Positions 1-62,077 of a DNA stretch of 62,077 nt are shown here, piece by piece. The DNA is taken from the IMG/VR virus record IMGVR_UViG_3300021437_000020, positions 1 through 62,077 of that record. One strand, written 5' to 3'. The stretch's first letter is position 1. Each line of letters opens with the position of its first letter. The notes beneath the pieces are model-generated. The model had not been told where the DNA came from and searched no databases. It saw nothing but the letters and a program-made list of their open reading frames with translations. This DNA comes from a virus. Made by a program: the position numbers and the translations under genes.

Positions 1-33
1 TACGGCTGGAATGCCAGCGCACAATCCTGCTGA
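1..33 (+). CDS. 3' end of an upstream gene (partial)
   Basis: The first 33 bases read in frame 1 as ten codons and then TGA at 31-33. That TGA is the start of the TGATTTACT promoter motif. The same stop/promoter overlap occurs at 40218 and 40647, so the window probably opens on the last codons of a real gene. Too little sequence remains to say what it encodes. Confidence 0.4.
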   Translation, partial: YGWNASAQSC

Positions 34-62
34 TTTACTTTTATTCTTTTCCATGATATAAT
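34..62 (+). promoter_or_regulatory. Early-type promoter, family A (TTTACT-17-TATAAT)
   Basis: TTTACT at 34-39 and TATAAT at 57-62 are 17 bp apart. The block from about 29 to 86, including the leader and AAGGAAG Shine-Dalgarno, is closely related to blocks at 40216-40275 and 40646-40700. It drives the gene at 88 with a normal leader of about 20 nt. Confidence 0.75.
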
Positions 63-87
63 CATTCCATAGTAATAAGGAAGTATC

Positions 88-357
88 ATGGAAAATGTAA
101 TTGTCTGGCTTGGTGAGAATGAAACCGTTAAGGTTGGTGATTATATTCGTTCTCTGGATTTTCCTGGTAATACGGAACATTTCCTTGAAGGTATTGTAAC
201 CGCGGTTAATGAATTCATTATTGAATTTCAGATTATTCGTCAAGTCGTAGAAGGTTCCGAGTATCCGTCTTCTGCAAATTGCACCACAGCACGGACCGCA
301 GTTCCCGGTGGTCACTTCCTCGATGACAAGATGGTTCGTATTGGTGTTTTTCAATGA
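88..357 (+). CDS. Hypothetical early protein, 89 aa
   Basis: I do not recognise this protein. It is small and soluble, with beta-rich spacing and no membrane segment or metal motif. A strong Shine-Dalgarno (AAGGAAG) lies just upstream of the ATG, and the gene sits directly behind a family-A promoter, which suggests early expression. Its stop overlaps the ATGA start of the next gene, so the two are probably translationally coupled. Genes behind the same promoter/leader block at 40278 and 40705 are also small proteins of unknown role, consistent with host-takeover accessory genes, but that is inference. Confidence 0.7.
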   Translation: MENVIVWLGENETVKVGDYIRSLDFPGNTEHFLEGIVTAVNEFIIEFQIIRQVVEGSEYPSSANCTTARTAVPGGHFLDDKMVRIGVFQ

Positions 358-1298
358 AAACTAAAATTCTAATTATCGGTTCCGCCGCGTTCCGAAATCA
401 CTTTGGTTCTTCGCACCGTGAATTTGGCCGTGATCTTGATATTATTGGTGTATATGATGATGTGATCGAGTTTATTAAGACACACAAAGTCAAGACTCTT
501 TATCCATCTAACGGTGGTAAGAAGGTCATTGCGCATCTGAATCACAAGTATGGTCTCGTCCCAGGTGTTAAGTACGACATCATTGAAGCCGAAATTGCAT
601 GGTCCGACTCTACAGCAAAATCACTTCTGGATTTGCACGACAAGTATCAAAAAGTTGATACTGCTGTGCCGTTCATTGACGCACAGTTCGCTTCTATCGA
701 CGAGCTCTTGGCATTGAAGTTGAGCCATCGTTACTTGAAAAATAATCCGTATTTTGAGAAGACACGGAATGATATTTCTATTCTACGTGGTCTGACCGCT
801 GTTAAACCCGAATATGAAGATTGGCTGAAAGCCCGGGAAGCTGAAACTTACACTTATAGCCACCCAAAACTGAACGTCTCTAAACAAGAGTTCTTTAAGG
901 ATGATGTTCCTTACAAGTACGATCATGATAGTATTCACGAAGCAGTAAAGACTCTCGAGAAACCTGCATACACTTATTTCCTAGTTGGTGAAGTGAAGAC
1001 ATCTAAAGATGAATTCTTTTCTCTTCCAGGCCGAATTCGTAAGTTGGCTGTTTATGAGGAAGCATGTGTGCTGGCTCTAGAGCGCAGTATTATTCCGTTC
1101 AATACCGATCCGACGAAGGCATTTAAAAAGGCACTTGAAAAGGTTTGCACTAGCATAACATCTGGTTGGTTTCGTGAATATGCATGGGAGAATTACTATG
1201 AAGTTCTAAACATGTTCAACTCAGAATTTGTTTCAAACTTCAAGAAGGGATTGGAAAATGGTACGGTGAAGCCTTTCACCGGCAAGAATGCCTATTGA
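354..1298 (+). CDS. Nucleotidyltransferase-like phage protein, 314 aa
   Basis: The N-terminus has GSAAFRNHFG followed by GRDLDII, resembling the GS...DxD signature of polymerase-beta-type nucleotidyltransferases. A later acidic stretch (IIEAEIAW, about residues 76-83) could supply the third carboxylate. The middle (ELLALKLSHRYLKNN) is helical. The fold call is inference, and no substrate can be named. The gene overlaps its upstream neighbour by four bases (ATGA) and is followed at once by a strong terminator hairpin at 1305-1339, so it ends a two-gene transcript. The C-terminal half is unrecognised. Confidence 0.7.
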   Translation: MKTKILIIGSAAFRNHFGSSHREFGRDLDIIGVYDDVIEFIKTHKVKTLYPSNGGKKVIAHLNHKYGLVPGVKYDIIEAEIAWSDSTAKSLLDLHDKYQKVDTAVPFIDAQFASIDELLALKLSHRYLKNNPYFEKTRNDISILRGLTAVKPEYEDWLKAREAETYTYSHPKLNVSKQEFFKDDVPYKYDHDSIHEAVKTLEKPAYTYFLVGEVKTSKDEFFSLPGRIRKLAVYEEACVLALERSIIPFNTDPTKAFKKALEKVCTSITSGWFREYAWENYYEVLNMFNSEFVSNFKKGLENGTVKPFTGKNAY

Positions 1299-1581
1299 CT
1301 ATACACCGAGGAAGAAAAAAGAAACCTTCCTCGGTTTTTCCAATAAATATAGTAAGAGTATCAAAATCGGTGGTATAGTCTCGCCTATTAGAGACGGATA
1401 TAATCCGCGCGAGACGACTCGTTATCCAAGTCGGGTAACAAGCGGTGGAACTACATCCATAAAACAGTCAACGAAGTACACGGGCAGCGAGATGATTGGA
1501 GTGACGATTTTACACAAGTCGTGCCTTCAACCCGTGTTTACTTCCGAGGCAGCAAAAGACGCGGCCAGTATGCGTCGTTAG
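1288..1581 (+). CDS. Conserved phage protein with HKS...MRR C-terminus, 97 aa
   Basis: The C-terminal 30 residues (MIGVTILHKS...PVFTSEAAKDAASMRR) look like a short conserved motif I recall from T4-type phages; function unknown. The N-terminus is basic and rich in Ser, Arg and Gly. The only ATG giving full length is at 1288, inside the end of the previous gene. No in-frame start lies between it and 1492, so the coding region runs through the terminator hairpin at 1305-1339. An AATAAATA late-promoter-like element (1342-1349) lies inside the reading frame. If it is used, the start is uncertain. Confidence 0.55.
   Translation: MPIDYTPRKKKETFLGFSNKYSKSIKIGGIVSPIRDGYNPRETTRYPSRVTSGGTTSIKQSTKYTGSEMIGVTILHKSCLQPVFTSEAAKDAASMRR
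1305..1339 (+). terminator. Rho-independent terminator inside a coding start
   Basis: ACCGAGGAAG (1305-1314) pairs perfectly with CTTCCTCGGT (1326-1335) around an 11-nt A-rich loop and is followed by a T run to 1339. It lies 7 nt after the stop of the nucleotidyltransferase-like gene, but within the first codons of the next reading frame. Confidence 0.8.
1342..1349 (+). promoter_or_regulatory. Late-promoter-like AATAAATA
   Basis: One base from the T4 late -10 consensus TATAAATA and placed just after a terminator, where a late transcript into 1590-3931 could begin. The call rests on motif and position only. Confidence 0.4.
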
Positions 1582-1589
1582 GGGAATAT

Positions 1590-1997
1590 ATGACAGCTAT
1601 TATGTTAAATCCTGGGAAATATTATGTCGGTAAAGCCGAACAGATTTTTCCTGGATTCGTTTTCGATGGTAATCATGTTGTACAACATGGATCAGGACAT
1701 TTTTTCGTGATGGAATATGCAGCTGGACCTGTTGCCGTAGTGCCAGTCGAACTGGTTGAATCAAGTGTTCTATCAGTTACATTTGATAAGGAAACCCTAT
1801 TCGTTGAGATTGAAGGTAAGGGTTATCTGGGTGACATTAATCTAGGTACGATTGGTGATCAGAAACCAACTTTGGAAGAACTAAAAGCCGAGGTGCTGAG
1901 TCATCTACCACATATGACAAACACGGACAATCCAATTGATTTTCCGCATGTGAAGAAACGAAGTAGGAAGTCGGCCACAAGGCCGACGACCCCTTGA
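1590..1997 (+). CDS. Hypothetical protein upstream of the lysin, 135 aa
   Basis: I do not recognise this protein. It is soluble, beta-rich in the middle, and ends in a basic tail (KKRSRKSATRP). I chose ATG 1590 because AGGGG at 1580-1584 gives a good Shine-Dalgarno. The frame stays open upstream to a GTG at 1521, which would add 23 residues overlapping the previous gene. The last codons span the hairpin that separates the lysin Shine-Dalgarno from its TTG start, and the stop overlaps that start (TTGA), so ribosomes finishing here could control lysin translation. Confidence 0.65.
   Translation: MTAIMLNPGKYYVGKAEQIFPGFVFDGNHVVQHGSGHFFVMEYAAGPVAVVPVELVESSVLSVTFDKETLFVEIEGKGYLGDINLGTIGDQKPTLEELKAEVLSHLPHMTNTDNPIDFPHVKKRSRKSATRPTTP
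1965..1993 (+). promoter_or_regulatory. Split ribosome-binding site with intervening hairpin
   Basis: AGGAA at 1965-1969 lies 24 nt before the lysin TTG start, too far to act directly. Between them GTCGGCC (1970-1976) and GGCCGAC (1981-1987) form a perfect 7-bp stem with an ACAA loop. Folding brings the Shine-Dalgarno to an effective spacing of about 6 nt. A hairpin-split initiation region of this kind is known from T4 gene 25. Confidence 0.6.
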
Positions 1998-2428
1998 AGT
2001 GGATACTCGCAGTCTTAGTGCTGCTTATTCCACTCCAGCTGGCAGCTGTGCCAACTCCAATCAGCCCCGGATTTGATTTAAAAGACCTACGTTGTTTGGA
2101 GCTTAACATACATTATGAAGCGCGCGGCGAGAGTGATAAAGGAAAACTTGCGGTCGGTATGGTTACGCTGAACCGAGCAAAGAACAAGAATTTTCCAAAA
2201 CAAATTTGTGATGTGGTATATCAAAAATACCAATTTTCTTGGACTACACAATTCCCGAATCATAGCAAAACGAAAGTTGATCCAAAGATCACGCTGCTTG
2301 CTATGGATTTATTAACGAATAAATACAAAGACTTCACAAATGGTGCTTTGTATTTTCATAATGCCGAAGTGGAGTCGTTTGACCGAAAAGTGGTAGCACA
2401 GATCGGATCGCATACTTTTTATCGTTAG
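1994..2428 (+). CDS. SleB-type cell-wall hydrolase (endolysin), exported
   Basis: The protein has 144 aa. Residues 1-18 form a signal peptide (MKW then a Leu/Val/Ile core and LAA), so export by Sec is likely. From about residue 32 it matches the Hydrolase_2/SleB family, with the signature NIHYEARGES (catalytic Glu about residue 42), then VGMVTLNRAKN and FSWT. The family cleaves peptidoglycan glycan strands, so this is the main lysin candidate. The start is TTG, overlapping the previous stop, with a hairpin-split ribosome-binding site. This and the signal sequence suggest expression is held low or timed. Spanins are 26 kb downstream. Confidence 0.85.
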   Translation: MKWILAVLVLLIPLQLAAVPTPISPGFDLKDLRCLELNIHYEARGESDKGKLAVGMVTLNRAKNKNFPKQICDVVYQKYQFSWTTQFPNHSKTKVDPKITLLAMDLLTNKYKDFTNGALYFHNAEVESFDRKVVAQIGSHTFYR

Positions 2429-2437
2429 GGGATTGAT

Positions 2438-3019
2438 ATGGGTAAGAAAAAATCGACTGAAGAAGAACTAGAACAACAAAAATCCCCAGGTCTTAGCCTT
2501 CTGTTTGGAGAAATCACAACAGAACTTGTGGCTGATACTATTGCTTGGATTCTGTCTGAGAATCTATCTGATAACCCGCCTGATTTGCTGACGTTGCTTA
2601 TTAATTCTCCCGGGGGAGATTTGAGTGCAGCGTTTGCTTTGATCGAGATTATGCAGGGTAGTAGAATTCCTGTTCGGACTGTTGGACTGGGGGAAATCTG
2701 TAGTGCAGGACTTATTATTTTTATGAGCGGTTACAAGGATCAACGGATTCTGACACCGTCTTGTTCTATTATGAGTCACCACTTCTCTACGGGTGTACAA
2801 GGTAACTATCACGAAATTCTGAATGTTCAAAAGGAACTAGACTTCGTTAATCAGAGGATTCTAAGTCAGTATAAAAAGTGTACTGGGTTAGAGGAATCTG
2901 AAATTAAGCAAAAACTTTTGCCAGAACGTGATGTATTTCTAACCCCGACGGATGCACTTGAATTAAATATCGCTGATCATATTAGAGGTATAGGTGCGGC
3001 TCCAACAAATAAAGTTTGA
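2438..3019 (+). CDS. ClpP-like serine protease
   Basis: The protein has 193 aa, the usual ClpP length. Conserved blocks are INSPGGDL (oxyanion region), GEICSAG with the nucleophile Ser89, IMSHH with His114, and ERDVFLTPTDA with Asp165, so the catalytic triad appears complete. ClpP normally forms a two-ring barrel fed by ClpX or ClpA; no such ATPase is in the window, though a lone ClpX-type zinc finger is encoded at 41463. It could act in head maturation, degrade host proteins, or mix with host ClpP; the sequence cannot decide. The Shine-Dalgarno AGGGG lies before ATG 2438. Confidence 0.85.
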   Translation: MGKKKSTEEELEQQKSPGLSLLFGEITTELVADTIAWILSENLSDNPPDLLTLLINSPGGDLSAAFALIEIMQGSRIPVRTVGLGEICSAGLIIFMSGYKDQRILTPSCSIMSHHFSTGVQGNYHEILNVQKELDFVNQRILSQYKKCTGLEESEIKQKLLPERDVFLTPTDALELNIADHIRGIGAAPTNKV

Positions 3020-3638
3020 TTTCCGAGACCTTCTCCCGAATCTTGATAGACGAACATTCAAGTATCCGTTCGTTGCTTCAGAGGTTTGGGAGAAATTGGG
3101 CGAGAGCTTTAATGAGAAAATGTGGGATCGGGCCTTGCGAAAGTACCGAGTCCGCATCACTCGGGATGGTTCAATCGGCGACGAGGTAACAGCTGAATTC
3201 TTCGACGAGGGTGTCAAAGTAGTTCTTAATATCCCAGAGAATAAATGGAATGTCGAGTGGTTGAAATTCCAGGTTATTCAGACTGTAATGCATGAGTTGA
3301 TTCACGCAAATCAATTCTACGCACATGATGAGCAGTATAATCGACAATACTGCAAAATAAAAGACCCAGCACAAGAGTATCTTGGGTGTTTTGGGGAAAT
3401 CCAAGCATTCGCCCATTGCTGTGCTCTTGATATTATGCATGACCGCGAGGATACAATCCTTCGATATAATGAGTCCCCCGTAAAAGTCCGTAAACAGTTG
3501 ATTAGGCAAATCATCCGCTGGGTCCGTAATTACGATCAACTAAATAGTAGATATGGAGGGGAACCATGTCTGACGAAAATAAAAAGTGGGATGCTAAATC
3601 CACAATTGCTACATTCATCGCAATCTGCACAATCGTAG
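2994..3638 (+). CDS. Zinc-metallopeptidase-like protein (HELIH)
   Basis: The protein has 214 aa. HELIH at residues 100-104 is a gluzincin-type zinc site, and Glu in GCFGEIQAFAHC (about 135) is a plausible third ligand. The N-terminal 90 residues contain strands before the active-site helix, as in SprT-like and similar phage peptidases. The substrate is unknown. The start is GTG 2994 with AGAGG at 2984-2988, inside the end of the ClpP-like gene; this overlap suggests co-translation of two proteases. Its 3' end also overlaps the next gene. Confidence 0.65.
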   Translation: MRLQQIKFDFRDLLPNLDRRTFKYPFVASEVWEKLGESFNEKMWDRALRKYRVRITRDGSIGDEVTAEFFDEGVKVVLNIPENKWNVEWLKFQVIQTVMHELIHANQFYAHDEQYNRQYCKIKDPAQEYLGCFGEIQAFAHCCALDIMHDREDTILRYNESPVKVRKQLIRQIIRWVRNYDQLNSRYGGEPCLTKIKSGMLNPQLLHSSQSAQS

Positions 3639-3931
3639 GAACACTGTTCACGGTTGATGCCCGTTACGTCCATGCGGAAGACGCCAAAAAAGAAGTAGCT
3701 GCTACTTCCCAACGGATTGACGAGACAAAGAAAACAATCAAAGACACACAGATATTGGTTCAACAAACCACAACAAATTTACGTCGTTCTCTAATTGAGG
3801 ACAAACTGTTTGAATTAGACGCAAAAAATGCCCAGCGCAAGCTTGATCCAGTAGAATTTGCAATGAAAGAACGCTGGAAACGTCAGTTGGCAGAAATGGA
3901 TGCACAACAAAAGAATGACACTAATAAATAA
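3566..3931 (+). CDS. Membrane-anchored coiled-coil protein
   Basis: The protein has 121 aa. One hydrophobic segment (about residues 14-30, STIATFIAICTIVGTLF) is followed by a charged, heptad-rich helical region to the C-terminus, predicting a single-pass protein with its coiled coil probably on the periplasmic side. The architecture resembles i-spanins or holin-accessory proteins, but a better spanin pair exists at 28325/29436, so I leave the role open. The start is ATG 3566 behind GGAGGGG. The gene overlaps the peptidase gene. Confidence 0.65.
   Translation: MSDENKKWDAKSTIATFIAICTIVGTLFTVDARYVHAEDAKKEVAATSQRIDETKKTIKDTQILVQQTTTNLRRSLIEDKLFELDAKNAQRKLDPVEFAMKERWKRQLAEMDAQQKNDTNK
3923..3930 (+). 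promoter_or_regulatory. Late-promoter-like AATAAATA
   Basis: The motif ends 30 nt before ATG 3961 and overlaps the stop of the preceding gene. The position fits a late promoter for the head-protein run 3961-9375. Confidence 0.5.
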
Positions 3932-3960
3932 TGTTGTAATACTTTATTGATTGGTAACCC

Positions 3961-4494
3961 ATGAGTTTTAAACAATATATCAACGAATTTGTGCGCAAGG
4001 GTGTTTGGGAGCACCTGCTAACAAAAGATAAATCAGAGTACAGTAAGGATTTGATTAATCTAGTAGATAACACATATAAACACACAAGTCTTGGGTCGTT
4101 TGTTAAATCTGTAAACGACGTTAAGAACTCCGAGTGGTTGGTACTTGACTATACGGATAATCCACACTTAGATATCGCTATTTTTTATCGAGGGCCGCGT
4201 GCTGATGAGCACTGGAAAGGTAAGAAAATCCAAGGTGTCGGACACGATGGTACACCGGTCAGTAAAGTTAAGCTGATGGCCGAGTTAAATAAAGTTCTGC
4301 AACAAAAAGGTTTTTGGATTGAAGCATCCGAACGTATGGAAGGCGCTCTGCGTAAAAGTGGTGCTCATGTTCAAAAAGATGGTCTCAATAAAATATTCTC
4401 TGGTATAATCAAGATAAACGATGATGGCAGTTATGTTCGTGATATCAACGGTGAGCACTCCAAAGAAACTATTTTCGGACACCCTATAGTATGA
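3961..4494 (+). CDS. Putative packaged head protein with capsid-targeting N-terminus
   Basis: The protein has 177 aa. The first nine residues MSFKQYINE resemble the capsid-targeting peptide of T4 internal proteins (IPIII starts MKTYQEFIAE), which the prohead protease cuts after I/L-x-E. A cut after Glu9 is expected. The rest (VDNTYKHTSLGSF, FYRGPR, GVGHDGTPVSK, FWIEASE) looks like a conserved phage family I cannot assign a function to. The first 18 nt of the gene are identical to the next gene's start, so the targeting segment has been copied at DNA level. Confidence 0.65.
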   Translation: MSFKQYINEFVRKGVWEHLLTKDKSEYSKDLINLVDNTYKHTSLGSFVKSVNDVKNSEWLVLDYTDNPHLDIAIFYRGPRADEHWKGKKIQGVGHDGTPVSKVKLMAELNKVLQQKGFWIEASERMEGALRKSGAHVQKDGLNKIFSGIIKINDDGSYVRDINGEHSKETIFGHPIV

Positions 4495-5714
4495 GTTTTA
4501 AACAATATCTACAAGAAGCGCAGGTCAATGCGCACATGACACACATTAGTGATCTGGTGTTCATTGCTGGGGTTGAAGGTACCCGCAAAGCTGTCAACTA
4601 TTTGCGCGATTTGCGTAATATGTTCGGCCACACTCAGCGCAATGTTTACACCGTCAAGTTTGACGGAGCACCCGCCATCATCTGTGGTATTGATCCAACT
4701 GACGGGAAGTTCTTTGTCGCTAAGAAGGGTATATTCAATAAAAATCCAAAGGTCTACAAGACACAAGCTGATATTGATGCAGATTTAAGTGGTGAGTTGG
4801 CAGAGAAATTCACTATACTTTTAAGAGAATTGCCTTCACTTGGAATCAAATCGGGAATTTATCAAGGCGATTTGATGTTTACACACGATGATCTGAAAAC
4901 AGAAACGATTGATGGACAAGAAATGGTTGTGTTTCACCCAAATACAATAGCGTATGCTGTGCCAAAGGACAGTGAGCTTGGTGCTAAGATTATGCGCGCC
5001 AAAATAGGTATGGTGTTTCACACAACATACACGGGTAATAACTTTGCTAATCTAAAAGCGAACTTCGGAAAAGACATAGTTCATAAATTTGCCAAAACCG
5101 ATAATGTCTGGGCTATTGATGCCACACTGAATAATCAGACCGCAAATTTTACTTTATCAGCTGCCGATTATGCAATGACCGAATTCCTTTTGAAGGATAT
5201 TGGTCTTCAGTTCCAAAAGATTCCAAGTGCATTGCTGAATCAGTTCTCTCGCAATGAAGAGATGCGCGATGTGGTTTTGATCTATATTAACTCACTAGTG
5301 CGTCAGAATATCAAGGATATTAATCCGGTTGATATGTCTCGCGGATTTCATAAGTTCATTAATGATCGTTATGAAAAGGAAATCGCAAAGCGTAAGACTC
5401 ATGCTGCACAAAGTGCGTTAAATGATAAGCGTCTTCAAGCATTAGGAATTCTGCACGTATTCTCGGATGAGCAATGGGCTTCTGTATTTGAATTGGCCAA
5501 GAGTATTGACTTGCTTAAGGATATTCTTTTAACTAAAATGCGTAAGGTCGGTGGACTAAGTCACTTTATCCGTACAAGTGACGGATTCAGAGTTACAAAT
5601 CCAGAGGGGTTTGTGGCTATTAACACATCTGGTGAAGCTATTAAACTGGTAGATCGTTTTGAATTTTCTACAAGTAACTTCGATCCAAGAGTAATTAAAG
5701 GGTGGCAACGATGA
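4491..5714 (+). CDS. Ligase-like nucleotidyltransferase with capsid-targeting N-terminus
   Basis: The protein has 407 aa. After the targeting peptide MSFKQYLQE (cut expected after Glu9), VKFDGAPAIICG (about residues 56-67) carries a KxDG motif I like that of covalent nucleotidyltransferases (DNA/RNA ligases, capping enzymes). FFVAKKG and GIYQGDLMF resemble later motifs. The C-terminal half is helical. It would form an enzyme-AMP (or GMP) intermediate if active; the substrate is unknown. ATGA overlap with both neighbours places it in one translational unit. If packaged, it would act on host nucleic acid or protein right after injection. Confidence 0.65.
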   Translation: MSFKQYLQEAQVNAHMTHISDLVFIAGVEGTRKAVNYLRDLRNMFGHTQRNVYTVKFDGAPAIICGIDPTDGKFFVAKKGIFNKNPKVYKTQADIDADLSGELAEKFTILLRELPSLGIKSGIYQGDLMFTHDDLKTETIDGQEMVVFHPNTIAYAVPKDSELGAKIMRAKIGMVFHTTYTGNNFANLKANFGKDIVHKFAKTDNVWAIDATLNNQTANFTLSAADYAMTEFLLKDIGLQFQKIPSALLNQFSRNEEMRDVVLIYINSLVRQNIKDINPVDMSRGFHKFINDRYEKEIAKRKTHAAQSALNDKRLQALGILHVFSDEQWASVFELAKSIDLLKDILLTKMRKVGGLSHFIRTSDGFRVTNPEGFVAINTSGEAIKLVDRFEFSTSNFDPRVIKGWQR

Positions 5715-6622
5715 CTGCTAATACAGTATTATCAGACATCAATGAAATACAAACAGGCTACTTTGTAAATGGTGGCAAATGGTATTCATCTGATGCAAAA
5801 CAAGCATTTGAGGCACGGGTTAAACAAGCAAAGCCAGAAGAAGTTGCCGATGCTATTGGTAAAGCACAGGTAATGGCAGAAGAGTTTATCATCTGGGCAA
5901 AGCGGAATGGATATTCTGGAACAGTTAAAGAAGTTTGGTGGACGGCGCGACCTGGCGAGTTGGCACGTGCTTCTAAATCAGATGCCGATTCTAGAAAGAA
6001 CCCTACCGACATTCTTGTTCTGTTCACATCTGGACCAGCTAATGGTTTTCTAGGATTATCAGCGAAAGCAACTAAAACCAATGGTGAAATTGGATTTAAA
6101 AACCCAGGGCTTGGTACTATTGACAAAGCACTGAACATTGATATTCAACGAGAGTATAAGAATCAAGAAGCGCAGTTAATCAAAAAATACAAACTACCAG
6201 AGTCTTCACAAACTCGAAAAGAGCATATTCGTGCCAACTCGGGTATTAAAGTTCAAACAGAGGCTATAGGTGTACAAATTTTGGCGGCCATGCGTGATGT
6301 GTTGATGCACAAACTACTATCACTAAAGCAAGGTGAGTTGCTAAAACATCTATTAGAAAACTGGATGGATGCTGATTTACTTTATCCACCATATATTAAG
6401 GTCACTGGTCAAGGGAATAAAGCTCCATATAAGGCTGTGACCATGGACCCAACGAATAATCCAAAATTAGATGCACTACGTAAAGGCCCCATCAAACTTG
6501 AAAAGGTTGGTAATGAGTCTATTGGTGTATCAGCTGGCGGTAAGAAAATAATGAAAATGCGATTCAAATTTGAATCTGAAAAGATGGCATCCTCAGTTAA
6601 AATGTCGGGAGACCCGTGGTGA
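5711..6622 (+). CDS. Putative nuclease-like protein of the packaged-protein cluster
   Basis: The protein has 303 aa. I chose ATG 5711 (ATGA overlap with the previous stop); GTG 5702 would add three residues. PTDILVLFTS...FLGLSAKATK (about residues 95-120) has the strand-turn-strand layout of PD-(D/E)XK nucleases with Asp, Ser-x-Lys spacing, so a nuclease fold is possible but weakly supported. The N-terminus VLSDINE has an I-N-E that the prohead protease could cut, although it lacks the aromatic/basic targeting pattern of the neighbours. The last residues overlap the next gene's start. Confidence 0.55.
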   Translation: MTANTVLSDINEIQTGYFVNGGKWYSSDAKQAFEARVKQAKPEEVADAIGKAQVMAEEFIIWAKRNGYSGTVKEVWWTARPGELARASKSDADSRKNPTDILVLFTSGPANGFLGLSAKATKTNGEIGFKNPGLGTIDKALNIDIQREYKNQEAQLIKKYKLPESSQTRKEHIRANSGIKVQTEAIGVQILAAMRDVLMHKLLSLKQGELLKHLLENWMDADLLYPPYIKVTGQGNKAPYKAVTMDPTNNPKLDALRKGPIKLEKVGNESIGVSAGGKKIMKMRFKFESEKMASSVKMSGDPW

Positions 6623-7200
6623 GCCTAAAAGACTATATCAAAGAATCAAAAAGCAACGGTATTGTTGCGGCATTTGGTCGTATGAATCCACCAACCAACG
6701 GCCACGGACTTTTAGTTCAGTCTGTTCTGCGTTATGCCCGCCAGTATAAGTGCGATCACGTGATTTACTTGTCTCGCAGTCAAGATAAAAAGAAGAATCC
6801 ACTATCTATTGTCAAGAAACTATTTTGGGTCAAGAAGATGTTTCCAGGTGTTAGATTTGTGGGAGCGGATGAACACACGCGGACATTCATCGAAATGGTG
6901 ATTGAATTAAACCACACATATGACACTCTTTATCTTGTGGCAGGCTCCGACCGCATACCAGAATATAAAAAGTTACTTGATAAATATAACGGGAAAGATT
7001 TTAATTACAAGAAAATTGAAGTACTCTCGGCAGGTGAGCGCGATCCGGATTCAGATGATGCTTCCGGTATGAGTGCTACTAAAATGCGTGAATATGCCAA
7101 GAACAATGATATATCTAATTTTAGAAAAGGATTACCCGAAACAGTGCAATCTCAAGCGGCGCATATTATCGCCGATGTTCGCTCTGGTATGGGATTATAA
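6619..7200 (+). CDS. NadM/cytidylyltransferase-like enzyme with capsid-targeting N-terminus
   Basis: The protein has 193 aa. The nucleotidylyltransferase fold is clear: FGRMNPPTNGHGLLV (residues 18-32, the (H/N)xGH motif) and SGMSATKMREY (about 148-158, the ISSTxxR motif). The closest known types are nicotinamide-nucleotide or pantetheine-phosphate adenylyltransferases, so NAD synthesis from host NMN is a reasonable guess. GTG 6619 (GTGA overlap) gives MSLKDYIKE, matching the targeting peptide of the genes at 3961 and 4491; GTG 6616 would add one residue. A packaged NAD-pathway enzyme would be unusual. Confidence 0.75.
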   Translation: MSLKDYIKESKSNGIVAAFGRMNPPTNGHGLLVQSVLRYARQYKCDHVIYLSRSQDKKKNPLSIVKKLFWVKKMFPGVRFVGADEHTRTFIEMVIELNHTYDTLYLVAGSDRIPEYKKLLDKYNGKDFNYKKIEVLSAGERDPDSDDASGMSATKMREYAKNNDISNFRKGLPETVQSQAAHIIADVRSGMGL

Positions 7201-7202
7201 TT

Positions 7203-8912
7203 ATGCAGTTTAAAGAATTCATTAACCGCAATAAGAATGTAGCACAAGCATCCGTCGCCCGTCGTATTTCTTCTGCCATTCAGGTGACAGAAGAACGTAA
7301 TGCATTCTATAACGGTGAATTGTTCAAAAAGTATGATTTGGTAGAATCAGATGGTAAACAGTATCGAATTATTGAACAATGCAGTAATTACTACCAAGTC
7401 GTTAATGAATCAGGTGAAGTTAGTCGTAAGTTTGCCAAGCAGTTAAACAAACTACCGTTTACTGATATACAGATAGAAAATAATCAATTCCATGGTTACA
7501 AGATAGTAACCGAGGAAGCACAAAAGTATTTTGCTAAGACATTCTTTGTCGAAGCTATTGATAATGACGATGTTGGAATCCTTAAAACAATAAAAGAACT
7601 AGATGAATCTATGTCAAATCAATACCAAAACAAAGACAAACTAACAGTAGCTAAAATCATCGCGGATACACTTGGTGTAAAACACGATGCTATTTCAAGC
7701 CCGGATAATCTAGTTAATCAGGCAATTGCAAAGGCAAAGAAGGATTCCGTTCTGATGAAGAACAAAGAACTCATTGCCAATATGATTGAAATTGCACGTG
7801 AAGTTGGCATTAAAGTGTCGGATAAGACATTTACCGTTACAGAGGAAACGAAGTTCAAGGCTGGCGATAAGATTAAATCAATTTACGGAACACATCACAC
7901 AGTAGCGGTCCATGATCACACTGGTCAGGTTACAATGACGGATGGTAAAGTATTTCACCCAACAAAGGTTAAGTTGGCTGAATCTCTGGACGAGGGTCTT
8001 GATAGTCAACAAATCGAGATTAAAGCAAAAGAACTCGCCAAAGGTGGTCCAATTACACGTGGCCATCGCGCTGCTGCACGTCGACACTTACGTCATTTGG
8101 TTGGTGATCGTAATATTAAAGAATCTGAAGATTTAGATGAGTCGGATGTGGTCCGTCCTGGGCCAAATGGTAAGACAATGATCAGTGCCGAGAAACTATT
8201 ATCCAAGGCTCGTGAATTTGCAATTGCAGATGGCGGGAAACAAAAGAATGGCAAGGTTCTAGTCACACCAGAGCACAAGGCCAAGGCACGAGCTCATATC
8301 CTGAGTCAGAATGAGTCAACTCATAACGAACACACATCTAAACACAAGCCGCACAAATCCGTCGACTGTAGTGAAATCTTAAAGTATCTGACTTCTGCTT
8401 ATCGTGAAATCACTCAGGATGTTGATAATGGTATCTCTGCGGATGGTAAGCACACAATCCAGATGATGTATAATAGCTGGCGCTATGATCTAATGAATGA
8501 TGATTTTGCAGAATTTGAGAAATCATATGACCGTTGGGCTGCTAAGCATGTTGATGCATTTGATTATTTTGTGGACATTGTATTTGAAAAGGCTAAACTA
8601 GGACACCATGGGACATACGAGCAATTCTTAAAGGTATGTGAATCCGTCGAAAATAATGCCGAACCTTTAGAAGAACTTTCTATCCCAACGCTGAAGACAT
8701 ACTCACAGTTGGCAAAGAAAGATGCTAGTAAACTAGTTGCTTCCGCCGGGAAGACAAAGAATATTGATAATGCGCACGCTAAACTGGATAAAGCCGGGAA
8801 GCGTCTTGACGGCGCCAAATTGGCAGATAAAAAGGCTTTCGCAAAAGACTGGAAGCACCGCACAGGGCAGAATGAGGATGTCTCGTTCTCGACATTCTTA
8901 AATGCTGAATAA
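7203..8912 (+). CDS. Modular head-core/internal protein with repeated LDE cleavage-like sites
   Basis: The protein has 569 aa and starts MQFKEFIN, like the targeting peptides nearby. A helical module at about residues 145-205 (AKIIADTLG...EIAREVGIKVSD) is paralogous to one in the 23759 gene. A small SH3/KOW-like barrel follows (about 220-262, FKAGDKIKSIYG...). Potential prohead-protease sites of the I/L-x-E type recur (ELDE-S, SLDE-G, DLDE-S), separating modules. The C-terminus is Lys/Ala-rich and helical (SIPTLKTYSQLAKKDASKL). I infer a scaffold or DNA-associated internal head protein processed in the prohead. Confidence 0.65.
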   Translation: MQFKEFINRNKNVAQASVARRISSAIQVTEERNAFYNGELFKKYDLVESDGKQYRIIEQCSNYYQVVNESGEVSRKFAKQLNKLPFTDIQIENNQFHGYKIVTEEAQKYFAKTFFVEAIDNDDVGILKTIKELDESMSNQYQNKDKLTVAKIIADTLGVKHDAISSPDNLVNQAIAKAKKDSVLMKNKELIANMIEIAREVGIKVSDKTFTVTEETKFKAGDKIKSIYGTHHTVAVHDHTGQVTMTDGKVFHPTKVKLAESLDEGLDSQQIEIKAKELAKGGPITRGHRAAARRHLRHLVGDRNIKESEDLDESDVVRPGPNGKTMISAEKLLSKAREFAIADGGKQKNGKVLVTPEHKAKARAHILSQNESTHNEHTSKHKPHKSVDCSEILKYLTSAYREITQDVDNGISADGKHTIQMMYNSWRYDLMNDDFAEFEKSYDRWAAKHVDAFDYFVDIVFEKAKLGHHGTYEQFLKVCESVENNAEPLEELSIPTLKTYSQLAKKDASKLVASAGKTKNIDNAHAKLDKAGKRLDGAKLADKKAFAKDWKHRTGQNEDVSFSTFLNAE

Positions 8913-9375
8913 TTTAGATGCAGAAACCATAATTCTAGCAATAGCAAGCCTACTAATGGTGGGCATGCTCGTATATTGGCACTTTGATTCAAAGACATCG
9001 ATTGATATTCGTAGCGCCTTCACCAAAAATGGTGAGTTTTCTCTAATGAAATTTGGCCAGCTAATAGCACTGGCAGTTTCTACTTGGATTATCATTTACC
9101 AGACAAGAAATAATCAGTTGACAGACTGGCTCTTCACCGGTTATATGATTGCTTGGAGTGGCGCAAATCTAATTCAAAATTACATGAATCGCGGTTCTAC
9201 ACCACCTTATGGTGGAAGTTCATATAGTGGATCAAACTATAATCCATCGGCTTATAATTCTGGTCCAACGTATATTCCACCAACGATGAATCAGCAGGAT
9301 GAACCACCGCTAACACCGGCTGAAACAGAAGTCAAGAAACCTTTGGACTTTAGATCACTCCGCAAAAACCGCTAA
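8902..9375 (+). CDS. Membrane protein, holin candidate
   Basis: The protein has 157 aa. Hydrophobic segments lie at about residues 8-26, 50-66 and possibly 76-92, followed by a Gly/Ser/Pro/Tyr-rich cytoplasmic-type tail (GGSSYSGSNYNPS) and a basic end. The size and three-segment layout would suit a class I holin, and no better holin is visible, but no family signature confirms it. The start ATG lies inside the end of the head-protein gene with no obvious Shine-Dalgarno, suggesting coupled translation. Confidence 0.6.
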   Translation: MLNNLDAETIILAIASLLMVGMLVYWHFDSKTSIDIRSAFTKNGEFSLMKFGQLIALAVSTWIIIYQTRNNQLTDWLFTGYMIAWSGANLIQNYMNRGSTPPYGGSSYSGSNYNPSAYNSGPTYIPPTMNQQDEPPLTPAETEVKKPLDFRSLRKNR

Positions 9376-9378
9376 ATA
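9371..9378 (+). promoter_or_regulatory. Late-promoter variant GCTAAATA
   Basis: The motif overlaps the stop codon of the membrane-protein gene and lies 20 nt before ATG 9399. The same variant occurs at 26347, and ACTAAATA at 19805, each just before a new gene. Confidence 0.45.
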
Positions 9379-9398
9379 CTTCTTTACGGAGCATAATC

Positions 9399-9590
9399 AT
9401 GGCACTTATTTTTACAACAAAAGGTGAAATTGAGGAATCTCTTTTGGTTAAAACCGAAGGTGGATACGAAAATGAAACAGAAATCCAAAAGTGGCAAGAA
9501 TGGCACTTGGATGGGGAATTGGTTAAACGAGATGTACAGTTGCACTTGAAGCAAGGTATTTTTGGTTTACCAGAAGCAGCAACACTTTAA
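9399..9590 (+). CDS. Small hypothetical protein, 63 aa
   Basis: I do not recognise this protein. It is acidic and short and has no membrane segment. It has a good Shine-Dalgarno (ACGGAG), a possible late promoter upstream, and lies at the head of the structural run, so it is probably a minor virion or assembly protein. Confidence 0.6.
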   Translation: MALIFTTKGEIEESLLVKTEGGYENETEIQKWQEWHLDGELVKRDVQLHLKQGIFGLPEAATL

Positions 9591-9605
9591 TAAAGAGGAT
9601 ATCAC

Positions 9606-10064
9606 ATGGCCAATACGCAAAGCATGGCAACATCATTCAAGCAAGACCTACTAAATGGTCTGCACGCATTCGGTACATCTGTAGTTCGTGGTTCTACAAC
9701 CGCCGATACATTTAAGGCAGCACTTTACTTACAGTCTGCTACTGTTAATGCGTCTACTACAGCTTACTCAGCGACGGGTGAAGTATCCGGTACCGGCTAT
9801 ACTGCTGGTGGTGTTGCAGTTACATTTGGTGTAGCTCCAACCACATCTGGTACAACAGCATTTGTTACACCAAGTGCTTCTATTGTTTACTCTGGTGTCA
9901 CACTTTCTACTCTGTTTGACGCTGTTTTGATCTATAACAACACAGCTACTGGTAAGAATGCAGTATCTGTTCACACATTCACAGCACAAACGATTACAGC
10001 TGGAACATTGACATTGACCATGCCAACTAACGACAGCACAAATGCGCTGATCCGTCTAGCCTAA
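9606..10064 (+). CDS. Virion structural protein, 152 aa
   Basis: It is Ser/Thr/Ala/Gly-rich and beta-predicted, without charged clusters, typical of phage decoration or fibre-associated proteins. The N-terminus (MATSFKQDLLNGLHAFGTS) resembles a family of small phage surface proteins with a short helical start. The Shine-Dalgarno AAGAGGA precedes ATG 9606. It is the first of four small genes leading into the large LamG adhesin. The exact role is not readable. Confidence 0.65.
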   Translation: MANTQSMATSFKQDLLNGLHAFGTSVVRGSTTADTFKAALYLQSATVNASTTAYSATGEVSGTGYTAGGVAVTFGVAPTTSGTTAFVTPSASIVYSGVTLSTLFDAVLIYNNTATGKNAVSVHTFTAQTITAGTLTLTMPTNDSTNALIRLA

Positions 10065-10073
10065 GGATTTTAA

Positions 10074-10427
10074 ATGACGAAGATAGTCGCAGATCGCGTA
10101 CTAGAAACGTCAACCACAACAGGTACTGGTGCGCTTACTTTGGCAGGCGCAGTCAGTGGGTTTCGAGCATTTTCATCAGTCTGCGCAAACGGTGATACAT
10201 TCGAGTATTACATTGAAGCGGTCGATGCTAGTGGTATACCTACAGGTTCGTGGGAAACGGGTCTTGGTTCTTGGAGTACCGGTGGTACTCTAAATCGCGG
10301 CACCGTGTATGCTAGCTCTAATTCAAATGCTCTAGTGTCTTTTGCTGCTGGTACAAAACGTGTCGGATTGACTCTCTTGTCAAAATCAGTAGACATCATC
10401 AATCCTTTTCTCTTAATGGGTGCTTAA
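10074..10427 (+). CDS. Small structural protein, 117 aa
   Basis: The motifs VLETSTTTGTGALTLAGAV, YYIEAVDASG and TRVGLT-like endings are common in short beta proteins that sit before tail-fibre genes in many phages. The start is ATG behind AAGGA. The stop abuts the next ATG, indicating co-expression. It is probably a fibre-associated virion protein; this is inference from composition and context. Confidence 0.65.
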   Translation: MTKIVADRVLETSTTTGTGALTLAGAVSGFRAFSSVCANGDTFEYYIEAVDASGIPTGSWETGLGSWSTGGTLNRGTVYASSNSNALVSFAAGTKRVGLTLLSKSVDIINPFLLMGA

Positions 10428-10757
10428 ATGGCTTTAACGTATAAGGTACTGGGCCAAGTAAATCCAGCAGCAACAACAGATACAACTTTATATACTGTTC
10501 CGGCGGCCACTCAAGCCGTATTGAGTACAATCAATGTCTGTAATCAGGCTAATGCCACGGCAACATTCAGAATTGCCGTAAGACCAGCAGGTGCATCTTT
10601 AGTAGCTGCACATTATATTGCATACGATGTTACTCTAAATGCATATGATAGTATTGCACTGACTATTGGAATAACACTTTCTACAACCGATGTAATCACT
10701 GTCCGCTCAAGCACATCTACAGTTTCATTTAATGCCTTTGGTAATGAGGTGTCTTAA
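10428..10757 (+). CDS. Small structural protein, 109 aa
   Basis: It is a beta-rich protein with alternating hydrophobics (TVPAATQAVLSTINVCNQ, ATFRIAVRPAG). This pattern is common in phage tail-fibre-proximal proteins. It starts directly after the preceding stop and ends in a TAATG overlap with the LamG adhesin gene, so it is translated with the adhesin and may be its partner. Confidence 0.65.
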   Translation: MALTYKVLGQVNPAATTDTTLYTVPAATQAVLSTINVCNQANATATFRIAVRPAGASLVAAHYIAYDVTLNAYDSIALTIGITLSTTDVITVRSSTSTVSFNAFGNEVS

Positions 10758-13495
10758 TGACCGTTGGTTCAATAGCGAACAAAAAGGCTGGTAATAAGAA
10801 TTACGGTTTTCTGCCAGTTACACAGGTTGTATCTGGCACAGGTGATCCATATTGGAATAATACATCATTACTTTTATTGGGTAATGGTGCAAATGGTGGC
10901 ACTAATAGTTCATATATTGATAGCAGTACAAATAATTATACAATAACACAAGTTGGTACTGCTATTCAAGGTTCAGTTGGGCCTGTATATGGTACAACCG
11001 CGTCTATATATGTCAATTCTGGTGGTGTTGATATACCTATGAATGCAGTAGGGCTTCAGGTCGGGGCAGGTGATTTTACGGCAGAAGCGTGGGTCAATCC
11101 TGCTAGTACATCTAATATGGTTGTCATTGGCGGCCAGGGGGATTATGCCACTAACGCTGGTATGTCATGGTCTTTATATATTGGTACATCAGGTACTTGC
11201 CAGATAAATGTTGGCGCGACACTGTATACAGTTACGGGCCCGGTAGCGCCAGCAAATACCTGGAGTCATGTTGCATTTGTCCGCAGTGGTTCAAATATAT
11301 TAACATTTTTAAATGGTGTTCAAGTAGGAACTACTGCAGTTTCTGGTACTGTTAATAATGGTACTGCAACATATAATGCAGAAATAGGTACATATAAAAA
11401 TGGGACAAATGCTGTATCACAATTCATTGGATACATATCAAACGTCCGTGTGATTAAGGGTGTAGCTTTATATACAACAACATTTACTCCACCTGTAGGG
11501 CCACTTACGGCTGTTGCTAATACTTCATTGTTACTAAATTTTAATAATGCACAAGTTATTGATTCAAGAGCACTTCAAAATATTGGCATTGTCGGTAACG
11601 CCAAACTTTCAACATCATCACCGAAATACGGCGTAGCAAGTTTGTATTTTGATGGGACAGTTGGATATGCGGTGATGTCAACTTCGAGTCAACTACAATT
11701 TGGTACAGGTGATTTTACCATTGAGTTTTGGTATAATCACTCTTCACGTGTTAGTACATACCCATCGTTATTTTGTAATTATAATGTCGCCGGTGCTGGT
11801 GGCATCGGTATCTTTGCTGGACATAGTACAAATCCCACAAAATATTCTGTTTATTTCAATAATTCAACACTGTTATTAAGTACATCCACATTATCTAGTG
11901 GATGGATACATATTGCAGTTGTTAAATTTGGTGGCAATGCATATCTCTATATTAATGGTATTCAGGAAGCATCTAGTTCTGTCTCTGGTACACTTAATGG
12001 GGTAGGTTCTAATACATATATAGGAATAGCTGGTGACGCACTTAATAGTACAACTGTAATTAATGGCTATATTGACGATTTCCGTGTAACTAAAGGTATT
12101 GCTCGTTACACAAGTAATTTTCAAGTACCACAGACAGAATTACCAGCTTATTACTCGTCGCTTAATTATGACCCCAACTGGAGTAATACAAATCTTCTAT
12201 TGCACGGTGATGGTTCTAATGCAGCAACTAATAGTACATTTTTAGATAGCAGCACAAATAACGCTACTATTACTGCAACTGGTACACCAACTCAGGGTTC
12301 TTACAGCCCATTCCCACTATCTACCGGTAATGCATATTCTAAAATTATTAACGGCGGAAGTATGTATTTTGATGGTGGTTCAATGGTTAGTTTACCAGGA
12401 ACTTACTCTCCAACTTCTATAGGTGCTGGTGATTTTACATTTGAGTGTTGGGTAAAACCAGATGCAGTTCCAGGGACTCTTTACTGGGTATATGGTGCTC
12501 GTGGCGGCGCTTCTGATAACACAAGTCCATATTTGGTTATTACTAGCACTGGCTATTCATTTGGTACTGATGGAACTAATATTCTCGTATCATCTGGTGC
12601 GCCTTCTACTTCGTCGTGGACACATATTGCTGTAGTAAGAATAGGATCGGGTACGAATAACTGCAAAATGTACATCAACGGTACGATGGCAGTACAAGCA
12701 ACAAATACATTCAATTTTACGAGTACAATTGGTCCAAGTATAGGTAAGGCTAATGGTGCCACACCATATTACTTTAGTGGATATATCTCAAATGTACGCT
12801 TGGTTGTTGGTACTGGAATTTATACTACGAATTTTACAACACCAACCGCACCATTAAATGCAGTAACAAATACCCAATTATTACTATTGGGTACAAATGC
12901 AGCTATTTATGATAATGCAGCAAAATCAAATTTAGTTGTTCTTGGTAATTCTGCCACAATGGTATCGGTCAATAAATTTGGTGGAAGTTCTCTATTCTTT
13001 GATGGAACTGGGGATTATCTAATACCATATAATAACTCAGCTTTCACATTAGGTGCGGGTGATTGGACAATTGAATGTTGGATTTATTTGAACTCTGTTG
13101 GCTCACAGATGACAATCTATGATGGAAGACCTGGTTCAAATGGTGTATATCCTTATCTTTATGTTGCAGCATCTGGCGCAGTGTCTTATCTGACAAGTAG
13201 CACAGTTCGACTTGGCTCAACTACAGCATTAAGTGCTAGCACCTGGTATCATATTGCTCTTTGTAAAGTCTCTGGCATAACAACTATGTACATAAATGGA
13301 ACTAATGCTACAGGTAGTTCTTATACAGATGTGAATACATATTTGGCACCATCTGCAGGTTATCCTCGTATTGGTGCAGATATGACAGCAGCAACAGGTT
13401 TTAACGGATATATTGACGATTTTAGAATTACTGTTGGACTAGCTCGTTACACTGCAGCTTTTGTCCCACCGTTAACTGCTTTCCCAGATAGGTAA
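10757..13495 (+). CDS. Tail adhesin with four LamG/concanavalin-like domains
   Basis: The protein has 912 aa. Four repeats of about 215 residues (about 30-245, 250-460, 470-690, 695-905) each hold the LamG_3 pattern: ASxYFDG...GAGDFTxExWV, WTHIAVVR/N, YINGxxxG and a closing block GYIDDFRxTxGxARYT. Such jelly-roll domains bind carbohydrate, so the protein is a strong candidate for host-surface recognition. There is no signal peptide. The following gene carries a fifth LamG copy, suggesting expansion by duplication. Confidence 0.8.
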   Translation: MTVGSIANKKAGNKNYGFLPVTQVVSGTGDPYWNNTSLLLLGNGANGGTNSSYIDSSTNNYTITQVGTAIQGSVGPVYGTTASIYVNSGGVDIPMNAVGLQVGAGDFTAEAWVNPASTSNMVVIGGQGDYATNAGMSWSLYIGTSGTCQINVGATLYTVTGPVAPANTWSHVAFVRSGSNILTFLNGVQVGTTAVSGTVNNGTATYNAEIGTYKNGTNAVSQFIGYISNVRVIKGVALYTTTFTPPVGPLTAVANTSLLLNFNNAQVIDSRALQNIGIVGNAKLSTSSPKYGVASLYFDGTVGYAVMSTSSQLQFGTGDFTIEFWYNHSSRVSTYPSLFCNYNVAGAGGIGIFAGHSTNPTKYSVYFNNSTLLLSTSTLSSGWIHIAVVKFGGNAYLYINGIQEASSSVSGTLNGVGSNTYIGIAGDALNSTTVINGYIDDFRVTKGIARYTSNFQVPQTELPAYYSSLNYDPNWSNTNLLLHGDGSNAATNSTFLDSSTNNATITATGTPTQGSYSPFPLSTGNAYSKIINGGSMYFDGGSMVSLPGTYSPTSIGAGDFTFECWVKPDAVPGTLYWVYGARGGASDNTSPYLVITSTGYSFGTDGTNILVSSGAPSTSSWTHIAVVRIGSGTNNCKMYINGTMAVQATNTFNFTSTIGPSIGKANGATPYYFSGYISNVRLVVGTGIYTTNFTTPTAPLNAVTNTQLLLLGTNAAIYDNAAKSNLVVLGNSATMVSVNKFGGSSLFFDGTGDYLIPYNNSAFTLGAGDWTIECWIYLNSVGSQMTIYDGRPGSNGVYPYLYVAASGAVSYLTSSTVRLGSTTALSASTWYHIALCKVSGITTMYINGTNATGSSYTDVNTYLAPSAGYPRIGADMTAATGFNGYIDDFRITVGLARYTAAFVPPLTAFPDR

Positions 13496-13498
13496 GAT

Positions 13499-15670
13499 AT
13501 GCTAGGTAGTCGCGCATTTGGTTCGACTCCGCTTGGTACGGAAATTCCAACTTCCGGACCTGCAGTATCAGACTCGAATTTTTCCAATGTTAGTTTATTG
13601 CTACACATGGATGGGGCAGGTGGTTCTACTACATTTACAGATAGTAGTTCTTCCCCTAAAACTGTTACACCAACAGCTACAACTCTTAGTACAGCACAAA
13701 CAAAATTTGGAACTGCAGCTGCCAGTTTCAATGGTACTACATCTGTATTAACTGTTCCTAATAATGTTGCATTTATCCCTTCTGCAGATTTTACAGCAGA
13801 AGCATGGATTTACCCAAATGCAACAATATCTACAACACAAATTATAGTTGGTGTTTGGGGTGCGTCCGGACAACTTGCTTGGAATCTATGCGTTTCTGTG
13901 ACTAATTCTCTGGTCGCTGAATCTTCGACGTCCGGTGTTTATCAGGCACCTAGAGATATTATTTCGGCAAATAATGTCATAACACCAAATACATGGAACC
14001 ATGTAGCATTAACAAGATCTGGTAATACCTGGACAATTTGGGCTAATGGTGTATCAGTTGGCACATCATCACTTTCTGGAAGTCTTTGGTCATCAACTGC
14101 TGCATTGACAATTGGTGCCGCAAATAATTCCGCGCAATATTTTAATGGTTATATTGATGATGTCCGTATGACTACGGGTGTTGCAAGATATTCTAGTAAT
14201 TTCACTACTGTAACGCAGGCATTTCCAGATAGTAATTCATCACCAGATATAACACTAGGTATTTCTGGGGTTCAGTCTTCTACTGCTATTAATAGTATTT
14301 CGACTACGGCTACAGTCAGTAATTCTCTAACAGGTGTTGGTGGAACTACTTTTATTAACAATGTCGGCACCGTTTCTGTTGTTTCTTTAGGAATTACCGG
14401 CACAGTTAGTTCATTAACAGCTGGGGTTGTAGGTAATACAAGTTCTGTTTCAATCGGTATTACAGGTATTCAATCTGTAACAGCGGTTGGGATTGAAACT
14501 GCTGCTATTAGTTATGGACTTTCTGGGGTTGAAAGCGCAACATCAGTAGGAAATACCCAAGTCGTTGGTGCACCGTTTGGTACACTGCTGATGTGGAAGT
14601 TCTTTACTACGAATGCTTCTCCAGATTTAACACTTGGTATTACGGGTGTTTCTGCATCACCAGCCATTAATACTGTAGTAGTGGGCTACAATTTAGGTTT
14701 AACTGGTAATCAAGCAAACTCAGCAATTAACAGTATTACGAGTATTAATAGTATTTCCATTGGAATTACTGGTAATGTAATTACTAGCGGTATTGGCTCA
14801 GTAACAACATCTGCTACGTCAACAACCGCAGTAACCGGTAACTCTACTACTTCTGCTACTGGAACAGTGACGGCTGCTTCTGGTAATAGCGTCGCAATTT
14901 CTGGTATTACTTTAACCGCCGGAACTGGTAGTCTAACAACCTCGGCGATCACTTCAAGTGGTCTAACTGGTGTATTATCAACAGCTTCTATTGGAACAGC
15001 TCTAACCACAGAGGATGATGTTTCTAGTCTGACCGGAGTATCTTTAACCGGCTCTGCGGGTTCGGTTGGCTTTACTGTCGGTGTTAATATCACACTAGGT
15101 GGTAATTCAAGCCTAGTTTCTATAGGAACTCTGGTTAACTCTGCTACTGCAACTCGTTCTATCACAGGTGTTGCACTAAACACTTCTACTGGAACAGTAA
15201 CCGCGGCAAATTCTCTGGTCATAGGTTTAACTGGTAATGCAGCCGGATCAGCTTCTGGATTTGTCACTTCTAGTTCTGCTATTTCCCTATCTCTATCTGG
15301 AAATACAGCTAGTGGAACAGTTGGGAAACCATATCCAGAAAAACCAGTATCGGTATCAGGTAATACAGCTAGTGGAACAGTTGGAAATATACAAAAGGCA
15401 CTAGAAGTAAGAATTGGTCTTGGTGGTGTTACTGCTTCTGGCTTTGCTGCTCTAATGCACGGTTTGATTAATTTCAAACCACACAATATAGTAGTTGATA
15501 GTTATACAAATACATATATCTCGCCAACTGTTACAAATACAGGAAAATTCAGTGTAGAAACGGCCGCAGCTAGAGTGAATTTATCCAATCCTAACGGCAC
15601 TAAATATACAAAACACGCACAGATAAGTGAAGACCCAGTGACGTCTTTCAAAGTTGAGGAAACAGTGTGA
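13499..15670 (+). CDS. Fibre protein: LamG domain plus long ITGN-type repeat shaft
   Basis: The protein has 723 aa. Residues about 20-240 form one LamG domain (AEAWIYPN, WNHVALTR, GYIDDVRMTTGVARY). Residues about 245-640 are short imperfect repeats of a Gly-(L/I)-(T/S)-Gly turn followed by alternating Ser/Ala/Thr, probably a beta shaft. A 23-bp exact DNA repeat lies near the end of the shaft (15302/15362). The last 80 residues form a different compact domain. It probably displays the LamG head or extends the fibre. Confidence 0.75.
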   Translation: MLGSRAFGSTPLGTEIPTSGPAVSDSNFSNVSLLLHMDGAGGSTTFTDSSSSPKTVTPTATTLSTAQTKFGTAAASFNGTTSVLTVPNNVAFIPSADFTAEAWIYPNATISTTQIIVGVWGASGQLAWNLCVSVTNSLVAESSTSGVYQAPRDIISANNVITPNTWNHVALTRSGNTWTIWANGVSVGTSSLSGSLWSSTAALTIGAANNSAQYFNGYIDDVRMTTGVARYSSNFTTVTQAFPDSNSSPDITLGISGVQSSTAINSISTTATVSNSLTGVGGTTFINNVGTVSVVSLGITGTVSSLTAGVVGNTSSVSIGITGIQSVTAVGIETAAISYGLSGVESATSVGNTQVVGAPFGTLLMWKFFTTNASPDLTLGITGVSASPAINTVVVGYNLGLTGNQANSAINSITSINSISIGITGNVITSGIGSVTTSATSTTAVTGNSTTSATGTVTAASGNSVAISGITLTAGTGSLTTSAITSSGLTGVLSTASIGTALTTEDDVSSLTGVSLTGSAGSVGFTVGVNITLGGNSSLVSIGTLVNSATATRSITGVALNTSTGTVTAANSLVIGLTGNAAGSASGFVTSSSAISLSLSGNTASGTVGKPYPEKPVSVSGNTASGTVGNIQKALEVRIGLGGVTASGFAALMHGLINFKPHNIVVDSYTNTYISPTVTNTGKFSVETAAARVNLSNPNGTKYTKHAQISEDPVTSFKVEETV
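15302..15384 (+). repeat. Exact 23-bp direct repeat with 60-bp period in the fibre shaft
   Basis: Bases 15302-15324 recur at 15362-15384 (starting AATACAGCTAGTGGAAC), encoding GNTASGTVG twice. It could support slippage or recombination that changes shaft length. Confidence 0.8.
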
Positions 15671-16065
15671 TTCAAGAACTCCAATCAGCCAGAATTGATT
15701 TATACATAGATCAAGGTGATACTTACTACAAACCCTTTACAATTAAGGACGACTCTGGTGCTGTCCTAGATTTATCAGGTTATACAGTAGAAGCTGTCAT
15801 GAAAAGATACTTCAATACCAAAACTGATTATAACTTAGTGGCATCTGTAGTTGACGCGCCGACCGGTAAAATTGCACTAAGTATGACTGAAATGGCTAGC
15901 CGTGCATTGTTAAATGATCGCTATGTTTATTCTGTGAAATTAAGAAATAGTACAGTAGCTGTCAAGATTATTGAAGGTCAAGTTCTTGTAACAAATACAA
16001 CGATTGCACCTGTTACTCTTAACTTAGGTATTACTGGTAATCAATCAGTAGGAACCGGAGCATAA
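15667..16065 (+). CDS. Fibre-associated beta protein (BppU-like N-domain), 132 aa
   Basis: The protein starts IDLYIDQGDTYYKPFTIKDDSGAVLDLSGYTVEAVMK, which resembles small Ig-like domains found beside phage receptor-binding proteins. The last residues contain the same LGITGN turn as the preceding shaft, hinting at shared ancestry. The start is GTG 15667 in a GTGA overlap with the previous stop. Role inferred from fold resemblance and context. Confidence 0.65.
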   Translation: MIQELQSARIDLYIDQGDTYYKPFTIKDDSGAVLDLSGYTVEAVMKRYFNTKTDYNLVASVVDAPTGKIALSMTEMASRALLNDRYVYSVKLRNSTVAVKIIEGQVLVTNTTIAPVTLNLGITGNQSVGTGA

Positions 16066-16068
16066 CGG

Positions 16069-16488
16069 ATGTCAGATAATATTCCAATTCCTAATACGTC
16101 GTCTAATGCTGCGACGGATGACATAGGTGGTGTACACTATCAACGGATCAAGTTGATTTATGGTGATGATGGGATTTCAGCCGGAGATGTCTCCGCGGGT
16201 AATCCATTACCAACTTACGAGCAGGGTGTAAATATCATAAATCTCTTAAGAGGTTTAAATCACCCAATCTGGGAAGAAGCAAGCACTGGCAGATTACGTG
16301 TTGTTTTGGATGCAACTGGTGGTGCCCAGACTCTGGGTACGGTCACAACTGTTACTACGGTAACCACTGTCACAACCGTTTCAACTGTCACAAACCAGGC
16401 CCAGCTGGGTGGTGTAGCAACCAACTCGATGGTTTACGATAATATGCACATGGCCTGGGCAAGTTCAGTCCGCCGTGCAGTCACTTGA
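16069..16488 (+). CDS. Structural protein with Thr-Val tandem repeat, 139 aa
   Basis: The DDIGGVHYQRIKLIYG block resembles a phage structural-protein pattern I recall upstream of fibre or capsid-decoration genes. Residues about 90-110 are a TVTTVTT tandem with 9-bp DNA periodicity (16338-16394). The C-terminus (MHMAWASSVRRAVT) is short and basic. The function is probably virion surface; this is inference from context. Confidence 0.65.
   Translation: MSDNIPIPNTSSNAATDDIGGVHYQRIKLIYGDDGISAGDVSAGNPLPTYEQGVNIINLLRGLNHPIWEEASTGRLRVVLDATGGAQTLGTVTTVTTVTTVTTVSTVTNQAQLGGVATNSMVYDNMHMAWASSVRRAVT
16338..16394 (+). repeat. 9-bp tandem repeat (Thr-Val-Thr codons)
   Basis: About six imperfect copies of a 9-bp unit such as ACTGTCACA encode TVTTVTTVTTVTTVSTVT. 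It is a simple-sequence tract that could vary in copy number. Confidence 0.7.
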
Positions 16489-16502
16489 ATTCGGAGATAT
16501 AG

Positions 16503-18065
16503 ATGGCAACGACATTAAACTTTAAAGACTTTTATGATCTTCCAATGTGGAGACCAGAAGCTCCTGCACTTGCTAACACTGCTGCTGGATCTTCTCTAGC
16601 ATGGGATAATAGAAATAACGTAAACGGAACTCCGTACATTTATTATCTACGTAGTGCAACAGCATTTGATGCATTCAACCCACTAACTGGTGATTGGATG
16701 GCACTTGCTTCTCCTGCACTCGCGGGCACATTTGGAGCAGGCGCCGGAGCAATCGCAATGCCAAGCCAAGGTCCACGCGGAACACTTGCAGCTGGTGGCA
16801 CCACTACAAAGATTATTCTATCAACTGCACTTCCTGCTGCCGTTGGTGTCAACCAACTTGCAAACCGTGGTGACGGTGTTGGCTTTAAGATTCGTATCAT
16901 CACCAATGCAACAGGTTCAGCTGGTAAGATTGAAGAGCGTACAATTGTCGCTAATACCGCGGGTACTACCCCGACTATCTGGTTAGATGCTGCACTTTCT
17001 GCAGCACCAATTCTGAACGATGGTTATGAAATTCGTTCGGGACGTATTTTCCTATTATCAGCAGGCGTTCTTGCAGCTGGTGCTTGGAAGTATTATGATA
17101 TCGCAACAAATAGCTATTCTGGTAGCTTATCAATCACTAACTTACCGGCGACTGTAGGTACTGATACTAACTTTGTGGCGTTGTCTGAAAGCTACGTCCC
17201 GAACTCACGTTCACCCGGTGAAGGTTTTGTTACTGGTTCGGGTACATATGACGGTGGTAAAATGTGTATTGTAGCAACTGCGTCATCAGCAACTACAATC
17301 ACAGGTTCAGGTATGTTTACTGACCTACAAGCAAACGAATACACTAATTTCCAGGTTCGTATTGTTGAAGATACAACTAACCCAACATCCGTAAACCAGC
17401 GTCGTCGTATTTCTTCTCATACGGCTGGTGCAACCGGTGTGTTCACTGTGCCTACGTGGACAGTTACTCCGTCAGCAACTGCTAAATTTGTCATTGAAAA
17501 CGATGATGACAAGATTCTAGCACGCTCAACTGCTACCACCTCAGTCTATACCTATAACATCACAGCAAACACTTGGGATACCACTACGTTTGCTGCTGGT
17601 ACAGCTCACGGTGCTGGCATTATTTTTGAGCAATCTTTCGGTATTGATCGTGATATCGGTTCTAATGCTCGCCACAGTCATCTATTCTGCTTCTTAGGCG
17701 GTGCTTCTGCCAACGTCGATGTACTTGATATTGCAGGTAGTGCAACAGGTACTTGGTCAGCTAACATTGCATATGCAAACAAGAACCAGACATTTACGAC
17801 AGGTACAAGTGGTGCTTATGATCCCGCTACTTTGGGTGGTAAGTATCTACATATTTGTATTAACGGAACGCAGCGTATGGCCCGTTTCGATATGAAAAAC
17901 CGTGTATTGGAAACTAGTGCATACTTACGTTTCCCACAAGGTGCGGCGCTAGTTGGTCAGAAACTAGCAAACGGTCTGTTTATTGATGGCTCCACGAAGT
18001 CGAATTTCGTGTATCAGCTAACCAATACACAGGCTCAAATGTTTAGTATGGTCGTCCAAAGATAA
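16503..18065 (+). CDS. Large virion structural protein, 520 aa
   Basis: It is an Ala/Thr/Gly-rich beta protein with a helical N-terminus (MATTLNFKDFYDLPMWRPEAPAL). Repeated strand-turn units that end in phrases such as RTIVANTAGTTPTIWL and RRRISSHTAGATGVFTV suggest a propeller or repeated-barrel fold. ARHSHLFCFLGG and YLHICINGTQRMARFD are further blade-like segments. The family was not identified; from its place it is a fibre or surface protein. A canonical TATAAATA promoter begins at the base after its stop. Confidence 0.65.
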   Translation: MATTLNFKDFYDLPMWRPEAPALANTAAGSSLAWDNRNNVNGTPYIYYLRSATAFDAFNPLTGDWMALASPALAGTFGAGAGAIAMPSQGPRGTLAAGGTTTKIILSTALPAAVGVNQLANRGDGVGFKIRIITNATGSAGKIEERTIVANTAGTTPTIWLDAALSAAPILNDGYEIRSGRIFLLSAGVLAAGAWKYYDIATNSYSGSLSITNLPATVGTDTNFVALSESYVPNSRSPGEGFVTGSGTYDGGKMCIVATASSATTITGSGMFTDLQANEYTNFQVRIVEDTTNPTSVNQRRRISSHTAGATGVFTVPTWTVTPSATAKFVIENDDDKILARSTATTSVYTYNITANTWDTTTFAAGTAHGAGIIFEQSFGIDRDIGSNARHSHLFCFLGGASANVDVLDIAGSATGTWSANIAYANKNQTFTTGTSGAYDPATLGGKYLHICINGTQRMARFDMKNRVLETSAYLRFPQGAALVGQKLANGLFIDGSTKSNFVYQLTNTQAQMFSMVVQR

Positions 18066-18073
18066 TATAAATA
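18066..18073 (+). promoter_or_regulatory. T4-type late promoter TATAAATA
   Basis: An exact match to the T4 late -10 consensus, lying right after the previous stop and 35 nt before ATG 18109, with an AAGGAA Shine-Dalgarno in between. Confidence 0.7.
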
Positions 18074-18108
18074 CAGATATAACCTCTTTTTAACAAGGAA
18101 CTTTTAAT

Positions 18109-18681
18109 ATGAATTCAGCACAATCTCAAGACAAAGCAAGCGCATCCGTGACCCGTGGCGCAAATCAGATGAATGCCATGGAAGCACACGGTCGCTATAC
18201 TGTGACTTGTATTGGCAAAAATGGTAAGAAAAAGTGGACCGAGGAATTTGACAATCTAGTTACTACCCAAGGCAAGAATTTCTTGCTGGATTGGGGTCTA
18301 GCAGGTACGGCCACTGCAGTTGCAGTTCGTATGTCATTTATTACTTCCGGAACCCCAGTTGTTGGTGATACATATGCTTCTCACGCGGGTTTCACGGAGC
18401 TAGGTTCTGGTGTTATTGCTGCACGTGGTACACCATCATTCTCTGCTGCTTCTGCTGGTGTTAAGCAAACAGCATCCGCTGTTTCTGCAGCCGTAATTGG
18501 TACAGGTACAGTTACCGGTGTTGCCATTAACGTGGCAACCGCCGCGGTTACAACTCTAGGTACAGTCGGTGATACAGCGCAAGGTTCAGCATTCTTGTAT
18601 TCTGCCGGTTTGTTCGGTTCTTCAAAATCCGTATCTAACGGTGATACGCTAAACGTTACCTACTCTACTACATTGACCTAA
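18109..18681 (+). CDS. Virion surface protein, 190 aa
   Basis: The N-terminal motif YTVTCIGKNGKKKWTEEFDNLVTTQGKNFLLDWGL is a small phage structural-domain start, and the partial gene at 61979 begins with a related pattern (LQIVVRDQNGQIKEQRVVPNLV). The rest is Ala/Gly/Thr/Ser-rich beta sequence. It has its own TATAAATA late promoter, so it is probably abundant. Capsid decoration or fibre tip are both possible. Confidence 0.65.
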   Translation: MNSAQSQDKASASVTRGANQMNAMEAHGRYTVTCIGKNGKKKWTEEFDNLVTTQGKNFLLDWGLAGTATAVAVRMSFITSGTPVVGDTYASHAGFTELGSGVIAARGTPSFSAASAGVKQTASAVSAAVIGTGTVTGVAINVATAAVTTLGTVGDTAQGSAFLYSAGLFGSSKSVSNGDTLNVTYSTTLT

Positions 18682-18687
18682 TAAGTG

Positions 18688-18701
18688 GGGACTTAGGTCC
18701 C
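18688..18701 (+). terminator. Short hairpin, weak terminator candidate
   Basis: GGGAC and GTCCC pair around a TTAG loop just after the stop at 18681, followed by a T-rich stretch (TTGTCTTTG). The stem is only 5 bp, so termination would be partial. Confidence 0.4.
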
Positions 18702-18725
18702 TTGTCTTTGTAATTTGGAGTTTTA

Positions 18726-19805
18726 ATGCCTTTTCAACACGCATATACGCAAACAATAGCCGACGGGACAGCAACGTCGGTTGTTCGTCCATCTGATTGG
18801 AACTCAGCTCACCAAGAAATTCAGTATATTTCTGGTAATACAGTTGGTGTGAGTTCGGCAACTGGAACAAACATTGTTTACCAAGGCGGTAATAACGTTA
18901 CTCTGTCGGTCAACCAAGGCGCTAATGCTGCTACTATTGTAGTAAGTGGCGCTAATACAGTCGCCCAGTCGGTACAAACACAAGCCGCGGGTAATATTGC
19001 TGGTGTTGGTAGTACATTCGGAGGAACTAACATTTCTGGTTCTATGACAGTCAACAGCAACGGTGTTGCTTTGTCATTAAGTGCTGCAGCACCTGGCGGG
19101 GGAGCTGGTGTTACATTATCAGCATATGAACCAAATGCAAATGGACCGTTGACGTACACATCTATGGGTCAGAACAGTTTGTTTTTTGTTCCAATAAAAC
19201 CATTGAACAACGTTCAAGGAACAGTCGTTAACGTTCTTGTTTCTGCTAACACCGCATCTTCTTCTGTTAGTCATGCTGTAAGTAGAACTTTATCTTATGG
19301 TCTTTATTCTCTTGGATCTGGGGCCAGTTCTACACAAATGGGTCAAGTGGCTACTAGTTCAATGGCTATTATTGGAAGTTTTTCTAGTAACTTAAGTGGT
19401 GGATATACGTTCTCTCAAGGTGCTAATAGCTCAACTTACTCAAGCGCGGGAACATTACTTGCATCGTCTTTATCGGGGCAAAAGATTTTCGGTCTTCCTT
19501 TTAACATGACTCTCAATGAAGGATCCGAGTATTACTTTGGTATGGCACAATCTACAGCATCTGTTGGTAACACTGGTGCACATGTAATGTCACACGGTTT
19601 TGTTCAACTTAACAGCTCAACAGCAGCAAGCACATGGGGGAGAATGGGTCCAACAGGTGCGACCGTTTCTAGTGGTACATTCTTCCCAAATTATGCGGGA
19701 TTTGTGTACAGCACAACATCCGGGGCCTGGCCTGCCACTATTGGTTTGTCACAACGTTCAATTATTCCAGGTAACGCACGTTTATACCTAAACATTGATT
19801 CATAA
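18726..19805 (+). CDS. Tail fibre-like protein, 359 aa
   Basis: The N-terminus (HAYTQTIADGTATSVVRPSDWNSAHQ) matches the start of many phage fibre or baseplate-attached proteins. The middle is Ser/Gly/Asn/Val-rich and predicted beta. The C-terminal 170 residues (SRTLSYGLYSLGSG, LNEGSEYYFGMAQST, TIGLSQRSIIPGNARLYLNI) form a compact head domain of a type I recall in fibre proteins. The gene is followed by glycosyltransferase and methyltransferase genes, which might modify it. Confidence 0.65.
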   Translation: MPFQHAYTQTIADGTATSVVRPSDWNSAHQEIQYISGNTVGVSSATGTNIVYQGGNNVTLSVNQGANAATIVVSGANTVAQSVQTQAAGNIAGVGSTFGGTNISGSMTVNSNGVALSLSAAAPGGGAGVTLSAYEPNANGPLTYTSMGQNSLFFVPIKPLNNVQGTVVNVLVSANTASSSVSHAVSRTLSYGLYSLGSGASSTQMGQVATSSMAIIGSFSSNLSGGYTFSQGANSSTYSSAGTLLASSLSGQKIFGLPFNMTLNEGSEYYFGMAQSTASVGNTGAHVMSHGFVQLNSSTAASTWGRMGPTGATVSSGTFFPNYAGFVYSTTSGAWPATIGLSQRSIIPGNARLYLNIDS

Positions 19806-19812
19806 CTAAATA
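19805..19812 (+). promoter_or_regulatory. Late-promoter variant ACTAAATA
   Basis: Same CTAAATA core as at 9371 and 26347, here 29 nt before ATG 19842 with a TAGGAAAG Shine-Dalgarno in between. Confidence 0.45.
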
Positions 19813-19841
19813 CATTTTTAATGTAGGAAAGTGATGAATTG

Positions 19842-20576
19842 ATGGAACCGCAAATCATTAGCAGTTATAGCGAAGGATCTCATAATGCGGATTTGAATGC
19901 GACAGTAAGTCGCTTAAAGAAGGATAGGCAGTATAAAGATCTATCCTGCATTCAAATCGTGCCCGCATTTGGATCTATTCCCACAAAAGCCGTAGCATCT
20001 TGGCTAAACCTCTACACTCCACCAAACGCAAAATTCGTAAGACTTTTTGGCGTTGGTATGGAAGTTGGACAAGCGTTTAGCAGTTGTATCGAGAGTATCT
20101 TAGCTCATCCCGAGCTCTCTCAATATAAATACATATTGACTCTTGAACACGATAACCTCCCACCACCAGATGGTATCGTAAAACTACTATCACAGATGGA
20201 CGCACACCCTGAATTCGCATGTATTGGCGGTCTCTACTTCACGCAGGGGCCTGGAGGCGTCGCTCAAATCTGGGGTGATATAAAGGACCCAATTCCAAAC
20301 TTCCGTCCACAATTACCCGACCCAAAAGGTGGTTTGGTGGAATGCTACGGTACTGGTATGGGATTTAACGTATTCCGCTTAGACATGTTTAAGGACGAAC
20401 GTCTACGTCGCCCATGGTTTAAAACCGTCACTGAGGGTGGCGTTGGAACACAGGATTTGTATTTCTGGAGTGATGCTCGTAAGTACGGATATCGTTGTGC
20501 CATTGATTGTAGTGTTAAAGTTGGACATTATGATCTTGAAGGCAAGCGTGGCGGTATTCCTGATATGGTTTGGTAA
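19842..20576 (+). CDS. GT-A type glycosyltransferase in the fibre cluster
   Basis: The protein has 244 aa. The fold is suggested by an N-terminal Rossmann-like half (SCIQIVPAFGSIPTKAVASW), then YILTLEHDNLPPPDGI with EHDN in the place of the metal-binding DxD, then a second half with GTGMGFNVFRLDMF and GTQDLYFWSDARKYGYRCAID. Sugar donor and acceptor cannot be read. TTG 19839 is an alternative start adding one residue. Location between fibre genes and behind a late promoter suggests virion-protein or host-surface glycosylation rather than DNA modification. Confidence 0.75.
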   Translation: MEPQIISSYSEGSHNADLNATVSRLKKDRQYKDLSCIQIVPAFGSIPTKAVASWLNLYTPPNAKFVRLFGVGMEVGQAFSSCIESILAHPELSQYKYILTLEHDNLPPPDGIVKLLSQMDAHPEFACIGGLYFTQGPGGVAQIWGDIKDPIPNFRPQLPDPKGGLVECYGTGMGFNVFRLDMFKDERLRRPWFKTVTEGGVGTQDLYFWSDARKYGYRCAIDCSVKVGHYDLEGKRGGIPDMVW

Positions 20577-20590
20577 TGAAAAGGACTGAT

Positions 20591-21133
20591 ATGAAACTAG
20601 ATTTAGGCTGTGGTGGAAAGAAAAAAGAAGGCTTTATTGGTGTTGACCAATATGCAATGGAAGGTGTTGACGTTGTCCTTAATATTGGAGAAGCTGAGTG
20701 GCCATGGGAAAACGATAGTGTTGATGAAATATACGCAAGTCACTTCCTTGAGCATTTGACGCCAAAACAGCGAATGCACTTTATGAACGAGGCATTTCGT
20801 GTTATGAAAGAGGGAGCCAAAGCGACTATTATTACTCCACATTGGGCGAGCAATCGTGCTTATGGGGACATGACACATGCGTGGCCACCCGTTGCAGAAA
20901 TGTTCTACTACTATGTAAGTCAAGAGTGGCGTGATACTCAAGCACCGCATACTGATAAAAAGTGGAATCCGGATGGTATGAATTGTAACTTTGCAGCAAC
21001 TTGGGGATATTCTTTCTCTCCAGAGTTGGCATCGCGAAGCCAAGATCACGTAAATTATGCACTTGCCAACTACAAAGAAGCGGCGCAAGATATGTATGCT
21101 ACCTTGTCAAAACCGATTACAAAAACTGATTAA
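20591..21133 (+). CDS. SAM-dependent methyltransferase, class I
   Basis: The protein has 180 aa. LDLGCGGKKKEGFIGVDQ (residues 3-20) is SAM motif I plus the acidic post-I residue. DSVDEIYASHFLEHL is the methyltransferase-11 motif, and VMKEGAKATIITPH follows as the usual strand. The substrate is unknown. ATG 20591 has AAGGA six nt upstream; ATG 20576 (TAATG overlap with the glycosyltransferase stop) would add five residues. It may methylate a sugar added by the preceding enzyme or a structural protein. Confidence 0.8.
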   Translation: MKLDLGCGGKKKEGFIGVDQYAMEGVDVVLNIGEAEWPWENDSVDEIYASHFLEHLTPKQRMHFMNEAFRVMKEGAKATIITPHWASNRAYGDMTHAWPPVAEMFYYYVSQEWRDTQAPHTDKKWNPDGMNCNFAATWGYSFSPELASRSQDHVNYALANYKEAAQDMYATLSKPITKTD

Positions 21134-21136
21134 TAA

Positions 21137-23407
21137 ATGACCATAGCGTTTCAGTTAGATTCGTTCCAAAATGATGCCTTTGAGACATTTACCTCAGCGG
21201 GCACGGTTTTCAACGACTCAATTTCTGAAACGCTGGCGACTAGCACAGCTGAATCTGCTAGTGCTATATTCAGTCCCTCGTTAACAGAAACCAGTGTAGC
21301 TACCGCGGATAATCCAAGTTCTGTTGCAACTTGGGCACCAAGTTTAGCCGAAACCACGGTCACTAGTACCAGTGAAACCGGCGCAGCAATAAGACCGGTT
21401 ACATTTAGTGAAACTTCGGCAGCTGCTACTGAAACTGAAACAACTGTTGCAACATTTGTTGTTTCTTTAAGTGAAGCATCCGTCACTGCTACTGATGCAC
21501 AGTCTTATCCAGCTGGTACGGTCTTTAATGATGGTACAGCGGATTCTACTTCTACTTCTACGTCTGAGTCTACTTCTCAGACTTTTGCAGTTACGTTTAG
21601 TGAAACTGCAATTGCAAGTAGTGAAACAAGCTCTGGTGCTGATTTCACATCTGTTTCTATCAATGAAACAGCGGCCACTTCGTCCGCTGAATCTACTACT
21701 TGGAATCTGAGTGGTTCTGTAACAGAACCTGCTATAGCATCAAGTTCTACGGAAACTGGAGCAGCAGTTCGACCAGTTTCTTTAGCAGAAATATCTATTG
21801 CTGCTTCAGATTCTCCAACTGTACTTGCAGTTTATAATCCGGCGGTTGCAGAGTCGGCAGTTGGAACCGCAGATACACCCGTAGGTGCTGCTGTTCGACC
21901 AGTTTCTTTAGTTGAAACATCGATTGCGACTACTGATGCAGAATCTGCTACTCAAACCCAACCAGTCACGCATGCCGAAGCCACGGTTTCCACTACAAGC
22001 TCAGAATCCGGTGTACAAGTTCTTGGTGCATCACTAACAGAAACATCGGTCGGAACTTCTGAAAGTTCCACGGTTGCCGCGAGCACATGGGTAGCTTCTG
22101 TATCTGATAGCACGGCTACAAGTGATACACCAGCAGCTGTTGGTGGGACTCAGTCTGGAAGCGTCTCAGAAACTGCGGCTACAAGTACATCGGAGTCTGC
22201 AACTTGGATTGCAGGAAGTACACTAGCGGAAACCACTTCTACAAGTACATCGGAAACAGTTTCAGCTAGCACTTGGGTGGCTTCTGTATCTGATAGCACT
22301 GCTACAAGTACAGCAGAGAGTAATGGTGCTCTTTTAAGTGGAACGGTTGATGAAACTACTACCACTTCTTCTACCGAGTCTGTATCCCAGATTCTAGGTA
22401 GCAGTCTAAGTGAAACAGTATCTACTTCTACAACAGAAACAGCTACACAAACTCAAACAGCATTATTAGCTGAAGCCGGAATTGCTGTAAGTGCTGTAGA
22501 ATCTGGCGCGAACACAACAGCTGTCTCTTTGACTGAAACAAGTGTCTCCGTATCCGAATCTGCCACTTCTGGTAATCTATTAGTTGCTACACTAAGTGAA
22601 ACTGGAACATCAACCGATTCTAATACAGCTGCCGCCACATTCCCTGTTTCACTATCTGAAACAGCGGTTACCACATCCGATTCTGAATCTGCTATATGGA
22701 GTGGAACTGCTACAGTTGTAGAAACGTCTGTATCTACTAGCTCGGCTGAAATTAGTGCTCAAGTCATTAATGTTTCTGTTAATGAAACAAGTTCCCTAAA
22801 TGATGTTATTGTAGTATCAACTGCTACATATGTAGCAGATTCTGCAGGTGTTTCGGAAGCGATCACGGTTAATGTCATATATAACGGTGTTGTTTCTGAT
22901 GTAAATAGTTCTAGTGCATCCCAAACAGGAACAGTTTCCGGTGTAGCTACTATAGGACGCGCAACACTAGAACGCAGAATTGACACTAACATGCTAACTC
23001 AAAACACAGCAGGAACGATTAATATCTTTATGCGTTCCAATACAGATCACATCAGTGCAGTAACTGGTATCACACCTACTATTCAAATCAGTAAGGCTGG
23101 CGGAGCATTTACCAATGTTACTCGAACAATTACTCCACTTGGTAATGGTGTATATTCTATGCAATTAACATCGGCAGATACGGATACCGTAGGTGAACTG
23201 ATGATTCTCGCAACTGATGCGGCCTGCGATAACTCGCTAATTGTAGCTAGTGTGACACCGATTAATACGATGATCCACGAAATGTATGACTTGTTGGGAC
23301 TTGATCCAACTAAACCACTTCTAGTTACTGGAACTAGCCGTGTAGCTGGTGCCATTACCCAGTCTATTACGACAGATGCAACACAAACTTTGGTGACACG
23401 TGTTTGA
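21137..23407 (+). CDS. Repeat-rich fibre protein, 756 aa
   Basis: Residues about 15-600 are about 25 imperfect copies of a 20-25 residue unit built on SLSETSVTTSESES, almost entirely Ser, Thr, Glu, Ala and Val. This should be an extended, acidic and easily O-glycosylated shaft. The last 150 residues change character (ATIGRATLERRIDTNMLTQN, ISKAGGAFTNVTRTITPLGNGVYS, MIHEMYDLLGLDPTKPL) and match a C-terminal domain pattern of phage tail proteins. Near-identical DNA repeats occur at 22082 and 22269. The start ATG lies 3 nt after the methyltransferase stop. Confidence 0.7.
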   Translation: MTIAFQLDSFQNDAFETFTSAGTVFNDSISETLATSTAESASAIFSPSLTETSVATADNPSSVATWAPSLAETTVTSTSETGAAIRPVTFSETSAAATETETTVATFVVSLSEASVTATDAQSYPAGTVFNDGTADSTSTSTSESTSQTFAVTFSETAIASSETSSGADFTSVSINETAATSSAESTTWNLSGSVTEPAIASSSTETGAAVRPVSLAEISIAASDSPTVLAVYNPAVAESAVGTADTPVGAAVRPVSLVETSIATTDAESATQTQPVTHAEATVSTTSSESGVQVLGASLTETSVGTSESSTVAASTWVASVSDSTATSDTPAAVGGTQSGSVSETAATSTSESATWIAGSTLAETTSTSTSETVSASTWVASVSDSTATSTAESNGALLSGTVDETTTTSSTESVSQILGSSLSETVSTSTTETATQTQTALLAEAGIAVSAVESGANTTAVSLTETSVSVSESATSGNLLVATLSETGTSTDSNTAAATFPVSLSETAVTTSDSESAIWSGTATVVETSVSTSSAEISAQVINVSVNETSSLNDVIVVSTATYVADSAGVSEAITVNVIYNGVVSDVNSSSASQTGTVSGVATIGRATLERRIDTNMLTQNTAGTINIFMRSNTDHISAVTGITPTIQISKAGGAFTNVTRTITPLGNGVYSMQLTSADTDTVGELMILATDAACDNSLIVASVTPINTMIHEMYDLLGLDPTKPLLVTGTSRVAGAITQSITTDATQTLVTRV
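22094..22299 (+). repeat. Near-identical 42-bp repeats in the Ser/Thr shaft
   Basis: The 20-bp core GCTTCTGTATCTGATAGCAC at 22094-22113 recurs exactly at 22280-22299. The surrounding 42 bp differ at only a few positions. The 186-bp spacing equals 62 codons, so recombination would keep frame. Confidence 0.8.
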
Positions 23408-23744
23408 TCATAAAAACTTTGCATTAAATGGTCTTTTCCCGGGGCTTGTGACTACTAGATCAGTCGCTAATCTAGGGCATTTTGAGATTGAAGTCACCAT
23501 TACCTCTACTGGGGGTGGCGGGGCCATATTTCCGCTGGGGAATAAAAGTAATAAATATAAGGTAAGGATACGCGTTACCCGTAATGGTAAAACGTGGGAG
23601 TATGAATCAGAGGTGGGTTCGACTATGGCAAAGGTTATTGCCAAAGTTATGAAAACAAAAATAGCAGAACCTTCCGTTTCATACACAGGTATATCGATGG
23701 CAGAGAGTAGAGAACCACAAATTAAGGTTACTACTAAACATTAA
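23400..23744 (+). CDS. Hypothetical structural protein, 114 aa
   Basis: I do not recognise this protein. It is predicted as alternating strands (FEIEVTITSTGGGGAIFPLG, YKVRIRVTRNGKTWEYE) with a basic C-terminus. The start is GTG 23400, inside the end of the shaft gene, with a poor Shine-Dalgarno; coupling to the upstream gene is likely. Its last codons fall in the first copy of a 19-bp tandem duplication. Confidence 0.55.
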   Translation: MFDHKNFALNGLFPGLVTTRSVANLGHFEIEVTITSTGGGGAIFPLGNKSNKYKVRIRVTRNGKTWEYESEVGSTMAKVIAKVMKTKIAEPSVSYTGISMAESREPQIKVTTKH

Positions 23745-23758
23745 GGTTGCTACTAAAC
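23721..23758 (+). repeat. 19-bp tandem duplication before a start codon
   Basis: Bases 23721-23739 and 23740-23758 are the same 19-mer with one A/G difference (ATTAAGGTTactactaaac). The first copy encodes the end of the previous gene; the second supplies the TTAAGG Shine-Dalgarno and leader for ATG 23759. Confidence 0.85.
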
Positions 23759-24760
23759 ATGTCAGTTGCAAAAATTAAATTAGATGAAAAGACAACGCTG
23801 GAATTCGGTGTTTCTATTACTGGTGCAGACGGAAAGCCAGAAGCTCGCTTTGTTATTGACGGAAACGACTTCTCTGTTAGTTTTCCTTGCAAGCCAACAA
23901 ATGAGGGTGTTGAAGTAGAAATCCAAGGATTAAAGGATATTTTCAAGGCGGGTCAATATGATGCACGTCTCGAGATTGTTTTGGAAAACAAAATCTATAC
24001 TCCACTGATCGACAAGATTGAGTTTGAGCCTACTATCGAAATTCAAACTCAGACTAAACCAGTTGTTCCTGTAAAGGAGTCCATTAAAGTAGCGAAGATA
24101 ACGGTTAAAAAACCCGAACTCAATGAAAATGAGTTGCGTAAAACGCAAGCAGCTACAATTATTGCTAATGCTTTAAACTATAAGCCAGCGCTGGCGGAAA
24201 CCCCAACAGAAACTATTAATAGAGCATTACAACGAAGCGGCCCAATGACAAGTGAGCAAGCCGATACTATCGGTGAAATGCTTAAGTTGGCCGAGGAAGT
24301 TGGTATTGTTTACAGTAAAGATATTAATCTTGTTATCATTTCAGAAGAAGTTGAAGAACCAGTCGTAACTATTGATGATGATGGTTATTCTGATGAGCAG
24401 TTGGATGAAATCGTTGAAAGTTATAATAGTTTTGTTGATCTATCCCCGGCTTATGAACCACATGAGTTTGGACTAACACTTCAGGAATCTGAGCTATCAT
24501 ATGCTGATCAATTAACAATGCATTTGATTAACGGTGGTAAATTGTTAGAATCTTCCAGTAAAGCCAAACTAAATGCACGAGCACATGCTCTGGCAACACG
24601 TGAAATTAAACGTGATATTGCAAAGAAACCATTAAACACACTATCTACTGCAGAACGCAAGCATTTGGATGATATTATGTCTCGTAAAGGGAATGTTGTG
24701 AATAGATTAGCCATGAAAATGGTGGGACATATTAAGCAAATCGAAAAGGCAAGTAAATGA
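23759..24760 (+). CDS. Modular head-type protein sharing a domain with the 7203 gene
   Basis: The protein has 333 aa. Residues about 5-90 look like an Ig/beta domain (VAKIKLDEKTTLEFGVSITG...). Residues about 135-195 (AATIIANALNYKP...INRALQRS...MLKLAEEVGIVYSK) align with the module AKIIADTLGVKH...EIAREVGIKVSD in the 7203 protein. The C-terminal 60 residues are basic and helical. ATG 23759 is preferred over TTG 23747. It ends in an ATGA overlap with the next modular protein, so the two are made together. Confidence 0.65.
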   Translation: MSVAKIKLDEKTTLEFGVSITGADGKPEARFVIDGNDFSVSFPCKPTNEGVEVEIQGLKDIFKAGQYDARLEIVLENKIYTPLIDKIEFEPTIEIQTQTKPVVPVKESIKVAKITVKKPELNENELRKTQAATIIANALNYKPALAETPTETINRALQRSGPMTSEQADTIGEMLKLAEEVGIVYSKDINLVIISEEVEEPVVTIDDDGYSDEQLDEIVESYNSFVDLSPAYEPHEFGLTLQESELSYADQLTMHLINGGKLLESSSKAKLNARAHALATREIKRDIAKKPLNTLSTAERKHLDDIMSRKGNVVNRLAMKMVGHIKQIEKASK

Positions 24761-26355
24761 TTAAATTCTCAGAACTGACAAATGTAAAGCCAACTAGCAT
24801 CTCTCTAGATGAAAGTAAGCGTGTAGAGATTGATAAAAAAGAATACGACACTATTCACGCACAACACCACTCGGCCAAAGCTAATAATCGTACTGGTAAG
24901 TATGCCGCAGCTAATTATGTTTATATCGATAAAGAACACGGTAGAACAGGTAGTGAAGATCGCGGTGGTGTTGTAAGTCAGACATATTCACATGATGTCC
25001 ATAAACTACCTACAATAGAAAAGGCGGGTGCTAAACATTACAAATATGTTAATGAAGCATTTTATGTTGATGGCGATGAGAATGAAACCACAAAAGACCA
25101 ACGTAAGGTATACGACACACAAACCAAGGCATTCAAAAAAGATGCCAAAGAGAATGCAGCACAGAAGGCCGTGAGTGAAGCAACTAAACCAATGTCAGAT
25201 GAAGAAAAGAAGAAACCCTTTAACTATGCAGAGTGGAAAGCAAGCTCCGTTAAGCCTCGTGCTCTTCCTGGTTGGGGTAAGAAAGGCCCTATCACTAAAA
25301 TGGTAGCATCAATGAAAAATGTAAAAGAATCTGAAGAACTCGATGAAGGAAAAGATGTGCAATTAAATCATAAAGTTGGTGATACTGTTTGGGCAAAGAC
25401 CCAACATGCTTGGTCCACTAAGACTGGTAAAGTGACTAAGATTGGTCGTACACACACAACGATTACCCACAAGGATGGATCATCGGGAACATATCCACAC
25501 AAGGATGTTTCATTGGATTACCCACATAAAAATCCGTATCACGAAAGCGAAGAAATGACAAAAGTATCATTCAAAGAATTCATCAATGAAGGTTTGGCAT
25601 CTAAAATTGCTAACAAAATTATGGGAGTAGCTCCGACTAAACCAAAATATAAAGTTGGACAGAAGGTTTCCTACGAGATGCATCCACCACAAGAAGGTGG
25701 TAGTGGAACCGGTCATATCGAATCTTACAAAAATGGTCATTATCTAGTTAATGGAAAACCAATAAATCACCACGAAATAAAAAAGGTTCATGAATCAGAA
25801 GATCTAGGTGAATCTGCTCGTATGGCACCAGGCAAAAAAGTTTGGACTTCACACACAGATAGTCCAAAACAAGGTAGTATTGTTGGTAAAGATACAGACA
25901 ATAAAAATCACTATATAGTGAAACATAGTGATGGTGAACACTCAGTACATCAAGATCACATTCATTTCTCTAAGGAACATGCACAACATATTGTAGAGGG
26001 AACAGAAATGCAAGAATCATCTCCATTTGACTGGAAGGGTAAAGCATCCATCTTCACTAAGAAGGATGATACAGTATCAACAGAAACAGGTACTAAACAC
26101 AAAGGAACATATGGTTCTGATGACCATAAGGTCAAAGGTGATGGCTCGGCGCCGGTGAAACGTGGCCGTGGTCGTCCAGCTGGTTCTTATAATGGTGAGT
26201 ATAAGAAGCGTGATCCAGCAGGAAAAGCTGCTTCGGCTGCTAAGGCGATGGCATCTAAGGCAGAGGGTCTGAAAATTCGTGGTGAGTATAAGCAAGCAAT
26301 GAATGATGCAATCAAAAAGCGCCAGGCAGAGCTGCACGCAAAAACCGCTAAATAA
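24757..26355 (+). CDS. Multi-domain head-type protein with internal targeting peptide and AT-hook
   Basis: The protein has 532 aa. I/L-x-E sites recur (SLDE-S near residue 21, ELDE-G near 199). At residues 267-278 MTKVSFKEFINE repeats the targeting peptide seen at the N-termini of the 3961-7203 genes, with its own ATG at 25555. Three SH3-like barrels are suggested (HKVGDTVWAK, YKVGQKVSYE, APGKKVWTS). Near residue 470 KRGRGRPAG is an AT-hook core, and the C-terminus is Lys/Ala-helical. I infer a precursor cut by the prohead protease into DNA-binding internal head proteins, perhaps a fusion of two genes. Confidence 0.65.
   Translation: MIKFSELTNVKPTSISLDESKRVEIDKKEYDTIHAQHHSAKANNRTGKYAAANYVYIDKEHGRTGSEDRGGVVSQTYSHDVHKLPTIEKAGAKHYKYVNEAFYVDGDENETTKDQRKVYDTQTKAFKKDAKENAAQKAVSEATKPMSDEEKKKPFNYAEWKASSVKPRALPGWGKKGPITKMVASMKNVKESEELDEGKDVQLNHKVGDTVWAKTQHAWSTKTGKVTKIGRTHTTITHKDGSSGTYPHKDVSLDYPHKNPYHESEEMTKVSFKEFINEGLASKIANKIMGVAPTKPKYKVGQKVSYEMHPPQEGGSGTGHIESYKNGHYLVNGKPINHHEIKKVHESEDLGESARMAPGKKVWTSHTDSPKQGSIVGKDTDNKNHYIVKHSDGEHSVHQDHIHFSKEHAQHIVEGTEMQESSPFDWKGKASIFTKKDDTVSTETGTKHKGTYGSDDHKVKGDGSAPVKRGRGRPAGSYNGEYKKRDPAGKAASAAKAMASKAEGLKIRGEYKQAMNDAIKKRQAELHAKTAK
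26347..26354 (+). promoter_or_regulatory. Late-promoter variant GCTAAATA
   Basis: Overlaps the stop codon of the preceding gene. AAAGGAA and ATG 26380 follow. Confidence 0.45.
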
Positions 26356-26379
26356 TATATCTTCTTAAAGGAAAAACAA

Positions 26380-27216
26380 ATGGCACTATGGAACAATCTA
26401 GATACAGTAGCAGGTAAGCCAAAGTCACTGGGTCATGGACAAATTCAATCTATCACATTCACTGGTACAGGTACCGGTTATACTAACGGCGCATCGTTCA
26501 CTATCTCTGCTCCTCCAGCAGGTGGTGTTCAAGCCGTTGCAACGGCTGTTGTAGTTGGTGGAGCTGTTACAGGCTTTACAATTACAAACCCTGGTATGGG
26601 TTATACTTCCGCACCTACAGTCACTCTAGGTGGTGGTTCGGGACAGACTTTTGGCTCTGTTATCTACGGTAAGGCAAAGGTCGCTGGTATTACACAAACT
26701 GGTATCACAGATACAGTTGTATTCCTGGACCGTACAGAAGCTCAAGTCGCACAAAACCGCGCAAAGGGTTTGAAGCTACCAGGTTGGAACCGTTATATGG
26801 AGTATGTTGACAATACAGGTGCTACTCGTTATAAGGTAGAAAACTTGGTTGCAATGAGTGTTCTACCAGCAACGTCTGGTGACTTGGAAGACGCTGTTGC
26901 TGTTGATGCTACATTTACAGTGACAACACAACCTACTAACCAGTCTACAGTTACTGGTGCTGCTACCTTCACAGTGGCAGCAACAGGTGCAACTTCTTAC
27001 CAATGGCAAGTTCGTGCAGCTACGGGTGGTCAGTATGTTAACATTGTCAACGGCGCGCAAACAATCGGTTCTGCAGCAGGCGCAACCACAGCTTCTCTGG
27101 CTCTGACCGGTCAAACCGCCGGTGCAACAGGTCAGAAATACCGTTGCCAAATTTTCAACACAACTTCTGGTTCTGCTGTAACTTCTACTGCCGCTACACT
27201 GACATTCGGTACCTAA
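26380..27216 (+). CDS. Virion surface protein with C-terminal Ig-like domain
   Basis: The protein has 278 aa. The N-terminus MALWNNLDTVAGKPK and the GYTSAPTVTLGG strand repeats resemble a structural-protein pattern I recall from marine T4-type phages. Residues about 185-278 form an Ig-like fold (FTVTTQPTNQSTVTGAATFTVAATG, YQWQVR, YRCQIFNTTSG), with the Trp and Cys of the fold core visible. Hoc-like capsid display is one possibility. A good Shine-Dalgarno and late-promoter variant point to high late expression. Confidence 0.7.
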   Translation: MALWNNLDTVAGKPKSLGHGQIQSITFTGTGTGYTNGASFTISAPPAGGVQAVATAVVVGGAVTGFTITNPGMGYTSAPTVTLGGGSGQTFGSVIYGKAKVAGITQTGITDTVVFLDRTEAQVAQNRAKGLKLPGWNRYMEYVDNTGATRYKVENLVAMSVLPATSGDLEDAVAVDATFTVTTQPTNQSTVTGAATFTVAATGATSYQWQVRAATGGQYVNIVNGAQTIGSAAGATTASLALTGQTAGATGQKYRCQIFNTTSGSAVTSTAATLTFGT

Positions 27217-27238
27217 TCTTTAATTTGTTCCTTTCGTT

Positions 27239-27586
27239 ATGATACATAATGACAATGAGTATATGACTAGAGCTATGCACGCGTATGATAATATACAGTG
27301 CATAGCATTAGATGAATTCAAGGAAGACTTGTTTCGTATAGTCACAATCAAAAAGTGCATAACGAAGTATCAGCAAGGTGAGGAGTTGAATGTCAGATTA
27401 TTACTGAACAATTTTATTGTTCTGTTTAATGTATTTGGCCCAACTACATTTGAGCTACTGAAGTATAAATTAGATAAGAGTCAATATCCTGTAGCGTTTG
27501 CTTTTCTAGTAAAGATAAATCAATTACCCGACGAGGAAGCGGTCTTACTAGATCAGACAGTGGTACAACAACTAAGAGAAATATGA
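27239..27586 (+). CDS. Conserved T4-type phage protein, 115 aa
   Basis: The pattern NDNEYMTRAMHAYDNIQC...EFKEDLFRI...RLLLNNFIVLFNVFG resembles a small helical family I recall from T4-type phages beside structural or packaging genes. Function is not known to me. The stop overlaps the next start (ATGA), so it is coupled to the 244-aa protein that follows. Confidence 0.7.
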   Translation: MIHNDNEYMTRAMHAYDNIQCIALDEFKEDLFRIVTIKKCITKYQQGEELNVRLLLNNFIVLFNVFGPTTFELLKYKLDKSQYPVAFAFLVKINQLPDEEAVLLDQTVVQQLREI

Positions 27587-28317
27587 AGATTTTAGACAAT
27601 CTAATCGCGCTTCGTATCATGTGGATATTGATAACTCCATTTGAAAAGACCGATGCATTTAAATTAGGTCTAATTGATGGTGAAGGAAACTTTATTCGGA
27701 AAGCAAAGACTTCTGAAGAAAAGAATGCTACGTCGATGCTGCACCGATTGGTGTGGCGGATCAAAAAGTTTATCAATATGGTACCAGGTGGAAGTACGCG
27801 CATTGGTTCTATGGTTGCCGCGTATGCTCTGGTCCGTGAGTGTGTTTTGGCAGATAACTATGAAGCAGATACGTTCATAATTCGTGAATCTGAAATAGAG
27901 TTATCTGAAGAAGAAAAGGAAATTGGTCTCTTCATCGAACAACTAGTTGAAGATGGAATAGCCAATGTTACAGGTGCCGCGGTCAGTACTGATAAACCAG
28001 TAATAAAGAAACGTGCTAAAGGTACTTTCACAGTTAAGCGTGAAACCTTTGACAAGTTTAAAAGCGGTAAGACTAAATTCCGCCGTTGGGGTCATTATCT
28101 GAATCTGGACGATGATGTTGATCGCGCAGTATATCACTATGCCCGCAAAAATCCAAGAGGTATTCTTGTTCTTCAGGATGAAGAAGGTCGTAGCAAAGGT
28201 GTTCGCTATAGTAAACACGGTGGTGGCAACTGGCACAATATCAAACGTAAACCTCGTGATGTAGTTGAGTCATATATAGAGAATCAACTAACAGATTTAG
28301 AAGTAATTGATTTATAG
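27583..28317 (+). CDS. Conserved T4-type phage protein, 244 aa
   Basis: The N-terminal half (DAFKLGLIDGEGNFIRKAKTSEEKN...LHRLVWRIKKFINMVPGGST) is a pattern I recall as conserved in T4-type phages of non-enteric hosts. The C-terminal half is basic (KRKPRDVVES) and contains WGHYLNLDDDVDRAVYHYARKNP. No catalytic motif is visible. Its gene lies just before the spanin locus. Possible head or packaging role, but this is context only. Confidence 0.7.
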   Translation: MKILDNLIALRIMWILITPFEKTDAFKLGLIDGEGNFIRKAKTSEEKNATSMLHRLVWRIKKFINMVPGGSTRIGSMVAAYALVRECVLADNYEADTFIIRESEIELSEEEKEIGLFIEQLVEDGIANVTGAAVSTDKPVIKKRAKGTFTVKRETFDKFKSGKTKFRRWGHYLNLDDDVDRAVYHYARKNPRGILVLQDEEGRSKGVRYSKHGGGNWHNIKRKPRDVVESYIENQLTDLEVIDL

Positions 28318-28324
28318 GATTAAT

Positions 28325-28774
28325 ATGTTTGACTGGATTAACGGATCGATTGATCACATTATATTTGCGCTTATCACACCAGGTATAGTTATCGGCGCAC
28401 TGATGATGTTTCTGCAAACTTTATTGCCTACTCCACTAATTCAATGGAAAATGCCACTACTTATTGGCGGTCTTTGTCTAGTTCTTTTCTTTACTTATGA
28501 GGCAGGCAGAAGTGAAGAGGTTGAGGATGTAGAACAAAAGAACAATGCAGTTCTAATTGAGTATTACCGAAACCAAGAAAAGAAGTATGTCTTAGTTGAC
28601 AAAGTCATCACTAAGTATGTAGACAAGGTTAAAGTAGTTGAAAGAATTAAAGAGGTACCAGTAAATGTTTATGTCGACAAAATTGCAGACGAAAGGTGTG
28701 TAATAGATAGTAAGACATCTGATAACATTAGAACACTCTGGAATAATGCAGCTGACGGGCAACTACCTAATTAA
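28325..28774 (+). CDS. Inner-membrane spanin (i-spanin)
   Basis: The protein has 149 aa. Hydrophobic segments lie at about residues 13-35 and 45-60 (KMPLLIGGLCLVLFFTYEA), followed by a charged periplasmic helix (VEDVEQKNNAVLIEYYRNQEKK...VVERIKEVPVNVYVDKI). With the lipoprotein at 29436 it should fuse inner and outer membranes at lysis. ATG 28325 has AGGA upstream. Its C-terminus (ADERCVID...LWNNAADGQLP) is present a second time, out of frame, in the o-spanin gene. The last 12 bases overlap the GIY-YIG gene on the other strand. Confidence 0.75.
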   Translation: MFDWINGSIDHIIFALITPGIVIGALMMFLQTLLPTPLIQWKMPLLIGGLCLVLFFTYEAGRSEEVEDVEQKNNAVLIEYYRNQEKKYVLVDKVITKYVDKVKVVERIKEVPVNVYVDKIADERCVIDSKTSDNIRTLWNNAADGQLPN

Positions 28775-29392
28775 TTTACAATTAGAGAAATGCCATCTTG
28801 TTGCATTTCCTGGCGTTGTTTCTTTTTTACAATGGGGGCACGTGATATTCGGAACTTTTTTAATACTATCACTCATTTTAGTCTTAAAATGTTCCGTGAT
28901 ATAAGCGGTTGATTTATTTTTTTGTGCAGCACTCATTTTAGTCTTTTGTTTTTCTGTTCTTTTAGTCCCTAACAATAAAATACACTTCCATAAGTCTTCA
29001 CTCATTTTTTGTTCGTGATTTCTATTCTTTTTCGCTTCTTTTAATTTATTTTTGTGTTCTTCAGTTAGTGGAATTCCTTTGATTGCACCATCGACACCAT
29101 TTTCTGGTTTTAAATTTGCCCACAAAGATGATTCAACAATATTCATATTGTTGGATAGACTTAGTGCAGTTTTAGTTAGTTCATTTAAATCCGTAAATAA
29201 ACAAAACCACAACGTTTCAACTTTGTGAATACCGTGTTTTCTAATATGTGGTAACCATCTTCTACCAGACCCATTGTATTTCAGAACATTTTTCTTTTTA
29301 GTTTGTCCTAAATACATTAACCCTGTTTCTGTGTGTCTTTTGATGTAAAGCCATGTAGGTTCAAAGATTTTATTTTCTTGTGTTAATAGCAT
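28763..29392 (-). CDS. GIY-YIG homing endonuclease inserted in the spanin locus
   Basis: The protein has 209 aa. WLYIKRHTETGLMYLGQT followed by KYNGSGRRWLPHIRKHG is the GIY-YIG core (the second Y and G kept in MYLGQT). Helical NUMOD-like repeats follow (TEEHKNKLKEA, TEKQKTKMSAAQK), then a C-terminal zinc-finger-like CPHC...HFSNC. Free-standing Seg enzymes of T4 have this build. It runs against the spanins, is AT-rich, and has its own TATAAATA promoter and GGGAG Shine-Dalgarno, marks of a mobile gene. Confidence 0.85.
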   Translation of the reverse strand: MLLTQENKIFEPTWLYIKRHTETGLMYLGQTKKKNVLKYNGSGRRWLPHIRKHGIHKVETLWFCLFTDLNELTKTALSLSNNMNIVESSLWANLKPENGVDGAIKGIPLTEEHKNKLKEAKKNRNHEQKMSEDLWKCILLLGTKRTEKQKTKMSAAQKNKSTAYITEHFKTKMSDSIKKVPNITCPHCKKETTPGNATRWHFSNCKLIR

Positions 29393-29411
29393 AAGTATTC
29401 TCCCATACTAT

Positions 29412-29419
29412 TATTTATA
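29412..29419 (-). promoter_or_regulatory. Late promoter TATAAATA for the GIY-YIG gene
   Basis: The minus-strand sequence is TATAAATA, 19 nt before the ATG at 29392, with GGGAG between. The HNH endonuclease gene at 33571 has the same arrangement. Confidence 0.65.
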
Positions 29420-29431
29420 AAGATTGGATTT

Positions 29432-29590
29432 CAAGATGTCACTAAAGAAGCCGATGCTAAGTGTATTATTGACCCTACTACTAGTGACAATATCAGGTTG
29501 CTTTGGAACAATGCCATGCAAGGAAAACTTCCCGGAAGTACCAGCTCTACTGATGAAACAACCTCAGGAACTACAGAAACTCCCCGATAG
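29432..29590 (+). pseudogene. Remnant of an i-spanin C-terminus in a second frame of the o-spanin gene
   Basis: Reading codons from 29432 (gat at 29435) gives a peptide ending at TAG 29588-29590. Its ADAKCIID..TSDNIR.LWNNA part matches the end of the intact i-spanin (ADERCVID..TSDNIR.LWNNA), with about 19 of 29 residues identical. It has no start codon of its own. It looks like the original 3' end of an i-spanin gene in which the o-spanin gene was embedded, cut off by insertion of the endonuclease block. Confidence 0.8.
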
Positions 29591-29708
29591 TCAACTTACT
29601 CTATCGGTTATTACTGATACTGGTAAGGATAATAATGCAATTGCATTTGATATAAGAGAGCAGCTTAAAGCCCTACAAGACTGGATCAAGATACAACAGT
29701 CTAAGTGA
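29436..29708 (+). CDS. Outer-membrane spanin lipoprotein (o-spanin)
   Basis: The protein has 90 aa. A lipoprotein signal (KKPMLSVLLTLLLVTISGC) has a lipobox ending at Cys22, so the mature chain is a short outer-membrane lipoprotein with Pro and Leu/Gln-rich helical content, as expected for Rz1-type partners. ATG 29436 is chosen; TTG 29424 would add four residues before the signal. Its first 150 bases also encode the i-spanin remnant in another frame, so the ancestral arrangement was probably an embedded Rz/Rz1-type pair. Confidence 0.8.
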   Translation: MSLKKPMLSVLLTLLLVTISGCFGTMPCKENFPEVPALLMKQPQELQKLPDSQLTLSVITDTGKDNNAIAFDIREQLKALQDWIKIQQSK

Positions 29709-29761
29709 GTTCCATTCATCAGGAACCACAGGAGTATTATAACAATCAAAATTTGAACACT

Positions 29762-29782
29762 GAAATAATATCCTATTATTTC
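29762..29782 (+). promoter_or_regulatory. Perfect 9-bp inverted repeat over the primase promoter
   Basis: GAAATAATA-TCC-TATTATTTC is a perfect palindrome whose right arm contains the TTATTTC box. This could be an operator for a dimeric regulator. Confidence 0.6.
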
Positions 29783-29807
29783 CCAAAAATTATTTTGTTG
29801 TTATAAT
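29776..29807 (+). promoter_or_regulatory. Family-B promoter of the primase gene (leaderless)
   Basis: TTATTTC at 29776-29782 and TATAAT at 29802-29807 are 19 nt apart, exactly as at 35238 and 35482. The ATG at 29815 lies 7 nt after the -10, so the transcript should start at or very near the start codon. Confidence 0.65.
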
Positions 29808-29814
29808 TGAGTCT

Positions 29815-30834
29815 ATGATTGATATGTATAAACAACGCACCTATGCCTCAAGGGTTGGTGTGTATTTGAAAAACTTTAAGCAAAAAAAGGCTGAATTGTG
29901 GGAATTCTCACATTCTTGTGAGACCCAACACGGTCTTAAGGCACTAAAACGACGTGCATACATCTATAAGACACCCGATGGAAAGCAATTAAACGTCAAG
30001 TGTCAGCACTGTGGATATAGTAAGTCCCTTGCGGGATTTATTCGAGAGACCAGTGTTTCTCTATATGATGAATATCGCCTAGATGCGTATCGTGATCAAC
30101 CCGAGCGTATCGAAACAAAACCCATAGAAGAACCAAAACCCGAGATTGATGTAAATCTCGTAGGTCTTACATGTGTTAAAGACCTACCTATGTCTAGTTC
30201 GGTTCGCGGTTTTCTCGAACGTAGAAAAATCCCCACTCCTGTATACAAGTATCTTTATGTGACCAAAGACTTCTTTGGGTGGGCAAAAAGATATAATGAT
30301 AGTTTCAAGAATATTACAGTAAAAGAACCACGTCTAATTCTTCCGTATTTTACACCGAGTGGTGAGGTACTTGGCTTTACGTGTAGAGCTTTTTCACCCA
30401 AGGCCGAGCGACGATATATACACTTACGGGTGAACAAAAAGGATGAATTTATTTATGGACTCCAAACGCTTAAAACAGATCGAACGATCTATGTACTTGA
30501 GGGTAATATTGACAGCCTTTTCGTTGCTAATTCTGTTGCTGTTGGCGGTGCTAATTATAATTGTAAGTTCGTCTCCGAACATTGGAATGAGTGTGTTATT
30601 ATTCCAGATAATGATTGGAAACGCAATCCTCAAGTCGGCAAGCAACTCTATGCAGCTATTACGAGAGGAATTAGAGTCTGCTTTATGCCAGATACACTCA
30701 AAGGAAAAGACATAAACGATTATGTCAAGAATGGTCTTTCTATTGCGGAGTTGCAAACCGTTATAGAAGAACACACATATGCAGGGTTAAATGCCGTGCT
30801 TCAATTTGCAATTCATAAAAAATATAAAGGGTAA
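29815..30834 (+). CDS. gp61: DNA primase, T4 gp61-like
   Basis: The protein has 339 aa, the size of T4 gp61. The N-terminus has a zinc-finger layout (C35, H39, C63-x2-C66 in CQHCG). Residues about 205-300 form the Toprim domain: IYVLEGNIDSLFVANSV with the key Glu, and VIIPDNDW with the Asp pair. KGKDINDYVKNG is the closing primase motif. It makes RNA primers for the lagging strand with the gp41 helicase (not in the window). No Shine-Dalgarno is present, consistent with a leaderless mRNA; ATG 29824 is an alternative start. Confidence 0.85.
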   Translation: MIDMYKQRTYASRVGVYLKNFKQKKAELWEFSHSCETQHGLKALKRRAYIYKTPDGKQLNVKCQHCGYSKSLAGFIRETSVSLYDEYRLDAYRDQPERIETKPIEEPKPEIDVNLVGLTCVKDLPMSSSVRGFLERRKIPTPVYKYLYVTKDFFGWAKRYNDSFKNITVKEPRLILPYFTPSGEVLGFTCRAFSPKAERRYIHLRVNKKDEFIYGLQTLKTDRTIYVLEGNIDSLFVANSVAVGGANYNCKFVSEHWNECVIIPDNDWKRNPQVGKQLYAAITRGIRVCFMPDTLKGKDINDYVKNGLSIAELQTVIEEHTYAGLNAVLQFAIHKKYKG

Positions 30835-30835
30835 T

Positions 30836-31804
30836 ATGATTGAAAAACGACTTATTCCGGTAGCGGAATACAAAGAACCGATTGAGTTCGCCACACAACA
30901 ATTAAAGGTATTCTGGCAACCTGATGAAGTGAATGTAGAAAAAGACGTGCAGGATGTCTTGGTTAATTTTACTAAAGCAGAACGACATGGTGTAATCACT
31001 ACACTAAAGTTGTTCTCACTATACGAGACTCACGCGGGTACTGAATACTGGGGTGGTCGATTCAGGGAAATGTTCAACGGCCCAGAATTTGAACGTATGG
31101 CATCTGTATTCTCTATGTTTGAGTTAGCCGTCCATGGTCCGTTTTACAATAAGATTAATGAGTTGCTACACCTTAATGATCAGAAGTTTTATACGTCGTA
31201 TTTGGATAATCCTGTATTAAAGGAACGAATTGATTTTATTGGTGATGTCATCGATGACAAATCTGATCTGGTTTCTCTTGCTGGTTTCTCAATGGTAGAA
31301 GGTGTGATTCTTTATTCTAATTTTGCTTTCCTTAAGCACTTCCAATCACAGGGAAAGAACAAGGCACTAAATATAGTCCGTGGCGTTAATTTCTCTTTGC
31401 GTGATGAAAATCTACACTCTGTAGCAGGTGCATGGTGTTTCAAGTTAAAGAAATCCCTACAAAATCTGAGTGGTGAACAAGAAGCACAACTAGAAGAAAC
31501 TATCCGTCAAACAGCCCGAAAAATCTATGAACACGAGTGTGAAATCATCAAGATGATTTTCGAGGAAGGTAGTATCGATGGCATCACAGAGACACAATTG
31601 CGTCACTTCATCGAGAGCCGGATCAACGAGTGTCTGAAGGCACTCGGATATAAAAAGGAATTCGAAGTAACCTACAACCCCATTAGCGAATGGTTCTATA
31701 AGGCCATTGGTGACTATACATTCAATGATTTCTTTAGTGGAATTGGTAATCAGTATCACCGCGATTGGGACGAACAAGCATTTATTTGGAAGAAAGCAGC
31801 ATGA
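30836..31804 (+). CDS. nrdB: Ribonucleotide reductase, beta subunit
   Basis: The protein has 322 aa, a ferritin-like class I small subunit that carries the dimetal/radical cofactor. Visible ligands include Glu in LYETHAGTEYW, the block FELAVHGPFY with His and the radical-position Tyr, Glu in FSMVEGVILYSNF, and ExxH in RDENLHSVAG. In the first block the Glu-His spacing reads E-x3-H rather than the E-x2-H of E. coli NrdB. AAAGGG precedes ATG 30836. The gene overlaps nrdA by four bases (ATGA); beta before alpha is the reverse of the enterobacterial order. Confidence 0.9.
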   Translation: MIEKRLIPVAEYKEPIEFATQQLKVFWQPDEVNVEKDVQDVLVNFTKAERHGVITTLKLFSLYETHAGTEYWGGRFREMFNGPEFERMASVFSMFELAVHGPFYNKINELLHLNDQKFYTSYLDNPVLKERIDFIGDVIDDKSDLVSLAGFSMVEGVILYSNFAFLKHFQSQGKNKALNIVRGVNFSLRDENLHSVAGAWCFKLKKSLQNLSGEQEAQLEETIRQTARKIYEHECEIIKMIFEEGSIDGITETQLRHFIESRINECLKALGYKKEFEVTYNPISEWFYKAIGDYTFNDFFSGIGNQYHRDWDEQAFIWKKAA

Positions 31805-33516
31805 GTAAAAACATATACGAACAGTTAGGTGAGAGACGTAAAAAGGAACAAGAAGATGGTTTAATGCCAACTTGGTACACTACTGGTGGCGCCCAGATGT
31901 TCTACGACAAATATGAATATCAGACTAACGGCCGTTCCGTCCGTGGTCAGTTTGAGCGTATTGCATCTACGGCAGCCAAGCATCTTAAAGGAACAAAGTA
32001 TGAAGCCGAAGCATATGATTGGTTCTTTAAGCTACTCTGGAACGGTTGGCTAAGTCCATCCACGCCAGTTCTTGCTAACATGGGCACGGAACGTGGTATG
32101 CCAGTTAGTTGTTCTGGTAGTTATGTAGATGATAGCATTTTCGGCTTTTATTCAAATAGACTTGAAACAGCAATGCTGACCAAAAATGGTTTTGGTACAT
32201 CGTCGTATTTGGGTAATATCCGACCACGTGGTTCTAAGATTAGTGTAGGTGGTAAGGCATCTGGTGTACTGCCTGTATTCAAAGGTCATGTAGAAGATAT
32301 GCGTGATGTTGCTCAAGGCACAGCTCGCCGCGGAGCATGGGCAGGTTATCTTGAAATTGATCATGGTGATTTTGACGAGTTAGCAGATCATGTATTAGCA
32401 GAACCAGATGATGCCAATGTAGGTTGGATTATTAAAGATCAATTCATCGAGAAACTAGAAGCTGGTGATGAGGATAGTATCCGTAGATTCCAGAAGGCGA
32501 TGAAATTGAAGATGGTATCTGGTAAGGGGTATTTTGTTTTCATTGATAAGATTAACCGTAAGCGCCCTCAGGCATATGTTAATAAAAAGCTAAACGTATG
32601 GGCATCTAATCTGTGTACCGAGATTACTCTCTTTGCTGATCAAGAACACACATTTACATGTGTTTTATCCTCTATGAATGATGCACGTTATGATGAGTGG
32701 AAAGATACCAAGGCTGTATTCTGGGCAACTATTTTCTTGGATTGTGTTGCAGCAGAGTTCATCGAGCGTGGTAAAAAGGTTCAAGGGCTAGAGAAGGCAG
32801 TTCGCTTTACAGAGAAGGGCCGCGCACTTGGGTTGGGGCAATGTGGATTGCATACTCTATTCCAAATGAAGGGTTTCCCGTTTGAGAGTTTTGATGCGCA
32901 TATGCTGTCACAAGAAATTGCTTCTCATATCTGGCAGCAATCAGAACTTGCTAGTAAGGATATGGCTATTGAACTTGGTGTACCAGAATGGTGCGAGGGT
33001 ACTGGCTTGCGTAATACACATCGGATCGCGCCAGCGCCAACTAAATCAACTGCATTACTAATGGGTGGTGTTTCTGAAGGTATCAACCCTGACCCCGGAA
33101 TGTCTTATACACAAACCACCGCGGCAGGTGAAGTGAATCGTATTAATCCTATTCTTCTAGAAATTATGAAGAAGGCTGGCGCCTATAATAAGAAAAATAT
33201 CCAAGATATTACCGATAAACAAGGTTCAGTACAGCACGTTGATTGGTTAACTCCAGAACAAAAAGAAGTTTTCAAGACTGCATTTGAAATCAATCAAAAG
33301 GTGATTCTGCGCATGGCAGCTGCTCGTGGTAAATATATTGATCAGTGGCAGTCACTGAATCTATTCTTTGGTGCAGATGAAGACCCAGCATGGATTGCAG
33401 AGGTACATTCAGAGGCATTCAGAAACCCAGACATCCTAGGTTTATACTACATATATACAGTAGCAAGTAATACTGCACTAACTGCTAAGAATACAGAGTG
33501 TGAAGCGTGCTCGTAA
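31801..33516 (+). CDS. nrdA: Ribonucleotide reductase, alpha subunit (no ATP cone)
   Basis: The protein has 571 aa against about 760 in E. coli, because it starts directly at the catalytic barrel and lacks the N-terminal ATP-cone that switches off the enzyme with dATP. Active-site elements are intact: PVSCSGSYVD and TFTCVLS supply the redox cysteine pair, and NLCTEI is the Asn/Cys/Glu set with the thiyl cysteine. The C-terminal CEAC is the swinging thiol pair reloaded by thioredoxin. ATG 31801 gives ATGA coupling to nrdB. Loss of the cone fits a phage enzyme that must not be inhibited by dATP. Confidence 0.92.
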   Translation: MSKNIYEQLGERRKKEQEDGLMPTWYTTGGAQMFYDKYEYQTNGRSVRGQFERIASTAAKHLKGTKYEAEAYDWFFKLLWNGWLSPSTPVLANMGTERGMPVSCSGSYVDDSIFGFYSNRLETAMLTKNGFGTSSYLGNIRPRGSKISVGGKASGVLPVFKGHVEDMRDVAQGTARRGAWAGYLEIDHGDFDELADHVLAEPDDANVGWIIKDQFIEKLEAGDEDSIRRFQKAMKLKMVSGKGYFVFIDKINRKRPQAYVNKKLNVWASNLCTEITLFADQEHTFTCVLSSMNDARYDEWKDTKAVFWATIFLDCVAAEFIERGKKVQGLEKAVRFTEKGRALGLGQCGLHTLFQMKGFPFESFDAHMLSQEIASHIWQQSELASKDMAIELGVPEWCEGTGLRNTHRIAPAPTKSTALLMGGVSEGINPDPGMSYTQTTAAGEVNRINPILLEIMKKAGAYNKKNIQDITDKQGSVQHVDWLTPEQKEVFKTAFEINQKVILRMAAARGKYIDQWQSLNLFFGADEDPAWIAEVHSEAFRNPDILGLYYIYTVASNTALTAKNTECEACS

Positions 33517-33546
33517 AGGATTTATGAGCTGCTTGGTGCAGATTTG

Positions 33547-33554
33547 TATAAATA
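33547..33554 (+). promoter_or_regulatory. Late promoter TATAAATA for the HNH gene
   Basis: An exact T4 late consensus 16 nt before ATG 33571, with AGGAGG between. It lies inside an otherwise early/middle operon. Confidence 0.65.
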
Positions 33555-33570
33555 CTCTAGGAGGAAAGAT

Positions 33571-34299
33571 ATGAAAGAATGCACCGAAATGTTTATTGAG
33601 CCATATTATGAATATAGGAAATTTTTAAAGATGTGTTCTATAAAGAAGTATGATGATAAACTTGTATTGCACAGACATCATATTATTCCAAAAAATCATG
33701 GTGGGACCGACGACAAATCGAATATTATAAAACTTTCTGTTGATGATCATATAAAGGCTCATATATTATTTGCTTCTTCTTTTGAAAAGAATACTAGACC
33801 ATATAATAGTAATATGTGGTCGGCAAGACTATTGATTGGTAAATCCATCAAAAATAAAGAAGAAATGAATGATCTTATAACAAAATGTTATTTGGGTGAA
33901 AACAATCCATTTTATTTAAAGAAACACAAGAAAGAATCAATTTATAAAATGAGTAAATCTGCATCTAATAGACTTACTGGAGTTGATTATAATTTTAGAT
34001 ATGGTGATAGGGCCGAGATCGAAAAAAATAAGAGATCTAACGGGGTTTCTCAGTATTGGAATAATATTGACGAAGTGAGTCGTCAGAATCGTATTAAAAA
34101 TATGCAGAATTCAATAATGACCATTGATCCAGAAACTAGAACTGCCAGAGCAAAAGCTGCAGCCCTAGCTGGACGGCCAAAACTGAGAATTGATGGTGTA
34201 GTTTATGACTCTCTAACAGATGCTGCGATACATTACAATACTACTGTGTATAAATTGAAGAAAAATTTTTTAATTGAAGAAATAAAGGAAATAAAATGA
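33571..34299 (+). CDS. HNH homing endonuclease between nrdA and thioredoxin
   Basis: The protein has 242 aa. LHRHHIIPKNHGGTDDKSN...DDHIKAHIL (residues about 29-60) is the HNH nuclease core with the HH pair and the downstream Asn/His. Repeated basic helices follow, and the last 40 residues (RPKLRIDGVVYDSLTDAAIHYN) form a NUMOD-like DNA-binding unit. It is AT-rich against its neighbours, has its own TATAAATA promoter and a very strong AGGAGG Shine-Dalgarno. Neither nrdA nor thioredoxin is split, so it is free-standing rather than intron-encoded. Confidence 0.88.
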   Translation: MKECTEMFIEPYYEYRKFLKMCSIKKYDDKLVLHRHHIIPKNHGGTDDKSNIIKLSVDDHIKAHILFASSFEKNTRPYNSNMWSARLLIGKSIKNKEEMNDLITKCYLGENNPFYLKKHKKESIYKMSKSASNRLTGVDYNFRYGDRAEIEKNKRSNGVSQYWNNIDEVSRQNRIKNMQNSIMTIDPETRTARAKAAALAGRPKLRIDGVVYDSLTDAAIHYNTTVYKLKKNFLIEEIKEIK

Positions 34300-34559
34300 A
34301 AATTCTGAAATTTCAGGCTGTTTGGTGTAATAGCTGTCATTTTTTGTCGGAAACTCTTTCCAAAATGGAATTAGGTATGATTGTAGAACCGGTTGATATT
34401 GACCGCGACGTAGCAATCTGCTCTGAATACGGGGTTCGTTCTATTCCAACTATGATCCTTATTGATGATAAAGGTATTGAACAAGCACGTATGAATGGGA
34501 ATCAAACTCCCGCCAAAATTACAGAATTTATTAAAAAGGGAGCTGCTAGTGTCAAATAA
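34296..34559 (+). CDS. Thioredoxin
   Basis: The protein has 87 aa, a minimal thioredoxin fold: KILKFQAVWCNSCHFLS holds the redox pair Cys11-x2-Cys14 after the first strand, VDIDRDVAICSEYGVRSIPTMILI holds the cis-Pro, and a final strand and helix follow (MNGNQTPAKITEFIKKG). Its expected partner is the NrdA C-terminal CEAC. The start overlaps the stop of the HNH gene (ATGA), with AAGGAA upstream, so the insertion has kept expression of this gene. Confidence 0.9.
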   Translation: MKILKFQAVWCNSCHFLSETLSKMELGMIVEPVDIDRDVAICSEYGVRSIPTMILIDDKGIEQARMNGNQTPAKITEFIKKGAASVK

Positions 34560-34695
34560 ATTAATTCTAAAGTGCAACGCATGTGGCGCAGAAGGTACCA
34601 TTAAACTTGACGATGATCATCAGATCGAATTGTGCCCAAGTTGTGGTAACTGCTTAGATGTCGAGGAAGATGAAGACCTCGACTATGAGGAGTGA
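34549..34695 (+). CDS. Small zinc-ribbon protein, 48 aa
   Basis: CNACG and CPSCGNC make a four-cysteine zinc ribbon, followed by an acidic tail (DVEEDEDLDYEE). GTG 34549 is chosen because AAGGGA lies upstream and the start overlaps the thioredoxin stop; the frame is open further upstream. Such ribbons often bind nucleic acid or RNA polymerase, but nothing specific can be claimed. Confidence 0.65.
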   Translation: MSNKLILKCNACGAEGTIKLDDDHQIELCPSCGNCLDVEEDEDLDYEE

Positions 34696-35144
34696 CCGAG
34701 GGGTGGTTTTATAATGACGAATTGATTGATGACGAATCTCAGTTTCCTGAAAAGACTCTCGGGTTCGTCTACAAAATAACTCGGTTGAGTGACGGAAAAT
34801 TTTATTATGGTAAGAAACTCGCGTACTTTAAAAAGACTAGCGTCAGAACGGTTGTTCTTAAAAATGGTACAAAGAAGAAAAAGAAAATTTCCACTCTCGT
34901 ACCTAGCGATTGGAAAACATACTGGAGTAGCTCGCCTGAACTTCTTGCTGATGTTGAAAAATACGGATCACCCGCTTTCATCCGTGAAATTTTATGTTTC
35001 TGTGAAAACAAAGGGTCACTTGGTTATTACGAGATGAAATTTCAGATGGACGCTCGTGTTCTTGAAAATAGAGAAACAACATACAACGGTATTGTAAATG
35101 CAAGGGTTCATTGGTCCCATATAAAACCAATACTTGAGAAGTAA
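34692..35144 (+). CDS. SegE-like GIY-YIG domain protein, 150 aa
   Basis: LGFVYKITRLSDGKFYYGKK is a GIY-YIG core (VYK...YYGKK) and W...YWSSSPELLADVEKYG...FIREIL continues the fold as in T4 SegE. Unlike mobile Seg proteins it is short, lacks a DNA-binding extension and sits in a coupled operon (GTGA overlap at 34692), so it may be a resident phage protein rather than a homing enzyme. The C-terminus ends IVNARVHWSHIKPI. Confidence 0.75.
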   Translation: MTEGWFYNDELIDDESQFPEKTLGFVYKITRLSDGKFYYGKKLAYFKKTSVRTVVLKNGTKKKKKISTLVPSDWKTYWSSSPELLADVEKYGSPAFIREILCFCENKGSLGYYEMKFQMDARVLENRETTYNGIVNARVHWSHIKPILEK

Positions 35145-35237
35145 CTGGGTTACAGTGAAAATTTAAAATTGTGTATCTTAAAACGATCATTAACAGCTTA
35201 ATGTCCTGTATTAGATACACTTTGTGACTTGGTTACA
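35141..35237 (+). repeat. Nested hairpin flanked by a near-repeat
   Basis: GTGTATCT (35171-35178) pairs with AGATACAC (35213-35220). Inside, CATTAA-CAGC-TTAATG (35188-35203) forms a second perfect hairpin, with 9 nt on each side of it. GTAACTGGGTTACA (35141) and GTGACTTGGTTACA (35224) flank the structure, 12 of 14 bases alike. There is no coding sequence between 35145 and 35274; a structured RNA, operator or partial terminator is possible. Confidence 0.6.
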
Positions 35238-35269
35238 TTATTTCGTAATTTCATTTTTGGATGTAAAAT
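35238..35269 (+). promoter_or_regulatory. Family-B promoter (leaderless), gene 35275
   Basis: TTATTTC at 35238-35244 and TAAAAT at 35264-35269, 19 nt apart. ATG 35275 begins 6 nt after the last -10 base. Confidence 0.55.
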
Positions 35270-35274
35270 TAATC

Positions 35275-35481
35275 ATGAAAATCAAAACTCGTTATGAACG
35301 GATTCAAAAGAACCTTACTAAATCCTATGATCAACTTAAGCTGCTACAAGCTGAATGTACTCATGAAAATAAGACTATGAAGTACCGTGGTGACACCGGC
35401 AACTGGGATAGGTCTGATGATTGTTATTGGATCGAGCACAATTGCCCTGACTGCGGGAAACACTGGACAACACCTCAATGA
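35275..35481 (+). CDS. Small zinc-binding-like protein, 68 aa
   Basis: The N-terminal 30 residues form a basic helix (KIKTRYERIQKNLTKSYDQLKLLQ), then AECTHENK and NCPDCGKHW supply three Cys and two His in zinc-knuckle spacing. ATG 35275 is preferred because it fits the promoter spacing; the frame is open upstream but no transcript would cover it. No Shine-Dalgarno is present. I do not recognise the family. Confidence 0.6.
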   Translation: MKIKTRYERIQKNLTKSYDQLKLLQAECTHENKTMKYRGDTGNWDRSDDCYWIEHNCPDCGKHWTTPQ

Positions 35482-35513
35482 TTATTTCTAAGTAAGAAAT
35501 AACTCGTTATAAT
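35482..35513 (+). promoter_or_regulatory. Family-B promoter of the sugar operon (leaderless) with inverted repeat
   Basis: TTATTTC at 35482-35488 starts one base after the previous stop codon, and TATAAT lies at 35508-35513, 19 nt away as in the other two copies. TTATTTCT-AAGTA-AGAAATAA (35482-35502) is a perfect inverted repeat over the upstream box. ATG 35519 lies 5 nt after the -10. Confidence 0.7.
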
Positions 35514-35518
35514 TCATT

Positions 35519-36451
35519 ATGCAACCAAAATACCCAATTTACATTATTTCCAAAGGGCGCTGGGAATCACGCCAAACTTCGCGAGCACTAGAACGTATGA
35601 ATGTTCCTTACTCTATAGTTGTAGAGGAAAGTGAATACGATAACTATGCTGCTGTTATTGATCCCAAGAAAATCATTAAACTACCTAAGGACTTTCGACA
35701 AGACCCTCGGTATGCAATTCCAGATGAACTTGGTCAAATGGGCGGCGGCATTCCTGCACGTAATTTTGTATGGGAACACAGTAAGGCTCTAGGACACAAA
35801 CGGCACTGGATTATGGATGATAATATCCAATACTTTGCTCGATTGAATCGTAATAAGAAAATCCGTCTTGCTGATGGGACCGGGCTTCGTTGTGTAGAGG
35901 ACTTTACGGATCGCTATGAGAATGTTCCTATGTCGGGACTTCAGTATCAGTTCTTCTGCCCCGCTGCCAAGAAGCGTCCACCGTACTATATTAATGTCCG
36001 TGTGTATAGCTGTATTCTTCTTTCAAATGATTTAGATTTGCGCTGGCGCGGAAAGTACAATGAGGATACTGATTTGAGTTTGCGCATTCTCAAAGATGGA
36101 CACTGCACACTATTATTCAATCAATTCCTATGTGCAAAGACTGCCACTATGACTATGAAAGGTGGTAATACAGAGGAAATTTATCAAAAGGACCAAGCTG
36201 CTTTTGATAATCGTGCTACATTTGCAAAGACACTTAAGCATCACCACCCCGATGTGACCGAAGTTGATTATCGATGGGGTCGTGTACACCACGTTGTTGA
36301 TTATAGTGGCTTCATTAAGAACAATAAATTGGTACTTAAGAGTGGTCTAAATATTCCGCGTGGGCCAAATGAGCACGGTATGAAATTAATTGAAATGAAA
36401 GCACCTATTGCGGGTGATGCAGCAGACGATATGGAGGAAGCAGATGAGTAA
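35519..36451 (+). CDS. TAGT-like glycosyltransferase (candidate DNA-base glycosyltransferase)
   Basis: The protein has 310 aa. PKYPIYIISKGRWESRQTSRALERMNVPY followed by VVEESEYDNYAAVI matches the TET-associated/GREB1-like glycosyltransferase family described in phages, which adds sugars to modified bases. HWIMDDNIQYF gives the metal-binding acidic pair, and YNEDTDLSLRILKDGHCTLLFNQFL the second half of the GT-A fold. It is first in a five- or six-gene overlapping operon with nucleotide-sugar enzymes, which could supply its donor. The base modified is not visible here. Translation is probably leaderless. Confidence 0.78.
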   Translation: MQPKYPIYIISKGRWESRQTSRALERMNVPYSIVVEESEYDNYAAVIDPKKIIKLPKDFRQDPRYAIPDELGQMGGGIPARNFVWEHSKALGHKRHWIMDDNIQYFARLNRNKKIRLADGTGLRCVEDFTDRYENVPMSGLQYQFFCPAAKKRPPYYINVRVYSCILLSNDLDLRWRGKYNEDTDLSLRILKDGHCTLLFNQFLCAKTATMTMKGGNTEEIYQKDQAAFDNRATFAKTLKHHHPDVTEVDYRWGRVHHVVDYSGFIKNNKLVLKSGLNIPRGPNEHGMKLIEMKAPIAGDAADDMEEADE

Positions 36452-36731
36452 TTTGTTTATATTAACTGGTCAAGAAGATGAATCTGATCAGGTTGATAAA
36501 TTTGGTTATGATGGTATGCCAGAGTTTGTTCAAGAGGATAAATCTGAGTTTCATATGATTAAGGTTCGTTTTAATTGTGAACAAGATGTTCTTGACTTTG
36601 CTAAAGCACTAGGACAACCTCATATCACAACGCGAACAAAATTTACATGGTATCCACGTCAAAGAGCTGGTGCTTCTCTAGAACGTTGGATTGGTGATAC
36701 TTCTTCTGAGGCATTTGATGAGTACAAATAA
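36444..36731 (+). CDS. Small operon protein of unknown function, 95 aa
   Basis: FHMIKVRFNCEQDVLDFAKALGQPHITTRTKFTWYPRQ is a pattern I recall from short phage proteins of unknown function found near DNA-modification genes. It is predicted alpha/beta and acidic at the N-terminus. ATG 36444 has GGAGGAAG upstream and overlaps the glycosyltransferase stop; its own end overlaps the dehydrogenase start, so it belongs to the sugar operon. Confidence 0.7.
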   Translation: MSNLFILTGQEDESDQVDKFGYDGMPEFVQEDKSEFHMIKVRFNCEQDVLDFAKALGQPHITTRTKFTWYPRQRAGASLERWIGDTSSEAFDEYK

Positions 36732-37563
36732 TATTAACATTGGTATTGTTGGACACGGTTTTGTTGGTAAAGCTGTAGAATTCGGCTTTCAAGATCAAGT
36801 TCTATCTATTGTAGATAAACGATATGACTCTACTGTGCGAGATATTCTGGGCGATGATCTGAACTTATCTGCTGTATTTGTTTGCCTTCCAACTCCAACT
36901 GGACTAGATGGTGATATTGATACCAGTATTGTTGAAGATGCTCTAAGAGAACTTAGTGTTCTAAAATGTCCGATCATTCTTAAGTCAACTGTGATTCCTA
37001 GTGTTGTCAAGAAATTTGCAGAACTGTATGAAAATTTCGTATATAATCCAGAGTTTCTAACAGAAGCAAATGCCCGTATTGATTTTGTGAATCCACCGAT
37101 GCATGTGTTTGGCGGTACCGAAGAATATTGTCAAATTGTTTCAAATTTGTACAAGAATTATAGTCTCTGTAAAAAGAATGTCCCTGAATATTGGATGTTG
37201 GCAGAGGAAGCATCGCTTGTCAAATACTCAATGAATTCATTTCTGGCACTGAAGGTTAGTTTCTGGAATCAAATTAAGGAACTGGCAGATGAGCACGGGA
37301 TTGATTATAATTTTGTTGCAGATGTAGTTGGTACTGATCCGCGGATTGGCCACTCACATATGTCTGTACCCGGACCTGATGGTCGCCGAGGTTATGGGAG
37401 TGCTTGCTTTGCAAAGGACATCCCCGCGTTGATTCACTTCGCAGATGGTGGTCTAAGTATTCTTAAAGAGTCTTGGAATTATAATTGTGATGTTCGTAAC
37501 CAGTATAAAGACTTACTACCGCGTGAACAAGAACAACACGTACAGTTTAGGAAAATTCAATGA
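36718..37563 (+). CDS. UDP-sugar 6-dehydrogenase-like enzyme lacking the third domain
   Basis: The protein has 281 aa. NIGIVGHGFVGKAVEFGF (residues about 6-23) is the NAD-binding GxGxxG, and FVCLPTPT, KSTVIPSV, VYNPEFLTEA, EEASLVKYSMNSFLALKVSFWN and GYGSACFAKDIPAL are family motifs; the last holds the catalytic Cys. Full-length enzymes have about 390-450 residues with a C-terminal nucleotide-sugar domain, which is missing. The reaction would oxidise a nucleotide-linked sugar C6 to an acid, but the shortened form may use a different substrate. Confidence 0.82.
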   Translation: MSTNNINIGIVGHGFVGKAVEFGFQDQVLSIVDKRYDSTVRDILGDDLNLSAVFVCLPTPTGLDGDIDTSIVEDALRELSVLKCPIILKSTVIPSVVKKFAELYENFVYNPEFLTEANARIDFVNPPMHVFGGTEEYCQIVSNLYKNYSLCKKNVPEYWMLAEEASLVKYSMNSFLALKVSFWNQIKELADEHGIDYNFVADVVGTDPRIGHSHMSVPGPDGRRGYGSACFAKDIPALIHFADGGLSILKESWNYNCDVRNQYKDLLPREQEQHVQFRKIQ

Positions 37564-37964
37564 AAATAGGATTTGTCTGTTCTAGTTTTGATCTGTTTCA
37601 TGCTGGTCACGTCCTTATGCTTAAGGAAGCAAAGACCCAATGCGATTATTTAATTGCTGCATTGCAGACTGATCCGACTATTGATCGTGATTGGAAAAAT
37701 AAACCTGTCCAGACTGTATTTGAACGATACGTGCAGCTTGAGGGCTGTAAGTATGTTGATCAAATTATCCCATATACAACCGAATCTGAACTAAAGGATA
37801 TACTCCTGTCTTATCATATTGATGTTCGTATCATGGGTGAGGAGTATCAAGGTAAAGAATTCACCGGTAGTGATTTGGATATACCTATATATTTTAATAA
37901 ACGAAAGCACAGTTTTTCGTCATCAGATTTACGGAAACGTGTAGCAACTCTGGAAAAGAAATAA
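37560..37964 (+). CDS. TagD/RfaE-type nucleotidylyltransferase
   Basis: The protein has 134 aa. FVCSSFDLFHAGHVLML holds the HxGH motif, DYLIAALQTDP and FERYVQLEGCKYVDQIIPYT are typical, and SFSSSDLRKRV matches ISSTxxR. The size equals glycerol-3-phosphate cytidylyltransferase. It would activate a phosphorylated sugar or alcohol with CTP or ATP. ATGA overlap with the dehydrogenase and TAATG overlap with the epimerase show tight coupling. Confidence 0.88.
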   Translation: MKIGFVCSSFDLFHAGHVLMLKEAKTQCDYLIAALQTDPTIDRDWKNKPVQTVFERYVQLEGCKYVDQIIPYTTESELKDILLSYHIDVRIMGEEYQGKEFTGSDLDIPIYFNKRKHSFSSSDLRKRVATLEKK

Positions 37965-38812
37965 TGGCAAGAATTTTAGTTACGGGTGGTGCTGGGTTTA
38001 TTGGCTCCAATCTATGTGAAGCGTTAATCAAAGAAGGTCATATCGTTCATTCTTTGGATAATTACTCCACGGGTTCTATTGAGAATCACGTGGATGGTGT
38101 TGTGTACTTTCAAGGTGATACAGCACATATTTCTAAATTATCCGATCAAGCATACGATATGATTTATCACTTGGGTGAGTACTCACGTGTTGAGCAATCG
38201 TTCAATGAATTTGATAAGGTTTGGAATTTTAATATAGCTGGAACAAAAAATGTTCTAGAATTTGCCAAGATGAAGCAAGCTAAGTTGATTTATGCTGGCT
38301 CGTCCACGAAATTTGGTGATAACGGAAGTAATTCATCTCCTTACGCTTGGTCAAAGGCTAGCAATACTCAACTGGTGATGAACTACTCTGAGTGGTATGG
38401 TCTTGATTATGCTATCACCTATTTCTATAATGCTTATGGGAAAAGAGAAATCTCTGACGGGCAGTATGCTACATTAATAGCTAAGTTCAAGAACCGTGTT
38501 AAGTCTGGACTTCCACTTGAAGTTGTTTTACCAGGAACACAACAGCGGAACTTTACCCACATCGACGATATTGTCAGTGGTCTAATCGCTGTTGGTTTCA
38601 GAGGTAGGGGTGATGGATATGGGATCGGCTCACCAGAGACATTCTCGGTTGCAGAAGTGGCGGAGATGTTTAAAGCAGATGTCAAATTTCTAGAACCACG
38701 TAGGGGTAATAGAATGACAGCACCAGTGATTAGTGATAAAACGCGGGAATTAGGCTGGGAAGCAAAGAATCATTTACGTGATCATATTGCGGAATTTTTG
38801 GCTACATTATGA
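37964..38812 (+). CDS. NAD-dependent sugar epimerase/dehydratase
   Basis: The protein has 282 aa, an extended short-chain dehydrogenase: ILVTGGAGFIGSNLCEAL is the NAD site, SLDNYSTG follows strand 2, and SPYAWSKASNTQLV gives the YxxxK catalytic pair. NAYGKREISDGQYATLIAKF and RNFTHIDDIVSGLIAV are the substrate-side motifs of UDP-glucose epimerases and NDP-sugar dehydratases. The exact sugar cannot be read. It is fourth among the enzymes of the glycosyltransferase operon. Confidence 0.9.
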   Translation: MARILVTGGAGFIGSNLCEALIKEGHIVHSLDNYSTGSIENHVDGVVYFQGDTAHISKLSDQAYDMIYHLGEYSRVEQSFNEFDKVWNFNIAGTKNVLEFAKMKQAKLIYAGSSTKFGDNGSNSSPYAWSKASNTQLVMNYSEWYGLDYAITYFYNAYGKREISDGQYATLIAKFKNRVKSGLPLEVVLPGTQQRNFTHIDDIVSGLIAVGFRGRGDGYGIGSPETFSVAEVAEMFKADVKFLEPRRGNRMTAPVISDKTRELGWEAKNHLRDHIAEFLATL

Positions 38813-38988
38813 ATGACCGAGTCAACGATGCTATAATCAAACGGGTATTAATACCTTGTTACGAGATTATAGATTCTTTATTAACAGCACAAACTACCGG
38901 GAAACCTGTCTCGAAAGAAGTTGTTTTAGCTGCTAAGAAAATACTTCCCGGAAAATATACCAATAGTTTCCAGGCACCAAAGAAATAA
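38809..38988 (+). CDS. Small hypothetical protein, 59 aa
   Basis: An ORF starting in an ATGA overlap with the epimerase stop and ending at TAA 38986-38988. The protein (MNDRVNDAIIKRVL...) is helical with a basic C-terminus (AAKKILPGKY). No motif is recognised. Its overlapping start and tight packing before the next ATG (38991) support it as a real last gene of the operon. Confidence 0.6.
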   Translation: MNDRVNDAIIKRVLIPCYEIIDSLLTAQTTGKPVSKEVVLAAKKILPGKYTNSFQAPKK

Positions 38989-38990
38989 TT

Positions 38991-39380
38991 ATGAAAACAG
39001 TTATCTATACAAATAGTCTTGAACCTATTACTGTAATTGATCTTCCAGATTATGTTTTTAAGTATCTAGAAGAACGAGGTACTGTTCGTATACCAGTATG
39101 GGAACCACCGAGATATATTCCAGCTGATTTGACTTTGAACGAAACAGTGATTAATTATCGCCAAGTGACACTAACAGCACATCAAGTTAGAGGTTTAACA
39201 TTTAGTACAGGTAAAAATTACTTTGCTAATCACTATATCCTAACCACATATGATGAAGAATCTGCACTACTATTGAAATCAACTTTTCTTGCAGGTCAAA
39301 CTTCCGCATTAAATGAAGAAAAGAGAAGAGCATTTGCAAACGGTTTTATGGATGCTCTCTGTAGACTTGGGTCAGTATGA
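38991..39380 (+). CDS. Hypothetical protein, 129 aa
   Basis: I do not recognise this protein. It begins with strands (KTVIYTNSLEPITVIDLPDYVFKYLEERG), a proline-rich turn (PVWEPPRYIPAD), and ends in a helix (EEKRRAFANGFMDALCRLGSV). It lies two bases after the small gene and overlaps the SLOG gene by four, so it is part of the same transcript. Confidence 0.65.
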   Translation: MKTVIYTNSLEPITVIDLPDYVFKYLEERGTVRIPVWEPPRYIPADLTLNETVINYRQVTLTAHQVRGLTFSTGKNYFANHYILTTYDEESALLLKSTFLAGQTSALNEEKRRAFANGFMDALCRLGSV

Positions 39381-39715
39381 AACTTGCTATTGTTGGTAGT
39401 CGAACATTTGAAGACTACGACCAACTCAAAGCAGAAATTAATCCAACCAATATTACCGAGATTGTTTCAGGTGGCGCCATGGGTGCCGACACTCTAGCAG
39501 AGAAATATGCTAGGGAGTTTGGCATCCCAATAACAATTTTTCATGCTGATTGGAAGAAATTTGGTCCTTCCGCCGGACCAAAGCGGAACACACAAATTGT
39601 AGAATACTGTGACGCTGTTATAGCTTTTTGGGATGGTAGTTCATCTGGCACTAAAGATACTATATCCAAAACTAGACGTGCCAAGAAACCAATAAAGGTG
39701 GTGATTTACTTTTAA
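39377..39715 (+). CDS. SLOG/DprA-like Rossmann protein (YspA type)
   Basis: The protein has 112 aa. KLAIVGSRTFEDYDQL, IVSGGAMGADTLAEKYAREFGI, and SAGPKRNTQIVEYCDAVIAFWDGSSSGTKDTI are the successive motifs of the short SLOG family. SLOG proteins bind nucleotides or nucleotide-derived signals; some sense NAD-type signals in defence. The role in a phage is unknown. A family-A promoter begins inside the last codons of this gene. Confidence 0.85.
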   Translation: MKLAIVGSRTFEDYDQLKAEINPTNITEIVSGGAMGADTLAEKYAREFGIPITIFHADWKKFGPSAGPKRNTQIVEYCDAVIAFWDGSSSGTKDTISKTRRAKKPIKVVIYF

Positions 39716-39733
39716 TGTTTCTTGTGGTATGAT
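39705..39733 (+). promoter_or_regulatory. Family-A promoter (leaderless), gene 39741
   Basis: TTTACT 39705-39710 within GTGATTTACTTTTA, TATGAT 39728-39733, spacing 17. ATG 39741 is 7 nt after the -10. Confidence 0.65.
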
Positions 39734-39740
39734 ACCACTC

Positions 39741-40220
39741 ATGTGCAAAAATTCAGTACTAATGCGTGATGTGGTGTGTAAATACCACCCCGAGTTTATT
39801 AAAAGTAAATCAATTAAGAAGTTGGCAATGACTATGCCAACACGGTTTAATATCGAATTCTTAATTGAGGAAACTTTGGCATTTGTCGGTAAAATCGAAT
39901 TATTGAGTGGCTATGGATTTGATTTCTCTGATGGTAGTGATAGTAAAACCACATCTGTCCTGCAGAATCATCGTTGCGCATCTATTGAAAATATAGATAC
40001 TAAAATAGGTGCTTTACGTGTCACCTGTTATAATCCACACACAGATTCGGTTGATTTCTTTTATATACCGCATCGTTATATACAGTCTCTGGTAACTGCT
40101 AGGCGATCAAAGACAGGTTGTGGTAGAATAATGTTTTATTTTAATAAAAATGGTACCTACGGGAAGTTTGAGCAATTTCGGGTGTCTGATTTTGAATCAT
40201 TGGCACAAGCAAATTACTGA
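39741..40220 (+). CDS. Hypothetical protein, 159 aa, possible nuclease fold
   Basis: GFDFSDGSDSKTTSV followed by IDTKIGALRVTCYNPHTDSVDFFYIP resembles the core of some restriction-endonuclease-like proteins (acidic residue, then Lys in a strand), but this is tentative. ATG 39741 is set by the promoter: upstream in-frame starts at 39729 would lie inside the -10 box. There is no Shine-Dalgarno. The stop TGA is the first part of the next TGATTTACT promoter. Confidence 0.6.
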   Translation: MCKNSVLMRDVVCKYHPEFIKSKSIKKLAMTMPTRFNIEFLIEETLAFVGKIELLSGYGFDFSDGSDSKTTSVLQNHRCASIENIDTKIGALRVTCYNPHTDSVDFFYIPHRYIQSLVTARRSKTGCGRIMFYFNKNGTYGKFEQFRVSDFESLAQANY

Positions 40221-40249
40221 TTTACTTTTATTCTTTTCCGTGTTATAAT
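40221..40249 (+). promoter_or_regulatory. Family-A promoter, gene 40278
   Basis: TTTACT 40221-40226, TATAAT 40244-40249, spacing 17. The 23 bases from CTGATTTACTTTTATTC onward are identical to the promoter at window position 30. The leader contains AAGGAAG. Confidence 0.8.
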
Positions 40250-40277
40250 AATCCCATAGCAACAAGGAAGCATCGAA

Positions 40278-40649
40278 ATGACTATCGAATTCAAGAGCTG
40301 GGATGAAATGACCGAACTGGAGCAAGCCGCTTCCGATTTCTCGGATTTCTACAAGGATGTTCATGGTTTTCGGCCGCGTCATTATGATTTTTCCAGTTGG
40401 ACTATAGTCGATTTCGACCGAGAGTTCGCTCTCCTGTCTAAGGCGTCTGAACGCGAGGCTGCATTCGAGGCAGAACAACAAGCGCAATGTGCCGCGGCAG
40501 TCGAGGCTCGGATTAGCGCCAATATCGCTATCGGTGCAAAAGATCGTGAAACAGCTATTCGTTGGTTGCACGAGGCTCATGAGACCAACGGTGATTCTGA
40601 GTACCTGTGCTATCTTCTGGGTGTGAAGTACGGCTACTTCAACAAGTGA
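40278..40649 (+). CDS. Conserved small early protein, 123 aa
   Basis: The pattern FKSWDEMTELEQAASDFSDFYKDVHGFRPRHYDF resembles a small conserved protein I recall from varied phages; its function is unknown to me. The second half is an acidic/basic helix (REAAFEAEQQAQCAAAVEARI) with a C-terminal WLHEAHETNGDSEYLCYLLG. A strong Shine-Dalgarno and promoter suggest abundant early expression. Confidence 0.72.
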   Translation: MTIEFKSWDEMTELEQAASDFSDFYKDVHGFRPRHYDFSSWTIVDFDREFALLSKASEREAAFEAEQQAQCAAAVEARISANIAIGAKDRETAIRWLHEAHETNGDSEYLCYLLGVKYGYFNK

Positions 40650-40678
40650 TTTACTTTTATTCCAAACTACGCTATAAT
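40650..40678 (+). promoter_or_regulatory. Family-A promoter, gene 40705
   Basis: TTTACT 40650-40655, TATAAT 40673-40678, spacing 17. The preceding stop TGA (40647-40649) is part of the conserved TGATTTACT block. The leader is again CCATAGCAAC-AAGGAA. Confidence 0.8.
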
Positions 40679-40704
40679 AATCCCATAGCAACGAAGGAAC
40701 ACTA

Positions 40705-41058
40705 ATGAGCTTGTTTGTAATCCGCGATAAGAGTACACAAACTTACTGCACCGGACAACGTTTCCGCCAGTTTCATCACTATCTTGACACTGCTGCCACA
40801 TTTGTTTCCAAGCAAAATGCCGAGGCTGCTATTCGTAAGATGATGAAAGTTCCTGCACACATGAATGGACGCGGCTGGTCCGCCGCTGTTACGGATAGTA
40901 CTGTCCTGTGTTTTCATAGTAATTTGAACGGTTATATTCAGTGGATAGATAATCAATGTGACCCGCGCTTGAAGCAAATGCGTGTTCACGCAACATCTGA
41001 AATGATCCAGCGTGAAATGGATTTGGAAGTTGTCGAAGTTAAACTGCAATTGGTGTAA
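40705..41058 (+). CDS. Hypothetical early protein, 117 aa
   Basis: I do not recognise this protein. It has an alpha/beta start (SLFVIRDKSTQTYCTGQRF), a possible repeat-like helix (DTAATFVSKQNAEAAIRKMMK) and a C-terminal strand pair. It has a strong Shine-Dalgarno (GAAGGAA) after a family-A promoter, followed by a run of tightly packed small genes up to 42800 that this promoter probably serves. Confidence 0.65.
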   Translation: MSLFVIRDKSTQTYCTGQRFRQFHHYLDTAATFVSKQNAEAAIRKMMKVPAHMNGRGWSAAVTDSTVLCFHSNLNGYIQWIDNQCDPRLKQMRVHATSEMIQREMDLEVVEVKLQLV

Positions 41059-41059
41059 T

Positions 41060-41293
41060 ATGAATATTATTTCTAAACTGATCGAACCTTTATTGATGGT
41101 AAAGGTAACATTCAACTTCAAGTCTGGCGCAAAATACGTCATTTACTGTAAGAATTTCAATCATAATACAAATAGTAATAACGATCTGATCTCTTATTCA
41201 TGCGCGGGTTTGCGCGATAATACTCATACATATATTCGTATGGATGATGTGTCGTTTATCAGTGCTAAGGTTGTTTTTCGTTGGTTCAAGTAA
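41060..41293 (+). CDS. Hypothetical protein, 77 aa
   Basis: ATG 41060 lies one base after the previous stop. The protein is beta-rich (LLMVKVTFNFKSGAKYVIYCKNF) with Arg/Asp pairs (RDNTHTYIRMDDVSFISAKVVFRWF), like small phage beta-barrel proteins. Function unknown. It ends in a TAATG overlap with the next gene. Confidence 0.6.
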   Translation: MNIISKLIEPLLMVKVTFNFKSGAKYVIYCKNFNHNTNSNNDLISYSCAGLRDNTHTYIRMDDVSFISAKVVFRWFK

Positions 41294-41466
41294 TGTACAC
41301 TGTTCTCGAATTTATAGTTAAGACACTGAAGTTCATCTTCTTTGCCACAGCTGGTATTATCCTGCTTGGTATTGGGCTTATTCTTGCAATTGCTACTACT
41401 GTATTTGTACTCTATGTGGCACCTATTCTTATTTCAATCATTTATCTGTTGATCGCAGCATCATGA
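41293..41466 (+). CDS. Small two-span membrane protein, 57 aa
   Basis: Almost entirely hydrophobic: segments at about residues 8-33 and 36-55, with KTLK as the only charged patch. ATG 41293 overlaps the previous stop (TAATG). It may sit in the inner membrane and affect superinfection or lysis timing; no family is recognised. Confidence 0.65.
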   Translation: MYTVLEFIVKTLKFIFFATAGIILLGIGLILAIATTVFVLYVAPILISIIYLLIAAS

Positions 41467-41645
41467 CCGCACAAATTATTCAATTATTTGAACCGAAACC
41501 GCAAAAAATTCAGAATCGAAAGTGCTCGTTTTGTGGTACTTCTGAAAAGGAAGCAAAGAAGTTTGTTGCTTCACAAGAATCGAACCACTGTATCTGTGGT
41601 GAGTGCATCAAAAAGGCTAAGGAGAAAATCAGTGAAACTGTTTGA
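41463..41645 (+). CDS. Stand-alone ClpX-type C4 zinc-finger protein
   Basis: The protein has 60 aa. Residues 19-52 (RKCSFCGTSEKEAKKFVASQ...CICGECIKKAKEKI) match the N-terminal zinc domain of ClpX: Cys21-x2-Cys24 and Cys45-x2-Cys48 with the CSFCG(K/T)S start and the ICxEC end. In ClpX this domain dimerises and binds adaptors and substrates. No AAA+ domain follows, so the protein could mimic or poison host ClpX, or deliver substrates. ATGA overlap with the membrane-protein gene. Confidence 0.8.
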   Translation: MTAQIIQLFEPKPQKIQNRKCSFCGTSEKEAKKFVASQESNHCICGECIKKAKEKISETV

Positions 41646-41865
41646 ATTTTTCAAGTTTTGGGTAATGGGATTGATCATCAACGAATTTGTTGGTGGTATT
41701 TTAATTTTAGCAGCATTTATTGGTGTTAGTGTTGGTTTGGCATATCTGCTAATCAATTATACCGCTGCTCTGTTAGCGGTTGTAGCATTTATTGGATTAT
41801 GTGCTTACACATATGTTCGATGGGAAAAATTTGAGTATATTAAGAAATATGAGGATAAACAATGA
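41632..41865 (+). CDS. Small membrane protein, 77 aa
   Basis: GTG 41632 has AAGGAG upstream and lies inside the end of the zinc-finger gene. Two hydrophobic segments (about 18-36 and 38-58) are flanked by an N-terminal basic/aromatic stretch (KLFEFFKFW) and a charged C-terminus (YVRWEKFEYIKKYEDK). Unknown function. Ends in an ATGA overlap. Confidence 0.62.
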   Translation: MKLFEFFKFWVMGLIINEFVGGILILAAFIGVSVGLAYLLINYTAALLAVVAFIGLCAYTYVRWEKFEYIKKYEDKQ

Positions 41866-42062
41866 GCTGGATTTTGGTTATGTATATCTACGCTGGTGTT
41901 CTAGCAAAGGGTGATAGTGTTACTCTGCAAACAGTACCGGGGTTTAAAACACAACAAGAGTGTCAACAAGCTGGTAATGCTGCTAGTAGTCTTGTTAATG
42001 GTTCAGCCAAAGAATACAGATTTGTTTGTGTCGCTCAGAGTACAGAAGTAAAAGCAAAGTGA
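41862..42062 (+). CDS. Small exported or membrane-anchored protein, 66 aa
   Basis: The N-terminus MSWILVMYIYAGVLAKGD is a short membrane/signal segment. The rest has two Cys (QQECQQAG and FVCVAQ) in the FKTQQECQQAGNAA pattern, which resembles small periplasmic phage proteins. A disulfide is plausible outside the cytoplasm. Its stop overlaps the GTG of denV. Confidence 0.62.
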   Translation: MSWILVMYIYAGVLAKGDSVTLQTVPGFKTQQECQQAGNAASSLVNGSAKEYRFVCVAQSTEVKAK

Positions 42063-42436
42063 CACGGATTAATCTAATAGACCCTGCTTTACTTCACACC
42101 AAGCATTTGGTGGCAGAGTATCGTGAACTTCCTCGAGTTTTTAAACTCGTAGAAGCAGCACAAGCCAGAGGTCTTACACCTGATACGGTACGTATTCCAA
42201 AAGAGTATGTAATGGGCACAGGTCACGTTACATTTTTCTATAACAAATTATCGTTTCTCAAAAAGCGTTTCAAACTCATTGTTGCAGAAGGAATGAAGCG
42301 TGGTTATAATTTTCAACACACAGATACACCAGTGTGTGATGTTGCTTTGCATTGGTGGGGCGAATGGATACCAAGTGAAGCTGAAATTACCCGCAATGTA
42401 AACCGTATTAAAGAAAGAATGCCACGAAATGTTTGA
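42059..42436 (+). CDS. denV: Pyrimidine-dimer DNA glycosylase (T4 endonuclease V)
   Basis: The protein has 125 aa, against 138 in T4. TRINLIDPALL...KHLVAEYRELPRVFKLV and GTGHVTFFYNKLSFLKKRF...EGMKRGYNF match DenV. The enzyme uses the alpha-amine of Thr2 as nucleophile and Glu23 as catalyst. GTG 42059 places Thr at position 2 and Glu at 23, which fixes this start over the longer frame from 42026. It repairs UV damage in phage DNA. The aromatic C-terminal tail of T4 DenV is missing. Confidence 0.93.
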   Translation: MTRINLIDPALLHTKHLVAEYRELPRVFKLVEAAQARGLTPDTVRIPKEYVMGTGHVTFFYNKLSFLKKRFKLIVAEGMKRGYNFQHTDTPVCDVALHWWGEWIPSEAEITRNVNRIKERMPRNV

Positions 42437-42800
42437 TAGAGTTACAGTAAATCAATCACCAGCTTATCCGCAATATGTTAACGTCACGGAGAAAAGAGCT
42501 CCCACAGATGACTCGGTCCGACTATTGAAAGAGTTCCGCCAAGCAGCAGAAAAGGATTTGGTAAGTTCTCTGAAACTAGAGAACAATCTAATTAGTGCTA
42601 CACTTCATGTTTATAAAGACCCGTTACAGTGGAAAGAACAGTATGTTGTTCTTACAAAAATCAATGGGAAGAACTTCAGAATTGAAGTCGAGCGAGACCC
42701 GTATCAGAAAGAAACATGGGAAGAAGTGGTCTTCAACCGCGTTGCAGAATACATCGCCGCAGAACTTCTAGGTAAAGCCGGTAAACTAAAAGAGTATTAA
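42429..42800 (+). CDS. Hypothetical protein, 123 aa
   Basis: I do not recognise this protein. The middle (SVRLLKEFRQAAEKDLVSSLKLENNLISATLHVYKD) is a helix then strands, and the end (VVFNRVAEYIAAELLGKAG) a helix, giving a compact alpha/beta protein. It overlaps denV by eight bases. Its stop TAA directly precedes a family-A -35 box. Confidence 0.65.
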   Translation: MFDRVTVNQSPAYPQYVNVTEKRAPTDDSVRLLKEFRQAAEKDLVSSLKLENNLISATLHVYKDPLQWKEQYVVLTKINGKNFRIEVERDPYQKETWEEVVFNRVAEYIAAELLGKAGKLKEY

Positions 42801-42828
42801 TTTACTTTTATCGAAGATGTGATATAAT
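42801..42828 (+). promoter_or_regulatory. Family-A promoter (leaderless), gene 42835
   Basis: TTTACT 42801-42806, directly after stop TAA; TATAAT 42823-42828, spacing 16. ATG 42835 is 6 nt after the -10. Confidence 0.7.
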
Positions 42829-42834
42829 GTTAAT

Positions 42835-43056
42835 ATGAAAAATATTGCTATATTGTTTTTGATTATTACTCTATCGGGTTGCAGAAAGCGAATCGACGAG
42901 GGTATTGATGTTATGACCAATGACCAAATTATCGAGACGACTCGGAAGTGCGAAGCTGCCGGGCTTGATGGCGATGCCGAGCGAAATCCGTTCGCTAATG
43001 GTGTTGTGAAGATTAATTGTGTCCCGAGAAAGCATGTGGAATATGATCGACGTTAA
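42835..43056 (+). CDS. Small lipoprotein, 73 aa
   Basis: Lipoprotein signal MKNIAILFLIITLSGC with lipobox LSGC (Cys16), then a mature chain with two further Cys. Early, leaderless expression of a lipoprotein suggests a role at the envelope during takeover, such as blocking superinfection, but this is inference. It overlaps the next gene. Confidence 0.75.
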   Translation: MKNIAILFLIITLSGCRKRIDEGIDVMTNDQIIETTRKCEAAGLDGDAERNPFANGVVKINCVPRKHVEYDRR

Positions 43057-43300
43057 ACAAATTACAGACAGCCGAATTCGTAGTATCGTTACGCGTACTC
43101 TCGATGACCACTTTCGTTCCACATATACACATCTAAATCTCGAAAAATACTCGGAGTATCTTGTTCGCGAGACTGTTCTTGAATGTATTAAACAGATGGC
43201 ATTCCCAGTAGATATGGAGAATCCATTTCATAAAACATTCGTAGAGAAACAATGGGATCACTTGGCTAAACGATTTAACTTACAAGAACATGGCAACTAA
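43043..43300 (+). CDS. Hypothetical protein, 85 aa
   Basis: I do not recognise this protein. It is helical and charged (DSRIRSIVTRTLDDHFRSTYTHLNLEKYSEYLVRETVLECIK), soluble. The start could be ATG 43043 (chosen), ATG 43034 or GTG 43019; none has a clear Shine-Dalgarno, so coupling to the lipoprotein gene is likely. Overlaps the next ATG by 11 bases. Confidence 0.6.
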   Translation: MIDVKQITDSRIRSIVTRTLDDHFRSTYTHLNLEKYSEYLVRETVLECIKQMAFPVDMENPFHKTFVEKQWDHLAKRFNLQEHGN

Positions 43301-43490
43301 AAAAGTTTCACTCAGCATTGATGATATTTCAACTGCGTGTTGTAAATATGCTCAATCACAGGGTCTTGTTGATTTCACAGAGGGTGACTGGGCACTACAA
43401 TTTAAAATTGGAATTACAAAGGATGATGATGGTAATGCTGTAGCAGAAATTGATGCAGCAGAATTTGTACTGGAAATTAAAAATGACTGA
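43290..43490 (+). CDS. Hypothetical protein, 66 aa
   Basis: I do not recognise this protein. It is small and acidic with a strand-rich C-terminal half (WALQFKIGITKDDDGNAVAEIDAAEFVLEIK). It overlaps both the previous gene and the RNA-ligase start, so it is co-translated with the ligase. Confidence 0.6.
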   Translation: MATKKVSLSIDDISTACCKYAQSQGLVDFTEGDWALQFKIGITKDDDGNAVAEIDAAEFVLEIKND

Positions 43491-44565
43491 TATTACACGT
43501 AAACTAGCAACTATTCGCCGCATCGACAAAATCGAGCCCATCGAAGGTGCCGACAAAATCGTCAAGGCCACGGTTGGTGGTTGGCAACTTGTCACAGCTA
43601 TCACTAATGGCTTTAAAGAAGGTGATCTTGTCATTTACCTAGAAATTGACTCTTGGGTACCGACTGCAGTTGCTCCATTCTTGACTAAGCCCGGTCATAC
43701 ACCAAAGGTTTATAACGGTGTTGAGGGTGAAAAACTTCGCACAATTCGTTTACGCGGCCAAGTTTCTCAGGGTCTGCTGCTACCTATTCCAGCAGACTGG
43801 TCTCGTGGTATGATTGATGGTGCAGCTCAGGAACTCGGTTATACTATCATTGGTGGCACGGTCATTTACATGGAAGATGCCGATGTTACTGAACTACTTG
43901 GTATCCAGAAGTACGAAAAGCCCCTGTCCGCTGAATTAGCTGGTACAGCCCGCGGTAATTTTCCTTCTCGAATTCCAAAGACAGATCAAGAACGTATTCA
44001 GAATCTTGCCAAGGAAATGAACACTAAATTCCGTAATGTTGAGTGGGAAGTAACCGAAAAACTAGAAGGTTCTTCTATGACCGTCTATGTTTTAGATGGT
44101 GTATTCGGAGTCTGTTCTCGGAATCTTGACTTGGTTCGCAACGAAGAAAACACTTTCTGGAAAACTGCTATCGATGAAAAGTTGGAAGAAAAACTTCTAG
44201 GTCTTGGTATTGATATTGCTATTCAAGGTGAGTTGATTGGTCCAGGAATTCAGGACAATATCTATATGCTCTCCGAATACCAGTTCCGTGTATTTGATGT
44301 GATTGACATTCCAACACGTTCTTACTACGCACCAGCTCAACGTCGAAATTTGATTAAAGAACTATGTCTCCAACATGCCCCGGTAATTCACACCAATTGG
44401 CTGCTGGATGCAGAAACCATGCAGGACATTATTAAAATGGCCGATGGTGAGTCTGTTGTTTGTGATAAACATGTGGCACGTGAGGGTATTGTTTTTAAGT
44501 CTATTGCCGGCACGATGTCTTTCAAAGCAATTTCTAATGTTTATCTTGAAAAGCAGAAGGATTGA
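43483..44565 (+). CDS. RNA ligase with N-terminal OB domain (DraRnl/Rnl5-like)
   Basis: The protein has 360 aa. Residues about 1-150 form a tRNA-binding/OB-like domain (RRIDKIEPIEGADKIVKATVGGW, GDLVIYLEIDSWVP, RTIRLRGQVSQGLLLP). Residues about 185-350 are the ligase domain: EKLEGSS is motif I with Lys193, then CSRNLDL, IAIQGELIGPG (motif III/IIIa), REGIVFKS (motif IV) and MSFKAISNVYL (motif V). The domain order is that of Deinococcus RnlA rather than T4 Rnl1/Rnl2. It probably repairs nicked RNA such as tRNA cut by host defence. Confidence 0.88.
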   Translation: MTDITRKLATIRRIDKIEPIEGADKIVKATVGGWQLVTAITNGFKEGDLVIYLEIDSWVPTAVAPFLTKPGHTPKVYNGVEGEKLRTIRLRGQVSQGLLLPIPADWSRGMIDGAAQELGYTIIGGTVIYMEDADVTELLGIQKYEKPLSAELAGTARGNFPSRIPKTDQERIQNLAKEMNTKFRNVEWEVTEKLEGSSMTVYVLDGVFGVCSRNLDLVRNEENTFWKTAIDEKLEEKLLGLGIDIAIQGELIGPGIQDNIYMLSEYQFRVFDVIDIPTRSYYAPAQRRNLIKELCLQHAPVIHTNWLLDAETMQDIIKMADGESVVCDKHVAREGIVFKSIAGTMSFKAISNVYLEKQKD

Positions 44566-44567
44566 TC

Positions 44568-44804
44568 ATGACATTTGAAACATTTTCGATTATTCTGTAT
44601 ACAGTTTCGGCTATATTTTGTCTAATAGCATACGGTGTCAGTATGTATATGGATTGGAAAAGTGGTACTGATATTCAGTTGGGTGAATTCTACTATTGTC
44701 TACTTTCATTTGTACCACTGGTCAATACTGCTATATTGGTAACAGTGTTTTTTATGGAACTACATAAAATTGGAAATAAAGTAGTAATCAAAGGCAAAAA
44801 TTGA
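44568..44804 (+). CDS. Small membrane protein, paralogue 1 of 3, 78 aa
   Basis: Two hydrophobic segments (IILYTVSAIFCLIAYGVSMYM and LLSFVPLVNTAILVTVFFM) are separated by a short charged loop with DIQLGEFY. The motif SF(V/I)P-xx-N-xx-I/L and an ending like VVIKGK recur in the genes at 44916 and 45143. ATG 44568 is chosen over TTG 44562. Inner-membrane protein of unknown role. Confidence 0.62.
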   Translation: MTFETFSIILYTVSAIFCLIAYGVSMYMDWKSGTDIQLGEFYYCLLSFVPLVNTAILVTVFFMELHKIGNKVVIKGKN

Positions 44805-44914
44805 AATACTGGTCCAAATTTGAATACTTTTTGGTCATAGTCAATTTATTGGCTTGGCCAACCAATGGTGTTCTTTTTTATCTAATTGTTCAACAAATTC
44901 AACACTTGAAATAA
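44801..44914 (+). CDS. Very small single-span membrane protein, 37 aa
   Basis: A TTG start overlaps the previous stop (TTGA), with AAGG six nt upstream. The chain MKYWSKFEYFLVIVNLLAWP... has one hydrophobic segment and ends at TAA 44912-44914, just before ATG 44916. Its perfect fit in the gap supports it, but it is short and unverified. Confidence 0.5.
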   Translation: MKYWSKFEYFLVIVNLLAWPTNGVLFYLIVQQIQHLK

Positions 44915-44915
44915 T

Positions 44916-45146
44916 ATGTGGTTGCTTATTTTTTTCTATCTTTTACCACTCTGTATTACATGCTTTGTAACACTTAAGTTTCTTCGCGATGAACTTCGAG
45001 AAGGCTATGATATTAGATTACAAGATATCAGCGTTTTAATTTTGGCATTTGTCCCAATTCTAAATGTACTAACTCTAGTTGTAATAATTTCAATGTTGTT
45101 TGATGATAATCCCGTTATCATCAGAAGTAAAGGTAAAACAGAATGA
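44916..45146 (+). CDS. Small membrane protein, paralogue 2 of 3, 76 aa
   Basis: Two hydrophobic segments (LLIFFYLLPLCITCFVTL, ISVLILAFVPILNVLTLVVII) with a middle loop REGYDIRLQD. Shares with its neighbours the FVP-xx-N core and the C-terminal VIIRSKGK. ATGA overlap with the third copy. The family was not recognised. Confidence 0.62.
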   Translation: MWLLIFFYLLPLCITCFVTLKFLRDELREGYDIRLQDISVLILAFVPILNVLTLVVIISMLFDDNPVIIRSKGKTE

Positions 45147-45358
45147 TTTATTTCTATTTTCTGCCGATGCTAGCTCTTCTGTTATTATTTGGTTTTGTTC
45201 TGTTTTTCGAGTGGTGGAACGGTAATCCAGTCCGAACAACTGATATTGGAGTTATTGTTTCTTCATTTATCCCTGGCGTTAATATCTTTATTCTTATGTT
45301 TATGCTTATCGAGATTGCGAAATCCGATAAAGTTATTTTCAAAGGCCGCGGAAAATAA
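45143..45358 (+). CDS. Small membrane protein, paralogue 3 of 3, 71 aa
   Basis: Same plan: a hydrophobic N-segment, the loop GNPVRTTDIG, then VIVSSFIPGVNIFILMFML and the ending VIFKGRGK. Its stop TAA is directly followed by the TTTACT box of the next promoter. Confidence 0.62.
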   Translation: MIYFYFLPMLALLLLFGFVLFFEWWNGNPVRTTDIGVIVSSFIPGVNIFILMFMLIEIAKSDKVIFKGRGK

Positions 45359-45387
45359 TTTACTCATCTAGTAAAGTGTGTTATAAT
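45359..45387 (+). promoter_or_regulatory. Family-A promoter (leaderless), gene 45394
   Basis: TTTACT 45359-45364 directly after stop TAA; TATAAT 45382-45387, spacing 17. ATG 45394 is 6 nt after the -10. Confidence 0.7.
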
Positions 45388-45393
45388 CAAACT

Positions 45394-45663
45394 ATGAATA
45401 TTAAAGAAACTGATAACCTAATCCTCGCAAATCGTGGGAACAATAAAGTTCTCGACGGTGTTATTGAAACCGCAAACAAAATCAAAACACGTATTGATTG
45501 GGAAATGGATAAGTTCCTCCGTGATCACGTTAAGGGTATTGAAGGTATTAAGAAACTAGAGGTTAACACCGCCAGTCCTCTGTATCGTTACTATAATCAC
45601 AAAATCCGCCAATATGGCGACTGTGAACGTATTATCCGTGTAGCTACAGCATTCAAAGTATGA
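45394..45663 (+). CDS. Hypothetical protein, 89 aa
   Basis: I do not recognise this protein. It is helical and basic (KVLDGVIETANKIKTRIDWEMDKFLRDHVKGIEGIKKL). GTG 45376 in the same frame lies upstream of the -10 and cannot be on the transcript, so ATG 45394 is the start. First gene of an operon that ends with gp33, gp59 and gp32, so it may have a replication or transcription role. Confidence 0.65.
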   Translation: MNIKETDNLILANRGNNKVLDGVIETANKIKTRIDWEMDKFLRDHVKGIEGIKKLEVNTASPLYRYYNHKIRQYGDCERIIRVATAFKV

Positions 45664-45860
45664 TTGAAATACAAAGATACACAACAGAGGAAGCATTAAG
45701 ATTAGCATTCAAAACAGACCGATATACAATTGGTAATATCGCTAATGCAGATATTAATGATGTTATTAGTGTATCCGTATCATTCGATGTTAAGGTTCCA
45801 GCCAAATACGCCAAAGCAATTCTAAAAGATTATATTAATGAACAAATTCACAACCCTTGA
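45660..45860 (+). CDS. Hypothetical protein, 66 aa
   Basis: I do not recognise this protein. Mixed alpha/beta (YTTEEALRLAFKTDRYTIGNI, DVISVSVSFDVKVPAKYAKAIL). It starts in an ATGA overlap and ends inside the gp33-like gene, overlapping it by 23 bases. Confidence 0.6.
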   Translation: MIEIQRYTTEEALRLAFKTDRYTIGNIANADINDVISVSVSFDVKVPAKYAKAILKDYINEQIHNP

Positions 45861-46119
45861 TGATGATGAAGTACTGTCTGCCACTACATCTGATAAAATT
45901 TTATTCCGTAGTGCAAATGAATTTAGCATGTTCATTATCAACACAGCGAACAAGAACTTTGAAACCCTAACGGCCACTATTCTCTCGTACTGTGATGAAC
46001 GAGACATCGATCCAGAAAATATTGCCAAATTAATCAGCAAGAATCTAAAAGAGCGAATTGCTCTCGAAATGGAAGAAGCCGGTTTGATGCGCCGAGAATC
46101 ATCGGGATCATTTGAATGA
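45838..46119 (+). CDS. gp33: Late-transcription co-activator, gp33-like
   Basis: The protein has 93 aa. The segment FSMFIINTANKNFETLTATILSYCDERDIDPENIAKLISKNLKERIALEMEEAGLMRR follows the T4 gp33 pattern (a helix, then ...AxxxFLEENxIP...FAKFI...IIEKIxxEAIDENLLRP). gp33 binds the RNA polymerase flap and links the sliding clamp to late transcription with gp55. Position between small early genes and gp59/gp32 is the same as in T4, which supports the call. TATAAATA late promoters in the window fit its presence. Confidence 0.7.
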   Translation: MNKFTTLDDDEVLSATTSDKILFRSANEFSMFIINTANKNFETLTATILSYCDERDIDPENIAKLISKNLKERIALEMEEAGLMRRESSGSFE

Positions 46120-46120
46120 A

Positions 46121-46678
46121 ATGCTTGATCCAATTAAATGTCTAAAACTTTATATGGCGTGCAAGCTGCACTTTACAACAAAGTACGACTTATTTAAAAA
46201 CGAGGGTAGAGTACCAGGTATTAATTCTGATGCTCTTAATAAAAATGGTGCTCGTAAACACCTGATAATGAGACTCGCAGAGTCTATTGGTTCGTATAGA
46301 GAATTAGTGAATTATTTTGTGGCATCTTATGCTTATGCTGATAACGGTGCTCTTTATAATGTGATGGAAGCCGACGAGAATTATCGGCTTTGGAATAAAA
46401 ATAAGATGTCAACCACTCAGATTATTGTAGATGATTTGTACGGTTTAAACATCAAAGAGATTATTATGGGTGATGAACCAACTATATTCCGTAAGGTTGT
46501 GGGTGGTGAAATTCACATTGAGAGTGCGGTTGCACTGAATCAAATACTTCACTTTGTCGGAGAAGATTATTTCGTATTTAGTAAAATCGCGAATAAAATA
46601 GTCAAGTTGGACAGATTTGTTAAGTTTGACAAGGAAAAGGTATGTACAGAATTGGAGTTGAATCTTGAAACCGCGTAA
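46121..46678 (+). CDS. gp59: Helicase loader, gp59-like
   Basis: The protein has 185 aa, against 217 in T4. LKLYMACKLHFTTKYDLFKNEGRV followed by KHLIMRLAESIGSYRELVNYFVASYAYADNGALYN corresponds to the gp59 N-terminal pattern (YxxYLxxKxHF...YDxFKY...FFxxLAxKY...). gp59 loads the gp41 helicase onto gp32-coated forks. ATG 46121 is preferred; TTG 46112 adds three residues. Order gp33-gp59-gp32 is conserved with T4. Confidence 0.75.
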   Translation: MLDPIKCLKLYMACKLHFTTKYDLFKNEGRVPGINSDALNKNGARKHLIMRLAESIGSYRELVNYFVASYAYADNGALYNVMEADENYRLWNKNKMSTTQIIVDDLYGLNIKEIIMGDEPTIFRKVVGGEIHIESAVALNQILHFVGEDYFVFSKIANKIVKLDRFVKFDKEKVCTELELNLETA

Positions 46679-46847
46679 GAATGAGTATGATCGAGCCGAC
46701 CGAAAGGCAAGGGTTGCTCAGAAAAATATTTTACGAGAAAAGAGATTTGCAGTTTCAAATATGCTAAATACTTTGTCAGATGATGAGTTTGACACAAAAG
46801 ACTATTACACTAAACCAGGCCTTGTGCCACTTAAAAGGAAAAACTAA
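46665..46847 (+). CDS. Small basic protein between gp59 and gp32, 60 aa
   Basis: Very basic N-terminal half (KPRKNEYDRADRKARVAQKNILREKRFA) and an acidic middle. TTG start with GGAG seven nt upstream, overlapping the gp59 gene. It may bind nucleic acid; no family recognised. Confidence 0.58.
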   Translation: MKPRKNEYDRADRKARVAQKNILREKRFAVSNMLNTLSDDEFDTKDYYTKPGLVPLKRKN

Positions 46848-46848
46848 A

Positions 46849-47766
46849 ATGACAATTACTTTAGACTCTCTGAAGAAATCTCGCAACCTAGACTTTGGTA
46901 ATATTACCAAGGCTCTGTCTAAATCAAACGAAGCATCATTCAAGAAAGATGATGACAACTACTTCAAACTGACCCGTGACAAGGCAGGCAATGGAAGTGC
47001 AGTAATTCGTTTTCTCCCAGCTGCTCCAGGTGATGAACTTCCATGGGTTCAGGTATATACTCGCGCTTTCAAAGGACCTACAGGTCGTTGGTACATAGAG
47101 AACTGCCGTTCTACCATTGGTGAGGATGATCCAGTAAACGATTCTAACCGTATTCTATACAACTCCGGAAACGAGAAGGATAAGGAAATTGCGAAGGAGC
47201 GCAAGCGTAAGCTGGAATACCATGCGAACATTTTGGTTATTTCTGACCCAGGCAATCGTGCAAACGAAGGTAAGGTCATGCAATTTAAGTTCGGTAAGAA
47301 AATCTGGGAAAAGATCAAGGATAAGCTGGAACCATCCTTTGAAGATGAACAACCAGTAAACGTCTTCGACCTTTGGGAAGGTGCCAACTTCAAGCTGCGT
47401 ATTCGCCAGTACGAGGGTTATGGTAACTACGACCAGAGTACATTTGAGTCCCCAAGTGCCGTTGCTGAAACCGACGAAGAAATTCTCGAAATCGTTAATA
47501 AGCAAAAGCCTTTGAGTCCGCTACTTGATCCTAAGAACTTCAAGTCGTACGCTGATCTTAAGAAGAAGTTTGAGAGTGTTATCTCCGCTTCTACTGAAGC
47601 TGCCCGTAAGGCAGAACAGGAGATGGAAGATGCCCCAGTTCGTGAGTCAGCTGCTAAACCTGTAAAGGAAGCAAAGGCTCCTGCTAAGGCAAAGGTTGAA
47701 AAGACAGCATCTCCAGATATGGAAGACGAAGATGATTCCGCATTCTTTGCGGCTATCGCTGACTAA
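46849..47766 (+). CDS. gp32: Single-stranded DNA-binding protein, gp32
   Basis: The protein has 305 aa, against 301 in T4. The core matches T4 gp32 (FKGPTGRWYIENC, YHANILVISDP, EGKVMQFKFGKKIWEKI, WEGANFKLRIRQYEGYGNYDQSTF), followed by an Ala/Lys/Pro linker and an acidic tail (DMEDEDDSAFFAAIAD) that contacts replication partners. The zinc-binding residues of T4 (one His, three Cys) are not present: only Cys86 is seen in that region. AAAAGGAA precedes ATG 46849. Confidence 0.93.
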   Translation: MTITLDSLKKSRNLDFGNITKALSKSNEASFKKDDDNYFKLTRDKAGNGSAVIRFLPAAPGDELPWVQVYTRAFKGPTGRWYIENCRSTIGEDDPVNDSNRILYNSGNEKDKEIAKERKRKLEYHANILVISDPGNRANEGKVMQFKFGKKIWEKIKDKLEPSFEDEQPVNVFDLWEGANFKLRIRQYEGYGNYDQSTFESPSAVAETDEEILEIVNKQKPLSPLLDPKNFKSYADLKKKFESVISASTEAARKAEQEMEDAPVRESAAKPVKEAKAPAKAKVEKTASPDMEDEDDSAFFAAIAD

Positions 47767-49353
47767 TCAGAATGAAAATAAGGAACTAAGTCTAGCATTT
47801 AGACTTGGTTCTATATTTCTGACGGGTGGTTTAACATTCACCTGAGTAACATTTTTACTGTTACTGATATTGTTATTAACGACGGTTGGAGACGATTGAG
47901 TTTTAGAAGACTCATTTGTTTTAGCCGTCGTTTCTGCTACTGCAATACTCTTCGCCAGTTCTGCACTTTGAGCTTCACGTGGTGTAGTAGTGGGCTTGCT
48001 TGCTCTTAGTGCTGCAGCTTGTTTATCTCGTTCTTCCATGATTTTCATAGGATCATCTTGAAATAAGTCTGCTGCCTTACCACCAAGCCAGCTACCAAGT
48101 TTATCTGCTCCTAGAGCTTTTGCACCATAATACCCAGCAGCACCAGCACCACCAACTGCAAGAGCTGGTAAAGCAACACTACCAAGTCCACGTACTGCTG
48201 TTCCTGCGAGTCCACCTAAGGCCCCTGCACCGGCGCCAGCAATACTACTAAGTCCACTTGCTGCAGATGATGCGAGTCCACCCATAGAACTCATTAGACT
48301 CATAATGGCATTGCCGTTACTTGCACTTGGCTTGTCACCAGATGCTTTTGAGAATGGTGCTTTTAATTTACTTGTCAATGCAGACAGTAAATTACGTTTT
48401 GGGTCTTTCTTTTCCTTCTTTGTTTCCTCAGAAGATTTTGTTAGTTTCTTAAGTTCTGCTAGTTGTTCTTCGTTAAGTTTCAATAACTCCTCTTGCATAC
48501 CTTCTTTAACACCACGGATGACACCATCTTTTTGTTGAGGAGATAGTGGGCCAAGTTTTCCCTCTACACCTTTGATTGCTTCATCACCAGCGTTGGTACT
48601 ATTATACAGATGCTCAAGAAGCTCGGTGATAGATGCAGCCTTATCCCCGCTTGTGGTTTTCATTGTAAAAGGAAGACCATTATCCTTCTTTTTTGTCTTT
48701 GGTGCGGCGGTCTGTTTTGGTTTATCTGCGTTCTTGAAGAAATCAAGTTCAGATACAGTTAAACCACCCTCCTTGTTAACGGCATTGTCATAGAACTTAA
48801 GTTCATCAAGTTTTTCATCGTTCAAGTCAAGAGTACCACCCGAACGAGATTTGACAGATGATTGTTCTTTCTTTAAACCGTCAATTTTCTCGCGAAGTTT
48901 AAGAATCTGATCCGCCATTTCTAGAGAAAGTGCAGCAGCTTCCTTCTCCATCTTGGCACGTTTCTTTTTATCTGTCTCAGCATTAATCAGATTAGTTCGA
49001 TCCTGCCCTTCGGCACTATACTTCATCCAGTCAGCTGCGGTCTCTAGTTTCTTAGCTTCTTTTGCCTTTGCTTCTTCTTTCTTTGCTACCTTTGCGTCAG
49101 TAATTGATGCTGCCAGACCCCCGATAAATGTGTCCTCACCCTTACCAAGAAGTTGAGCTACACCCTTAGCAGTAAACATTGATTTAACATTTCCCGCCAT
49201 CTCTCCTGCCTTGGCTTTCAGAAAACCCCCGGCACCAAGTGGTTTATCGGACTTTTTACCTTCTTTCTCGATCCGTTTGGTTAGATCAAGAACAGCTTTA
49301 ATTAGTTTGTCTGATTGCTTATATTTCTTATCTTCTGTAATGATGGTAGTCAT
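47767..49353 (-). CDS. Tail tape-measure protein (gp29-like)
   Basis: The protein has 528 aa. It is helical and Lys/Glu/Ala-rich through residues 1-340, has a hydrophobic Ala/Gly stretch at about 350-440 (ASGLSSIAGAGAGALGGLAG, VALPALAVGGAGAAGYYG) and ends with VVNNNISNSKNVTQVNV, common at tape-measure C-termini. Length is near T4 gp29 (590). It lies directly after the gp26-like gene and its frameshift extension, the standard position. GAGG five nt upstream fixes ATG at 49353; an upstream in-frame ATG at 49386 is less likely. Confidence 0.65.
   Translation of the reverse strand: MTTIITEDKKYKQSDKLIKAVLDLTKRIEKEGKKSDKPLGAGGFLKAKAGEMAGNVKSMFTAKGVAQLLGKGEDTFIGGLAASITDAKVAKKEEAKAKEAKKLETAADWMKYSAEGQDRTNLINAETDKKKRAKMEKEAAALSLEMADQILKLREKIDGLKKEQSSVKSRSGGTLDLNDEKLDELKFYDNAVNKEGGLTVSELDFFKNADKPKQTAAPKTKKKDNGLPFTMKTTSGDKAASITELLEHLYNSTNAGDEAIKGVEGKLGPLSPQQKDGVIRGVKEGMQEELLKLNEEQLAELKKLTKSSEETKKEKKDPKRNLLSALTSKLKAPFSKASGDKPSASNGNAIMSLMSSMGGLASSAASGLSSIAGAGAGALGGLAGTAVRGLGSVALPALAVGGAGAAGYYGAKALGADKLGSWLGGKAADLFQDDPMKIMEERDKQAAALRASKPTTTPREAQSAELAKSIAVAETTAKTNESSKTQSSPTVVNNNISNSKNVTQVNVKPPVRNIEPSLNARLSSLFSF
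47783..47811. terminator. Bidirectional terminator between gp32 and the tape-measure gene
   Basis: GAACTAAGTCTA (47783-47794) and TAGACTTGGTTC (47800-47811) form a 12-bp stem with one G-T pair. On plus it follows the gp32 stop; on minus it lies in the last codons of the tape measure, followed by a T-rich tract over its stop. Confidence 0.6.
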
Positions 49354-49354
49354 T

Positions 49355-50229
49355 TTAGCCTCGCGCAGCCTTTTCGTTCTGTTCATTGATATGCTTATTC
49401 AGCATCTCCACGTATATTTCCCGTTCAAAAGGCAACATATAATCCAAATCTGACATAGTGAAGTTATGGTGCTTCATTAATTTAAAATTCGTGTCGTAGT
49501 GATTGAATAAGTTCTCGTGCGCGAGGCAAATTAAAAAAAACCTGCGATGCTATTGATAGCGTTCTTATTCTCAAAACCACAATGTGGGCAAGTCCACTCT
49601 GTCTTTAGTTCAATAGTGGGTATAGTCTCTATGAATTCGATGATTTTTGCAAATTCATCATCTGTTCGATTGTCCAAGAATGCAATAACCTCTTGTGTGT
49701 CTCCGTCTTTGGTGTGATATACTGTATCACCAAAGTATACGGATTCAATAGAAGATGCACAGACCTTCAATCTCTGTGCCGTTGCATCCTTTATTTCTGT
49801 AATATCAGATAAATCCTGCATTGAAGGATAACGCATTGTTAGTGCAAGTGAATCTGTTAATTTGATATTCTTACTATGGGTATCCTTACGGATAACCTCT
49901 ACCTTAGAAATATCAATCTTAATGGCGGTTTGTTTTTCACATGACTTACATGTTGCATCAACCTCTACTGATTCACCAACACTTTTACTACGGATTTGAA
50001 CGAATAGATATTCAATATCAAATGTAGTCAGGTCACCCGAGTAGTTATTCATACAGCTACGGACAACGGAATCGAGTGTGCTTAGAAGTGTTGATGTTTC
50101 TTCAGATTCTTGAGCTAATAGCAACGCCCGTTCTTCCTTGACAACAAATGGTCTAAATTTCACCTTCTTACCAGATGACGGAATAGTTACTTCATAGTAA
50201 GTAGCAGTGTCAATTTGCGATAGTTTCAT
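49355..50229 (-). CDS. gp26-like chaperone extended by -1 frameshift (predicted 291 aa)
   Basis: Slippage at the T8 run would join the 232-residue gp26-like protein to 59 more codons in the -1 frame, read from 49534 to TAA at 49355-49357. The extension contains FTMSDLDYMLPFEREIYVEML, a pattern resembling small tail-assembly proteins. Its first ATG (20 codons in) has no Shine-Dalgarno, and coding-like sequence lies before it, favouring frameshifting over separate initiation. The extension stops two bases before the tape-measure ATG. Confidence 0.72.
49531..50229 (-). CDS. gp26: Baseplate hub/tail chaperone, gp26-like
   Basis: The protein has 232 aa. KLSQIDTATYYEVTIPSSGKKVKFRPFVVKEERALLLAQES is the N-terminal signature of T4-type gp26. 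Two CxxC pairs (TCKSCEKQ and TCPHCGF) could bind zinc. GGAG lies before ATG 50229; TTG 50241 would add four residues. The protein ends GFF at a slippery T run. In long-tailed phages a chaperone in this place, just before the tape measure, holds the tape measure during tail assembly. Confidence 0.8.
   Translation of the reverse strand: MKLSQIDTATYYEVTIPSSGKKVKFRPFVVKEERALLLAQESEETSTLLSTLDSVVRSCMNNYSGDLTTFDIEYLFVQIRSKSVGESVEVDATCKSCEKQTAIKIDISKVEVIRKDTHSKNIKLTDSLALTMRYPSMQDLSDITEIKDATAQRLKVCASSIESVYFGDTVYHTKDGDTQEVIAFLDNRTDDEFAKIIEFIETIPTIELKTEWTCPHCGFENKNAINSIAGFF
49533..49540 (-). promoter_or_regulatory. Slippery T8 tract for -1 frameshift
   Basis: Minus-strand GGT TTT TTT TAA: the heptamer T-TTT-TTT ends right before the stop, the canonical X-XXY-YYZ form. 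A one-base backward slip opens the 59-codon extension. Confidence 0.75.
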
Positions 50230-50620
50230 TATTAGCTCCAAGTTTCTTCTTAATCAAATCACTCAATTCGGCTGTTGTACCCGTAAACACAATAGAGTTA
50301 TTTGTCACTGTTGCCGGTGTTTCTGGTGTAGGTGGTGTTATCTTTTGCTCTTTTTGGTGTGTGTCCACTACACGAGTATTCAAATCAGCTGCGGTTGTTA
50401 ACAAAGTCGCCAGCACTTCATATGCCCGCGGGCTATCACTATTGCGCGCCATATCGAGAGCAAGCTCTAAAGCTTGATCTGCAGTCTTGGCAAGCCGACG
50501 CAGATTATTACGTGCTTGTTCTGCATCTTCATGTACAGTGTTACTTTCAGCAATCACTGGCGGCAACGGGGATGGCGGGATAGGAGTTATATCAAAAACT
50601 TCAGAAATTTTATCAGTCAT
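50210..50620 (-). CDS. gp16: Terminase small subunit, gp16
   Basis: The protein has 136 aa, against 164 in T4. ARNSDSPRAYEVLATLLTTAADLNTRVVDTHQKEQKIT followed by SIVFTGTTAELSDLI aligns with T4 gp16 ([37 protein letters not shown] and ATVFMGSPTELMDEI). It regulates DNA recognition and packaging by gp17, which is not in the window. TAATG overlap with the gp54-like gene. Placement inside the tail cluster on the minus strand differs from T4, where gp16 precedes gp17. Confidence 0.85.
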   Translation of the reverse strand: MTDKISEVFDITPIPPSPLPPVIAESNTVHEDAEQARNNLRRLAKTADQALELALDMARNSDSPRAYEVLATLLTTAADLNTRVVDTHQKEQKITPPTPETPATVTNNSIVFTGTTAELSDLIKKKLGANNETIAN

Positions 50621-51861
50621 TATGTAGATTCCTCTTCATCAACATGTTGTTGTAGTGCAGCAGAAGCATTATTCAAATCACTTCCATTACCAGTGATCAT
50701 ATTACCCAAAGAGGCGATAGAGTTCTTTAATTTAGCCGTAGCGCCAGGTACTGTATCCAGACTGCGCGATACCTGGTTAAACTGATTTCCCATAGACGAG
50801 AAATTCACACCCAAAGAGGCAATATTACCTGGCATACCTTTAAGTCCAGCAACGGCCCCAATTTTGCTTGCTGTGCCATTTAGATCAGTACGGACTTTAG
50901 CGAAAGGTTTTCCAAGACCAACCGAACTAAGGACTGTGTCGATTCCACCAAGCGTACCAGAAATAGAATTAACGGCTCCTGCAATCTGTCCCGCTGGCGC
51001 AGTAATAGCAGTTAGACTACGTCCTAGATTGGTAATACCAGAACCAAATGACACGAAGTTATTTGAAAGATCGCTGAAACTAGATAGCAAAGAACTTGCG
51101 CCACTTATAGGTGACGTACCAAACAGACCCGCGATTGAACCAGACTGCGTACCCATTTCCGCACCAGCTTGAGAGCCGTAATTCGCCAGACTGTTCTCAA
51201 TGTCTCTTGCTTCAAAGTTAAATGGCAGGCGGCCTGTATCTGTTGGTAAAGAAAGTGGGACAGTGCCGCCACCCGATGGACTTGTTGTTCCGATTGGTGT
51301 ATTAACACCTCGTGTATTAGCAGAGTTTGCATCAGCAGCATACACACTTCCTGTATCGTAATCTTTAATCCAGTTCTTATACTGGAGTTGTACAGTCAAA
51401 GCAATGACATCTTTACTATCATATGAGAGTGCAACGTCCTGAATTTGTTTTGGGTATGCATCAATCAATGTGACATTTAGAATGTCCTTATTATTCTTAT
51501 CCTGTAGAACTATGTTCACATTACGCTTATATTCTTTGGCATATCCGACGAAGCGTGTTTTACGGTCATAGACTTTGTTCATCCAAGAATCAAAGAATAC
51601 CTTGGCGGACATTTCATTATCTAAAATGAATGTCAACGTCACCGGTTCATACGAGATGCCATATGGCATAGTTAGATTTTCACCCCAGATTTTTGTATCT
51701 GCTGTGTCAATACTAACGCCGGGAATACTTACTGAGTTAGCAAACATGAATATGTCGGGTACATTCATACCCATGACGTTAACACGGTAGCGTGAACCGG
51801 TTGGTAAACCAACCGTGCGTACTCGGGTTTTAAAATTATCGTATGCGTCTTTTGTTGCCAT
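50620..51861 (-). CDS. gp54: Baseplate/tail-tube junction protein, gp54-like
   Basis: The protein has 413 aa, against 320 in T4. Residues about 20-170 have the tail-tube-like fold (GSRYRVNVMGMNVPDIFMFANSVSIPGVSID, YEPVTLTFILDNEMSAKVFFDSWMNKVYD, DALSYD-like VALSYDSKDVIALTVQLQYKNW), as in gp19/gp54. Residues about 200-400 are an added low-complexity Ser/Gly/Leu region with helical turns. gp54 starts tube polymerisation on the baseplate. gp48 at 52913 is its usual partner. Confidence 0.72.
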   Translation of the reverse strand: MATKDAYDNFKTRVRTVGLPTGSRYRVNVMGMNVPDIFMFANSVSIPGVSIDTADTKIWGENLTMPYGISYEPVTLTFILDNEMSAKVFFDSWMNKVYDRKTRFVGYAKEYKRNVNIVLQDKNNKDILNVTLIDAYPKQIQDVALSYDSKDVIALTVQLQYKNWIKDYDTGSVYAADANSANTRGVNTPIGTTSPSGGGTVPLSLPTDTGRLPFNFEARDIENSLANYGSQAGAEMGTQSGSIAGLFGTSPISGASSLLSSFSDLSNNFVSFGSGITNLGRSLTAITAPAGQIAGAVNSISGTLGGIDTVLSSVGLGKPFAKVRTDLNGTASKIGAVAGLKGMPGNIASLGVNFSSMGNQFNQVSRSLDTVPGATAKLKNSIASLGNMITGNGSDLNNASAALQQHVDEEEST

Positions 51862-52443
51862 TTATTTTCTCAGCGAGTCAGCCCAGACTCTTTGTTTTGA
51901 TGCTCCAACGAATCGTTCCACAGGTAGCATCATGGCCGTTGCCCAGTCTTCTGGTTTCACTTTCATATAACGAGATTTGACGTGATCAACCAGATAGTGT
52001 TTAATACATGCTTGTGCGCCAGGTACATTACTCATCGCCATTACAGTCCCCCACTGGTACTTGAGTTTGGTATTGTTATCCAGCTTCTTGATACCCTGTA
52101 TGTCCATTAGAGCTTTGAATAGTGCAAACCGCTCTTGATAGCCAAGATAGTGTAGGTTGAGACCTAGAAAACCACCAGGGACTTGCTTATAAGGAAACAC
52201 CATCGGAAACTGGTCATAATACGGTAGTTTCTCTTTTAGCTTTGGGTCATAGTAAAAGAAGTGTAATTGACCTGGTACTATATTTGAACGAAGATCATCT
52301 ATACCATCTCGCAATAACAACGCGTTCGGGGTTACTTTACCTTTAGCCATTAATTTCACCTGGTCATCAAACCATCGACGTGAGTCCTGGACCTGTTTAA
52401 GATCCACGTGAAATTTGTCTAGAATAGGTCTTTTTATTGTCAT
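51862..52443 (-). CDS. Conserved T4-type virion protein, 193 aa
   Basis: PGQLHFFYYDPKLKEKLPYYDQFPMVFPYKQVPGGFLGLNLHYLGYQERFALFKALMD resembles a pattern I recall from T4-type phages of many hosts, near head-completion genes. I do not know its function; a head-tail or DNA-end role is possible because it is coupled to gp4 (ATGA overlap). The C-terminal part is helical and basic. Confidence 0.7.
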   Translation of the reverse strand: MTIKRPILDKFHVDLKQVQDSRRWFDDQVKLMAKGKVTPNALLLRDGIDDLRSNIVPGQLHFFYYDPKLKEKLPYYDQFPMVFPYKQVPGGFLGLNLHYLGYQERFALFKALMDIQGIKKLDNNTKLKYQWGTVMAMSNVPGAQACIKHYLVDHVKSRYMKVKPEDWATAMMLPVERFVGASKQRVWADSLRK

Positions 52444-52880
52444 CCGAAAAGGTGTTTTTCTGTGAGTACTATGAATTCCATGTTATTCTTTTTACAGAAA
52501 GAATCCGCAGCTGCCCACTTTGCTTGATTTACAGTGTATGTTGCAATCTCTTCTATGTATTTATTCGTTTTCTTTGATCTTTTTACCGGCGGTTTTGTCT
52601 GTGCATCCGGCTTGATTTCTATCAAATACTTCTTAAATGCATCACCCTTTTGAATAATAACCGCCATATCAACGAAATATCTGTGCATCTTATTATCAAC
52701 AGGGGAATAATATGGAATGATGAACTCTTCGCTGTTCCACTGAGTAACCGCTGGATGAGTATCTGCCCATTTAAATGCTTTAAGTTCCCATGAACTACGG
52801 TAGATGATATTATCAACATCGCCGATGTATTTCTTGGGGTTCTTAGGTACGAATCTTCCTTGCAAATATTTGCGGGCCAT
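52440..52880 (-). CDS. gp4: Head completion protein, gp4
   Basis: The protein has 146 aa, close to T4 gp4 (150). QGRFVPKNPKKYIGDVDNIIYRSSWELKAFKWADTHPAVTQWNSEEFIIPYYSPVDNKMHRYFVDM matches gp4 along its length. HRYFVDM...YLIEIKPDAQT gives the Asp and Glu-x-Lys of a PD-(D/E)XK nuclease fold. It acts on filled heads before tail joining. It is first in the minus-strand operon; the start region shares the divergent promoter zone with gp48, and no Shine-Dalgarno is clear. Confidence 0.92.
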   Translation of the reverse strand: MARKYLQGRFVPKNPKKYIGDVDNIIYRSSWELKAFKWADTHPAVTQWNSEEFIIPYYSPVDNKMHRYFVDMAVIIQKGDAFKKYLIEIKPDAQTKPPVKRSKKTNKYIEEIATYTVNQAKWAAADSFCKKNNMEFIVLTEKHLFG

Positions 52881-52887
52881 ATAAATA
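52880..52887 (+). promoter_or_regulatory. Late promoter TATAAATA for the gp48 operon
   Basis: Exact T4 late consensus 25 nt before ATG 52913, with AAGAGG between. It overlaps the divergent gp4 start codon, so the two operons share this 32-bp zone. Confidence 0.7.
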
Positions 52888-52912
52888 TTACATTAACACA
52901 AAGAGGTATTTA

Positions 52913-53971
52913 ATGAGCGATATTCAAATAGCAGCTCAACTGGCAAAGGCATCTGGACAATCTGTAGACGAGGTTTATAACGGTAAAAATCTTGACTATA
53001 CTCTGTCTAGCGAGAGCCTGTCAAAATACAAAACAAAGAATCTCTGCTACCCAATTGATCTTGGTTCTACAGACTCAGAGTATGGCCAGCACCGAATTGT
53101 GTTCTTTATCAATGCTCAAGGCGCATCGAAACTACAATCATCGAAAACTGCACCAACAGTTGAAATGCCACCTTCTCGTTTCTCTACAGCATCCGGCGAG
53201 GAAATAGCCAAAGCGCGAAAAAATATCGGTGAATCTGCTAAGATTCTAGGTGATTCCATTGGTACTAATATAGGTTCTGATTCTGTACAACGAATTACGG
53301 CACCAAAGAAGCGTCTCGAGGCTGCTATTAGCCTCTATATGCCAGAGAATCTACAAAAGTCATATAGTGTTGGTTGGGGCGAGGTAGATGGGCAAGAATT
53401 TTCTGATCAAGCTTTGCAACTTGAAATAGCCAACAATATTATTGATGGTATTAAGAACAATAAAATTATTGATAAGAGCATCGACAGCGCAAAAGCTCTT
53501 GCCGGGAATGTAGCACGTAAAATCATAGGTAAGCAAGAATATCTACAAAAGGCTACAAGTATTACCCCGGGAAATACTAAAAGCGAGCAGCTATTCCGTA
53601 ATGTCGATTATGCCACGGTTCAGTTTGATTATAATTTTGCACCAAAAAGTGAGCAAGAATCGGCGAATGTTTTGAATATCATCCGTATGTTCCGTCACCA
53701 TATGTTGCCAGAGTATTTGGATACTAAGTCGTATTTGTTTATCTATCCGTCTGAGTTTGAGATTCGTTATTACTTTGGCGATACAGAGAATCGGAACTTA
53801 GAAACCCATATGACCGCTGTGTTAACTAATATGAATATCAACTATAATCCTAACGGGCAGTTTACTACATTCAAGAATGGTATGCCAACGCATATTAACA
53901 TTAGCTTGACGTTTAAAGAGTTGGCATACCCAACCAAGGAAACTAGTGGCGTTGATCGCCCGGGGGCTTAA
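52913..53971 (+). CDS. gp48: Baseplate tail-tube cap, gp48-like
   Basis: The protein has 352 aa, against 364 in T4. The C-terminal third (NIIRMFRHHMLPEYLDTKSYLFIYPSEFEIRYYFGDTENRNLETHMTAVLTNMNINYNPNGQFTTFKNGMPTHINISLTFKEL) is the gp48-type signature. The N-terminal half is more variable and helical. It caps the hub and supports the tail tube with gp54. First gene of a late plus-strand operon behind TATAAATA. Confidence 0.8.
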   Translation: MSDIQIAAQLAKASGQSVDEVYNGKNLDYTLSSESLSKYKTKNLCYPIDLGSTDSEYGQHRIVFFINAQGASKLQSSKTAPTVEMPPSRFSTASGEEIAKARKNIGESAKILGDSIGTNIGSDSVQRITAPKKRLEAAISLYMPENLQKSYSVGWGEVDGQEFSDQALQLEIANNIIDGIKNNKIIDKSIDSAKALAGNVARKIIGKQEYLQKATSITPGNTKSEQLFRNVDYATVQFDYNFAPKSEQESANVLNIIRMFRHHMLPEYLDTKSYLFIYPSEFEIRYYFGDTENRNLETHMTAVLTNMNINYNPNGQFTTFKNGMPTHINISLTFKELAYPTKETSGVDRPGA

Positions 53972-53974
53972 TAT

Positions 53975-54493
53975 ATGTATTTTGGTGAATTTCCAAGTAT
54001 TCTGTATCAGTTCAATATTAAGGGTAAGAATGTCCTTAAGGTAGTTCGTGATATCACATTAAATGTTCGGCCATTAGAAGATATTCTTAATAACATCGAG
54101 TTATATAACGACTATGATATTGAAGATGGAGATACACCAGAGGTTATCTCCGAGAAAATTTATGGTACACCTTTTTATCACTGGATTATAATGCTGGTCA
54201 ACGAAAAATATGATTATACAGAGGATTATCCTCTAAGCAATGACAAGCTATCTACGTTTGTAACTCAGAAGTATGGTAGTGGTAATGAGTACGCTATTCA
54301 CTCGTTGTATGGACGCCCACACTATGAATATCTGGGTAAAGTAGTTGACTCTAATATACCAGGTGCAGCTGCAATTAGTAATTTTGATTATGAATTTAGA
54401 CTGAACGAGGCTAAGCGTCGTATCCGTGTCGTAGCTCCGGTGTACATTAATAAATTCAGTAATGATTTAACAGAAGCATTCAATAATGGCTGA
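53975..54493 (+). CDS. gp53: Baseplate wedge subunit, gp53
   Basis: The protein has 172 aa, against 196 in T4. MYFGEFPSILYQFNIKGKN...DITLNVRPLEDILNNIELYNDYDIEDGDTPEVISEKIYGTPFYHWIIMLVNEKYDYTEDYPLS is the gp53 pattern, including the LysM-like central segment. It joins wedges around the hub. It overlaps gp27 by eight bases. Confidence 0.9.
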   Translation: MYFGEFPSILYQFNIKGKNVLKVVRDITLNVRPLEDILNNIELYNDYDIEDGDTPEVISEKIYGTPFYHWIIMLVNEKYDYTEDYPLSNDKLSTFVTQKYGSGNEYAIHSLYGRPHYEYLGKVVDSNIPGAAAISNFDYEFRLNEAKRRIRVVAPVYINKFSNDLTEAFNNG

Positions 54494-55766
54494 TTTATTT
54501 TACGCGGGGCAACACCAACTTGATGCTGTAGAGATTCTCCAATCTGGTGGTATTTCTCTAGATATTAAACCGCACGTTTCTCAGCTAACCATATACGAGG
54601 ATATGTTCTCCCCGTTTATGACTGGAAATATCATCACAAACGACACCGTGGACATAATGAATATGCTTGGTCAGCAAGGTGATGATATGCTTCACATCAA
54701 AGTGTATACGCCAGATATTGATAAGAAGAACTATATCGACAAGTATTTTCATATCTATAAGGTGTCGGATAGAACCGACCTAGGAGATAGAAGAATATCC
54801 CATGTTATACACTTCGGTAGTGTAGATATGCTTACCGAATCTAGTATGCGTATCAGTAAAACATATAAGGATTTACCACATAAGATTATCGAGAATATCC
54901 TGAATAGTGAAATAGAAACAGATGTTGATTTCAATTCAGATAAAACAATAAACACAGTACAATATACATCGAACTATTGGACACCGGTTAAAAATATCAC
55001 ATATCTAACTGACCATGCCGTAGGTACAGATGGACTACCTAGTTTTTCTTTTTACGAGAATCGCTATGGTTATCAGTTTCGTCAGTTGACGGGTTTTGCA
55101 TCTGATGGTGTAAAACCTATTAATTCTTTCAGCACCAGTAATTTCAATGCCGAAGTTAAATCTACAGGAACAGAAACCGGTGCTATTGTAAAGGATTTGA
55201 ATATCGACTATAAGACTGTGCTTGATATGCGTCAACCGTTGCACTTTGATTATTACAAAGACTTACAGTCAGGTATGCTTAATTCACGTTTGCAGTATTA
55301 TGATTTGGTGACAAAGAAGCGTTATGTTATAACGTTTGATATGAACGACGAGACACACCCGCTTTTGAATCCACAAAGATTCTATAAAGATCGTATCGCT
55401 GATAATAGCTATTCTGACGATGATGGTTCTATTTTCATTAGTGGTGAGTCCGTATATGGACTATATAATGGTGCGACTGATACAACCAATTTAAAGTTCG
55501 TGCAGAAACGTAATTCAATTTTGAGACAACTTCAATCGTATAGAGTCGAAATTGATGTATTTGGTCGTACAGATTATACTGTCGGTTCTAAGGTAACACT
55601 TGGGGCAAATAAGATTCGTAGATTTGATAAAGGTAGTTCTGAAAAAGAGATTCAGGACCCAATGGTTACAGGTAACTATATTATCTCTGCTATTTGCCAC
55701 AGATTTACTACAGATAAGCACGTGGCCACACTTGAGCTGATTAAAGATTCGATTTTAAAGGTTTAA
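54486..55766 (+). CDS. gp27: Baseplate hub subunit, gp27-like
   Basis: The protein has 426 aa, against 391 in T4. The first 90 residues (LDAVEILQSGGISLDIKPHVSQLTIYEDMFSPFMTGNIITNDTVDIMNML...) are the tube-like domain I of gp27. The middle (YWTPVKNITYLTDHAVG...PSFSFYENRYGYQFRQL) and C-terminal YTVGSKVTLGANKI...GNYIISAICHRFTTDKHVATLELIKD fit the late-control/gpD superfamily. A trimer of this protein holds gp5. The gp5 gene begins one base after its stop. Confidence 0.85.
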   Translation: MADLFYAGQHQLDAVEILQSGGISLDIKPHVSQLTIYEDMFSPFMTGNIITNDTVDIMNMLGQQGDDMLHIKVYTPDIDKKNYIDKYFHIYKVSDRTDLGDRRISHVIHFGSVDMLTESSMRISKTYKDLPHKIIENILNSEIETDVDFNSDKTINTVQYTSNYWTPVKNITYLTDHAVGTDGLPSFSFYENRYGYQFRQLTGFASDGVKPINSFSTSNFNAEVKSTGTETGAIVKDLNIDYKTVLDMRQPLHFDYYKDLQSGMLNSRLQYYDLVTKKRYVITFDMNDETHPLLNPQRFYKDRIADNSYSDDDGSIFISGESVYGLYNGATDTTNLKFVQKRNSILRQLQSYRVEIDVFGRTDYTVGSKVTLGANKIRRFDKGSSEKEIQDPMVTGNYIISAICHRFTTDKHVATLELIKDSILKV

Positions 55767-55767
55767 C

Positions 55768-58221
55768 ATGTTTTATATTGGTATAGTTGAAAACAGAACC
55801 GATGATCCGCTGAAGTTGGGCCGATGCAGAGTTCGCGTCGTAGGCCTACACACAGATGATAAGAACAAACTACCAACCGAGGATTTACCTTGGGCTGTGG
55901 TTATGCAACCAACAAGTTCGGCTGCAATTAGTGGTATTGGAACATCACCTACCGGACCTGTAGAAGGTAGCACGGTTATTGTTATCTTCCGTGATGATTA
56001 TCAACAGCACCCTATTATCATTGGTACGATTGCCGGTATTCCAGAAACACCAAAAGGGATGGCAGCAAAGACTGCGACATCTACTTCCGAACAGACCGTA
56101 ACGAATACACTTAAATCTAGCTCAGGTTCAAATGTAGTTGATAGTAGAGGTAATCCTGTGCAAACAGGGTCATCTACCACAACCACAGTAGAAAAGAAAC
56201 CAGAGATCAAGAAACCAACAAAGAGTTTAGTACCTTCTGATGCTTGTTATGCAGAGATTCGAAGAGAAGAAGGTTTGTGCTCTACTGTTAAAGGTAAGTA
56301 TAAACCGACTACCGATTCATACACTGGTACAGTTTATGCATATCAAGACACGAATGGGATTTGGACGATTGGATGGGGTAATACATATCTCGCCGACAAT
56401 ACGCGTGTTGATGCAAATACTGAACTACAAAAGTCTGAATGCGATGCTTTGCTAAAACTTAAAGTTGATAAAGACTTTGGGCCTTCAGTACAACGTAATC
56501 TTAAAGTGCCTGTGACACAGAGTATGTTCGATGCTCTTGTTTCTATTGCATATAATAAAGGCGCTGGTGGATTATATAAAACTGCTGCATGGGCTGCATT
56601 GCAGACTGGTAATTACGAACAGGCAGCTGCACTTATTCCGAGTGTGGTTAGTGATCCAAAACTTGCCGGGCGATATAAGCGTGCTCAAGCACTCTTCATG
56701 AGTGATGGCTTTCCTACCAAGGATATGTCCGAGATTATTCCGCCGCCTTCAACAAAGGAACAAGCTGAACAACAGAAGGATGCTACACAAAATCCAGTTG
56801 TGAAGCTGAAATCTGATACAGACACAAATAACGTTGCCGGTAGCGGAACTGTTAGTGATTCTACCTCTGGTAAAGACGTTGGTTTTAAAGACCCAAATAA
56901 TGTATATCCAAAATATTTTGGAGAGCCAGATACACACAGATTAGCACGTCATGAGAAGATTGATCAAACGATCGTTTTCTCTAAGGAATCTGCGCGCGTC
57001 AAAAATGTCGTTTCTGGCGGCGGAAATAAGTGGTCTCAGCCACCTATCCCATATAATGCAAAATATCCATTTAACCAAATTCGCGTGTCAGAAAGCGGTC
57101 ACGTAGAAGAAATAGATGATACCAAGGATAATGAGCGACTACACCGTTATCACCGTTCTGGCACATTTGAGGAAATTGATGTCAACGGTACACTTGTTCG
57201 CCGAATAGTTGGTGACGACTACGAGATTCTAGAACGTAACGGTAATGTATTGATCAAAGGTACGTGTAATGTCACCGTCATAGGTAATCAGAATATTCTA
57301 GTACAAAATGATGCAAACATCGATGTTTATGGCAACCTAAATACCACTGTAGGTGGTGATATTAATCTTGGTGCCACTGGAGATGTTAACGTCACAGCAG
57401 GTGGGCAGATTAGTCTAAAGGCAGGCGGGGACGTTGCATTGGATGGTTCTAATATACAACTGAACAGCGGTAAGTCAAAATCTGCGCCAAAGGGTAAAGG
57501 AAGTGCCAGCGGTGTACCGGATATGCCTGTATTAACTACACCAAATCGTTTCCAGGAATTGGACGCAAACTACGAAGCACCAGATGAAGGTGATTCCGCG
57601 GAATTCAATAAAGCTAAGGAAAATTTGGGAGCTTCTGATTCAGAAGACACAACAGATAACACTGTGGTAAAAGAAGAAGTTCCACCTGAAAAGAAGCCAG
57701 AACCCATCAAGAAAACTGAAAAACCGAAGCCGACGGAATATACTAGATCGTATCTATTAACACAAAATTTCACTCTTGGACGTGTATTATGTAGGGAAGA
57801 TATACCTACTGGTACTAATATGGGTCTCAATCCAGATCAAATTATTGATAATTTACGAACTCTTTGTGAAAATTGCTTAGAACCAATTTTGGCTTCATAT
57901 CCAAATTTAGTTTTATCTAATTCCTGGAGAAGTGAAGCAAAAAATAAGAGTGTTGGTGGCTCAACAACTAGCGATCACTTACCCGGTTGCGCTGCAGATT
58001 TTCAATTGCCTGGGTTTACACGAGAACAGTATTATAATGCTGTGGTAAACTTGTCAAGTAGCTTACCAGCATATACACAATTGATTTTGGAATACGAGGG
58101 TAGTAAAACTTGGATTCACGTTTCATATAATGAAAAGAAGGGTGCAAAAATGGAACGATTAACTGGGTTTAAAACTGGTAGTAAATCGTCATTTAAGACA
58201 AATTATATTTTAATAGCATAA
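55768..58221 (+). CDS. gp5: Baseplate spike gp5 with lysozyme and M15 peptidase domains
   Basis: The protein has 817 aa, against 575 in T4. Residues 1-95 are the gp5 OB fold. Residues about 160-312 are a T4-type lysozyme with Glu168 or Glu167, Asp194 and Thr200 (REEGL...AYQDTNGIWTIGWGNT). Residues about 380-565 are the triple beta-helix needle (VxGNxxxxV repeats ending AGGDVALDGSNIQL). After an acidic/Pro linker, residues about 660-817 add a domain with SDHLPGCAADF (His737, Asp744) and TWIHVSY (His784), the zinc site of M15 D,D/L,D-peptidases. One spike would cut both glycan and peptide bonds of the cell wall. Confidence 0.88.
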   Translation: MFYIGIVENRTDDPLKLGRCRVRVVGLHTDDKNKLPTEDLPWAVVMQPTSSAAISGIGTSPTGPVEGSTVIVIFRDDYQQHPIIIGTIAGIPETPKGMAAKTATSTSEQTVTNTLKSSSGSNVVDSRGNPVQTGSSTTTTVEKKPEIKKPTKSLVPSDACYAEIRREEGLCSTVKGKYKPTTDSYTGTVYAYQDTNGIWTIGWGNTYLADNTRVDANTELQKSECDALLKLKVDKDFGPSVQRNLKVPVTQSMFDALVSIAYNKGAGGLYKTAAWAALQTGNYEQAAALIPSVVSDPKLAGRYKRAQALFMSDGFPTKDMSEIIPPPSTKEQAEQQKDATQNPVVKLKSDTDTNNVAGSGTVSDSTSGKDVGFKDPNNVYPKYFGEPDTHRLARHEKIDQTIVFSKESARVKNVVSGGGNKWSQPPIPYNAKYPFNQIRVSESGHVEEIDDTKDNERLHRYHRSGTFEEIDVNGTLVRRIVGDDYEILERNGNVLIKGTCNVTVIGNQNILVQNDANIDVYGNLNTTVGGDINLGATGDVNVTAGGQISLKAGGDVALDGSNIQLNSGKSKSAPKGKGSASGVPDMPVLTTPNRFQELDANYEAPDEGDSAEFNKAKENLGASDSEDTTDNTVVKEEVPPEKKPEPIKKTEKPKPTEYTRSYLLTQNFTLGRVLCREDIPTGTNMGLNPDQIIDNLRTLCENCLEPILASYPNLVLSNSWRSEAKNKSVGGSTTSDHLPGCAADFQLPGFTREQYYNAVVNLSSSLPAYTQLILEYEGSKTWIHVSYNEKKGAKMERLTGFKTGSKSSFKTNYILIA

Positions 58222-58222
58222 T

Positions 58223-58612
58223 ATGGCAACAACAAGAAAATACTCAGACCTAGATGCAGCATTTGCGCCAAACCCAAGTTCTGGAGACTTAAGTCTTCGA
58301 ACAGATGAGGCGGCGGTCAAATTTGCTATTAGAAATTTGGTCATGACCGTTAATTTTGAGCGCCCCTTCGATAGTACAATAGGTAGCCAAGTTAACACAC
58401 TACTGTTTGAACCTATTGATACTACCACGTCGATTCTTCTGAAGAAGATGATTACACAGACTATTACGAACCACGAACCACGTGCTGTTTTACTAGATGT
58501 CAATGTCATAGAAGAAGCCGATGTTAATACGATCACAATTAACATTATCTTTAAGATAATAAATACTGAGCGACCACTTAACGTAACCATTGCCTTAGAT
58601 AGAACAAGATGA
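58223..58612 (+). CDS. gp25: Baseplate wedge subunit, gp25
   Basis: The protein has 129 aa, matching T4 gp25 (132). YSDLDAAFAPNPSSGDLSLRTDEAAVKFAIRNLVMTVNFERPFDSTIGSQVNTLLFEP and NHEPRAVLLDVNVIEEADVNTITINIIF are the family blocks; EPR is the conserved E-x-R motif of contractile-tail sheath initiators. It nucleates sheath assembly. Four-base ATGA overlap with gp6. Confidence 0.95.
   Translation: MATTRKYSDLDAAFAPNPSSGDLSLRTDEAAVKFAIRNLVMTVNFERPFDSTIGSQVNTLLFEPIDTTTSILLKKMITQTITNHEPRAVLLDVNVIEEADVNTITINIIFKIINTERPLNVTIALDRTR
58558..58565 (+). promoter_or_regulatory. Late-promoter-like AATAAATA inside gp25
   Basis: Ends 43 nt before ATG of gp6. It could give a secondary late transcript; position and motif only. 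Confidence 0.35.
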
Positions 58613-60423
58613 GTACACTACAACAAATAAACACTGGTGAATTAGATTTCAGTGAAATTAAACAAAATCTCAAGACGTTTCTTCAGGGGCAATCAGTTCT
58701 TGCGGACTACGATTTTGATGGCAGCGTTCTTTCGACTGTATTGGATGTATTGGCTTTCAATACCCACTACAACGCACTTTATAACAATATGACTATCAAT
58801 GAGGCGTTTATTGATAGTGCTTCTAAGCGAGCTTCTCTGATTTCTATCGCTAAGCTTATGGGCTATGTCCCAAGCTCGGTGACATCTGCTTCAGCGATTA
58901 TTGGACTGGAAATTTCTACTCCAAATACGGATAACTCGAACATTTATACACTACCAGCAGGAACTACATTTGCAGCTGCAAAAGATGGAACGACTTATAC
59001 ATTCAATCTAATGCAAGATGTCACTATGGGCCGTGTGAGTTCTACCGACAAATACATTATGGGTGGTTATGCTGTTCTAGAAGGTAGCCCAAATAAAATC
59101 ACATACACATCAGGTGCTGGAGTTCATTTTGTGATTCCTGATCGTGCTTGTGACACAAAAACAATCAGCGTATCTGTATATAATCCTACCACACTTCAGA
59201 CAACGGTTTTCACCCAAGCAAATAGCTTAGTTGGGGTTCGTTCTACAGATAATGTTTATTTCGTTAAACAGCGTGAAGATCTATTTTATGAAATTTACTT
59301 TGGTAACGGTTCGTTTGGACAGTCTATTCCTTCCGGTGCAACTGTCACTATCAAATATCTGGCCAGCTCGGGTGAAGCTGCTAATGATTCTGGTTTCTTA
59401 GTTTACACTGGCGGTGGCAACCCAGACTATACGTACACAGTAACCACCGAAGTTGTTGCTGGCGGCGGAGCATCAGAAGAAACAAAGGATAGTATTCGTT
59501 TCAATGCACCGCTTGCTCACCAAGCACAAGACCGAATTGTCAGTGCAAATGACTATACAGCTCTTTTGATGAATTACTACCCAAGCATTGAATCGGTCAG
59601 TGTCTGGGGTGGCCAAGATAATAATCCACCTCAATATGGTAAGGTTTTTATCGCTGCAAAGCCATTTAATCGTGATGCATTTAGTACCGTTGAAAAGAAT
59701 AATATGACTTCCGGTATTATTGCTAAGAAGAATATTATTACCGTTACCCCGGTTTTTGTTGACCCAATTTATTTGGACGTTGAGCTTGTGACTAATGTTT
59801 ATTATGATCCAGCGAAAACTACTTTGACTCCGGGTCAATTGGCAACAAATGTCCGTGATACTATTTCTCAGTATAGCAGTACACTATCGAAGTTTGAATC
59901 TGCTTTTAGATATTCTTATGTGAGCACGAAGATTGACGAGACCGACGAGGCCATTGTATCTAATATCACAAATATTAGAATTCGTCACCCAATCGATGTT
60001 GTCTATGGTATTACAAATAATTATATTGCAAACATGGGTAATCCAGTTGCAAAGAGCGATAAACCCACATTCTATAGCACCCGTTTTTACCAGACCGGTA
60101 TTACAAATCGTTGTTATCTAGAAAATAGCGGCACTGATATTCGTTTGATTCAAGAATTACCTACTGGTACCCCGGTTGACATGGGTAGTGTTGGTACGCT
60201 AGATTTTGAGAATGGTATTATCACTGCAAATGGTTTAAATATCGTTTCTCTATATGATGCTAAATTTGAATTTGTATTCTACCCAAGTTCGTTTGACGTA
60301 GTACCTCTGAACCGTTATATTGTTCGTTTGCCAGCAGATAAAGTGACTGTAAATATGATTGTAGATACACTTTCACAAACTCGTGCTGCTAAAACAAGCC
60401 ACATATTCACTGCGTCTAGATGA
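58609..60423 (+). CDS. gp6: Baseplate wedge subunit, gp6
   Basis: The protein has 604 aa, against 660 in T4. INTGELDFSEIKQNLKTFLQGQSVLADYDFDGSVLSTVLDVLAFNTHYNALYNNMTINEAFIDSASKRASLISIAKLMGYVP is the gp6 N-terminus, and the middle follows the gpJ-type baseplate fold (FEIYFGNGSFGQSIPSGATVTIKYLASSGEAAND, RIVSANDYTALLMNYYPSIESVSVWGGQDNNPPQYGKVFIA). It forms the inner baseplate ring with gp53 and gp25. Overlaps the next gene by four bases. Confidence 0.93.
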   Translation: MSTLQQINTGELDFSEIKQNLKTFLQGQSVLADYDFDGSVLSTVLDVLAFNTHYNALYNNMTINEAFIDSASKRASLISIAKLMGYVPSSVTSASAIIGLEISTPNTDNSNIYTLPAGTTFAAAKDGTTYTFNLMQDVTMGRVSSTDKYIMGGYAVLEGSPNKITYTSGAGVHFVIPDRACDTKTISVSVYNPTTLQTTVFTQANSLVGVRSTDNVYFVKQREDLFYEIYFGNGSFGQSIPSGATVTIKYLASSGEAANDSGFLVYTGGGNPDYTYTVTTEVVAGGGASEETKDSIRFNAPLAHQAQDRIVSANDYTALLMNYYPSIESVSVWGGQDNNPPQYGKVFIAAKPFNRDAFSTVEKNNMTSGIIAKKNIITVTPVFVDPIYLDVELVTNVYYDPAKTTLTPGQLATNVRDTISQYSSTLSKFESAFRYSYVSTKIDETDEAIVSNITNIRIRHPIDVVYGITNNYIANMGNPVAKSDKPTFYSTRFYQTGITNRCYLENSGTDIRLIQELPTGTPVDMGSVGTLDFENGIITANGLNIVSLYDAKFEFVFYPSSFDVVPLNRYIVRLPADKVTVNMIVDTLSQTRAAKTSHIFTASR

Positions 60424-61970
60424 GCACAAAACTTCCATTTCTAGCTGTTGATAAACTACCAGAGCACATTCGCGAGAGTTACCCTCAGCTAGTCACATTT
60501 GTCCAAAAATACTACGAGTTTCTCGACACACTTGAGACTATTCGTGGTAATTTGGATTTGGATTCTGCTGCACTTAAATTTGTTAAACTACAGAATTTAA
60601 GCTATGCACGGGGATTTAATACTCCACAGAGTTTGGATGTAGTTGAGTTTGTCCGTAATAATAAGGCATTCTTTGCTGCCAAGGGTAATGAGCAAGCGTT
60701 TATATTCTTTTTCAAGGCATTCTTTGGCGAAGACATCACCGTTGTAAAACCTAGTTATATTATTGCGTCTGGTGGTAAATTCTCTCAGAAGAGTTTTATT
60801 ACATTTACTACAATCTTCGGCGCATTTACCGGGCAGTATGTAGATTTTGTTATTGAAAATACGAACGGGAAATTCCTATTTCAAAGCGAAAGTATTCAGA
60901 ATCTAGGTGGTAATCAGTTTAGAGTGACGTTTACTGCTCCGCGCAATTTTAAAATTGGTGTTGGTGATAAGATAGCGCACCGCAATGCTACTACTGATGT
61001 TATTGAATATCTTGGTGGTATTGACCTATCACCAAAGTCTCTTAAAATTACTGTTCCCGGTAAGTTCTGGCAAATTGGACAAATTGTTACTGTCCCCGGT
61101 TCTTCTGTTAATACTATCGCCAAAGTAACCCGTGTTGATAATAACAAGGGTATTGCATATCTAGATATTATCCAATTCGGCTATGGCCACTCGGTTAATC
61201 AAACTCTGGTGACATCTCCATTTAACGGGAGACCAGCAGAACCGGTTTATACAATCACTAAGACTATCACTAGTGCAACTCCGCGTGCGTATCTGTATTC
61301 TCTAAACATTAATGATAGCACAAATGGTATCGACGAGTCTATCCGAGGGGTTATAAATTCACAAACTGTTGTGGCTGTGGATAATATCTATGAAGCAACA
61401 CCAATCATTGCTGATACAGATTTTAGCTTGCAAGATTGGCTAGATTCTCGTGCTACGATTCAATATACGTTTGATACTGTATCAAAGACACATGCTGAGT
61501 ATATTGACGAAGAAAGTCTGATTAGTAATCAGTCTAATAGAATCCATGATAATTACTATTATCAGGCATTCTCATATTTGATTCAAACAAAGCAGAATAT
61601 TGACACATACCGTGGCGCACTTGATATTATTCACCCGGCGGGTCTTAAATTCTTTGCCGAATTAACCAAGATATTCGATGGTGACGTGAATTTAGCTTAT
61701 GAAGCTACGCGTACAATGTCGATTGATAAGCTGTTCTTCAATGATTTTATTTCAGCACCTACAGATATAATTGCTCTTGGGGTGTCAAAACCATTTAGTG
61801 ATACACTAAATATTACTGAAACAACTGGTAAAGACATAACAAAAGCCGGATTATTTGATACTGCTATTTTGTCGGATGGCACGACAACTATTGCTTCTGG
61901 CGGCTATGCTGCAACTGGATATGATGACGGAACTTACTCAGTATTTGAGGTCTCAATAACAATTTCTTGA
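60420..61970 (+). CDS. Baseplate-associated virion protein, 516 aa
   Basis: The first 150 residues (LPFLAVDKLPEHIRESYPQLVTFVQKYYEFLDTLETIRGNLD...FAAKGNEQAFIFFFKAFFGED) resemble a structural protein I recall right after gp6 in T4-type phages outside the enteric group. In T4 this place holds gp7/gp8, but I see no clear match to them. The middle is beta-rich, and the end (FFAELTKIFDGDVNLAYEATRTMSIDKLFFNDF) helical. It is probably a wedge or fibre-attachment component. Confidence 0.65.
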   Translation: MSTKLPFLAVDKLPEHIRESYPQLVTFVQKYYEFLDTLETIRGNLDLDSAALKFVKLQNLSYARGFNTPQSLDVVEFVRNNKAFFAAKGNEQAFIFFFKAFFGEDITVVKPSYIIASGGKFSQKSFITFTTIFGAFTGQYVDFVIENTNGKFLFQSESIQNLGGNQFRVTFTAPRNFKIGVGDKIAHRNATTDVIEYLGGIDLSPKSLKITVPGKFWQIGQIVTVPGSSVNTIAKVTRVDNNKGIAYLDIIQFGYGHSVNQTLVTSPFNGRPAEPVYTITKTITSATPRAYLYSLNINDSTNGIDESIRGVINSQTVVAVDNIYEATPIIADTDFSLQDWLDSRATIQYTFDTVSKTHAEYIDEESLISNQSNRIHDNYYYQAFSYLIQTKQNIDTYRGALDIIHPAGLKFFAELTKIFDGDVNLAYEATRTMSIDKLFFNDFISAPTDIIALGVSKPFSDTLNITETTGKDITKAGLFDTAILSDGTTTIASGGYAATGYDDGTYSVFEVSITIS

Positions 61971-61978
61971 GGATAATA

Positions 61979-62077
61979 TGGTAAACGATAACATTAAACT
62001 AACTGGTGAACTACAAATTGTAGTTCGTGATCAAAACGGACAAATCAAAGAACAACGCGTTGTTCCGAATCTAGTTG
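61979..62077 (+). CDS. Fibre/surface protein (partial, runs off the window)
   Basis: ATG 61979 follows GAGGA. The visible 33 residues (DNIKLTGELQIVVRDQNGQIKEQRVVPNLV) resemble the N-terminal domain of the 18109 protein (YTVTCIGKNGKKKWTEEFDNLV) and of many phage structural proteins. The rest lies outside the window. Confidence 0.7.

Follow-up and report, generated by a model that had tools for sequence, protein, structure and literature searches.

A predicted homing endonuclease gene and a foreign i-spanin end probably entered an overlapping phage spanin pair together

Results

Genes of the spanin locus

The stretch of DNA analyzed here (the window, 62,077 nucleotides) is a metagenome-derived virus contig from IMG/VR and not an isolate, and its neighborhood is T4-like, with primase and nrd genes. 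Three open reading frames follow one another at the locus: an i-spanin gene (28325–28771, +), a GIY-YIG-type gene (28763–29392, −) whose 3' end overlaps that of the i-spanin gene, and an o-spanin gene (29436–29708, +). The features of a two-component spanin system are present, namely an N-terminal membrane segment in the i-spanin, the lipobox TISGC in the o-spanin, and PHROG Rz-like matches, and the pair overlaps in a sister phage, L001. The parts of the locus are listed in Table 1.

Table 1. Parts of the spanin locus, in window positions, with the basis for each
Feature	Position	Strand	Basis
Resident i-spanin part, codons 1–117, including the transmembrane segment	28325–28675	+	Identical to L001 up to 28675; PHROG i-spanin/Rz-like matches
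Old o-spanin start, now a 12-codon dead-end frame, MFMSTKLQTKGV and stop	28665–28703	+	L001 o-spanin begins at the homologous ATG
ATGTC microhomology, left copy	28671–28675	+	L001 5347–5351 aligns to both sides
Replacement i-spanin 3' end, apparently imported, DKIADERCVIDSKTSDNIRTLWNNAADGQLPN	28676–28771	+	20/32 amino acids, 52/96 nt, and 8/32 third positions equal to the displaced native tail
Antisense gene (209 aa) for a predicted free-standing homing endonuclease of the GIY-YIG type	28763–29392	−	PHROG, model, and Seg/GIY-YIG viral matches
Endonuclease-gene ribosome-binding site GGGAG	29400–29404	−	Sequence; duplex energy −7.3
T4-late-promoter-like TATAAATA, 19 nt ahead of the endonuclease start	29412–29419	−	Same motif before two other inserted endonuclease genes
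Weak new o-spanin ribosome-binding core GGA, probably supplied by the insert	29426–29428	+	Duplex energy −3.1
ATGTC microhomology, right copy; homology to the empty sister restarts	29436–29440	+	Alignment to L001
o-spanin, 90 aa, lipobox TISGC	29436–29708	+	PHROG Rz-like spanin; 100% protein identity to sister phage
Relic, the displaced native i-spanin tail, out of frame in the o-spanin gene	29438–29590	+	Same DNA is the living i-spanin tail in L001

A second i-spanin tail within the o-spanin gene

The i-spanin C terminus reads VPVNVYV, then DKIADERCVIDSKTSDNIRTLWNNAADGQLPN and a stop. A preliminary description of this DNA had reported a second, out-of-frame copy of this end inside the o-spanin gene, with the GIY-YIG gene between the two copies, and both observations are borne out. 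In a frame that differs from that of the o-spanin, the relic tail begins VTKEADAKCIIDPTTSDNIRLLWNNAMQGKLPGST at 29438, and its frame ends DVTKEADAKCIIDPTTSDNIRLLWNNAMQGKLPGSTSSTDETTSGTTETPR before the stop at 29590; the minus-strand gene separates it from the living tail. Tail (28676–28771) and relic are identical at 20 of 32 residues, and their DNA at 52 of 96 positions (54%). The local alignment of the two scores 110, whereas none of 5000 shuffles exceeds 44 and the best score of the tail against unrelated frames across the whole window is 36. When the i-spanin was used as a query against the window, its own gene and the place of the relic were the only matches (66% identity, E = 4.4e-9). 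Chance similarity, the objection that the preliminary description had itself raised, is ruled out by these scores.

The gene between the tails

The 209-residue product of the intervening gene matched a PHROG homing endonuclease family (E 5.6e-8) and gave significant matches to viral Seg and GIY-YIG models; a Pfam search of this protein returned no GIY-YIG match. A predicted model of low overall confidence was closest to the catalytic domain of I-TevI (probability 0.94, E 0.13), and the residue aligned with the catalytic Glu of I-TevI appears to be Ala across this endonuclease subfamily, in an alignment that is uncertain. Based on this profile and fold evidence, we assign the protein to the GIY-YIG type with modest confidence.

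The motif TATAAATA is also present 16 and 18 nt ahead of two other inserted endonuclease genes. It is not enriched across the window (5 seen, 5.4 expected) and was rejected as a late promoter of the phage as a whole; it is informative only through its placement ahead of inserted endonuclease genes. A search of the region against Rfam at E values up to 1 gave no match, and no intron family was found. A separate gene with a Pfam SegE_GIY-YIG match (5.8e-26) lies at 34692–35144 of the window, is common to the sister phage and L051, and starts within the 3' end of a Zn-ribbon gene.

An empty site in a sister phage

L001 (IMGVR_UViG_3300048672_000527) is a 164.8-kb IMG/VR contig with T4-like genes, and it is the one sufficiently close empty sister on which the exact junctions rest. 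It lacks a block of 765 bp. Its upstream flank is 99.8% identical to the window, identity breaks off at 28675 on the left and restarts at 29436 on the right, and the downstream flank has a single mismatch in 273 bp, at 29585. The 5-bp sequence ATGTC is present at both junctions of the block. In L001, the i-spanin gene passes through the frame that is the relic in the window, overlaps the o-spanin gene, and stops within it. The ribosome-binding duplex energy of the o-spanin is −3.1 in the window versus −7.2 at the native start in L001. The change at 29585 abolishes the former stop of the i-frame without altering the o-spanin protein, as might be expected of a disused i-frame, although a single change is little proof.

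Divergence between the window and its sister is clustered at 31250–33516, 41250–43250, and 59750–62077, amid long identical stretches, which suggests recent recombination tracts. L001 also lacks a second insertion (window 33521–34282; gene 33571–34299), which carries, between nrdA and a thioredoxin-like gene, a gene for an endonuclease of the HNH type (Pfam HNH, 1.3e-5). The motif TATAAATA lies 16 nt ahead of the start of this gene, and the short repeat TAAAGGA is present at the junction of the insertion.

Direction and age of the insertion

Occupied and empty alleles of one site are thus seen in the window and in its relatives, respectively. In the homologous region of L015 (primase 61% identical), L019/L020, L021, L022, L023/L024, and Caulobacter phage Cr30, the spanin genes overlap and no endonuclease gene is present, and the 765-bp block is missing from L001 and every other relative found. 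Because all other relatives found are empty and overlapping, the insertion is derived, and because its flanks are nearly identical to L001, it is recent. From these alignments, we conclude that an overlapped spanin pair most probably became a separated one.

The i-spanin frame encodes a C-terminal helical segment (IREQLxxLQxW) in L015, L019, L022, L023, and Cr30, and the o-spanin frame encodes it in L021, L001, and the window. This segment appears to swap partner by frame switching (L015 4263–4895; L021 2606–2917; L016 2890–3447; window 29436–29708).

Origin of the replacement tail

The i-spanin tails of the empty phages L001 and L015 have the same base at 22 of 32 third codon positions, as expected of DNA that encodes the o-spanin at the same time. 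The new tail of the window agrees with L001 at 22 first and 22 second positions and at 8 of 32 third positions, which is the level of chance (8/32 versus 22/32, Fisher p = 0.001). Read in the o-spanin frame, the new tail meets two stop codons. Its spelling and these stops therefore argue against the resident gene as the source of the tail, and they point to a diverged donor in which the tail no longer overlapped an o-spanin.

Queries with the endonuclease, the i-spanin, the i-spanin tail, or the o-spanin retrieved no donor with the 28676–28771 tail from IMG/VR; a scan of genome contigs found no relative, a DNA search of the phage collection gave no match, and the new tail has no other counterpart in the window. 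The only i-spanin cysteine outside the membrane segment lies in the new tail, and intermolecular disulfides have been reported to be general among two-component spanins (PMC6139136). The supplied tail thus plausibly rescues i-spanin function.

These comparisons also support most of what the preliminary description had proposed for the history of the locus. As it had predicted, the i-spanin of an endonuclease-free relative, L001, runs through the 29432–29590 frame and overlaps the o-spanin, and the empty site in L001 together with the two open spanin frames supports its proposal that a mobile block entered the i-spanin gene and left both spanins alive. Where it had left undecided whether the block brought or created the new 3' end, flanks nearly identical to L001 beside tails of 54% DNA identity indicate that the end was brought. 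The proposed embedding of the o-spanin in the i-spanin 3' end holds as an overlap but not in full, as the o-spanin extends past the i-spanin stop. Finally, it had taken the event to be old or the donor distant: third positions at chance agree with a distant donor, whereas flanks of 99.8% identity and 1 mismatch in 273 bp speak against an old event.

A conserved island at the insertion point

The aligned i-spanin DNA of L001 and L015 is 58% identical, yet 43 bp at the insertion point (L001 5320–5362) differ at one base. This island includes the o-spanin ribosome-binding site, the o-spanin start, and i-spanin codons; the insert splits it, and the left ATGTC junction falls within it. Its size is close to that of the I-TevI homing site, which spans 38 bp (PMC2988022), and we predict it, by sequence conservation, to be a candidate homing site.

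Tail replacement at other loci

The sister phage L001, also labeled G002, carries five relatives of the window endonuclease. In the G002 RNA-ligase gene, a new end (TMSFKSISQKYLLNSVD and a stop) is followed by an antisense endonuclease gene and then by a relic of the native end, ISNVYLEKQKD and a stop; the junction has a 7-bp microhomology, CAATTTC, and the window has the empty site. Similarly, the DNA-ligase gene combines a new end with an antisense endonuclease gene, a small zinc-finger-like ORF, and the relic NEVIESKDPKVKTKSLFLPVYKQVRFDKTMANKLSELK (score 95, shuffle maximum 48). The Zn-ribbon gene has a homologous, differently spelled new end and an antisense endonuclease gene but no relic, and its native end, the ancestral state, is retained in the window and L051. 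A gp4-like gene beside an endonuclease gene differs over its first ∼50 residues, again with no relic, and none was found at the fifth relative, which follows a prohead-protease-like gene. Outside this phage, the ribose-phosphate pyrophosphokinase (prs) gene of L010 carries a new end and is accompanied by an endonuclease-like gene and a relic (score 233, shuffle maximum 43). Tail replacement is thus not confined to the spanin locus but is repeated at several genes, both in relatives and in phages that are unrelated.

A relic scan of ∼20 other endonuclease loci gave no convincing relic, and a few weak matches just above the shuffle threshold were judged to be chance. The scan undercounts, since it misses the short RNA-ligase relic and the T5-like relics described below, which were recognized by comparison with empty sisters.

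Several further observations were made around these loci. The diverged N-terminal ∼50 residues of the gp4-like head completion protein (L048 2106–3341 versus window 52440–52880) look like the 5'-end counterpart of tail replacement. In L004 (217–3104), a related endonuclease gene lies between two halves of an ATP-dependent DNA-ligase gene with intein-like ends; the C half matches Pfam Intein_splicing (4e-5), so the two halves may form a split-intein ligase whose gap is occupied by the endonuclease gene. Directly upstream of two sister-phage endonuclease genes lie small zinc-finger-like ORFs (CxxC...HxxxH) that resemble each other in sequence (L050 3701–3904 and L014 ∼9900–10040) and are possible element cargo.

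Spanin genes of T5-like isolates

The i-spanins of T5 and Tennessee end in CLTGNLEYCSQPQSQSQAVHKK and a stop. Those of Shivani, NR01, IrisVonRoten, and phiR201 read CLSGSLEYC and then seven new residues, and the o-spanin genes of the same four phages contain the out-of-frame relic NLEYCSQPQSQSQAVHKK (VQKK in phiR201). Occupied records make up 18 of ∼442 matching T5-like records. Kongari 2018 noted that the spanin genes of Shivani and phiR201 are separated by a GIY-YIG gene; that survey leaves the direction of change open and, in the part available to us, does not describe the relic (PMC6139136).

Discussion

Invasion of an overlapping gene pair

Based on the above results, we consider it probable, at roughly 85%, that a free-standing gene for a predicted GIY-YIG-type homing endonuclease, accompanied by a foreign and diverged version of the 3' end of the gene that it targets, has invaded an overlapping i-/o-spanin pair in recent times. 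The block holds, in order, a complete i-spanin tail with its stop, the antisense endonuclease gene, and an o-spanin start region. We infer that the nuclease would cut the 43-bp island around the o-spanin start, that the upstream broken end would copy the donor gene tail and the endonuclease gene through homology, and that the downstream end, lacking homology, would be joined at a microhomology in a one-sided, illegitimate double-strand-break repair. The foreign tail would rescue the i-spanin, so that the element is tolerated inside a coding sequence without splicing. Such a one-sided route would leave the recipient's own gene end behind as a relic, and the relic is preserved here because its DNA also encodes the signal peptide of the o-spanin. 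If both sides were homologous, replacement of the native end would leave no relic, as at the Zn-ribbon gene; the relic-free Zn-ribbon and gp4-like cases argue that not every insertion was one-sided. For the T4 td intron, experiments showed that homology on one side only still allows homing, with the other junction at a microhomology (PMC2988022, citing Parker 1999).

The same block could have arrived by ordinary phage recombination from a donor that already had separated spanins and an endonuclease gene between them, with the nuclease uninvolved. Nuclease activity is only predicted, and both sister genomes are mosaic with other divergent patches. We nevertheless think this unlikely: at several loci that are unrelated to one another, a changed gene end accompanies an endonuclease gene, together with relics and microhomology junctions, and the island that contains the left junction is conserved to an unusual degree, as homing sites are.

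Endonuclease genes are often gained and lost, and allele replacement from an empty phage removes them cleanly, so the block might instead be old in the clade and have been precisely lost from L001 and other relatives. This history is improbable given that L001, L015, L019–L024, and Cr30 are all empty and overlapping and that flank divergence is minimal. In-place duplication of the resident i-spanin 3' end at insertion, followed by divergence of the copies, would account for an insert flanked by two homologous copies and for the short repeats at its junctions, but if younger than the split from L001 it would have left nearly identical copies. The downstream copy and the flanks are nearly identical to L001, whereas the upstream copy differs at 44 of 96 positions with random third positions, and we give duplication very little credence. 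An assembly chimera of co-occurring phages would be conceivable for an IMG/VR virus contig, yet it is more improbable still: both flanks match one sister, two precise joins that both leave good frames would be needed, and cultured T5-like isolates show the same kind of arrangement. Least credible is a self-splicing intron that restores the native i-spanin in RNA, for although the joined flanks give the exact native frame and 765 bp is a multiple of three, there is no Rfam match at E up to 1, and an intron would have no need of what the new tail provides, a homologous i-spanin end that brings a stop of its own.

Invasion by an endonuclease gene that carries its own rescue would explain why a nuclease gene within a coding sequence, or even within two overlapping genes, neither requires splicing nor kills the phage. 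Beyond this locus, we are inclined to think that there is a general class of phage homing elements that carry a diverged 3' end of the target gene, need neither intron nor intein to invade essential coding sequences, leave the native end behind as a fossil, untangle overlapping genes, and have arisen repeatedly in different endonuclease families. The succession of tail, endonuclease gene, and relic tail is a simple search signature, which yielded further cases here. Phage gene ends may be imported along with endonuclease genes, and this affects gene trees and annotation. The overlapped-to-separated direction now suggested also bears on the architecture change whose direction the main spanin survey left open for T5 (PMC6139136).

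Comparison with known systems

The T5-like isolates resemble the window in that an endonuclease gene lies at the o-spanin start, overlapped spanins have become separated, only the extreme C terminus of the i-spanin is altered, and an out-of-frame relic (NLEYCSQPQSQSQAVHKK) is present. They differ in that their endonuclease is unrelated (no detectable similarity), its gene is in the sense orientation, and the replacement tail is much shorter.

The free-standing T4 Seg endonucleases and intronless homing resemble the window in the GIY-YIG type, which is predicted for the window protein, in a location beside essential functions, in a late-type promoter in some cases, and in co-conversion of flanking sequence. 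In T4-like phages, in contrast to the window, endonuclease genes lie between targets or split them (mobE in nrdA of Aeh1), and replacement of the coding end of a target gene was not found in the part of the T4 homing review available to us (PMC2988022). In the open-licence literature searched, no description of tail replacement with a relic in phages was found.

Synthetic homing-and-rescue gene drives combine a nuclease with a recoded end of the interrupted gene. The window likewise has a nuclease gene and a differently spelled end of the gene that it interrupts; such drives are engineered, whereas the different spelling in the window would stem from divergence of the donor phage.

Closest in organization are fungal mitochondrial mobile ORFs with a foreign C terminus, known from Allomyces atp6 and from Glomus atp6, atp9, cox2, and nad3, in which the native copy is close to relatives and the imported copy has ∼64–81% DNA identity (PMC3630166). 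In these as in the window, an endonuclease gene is joined to an imported, diverged, in-frame 3' end, the native end is displaced downstream, and the imported end is more diverged than the displaced native one. The window differs in being phage DNA with an antisense endonuclease gene and microhomology junctions, and in that its displaced end stays functional by coding for an overlapping gene in another frame. By this analogy, the window element appears to work like the fungal C-terminus-carrying ORFs without being one of them, and it would belong with the free-standing endonucleases of phages.
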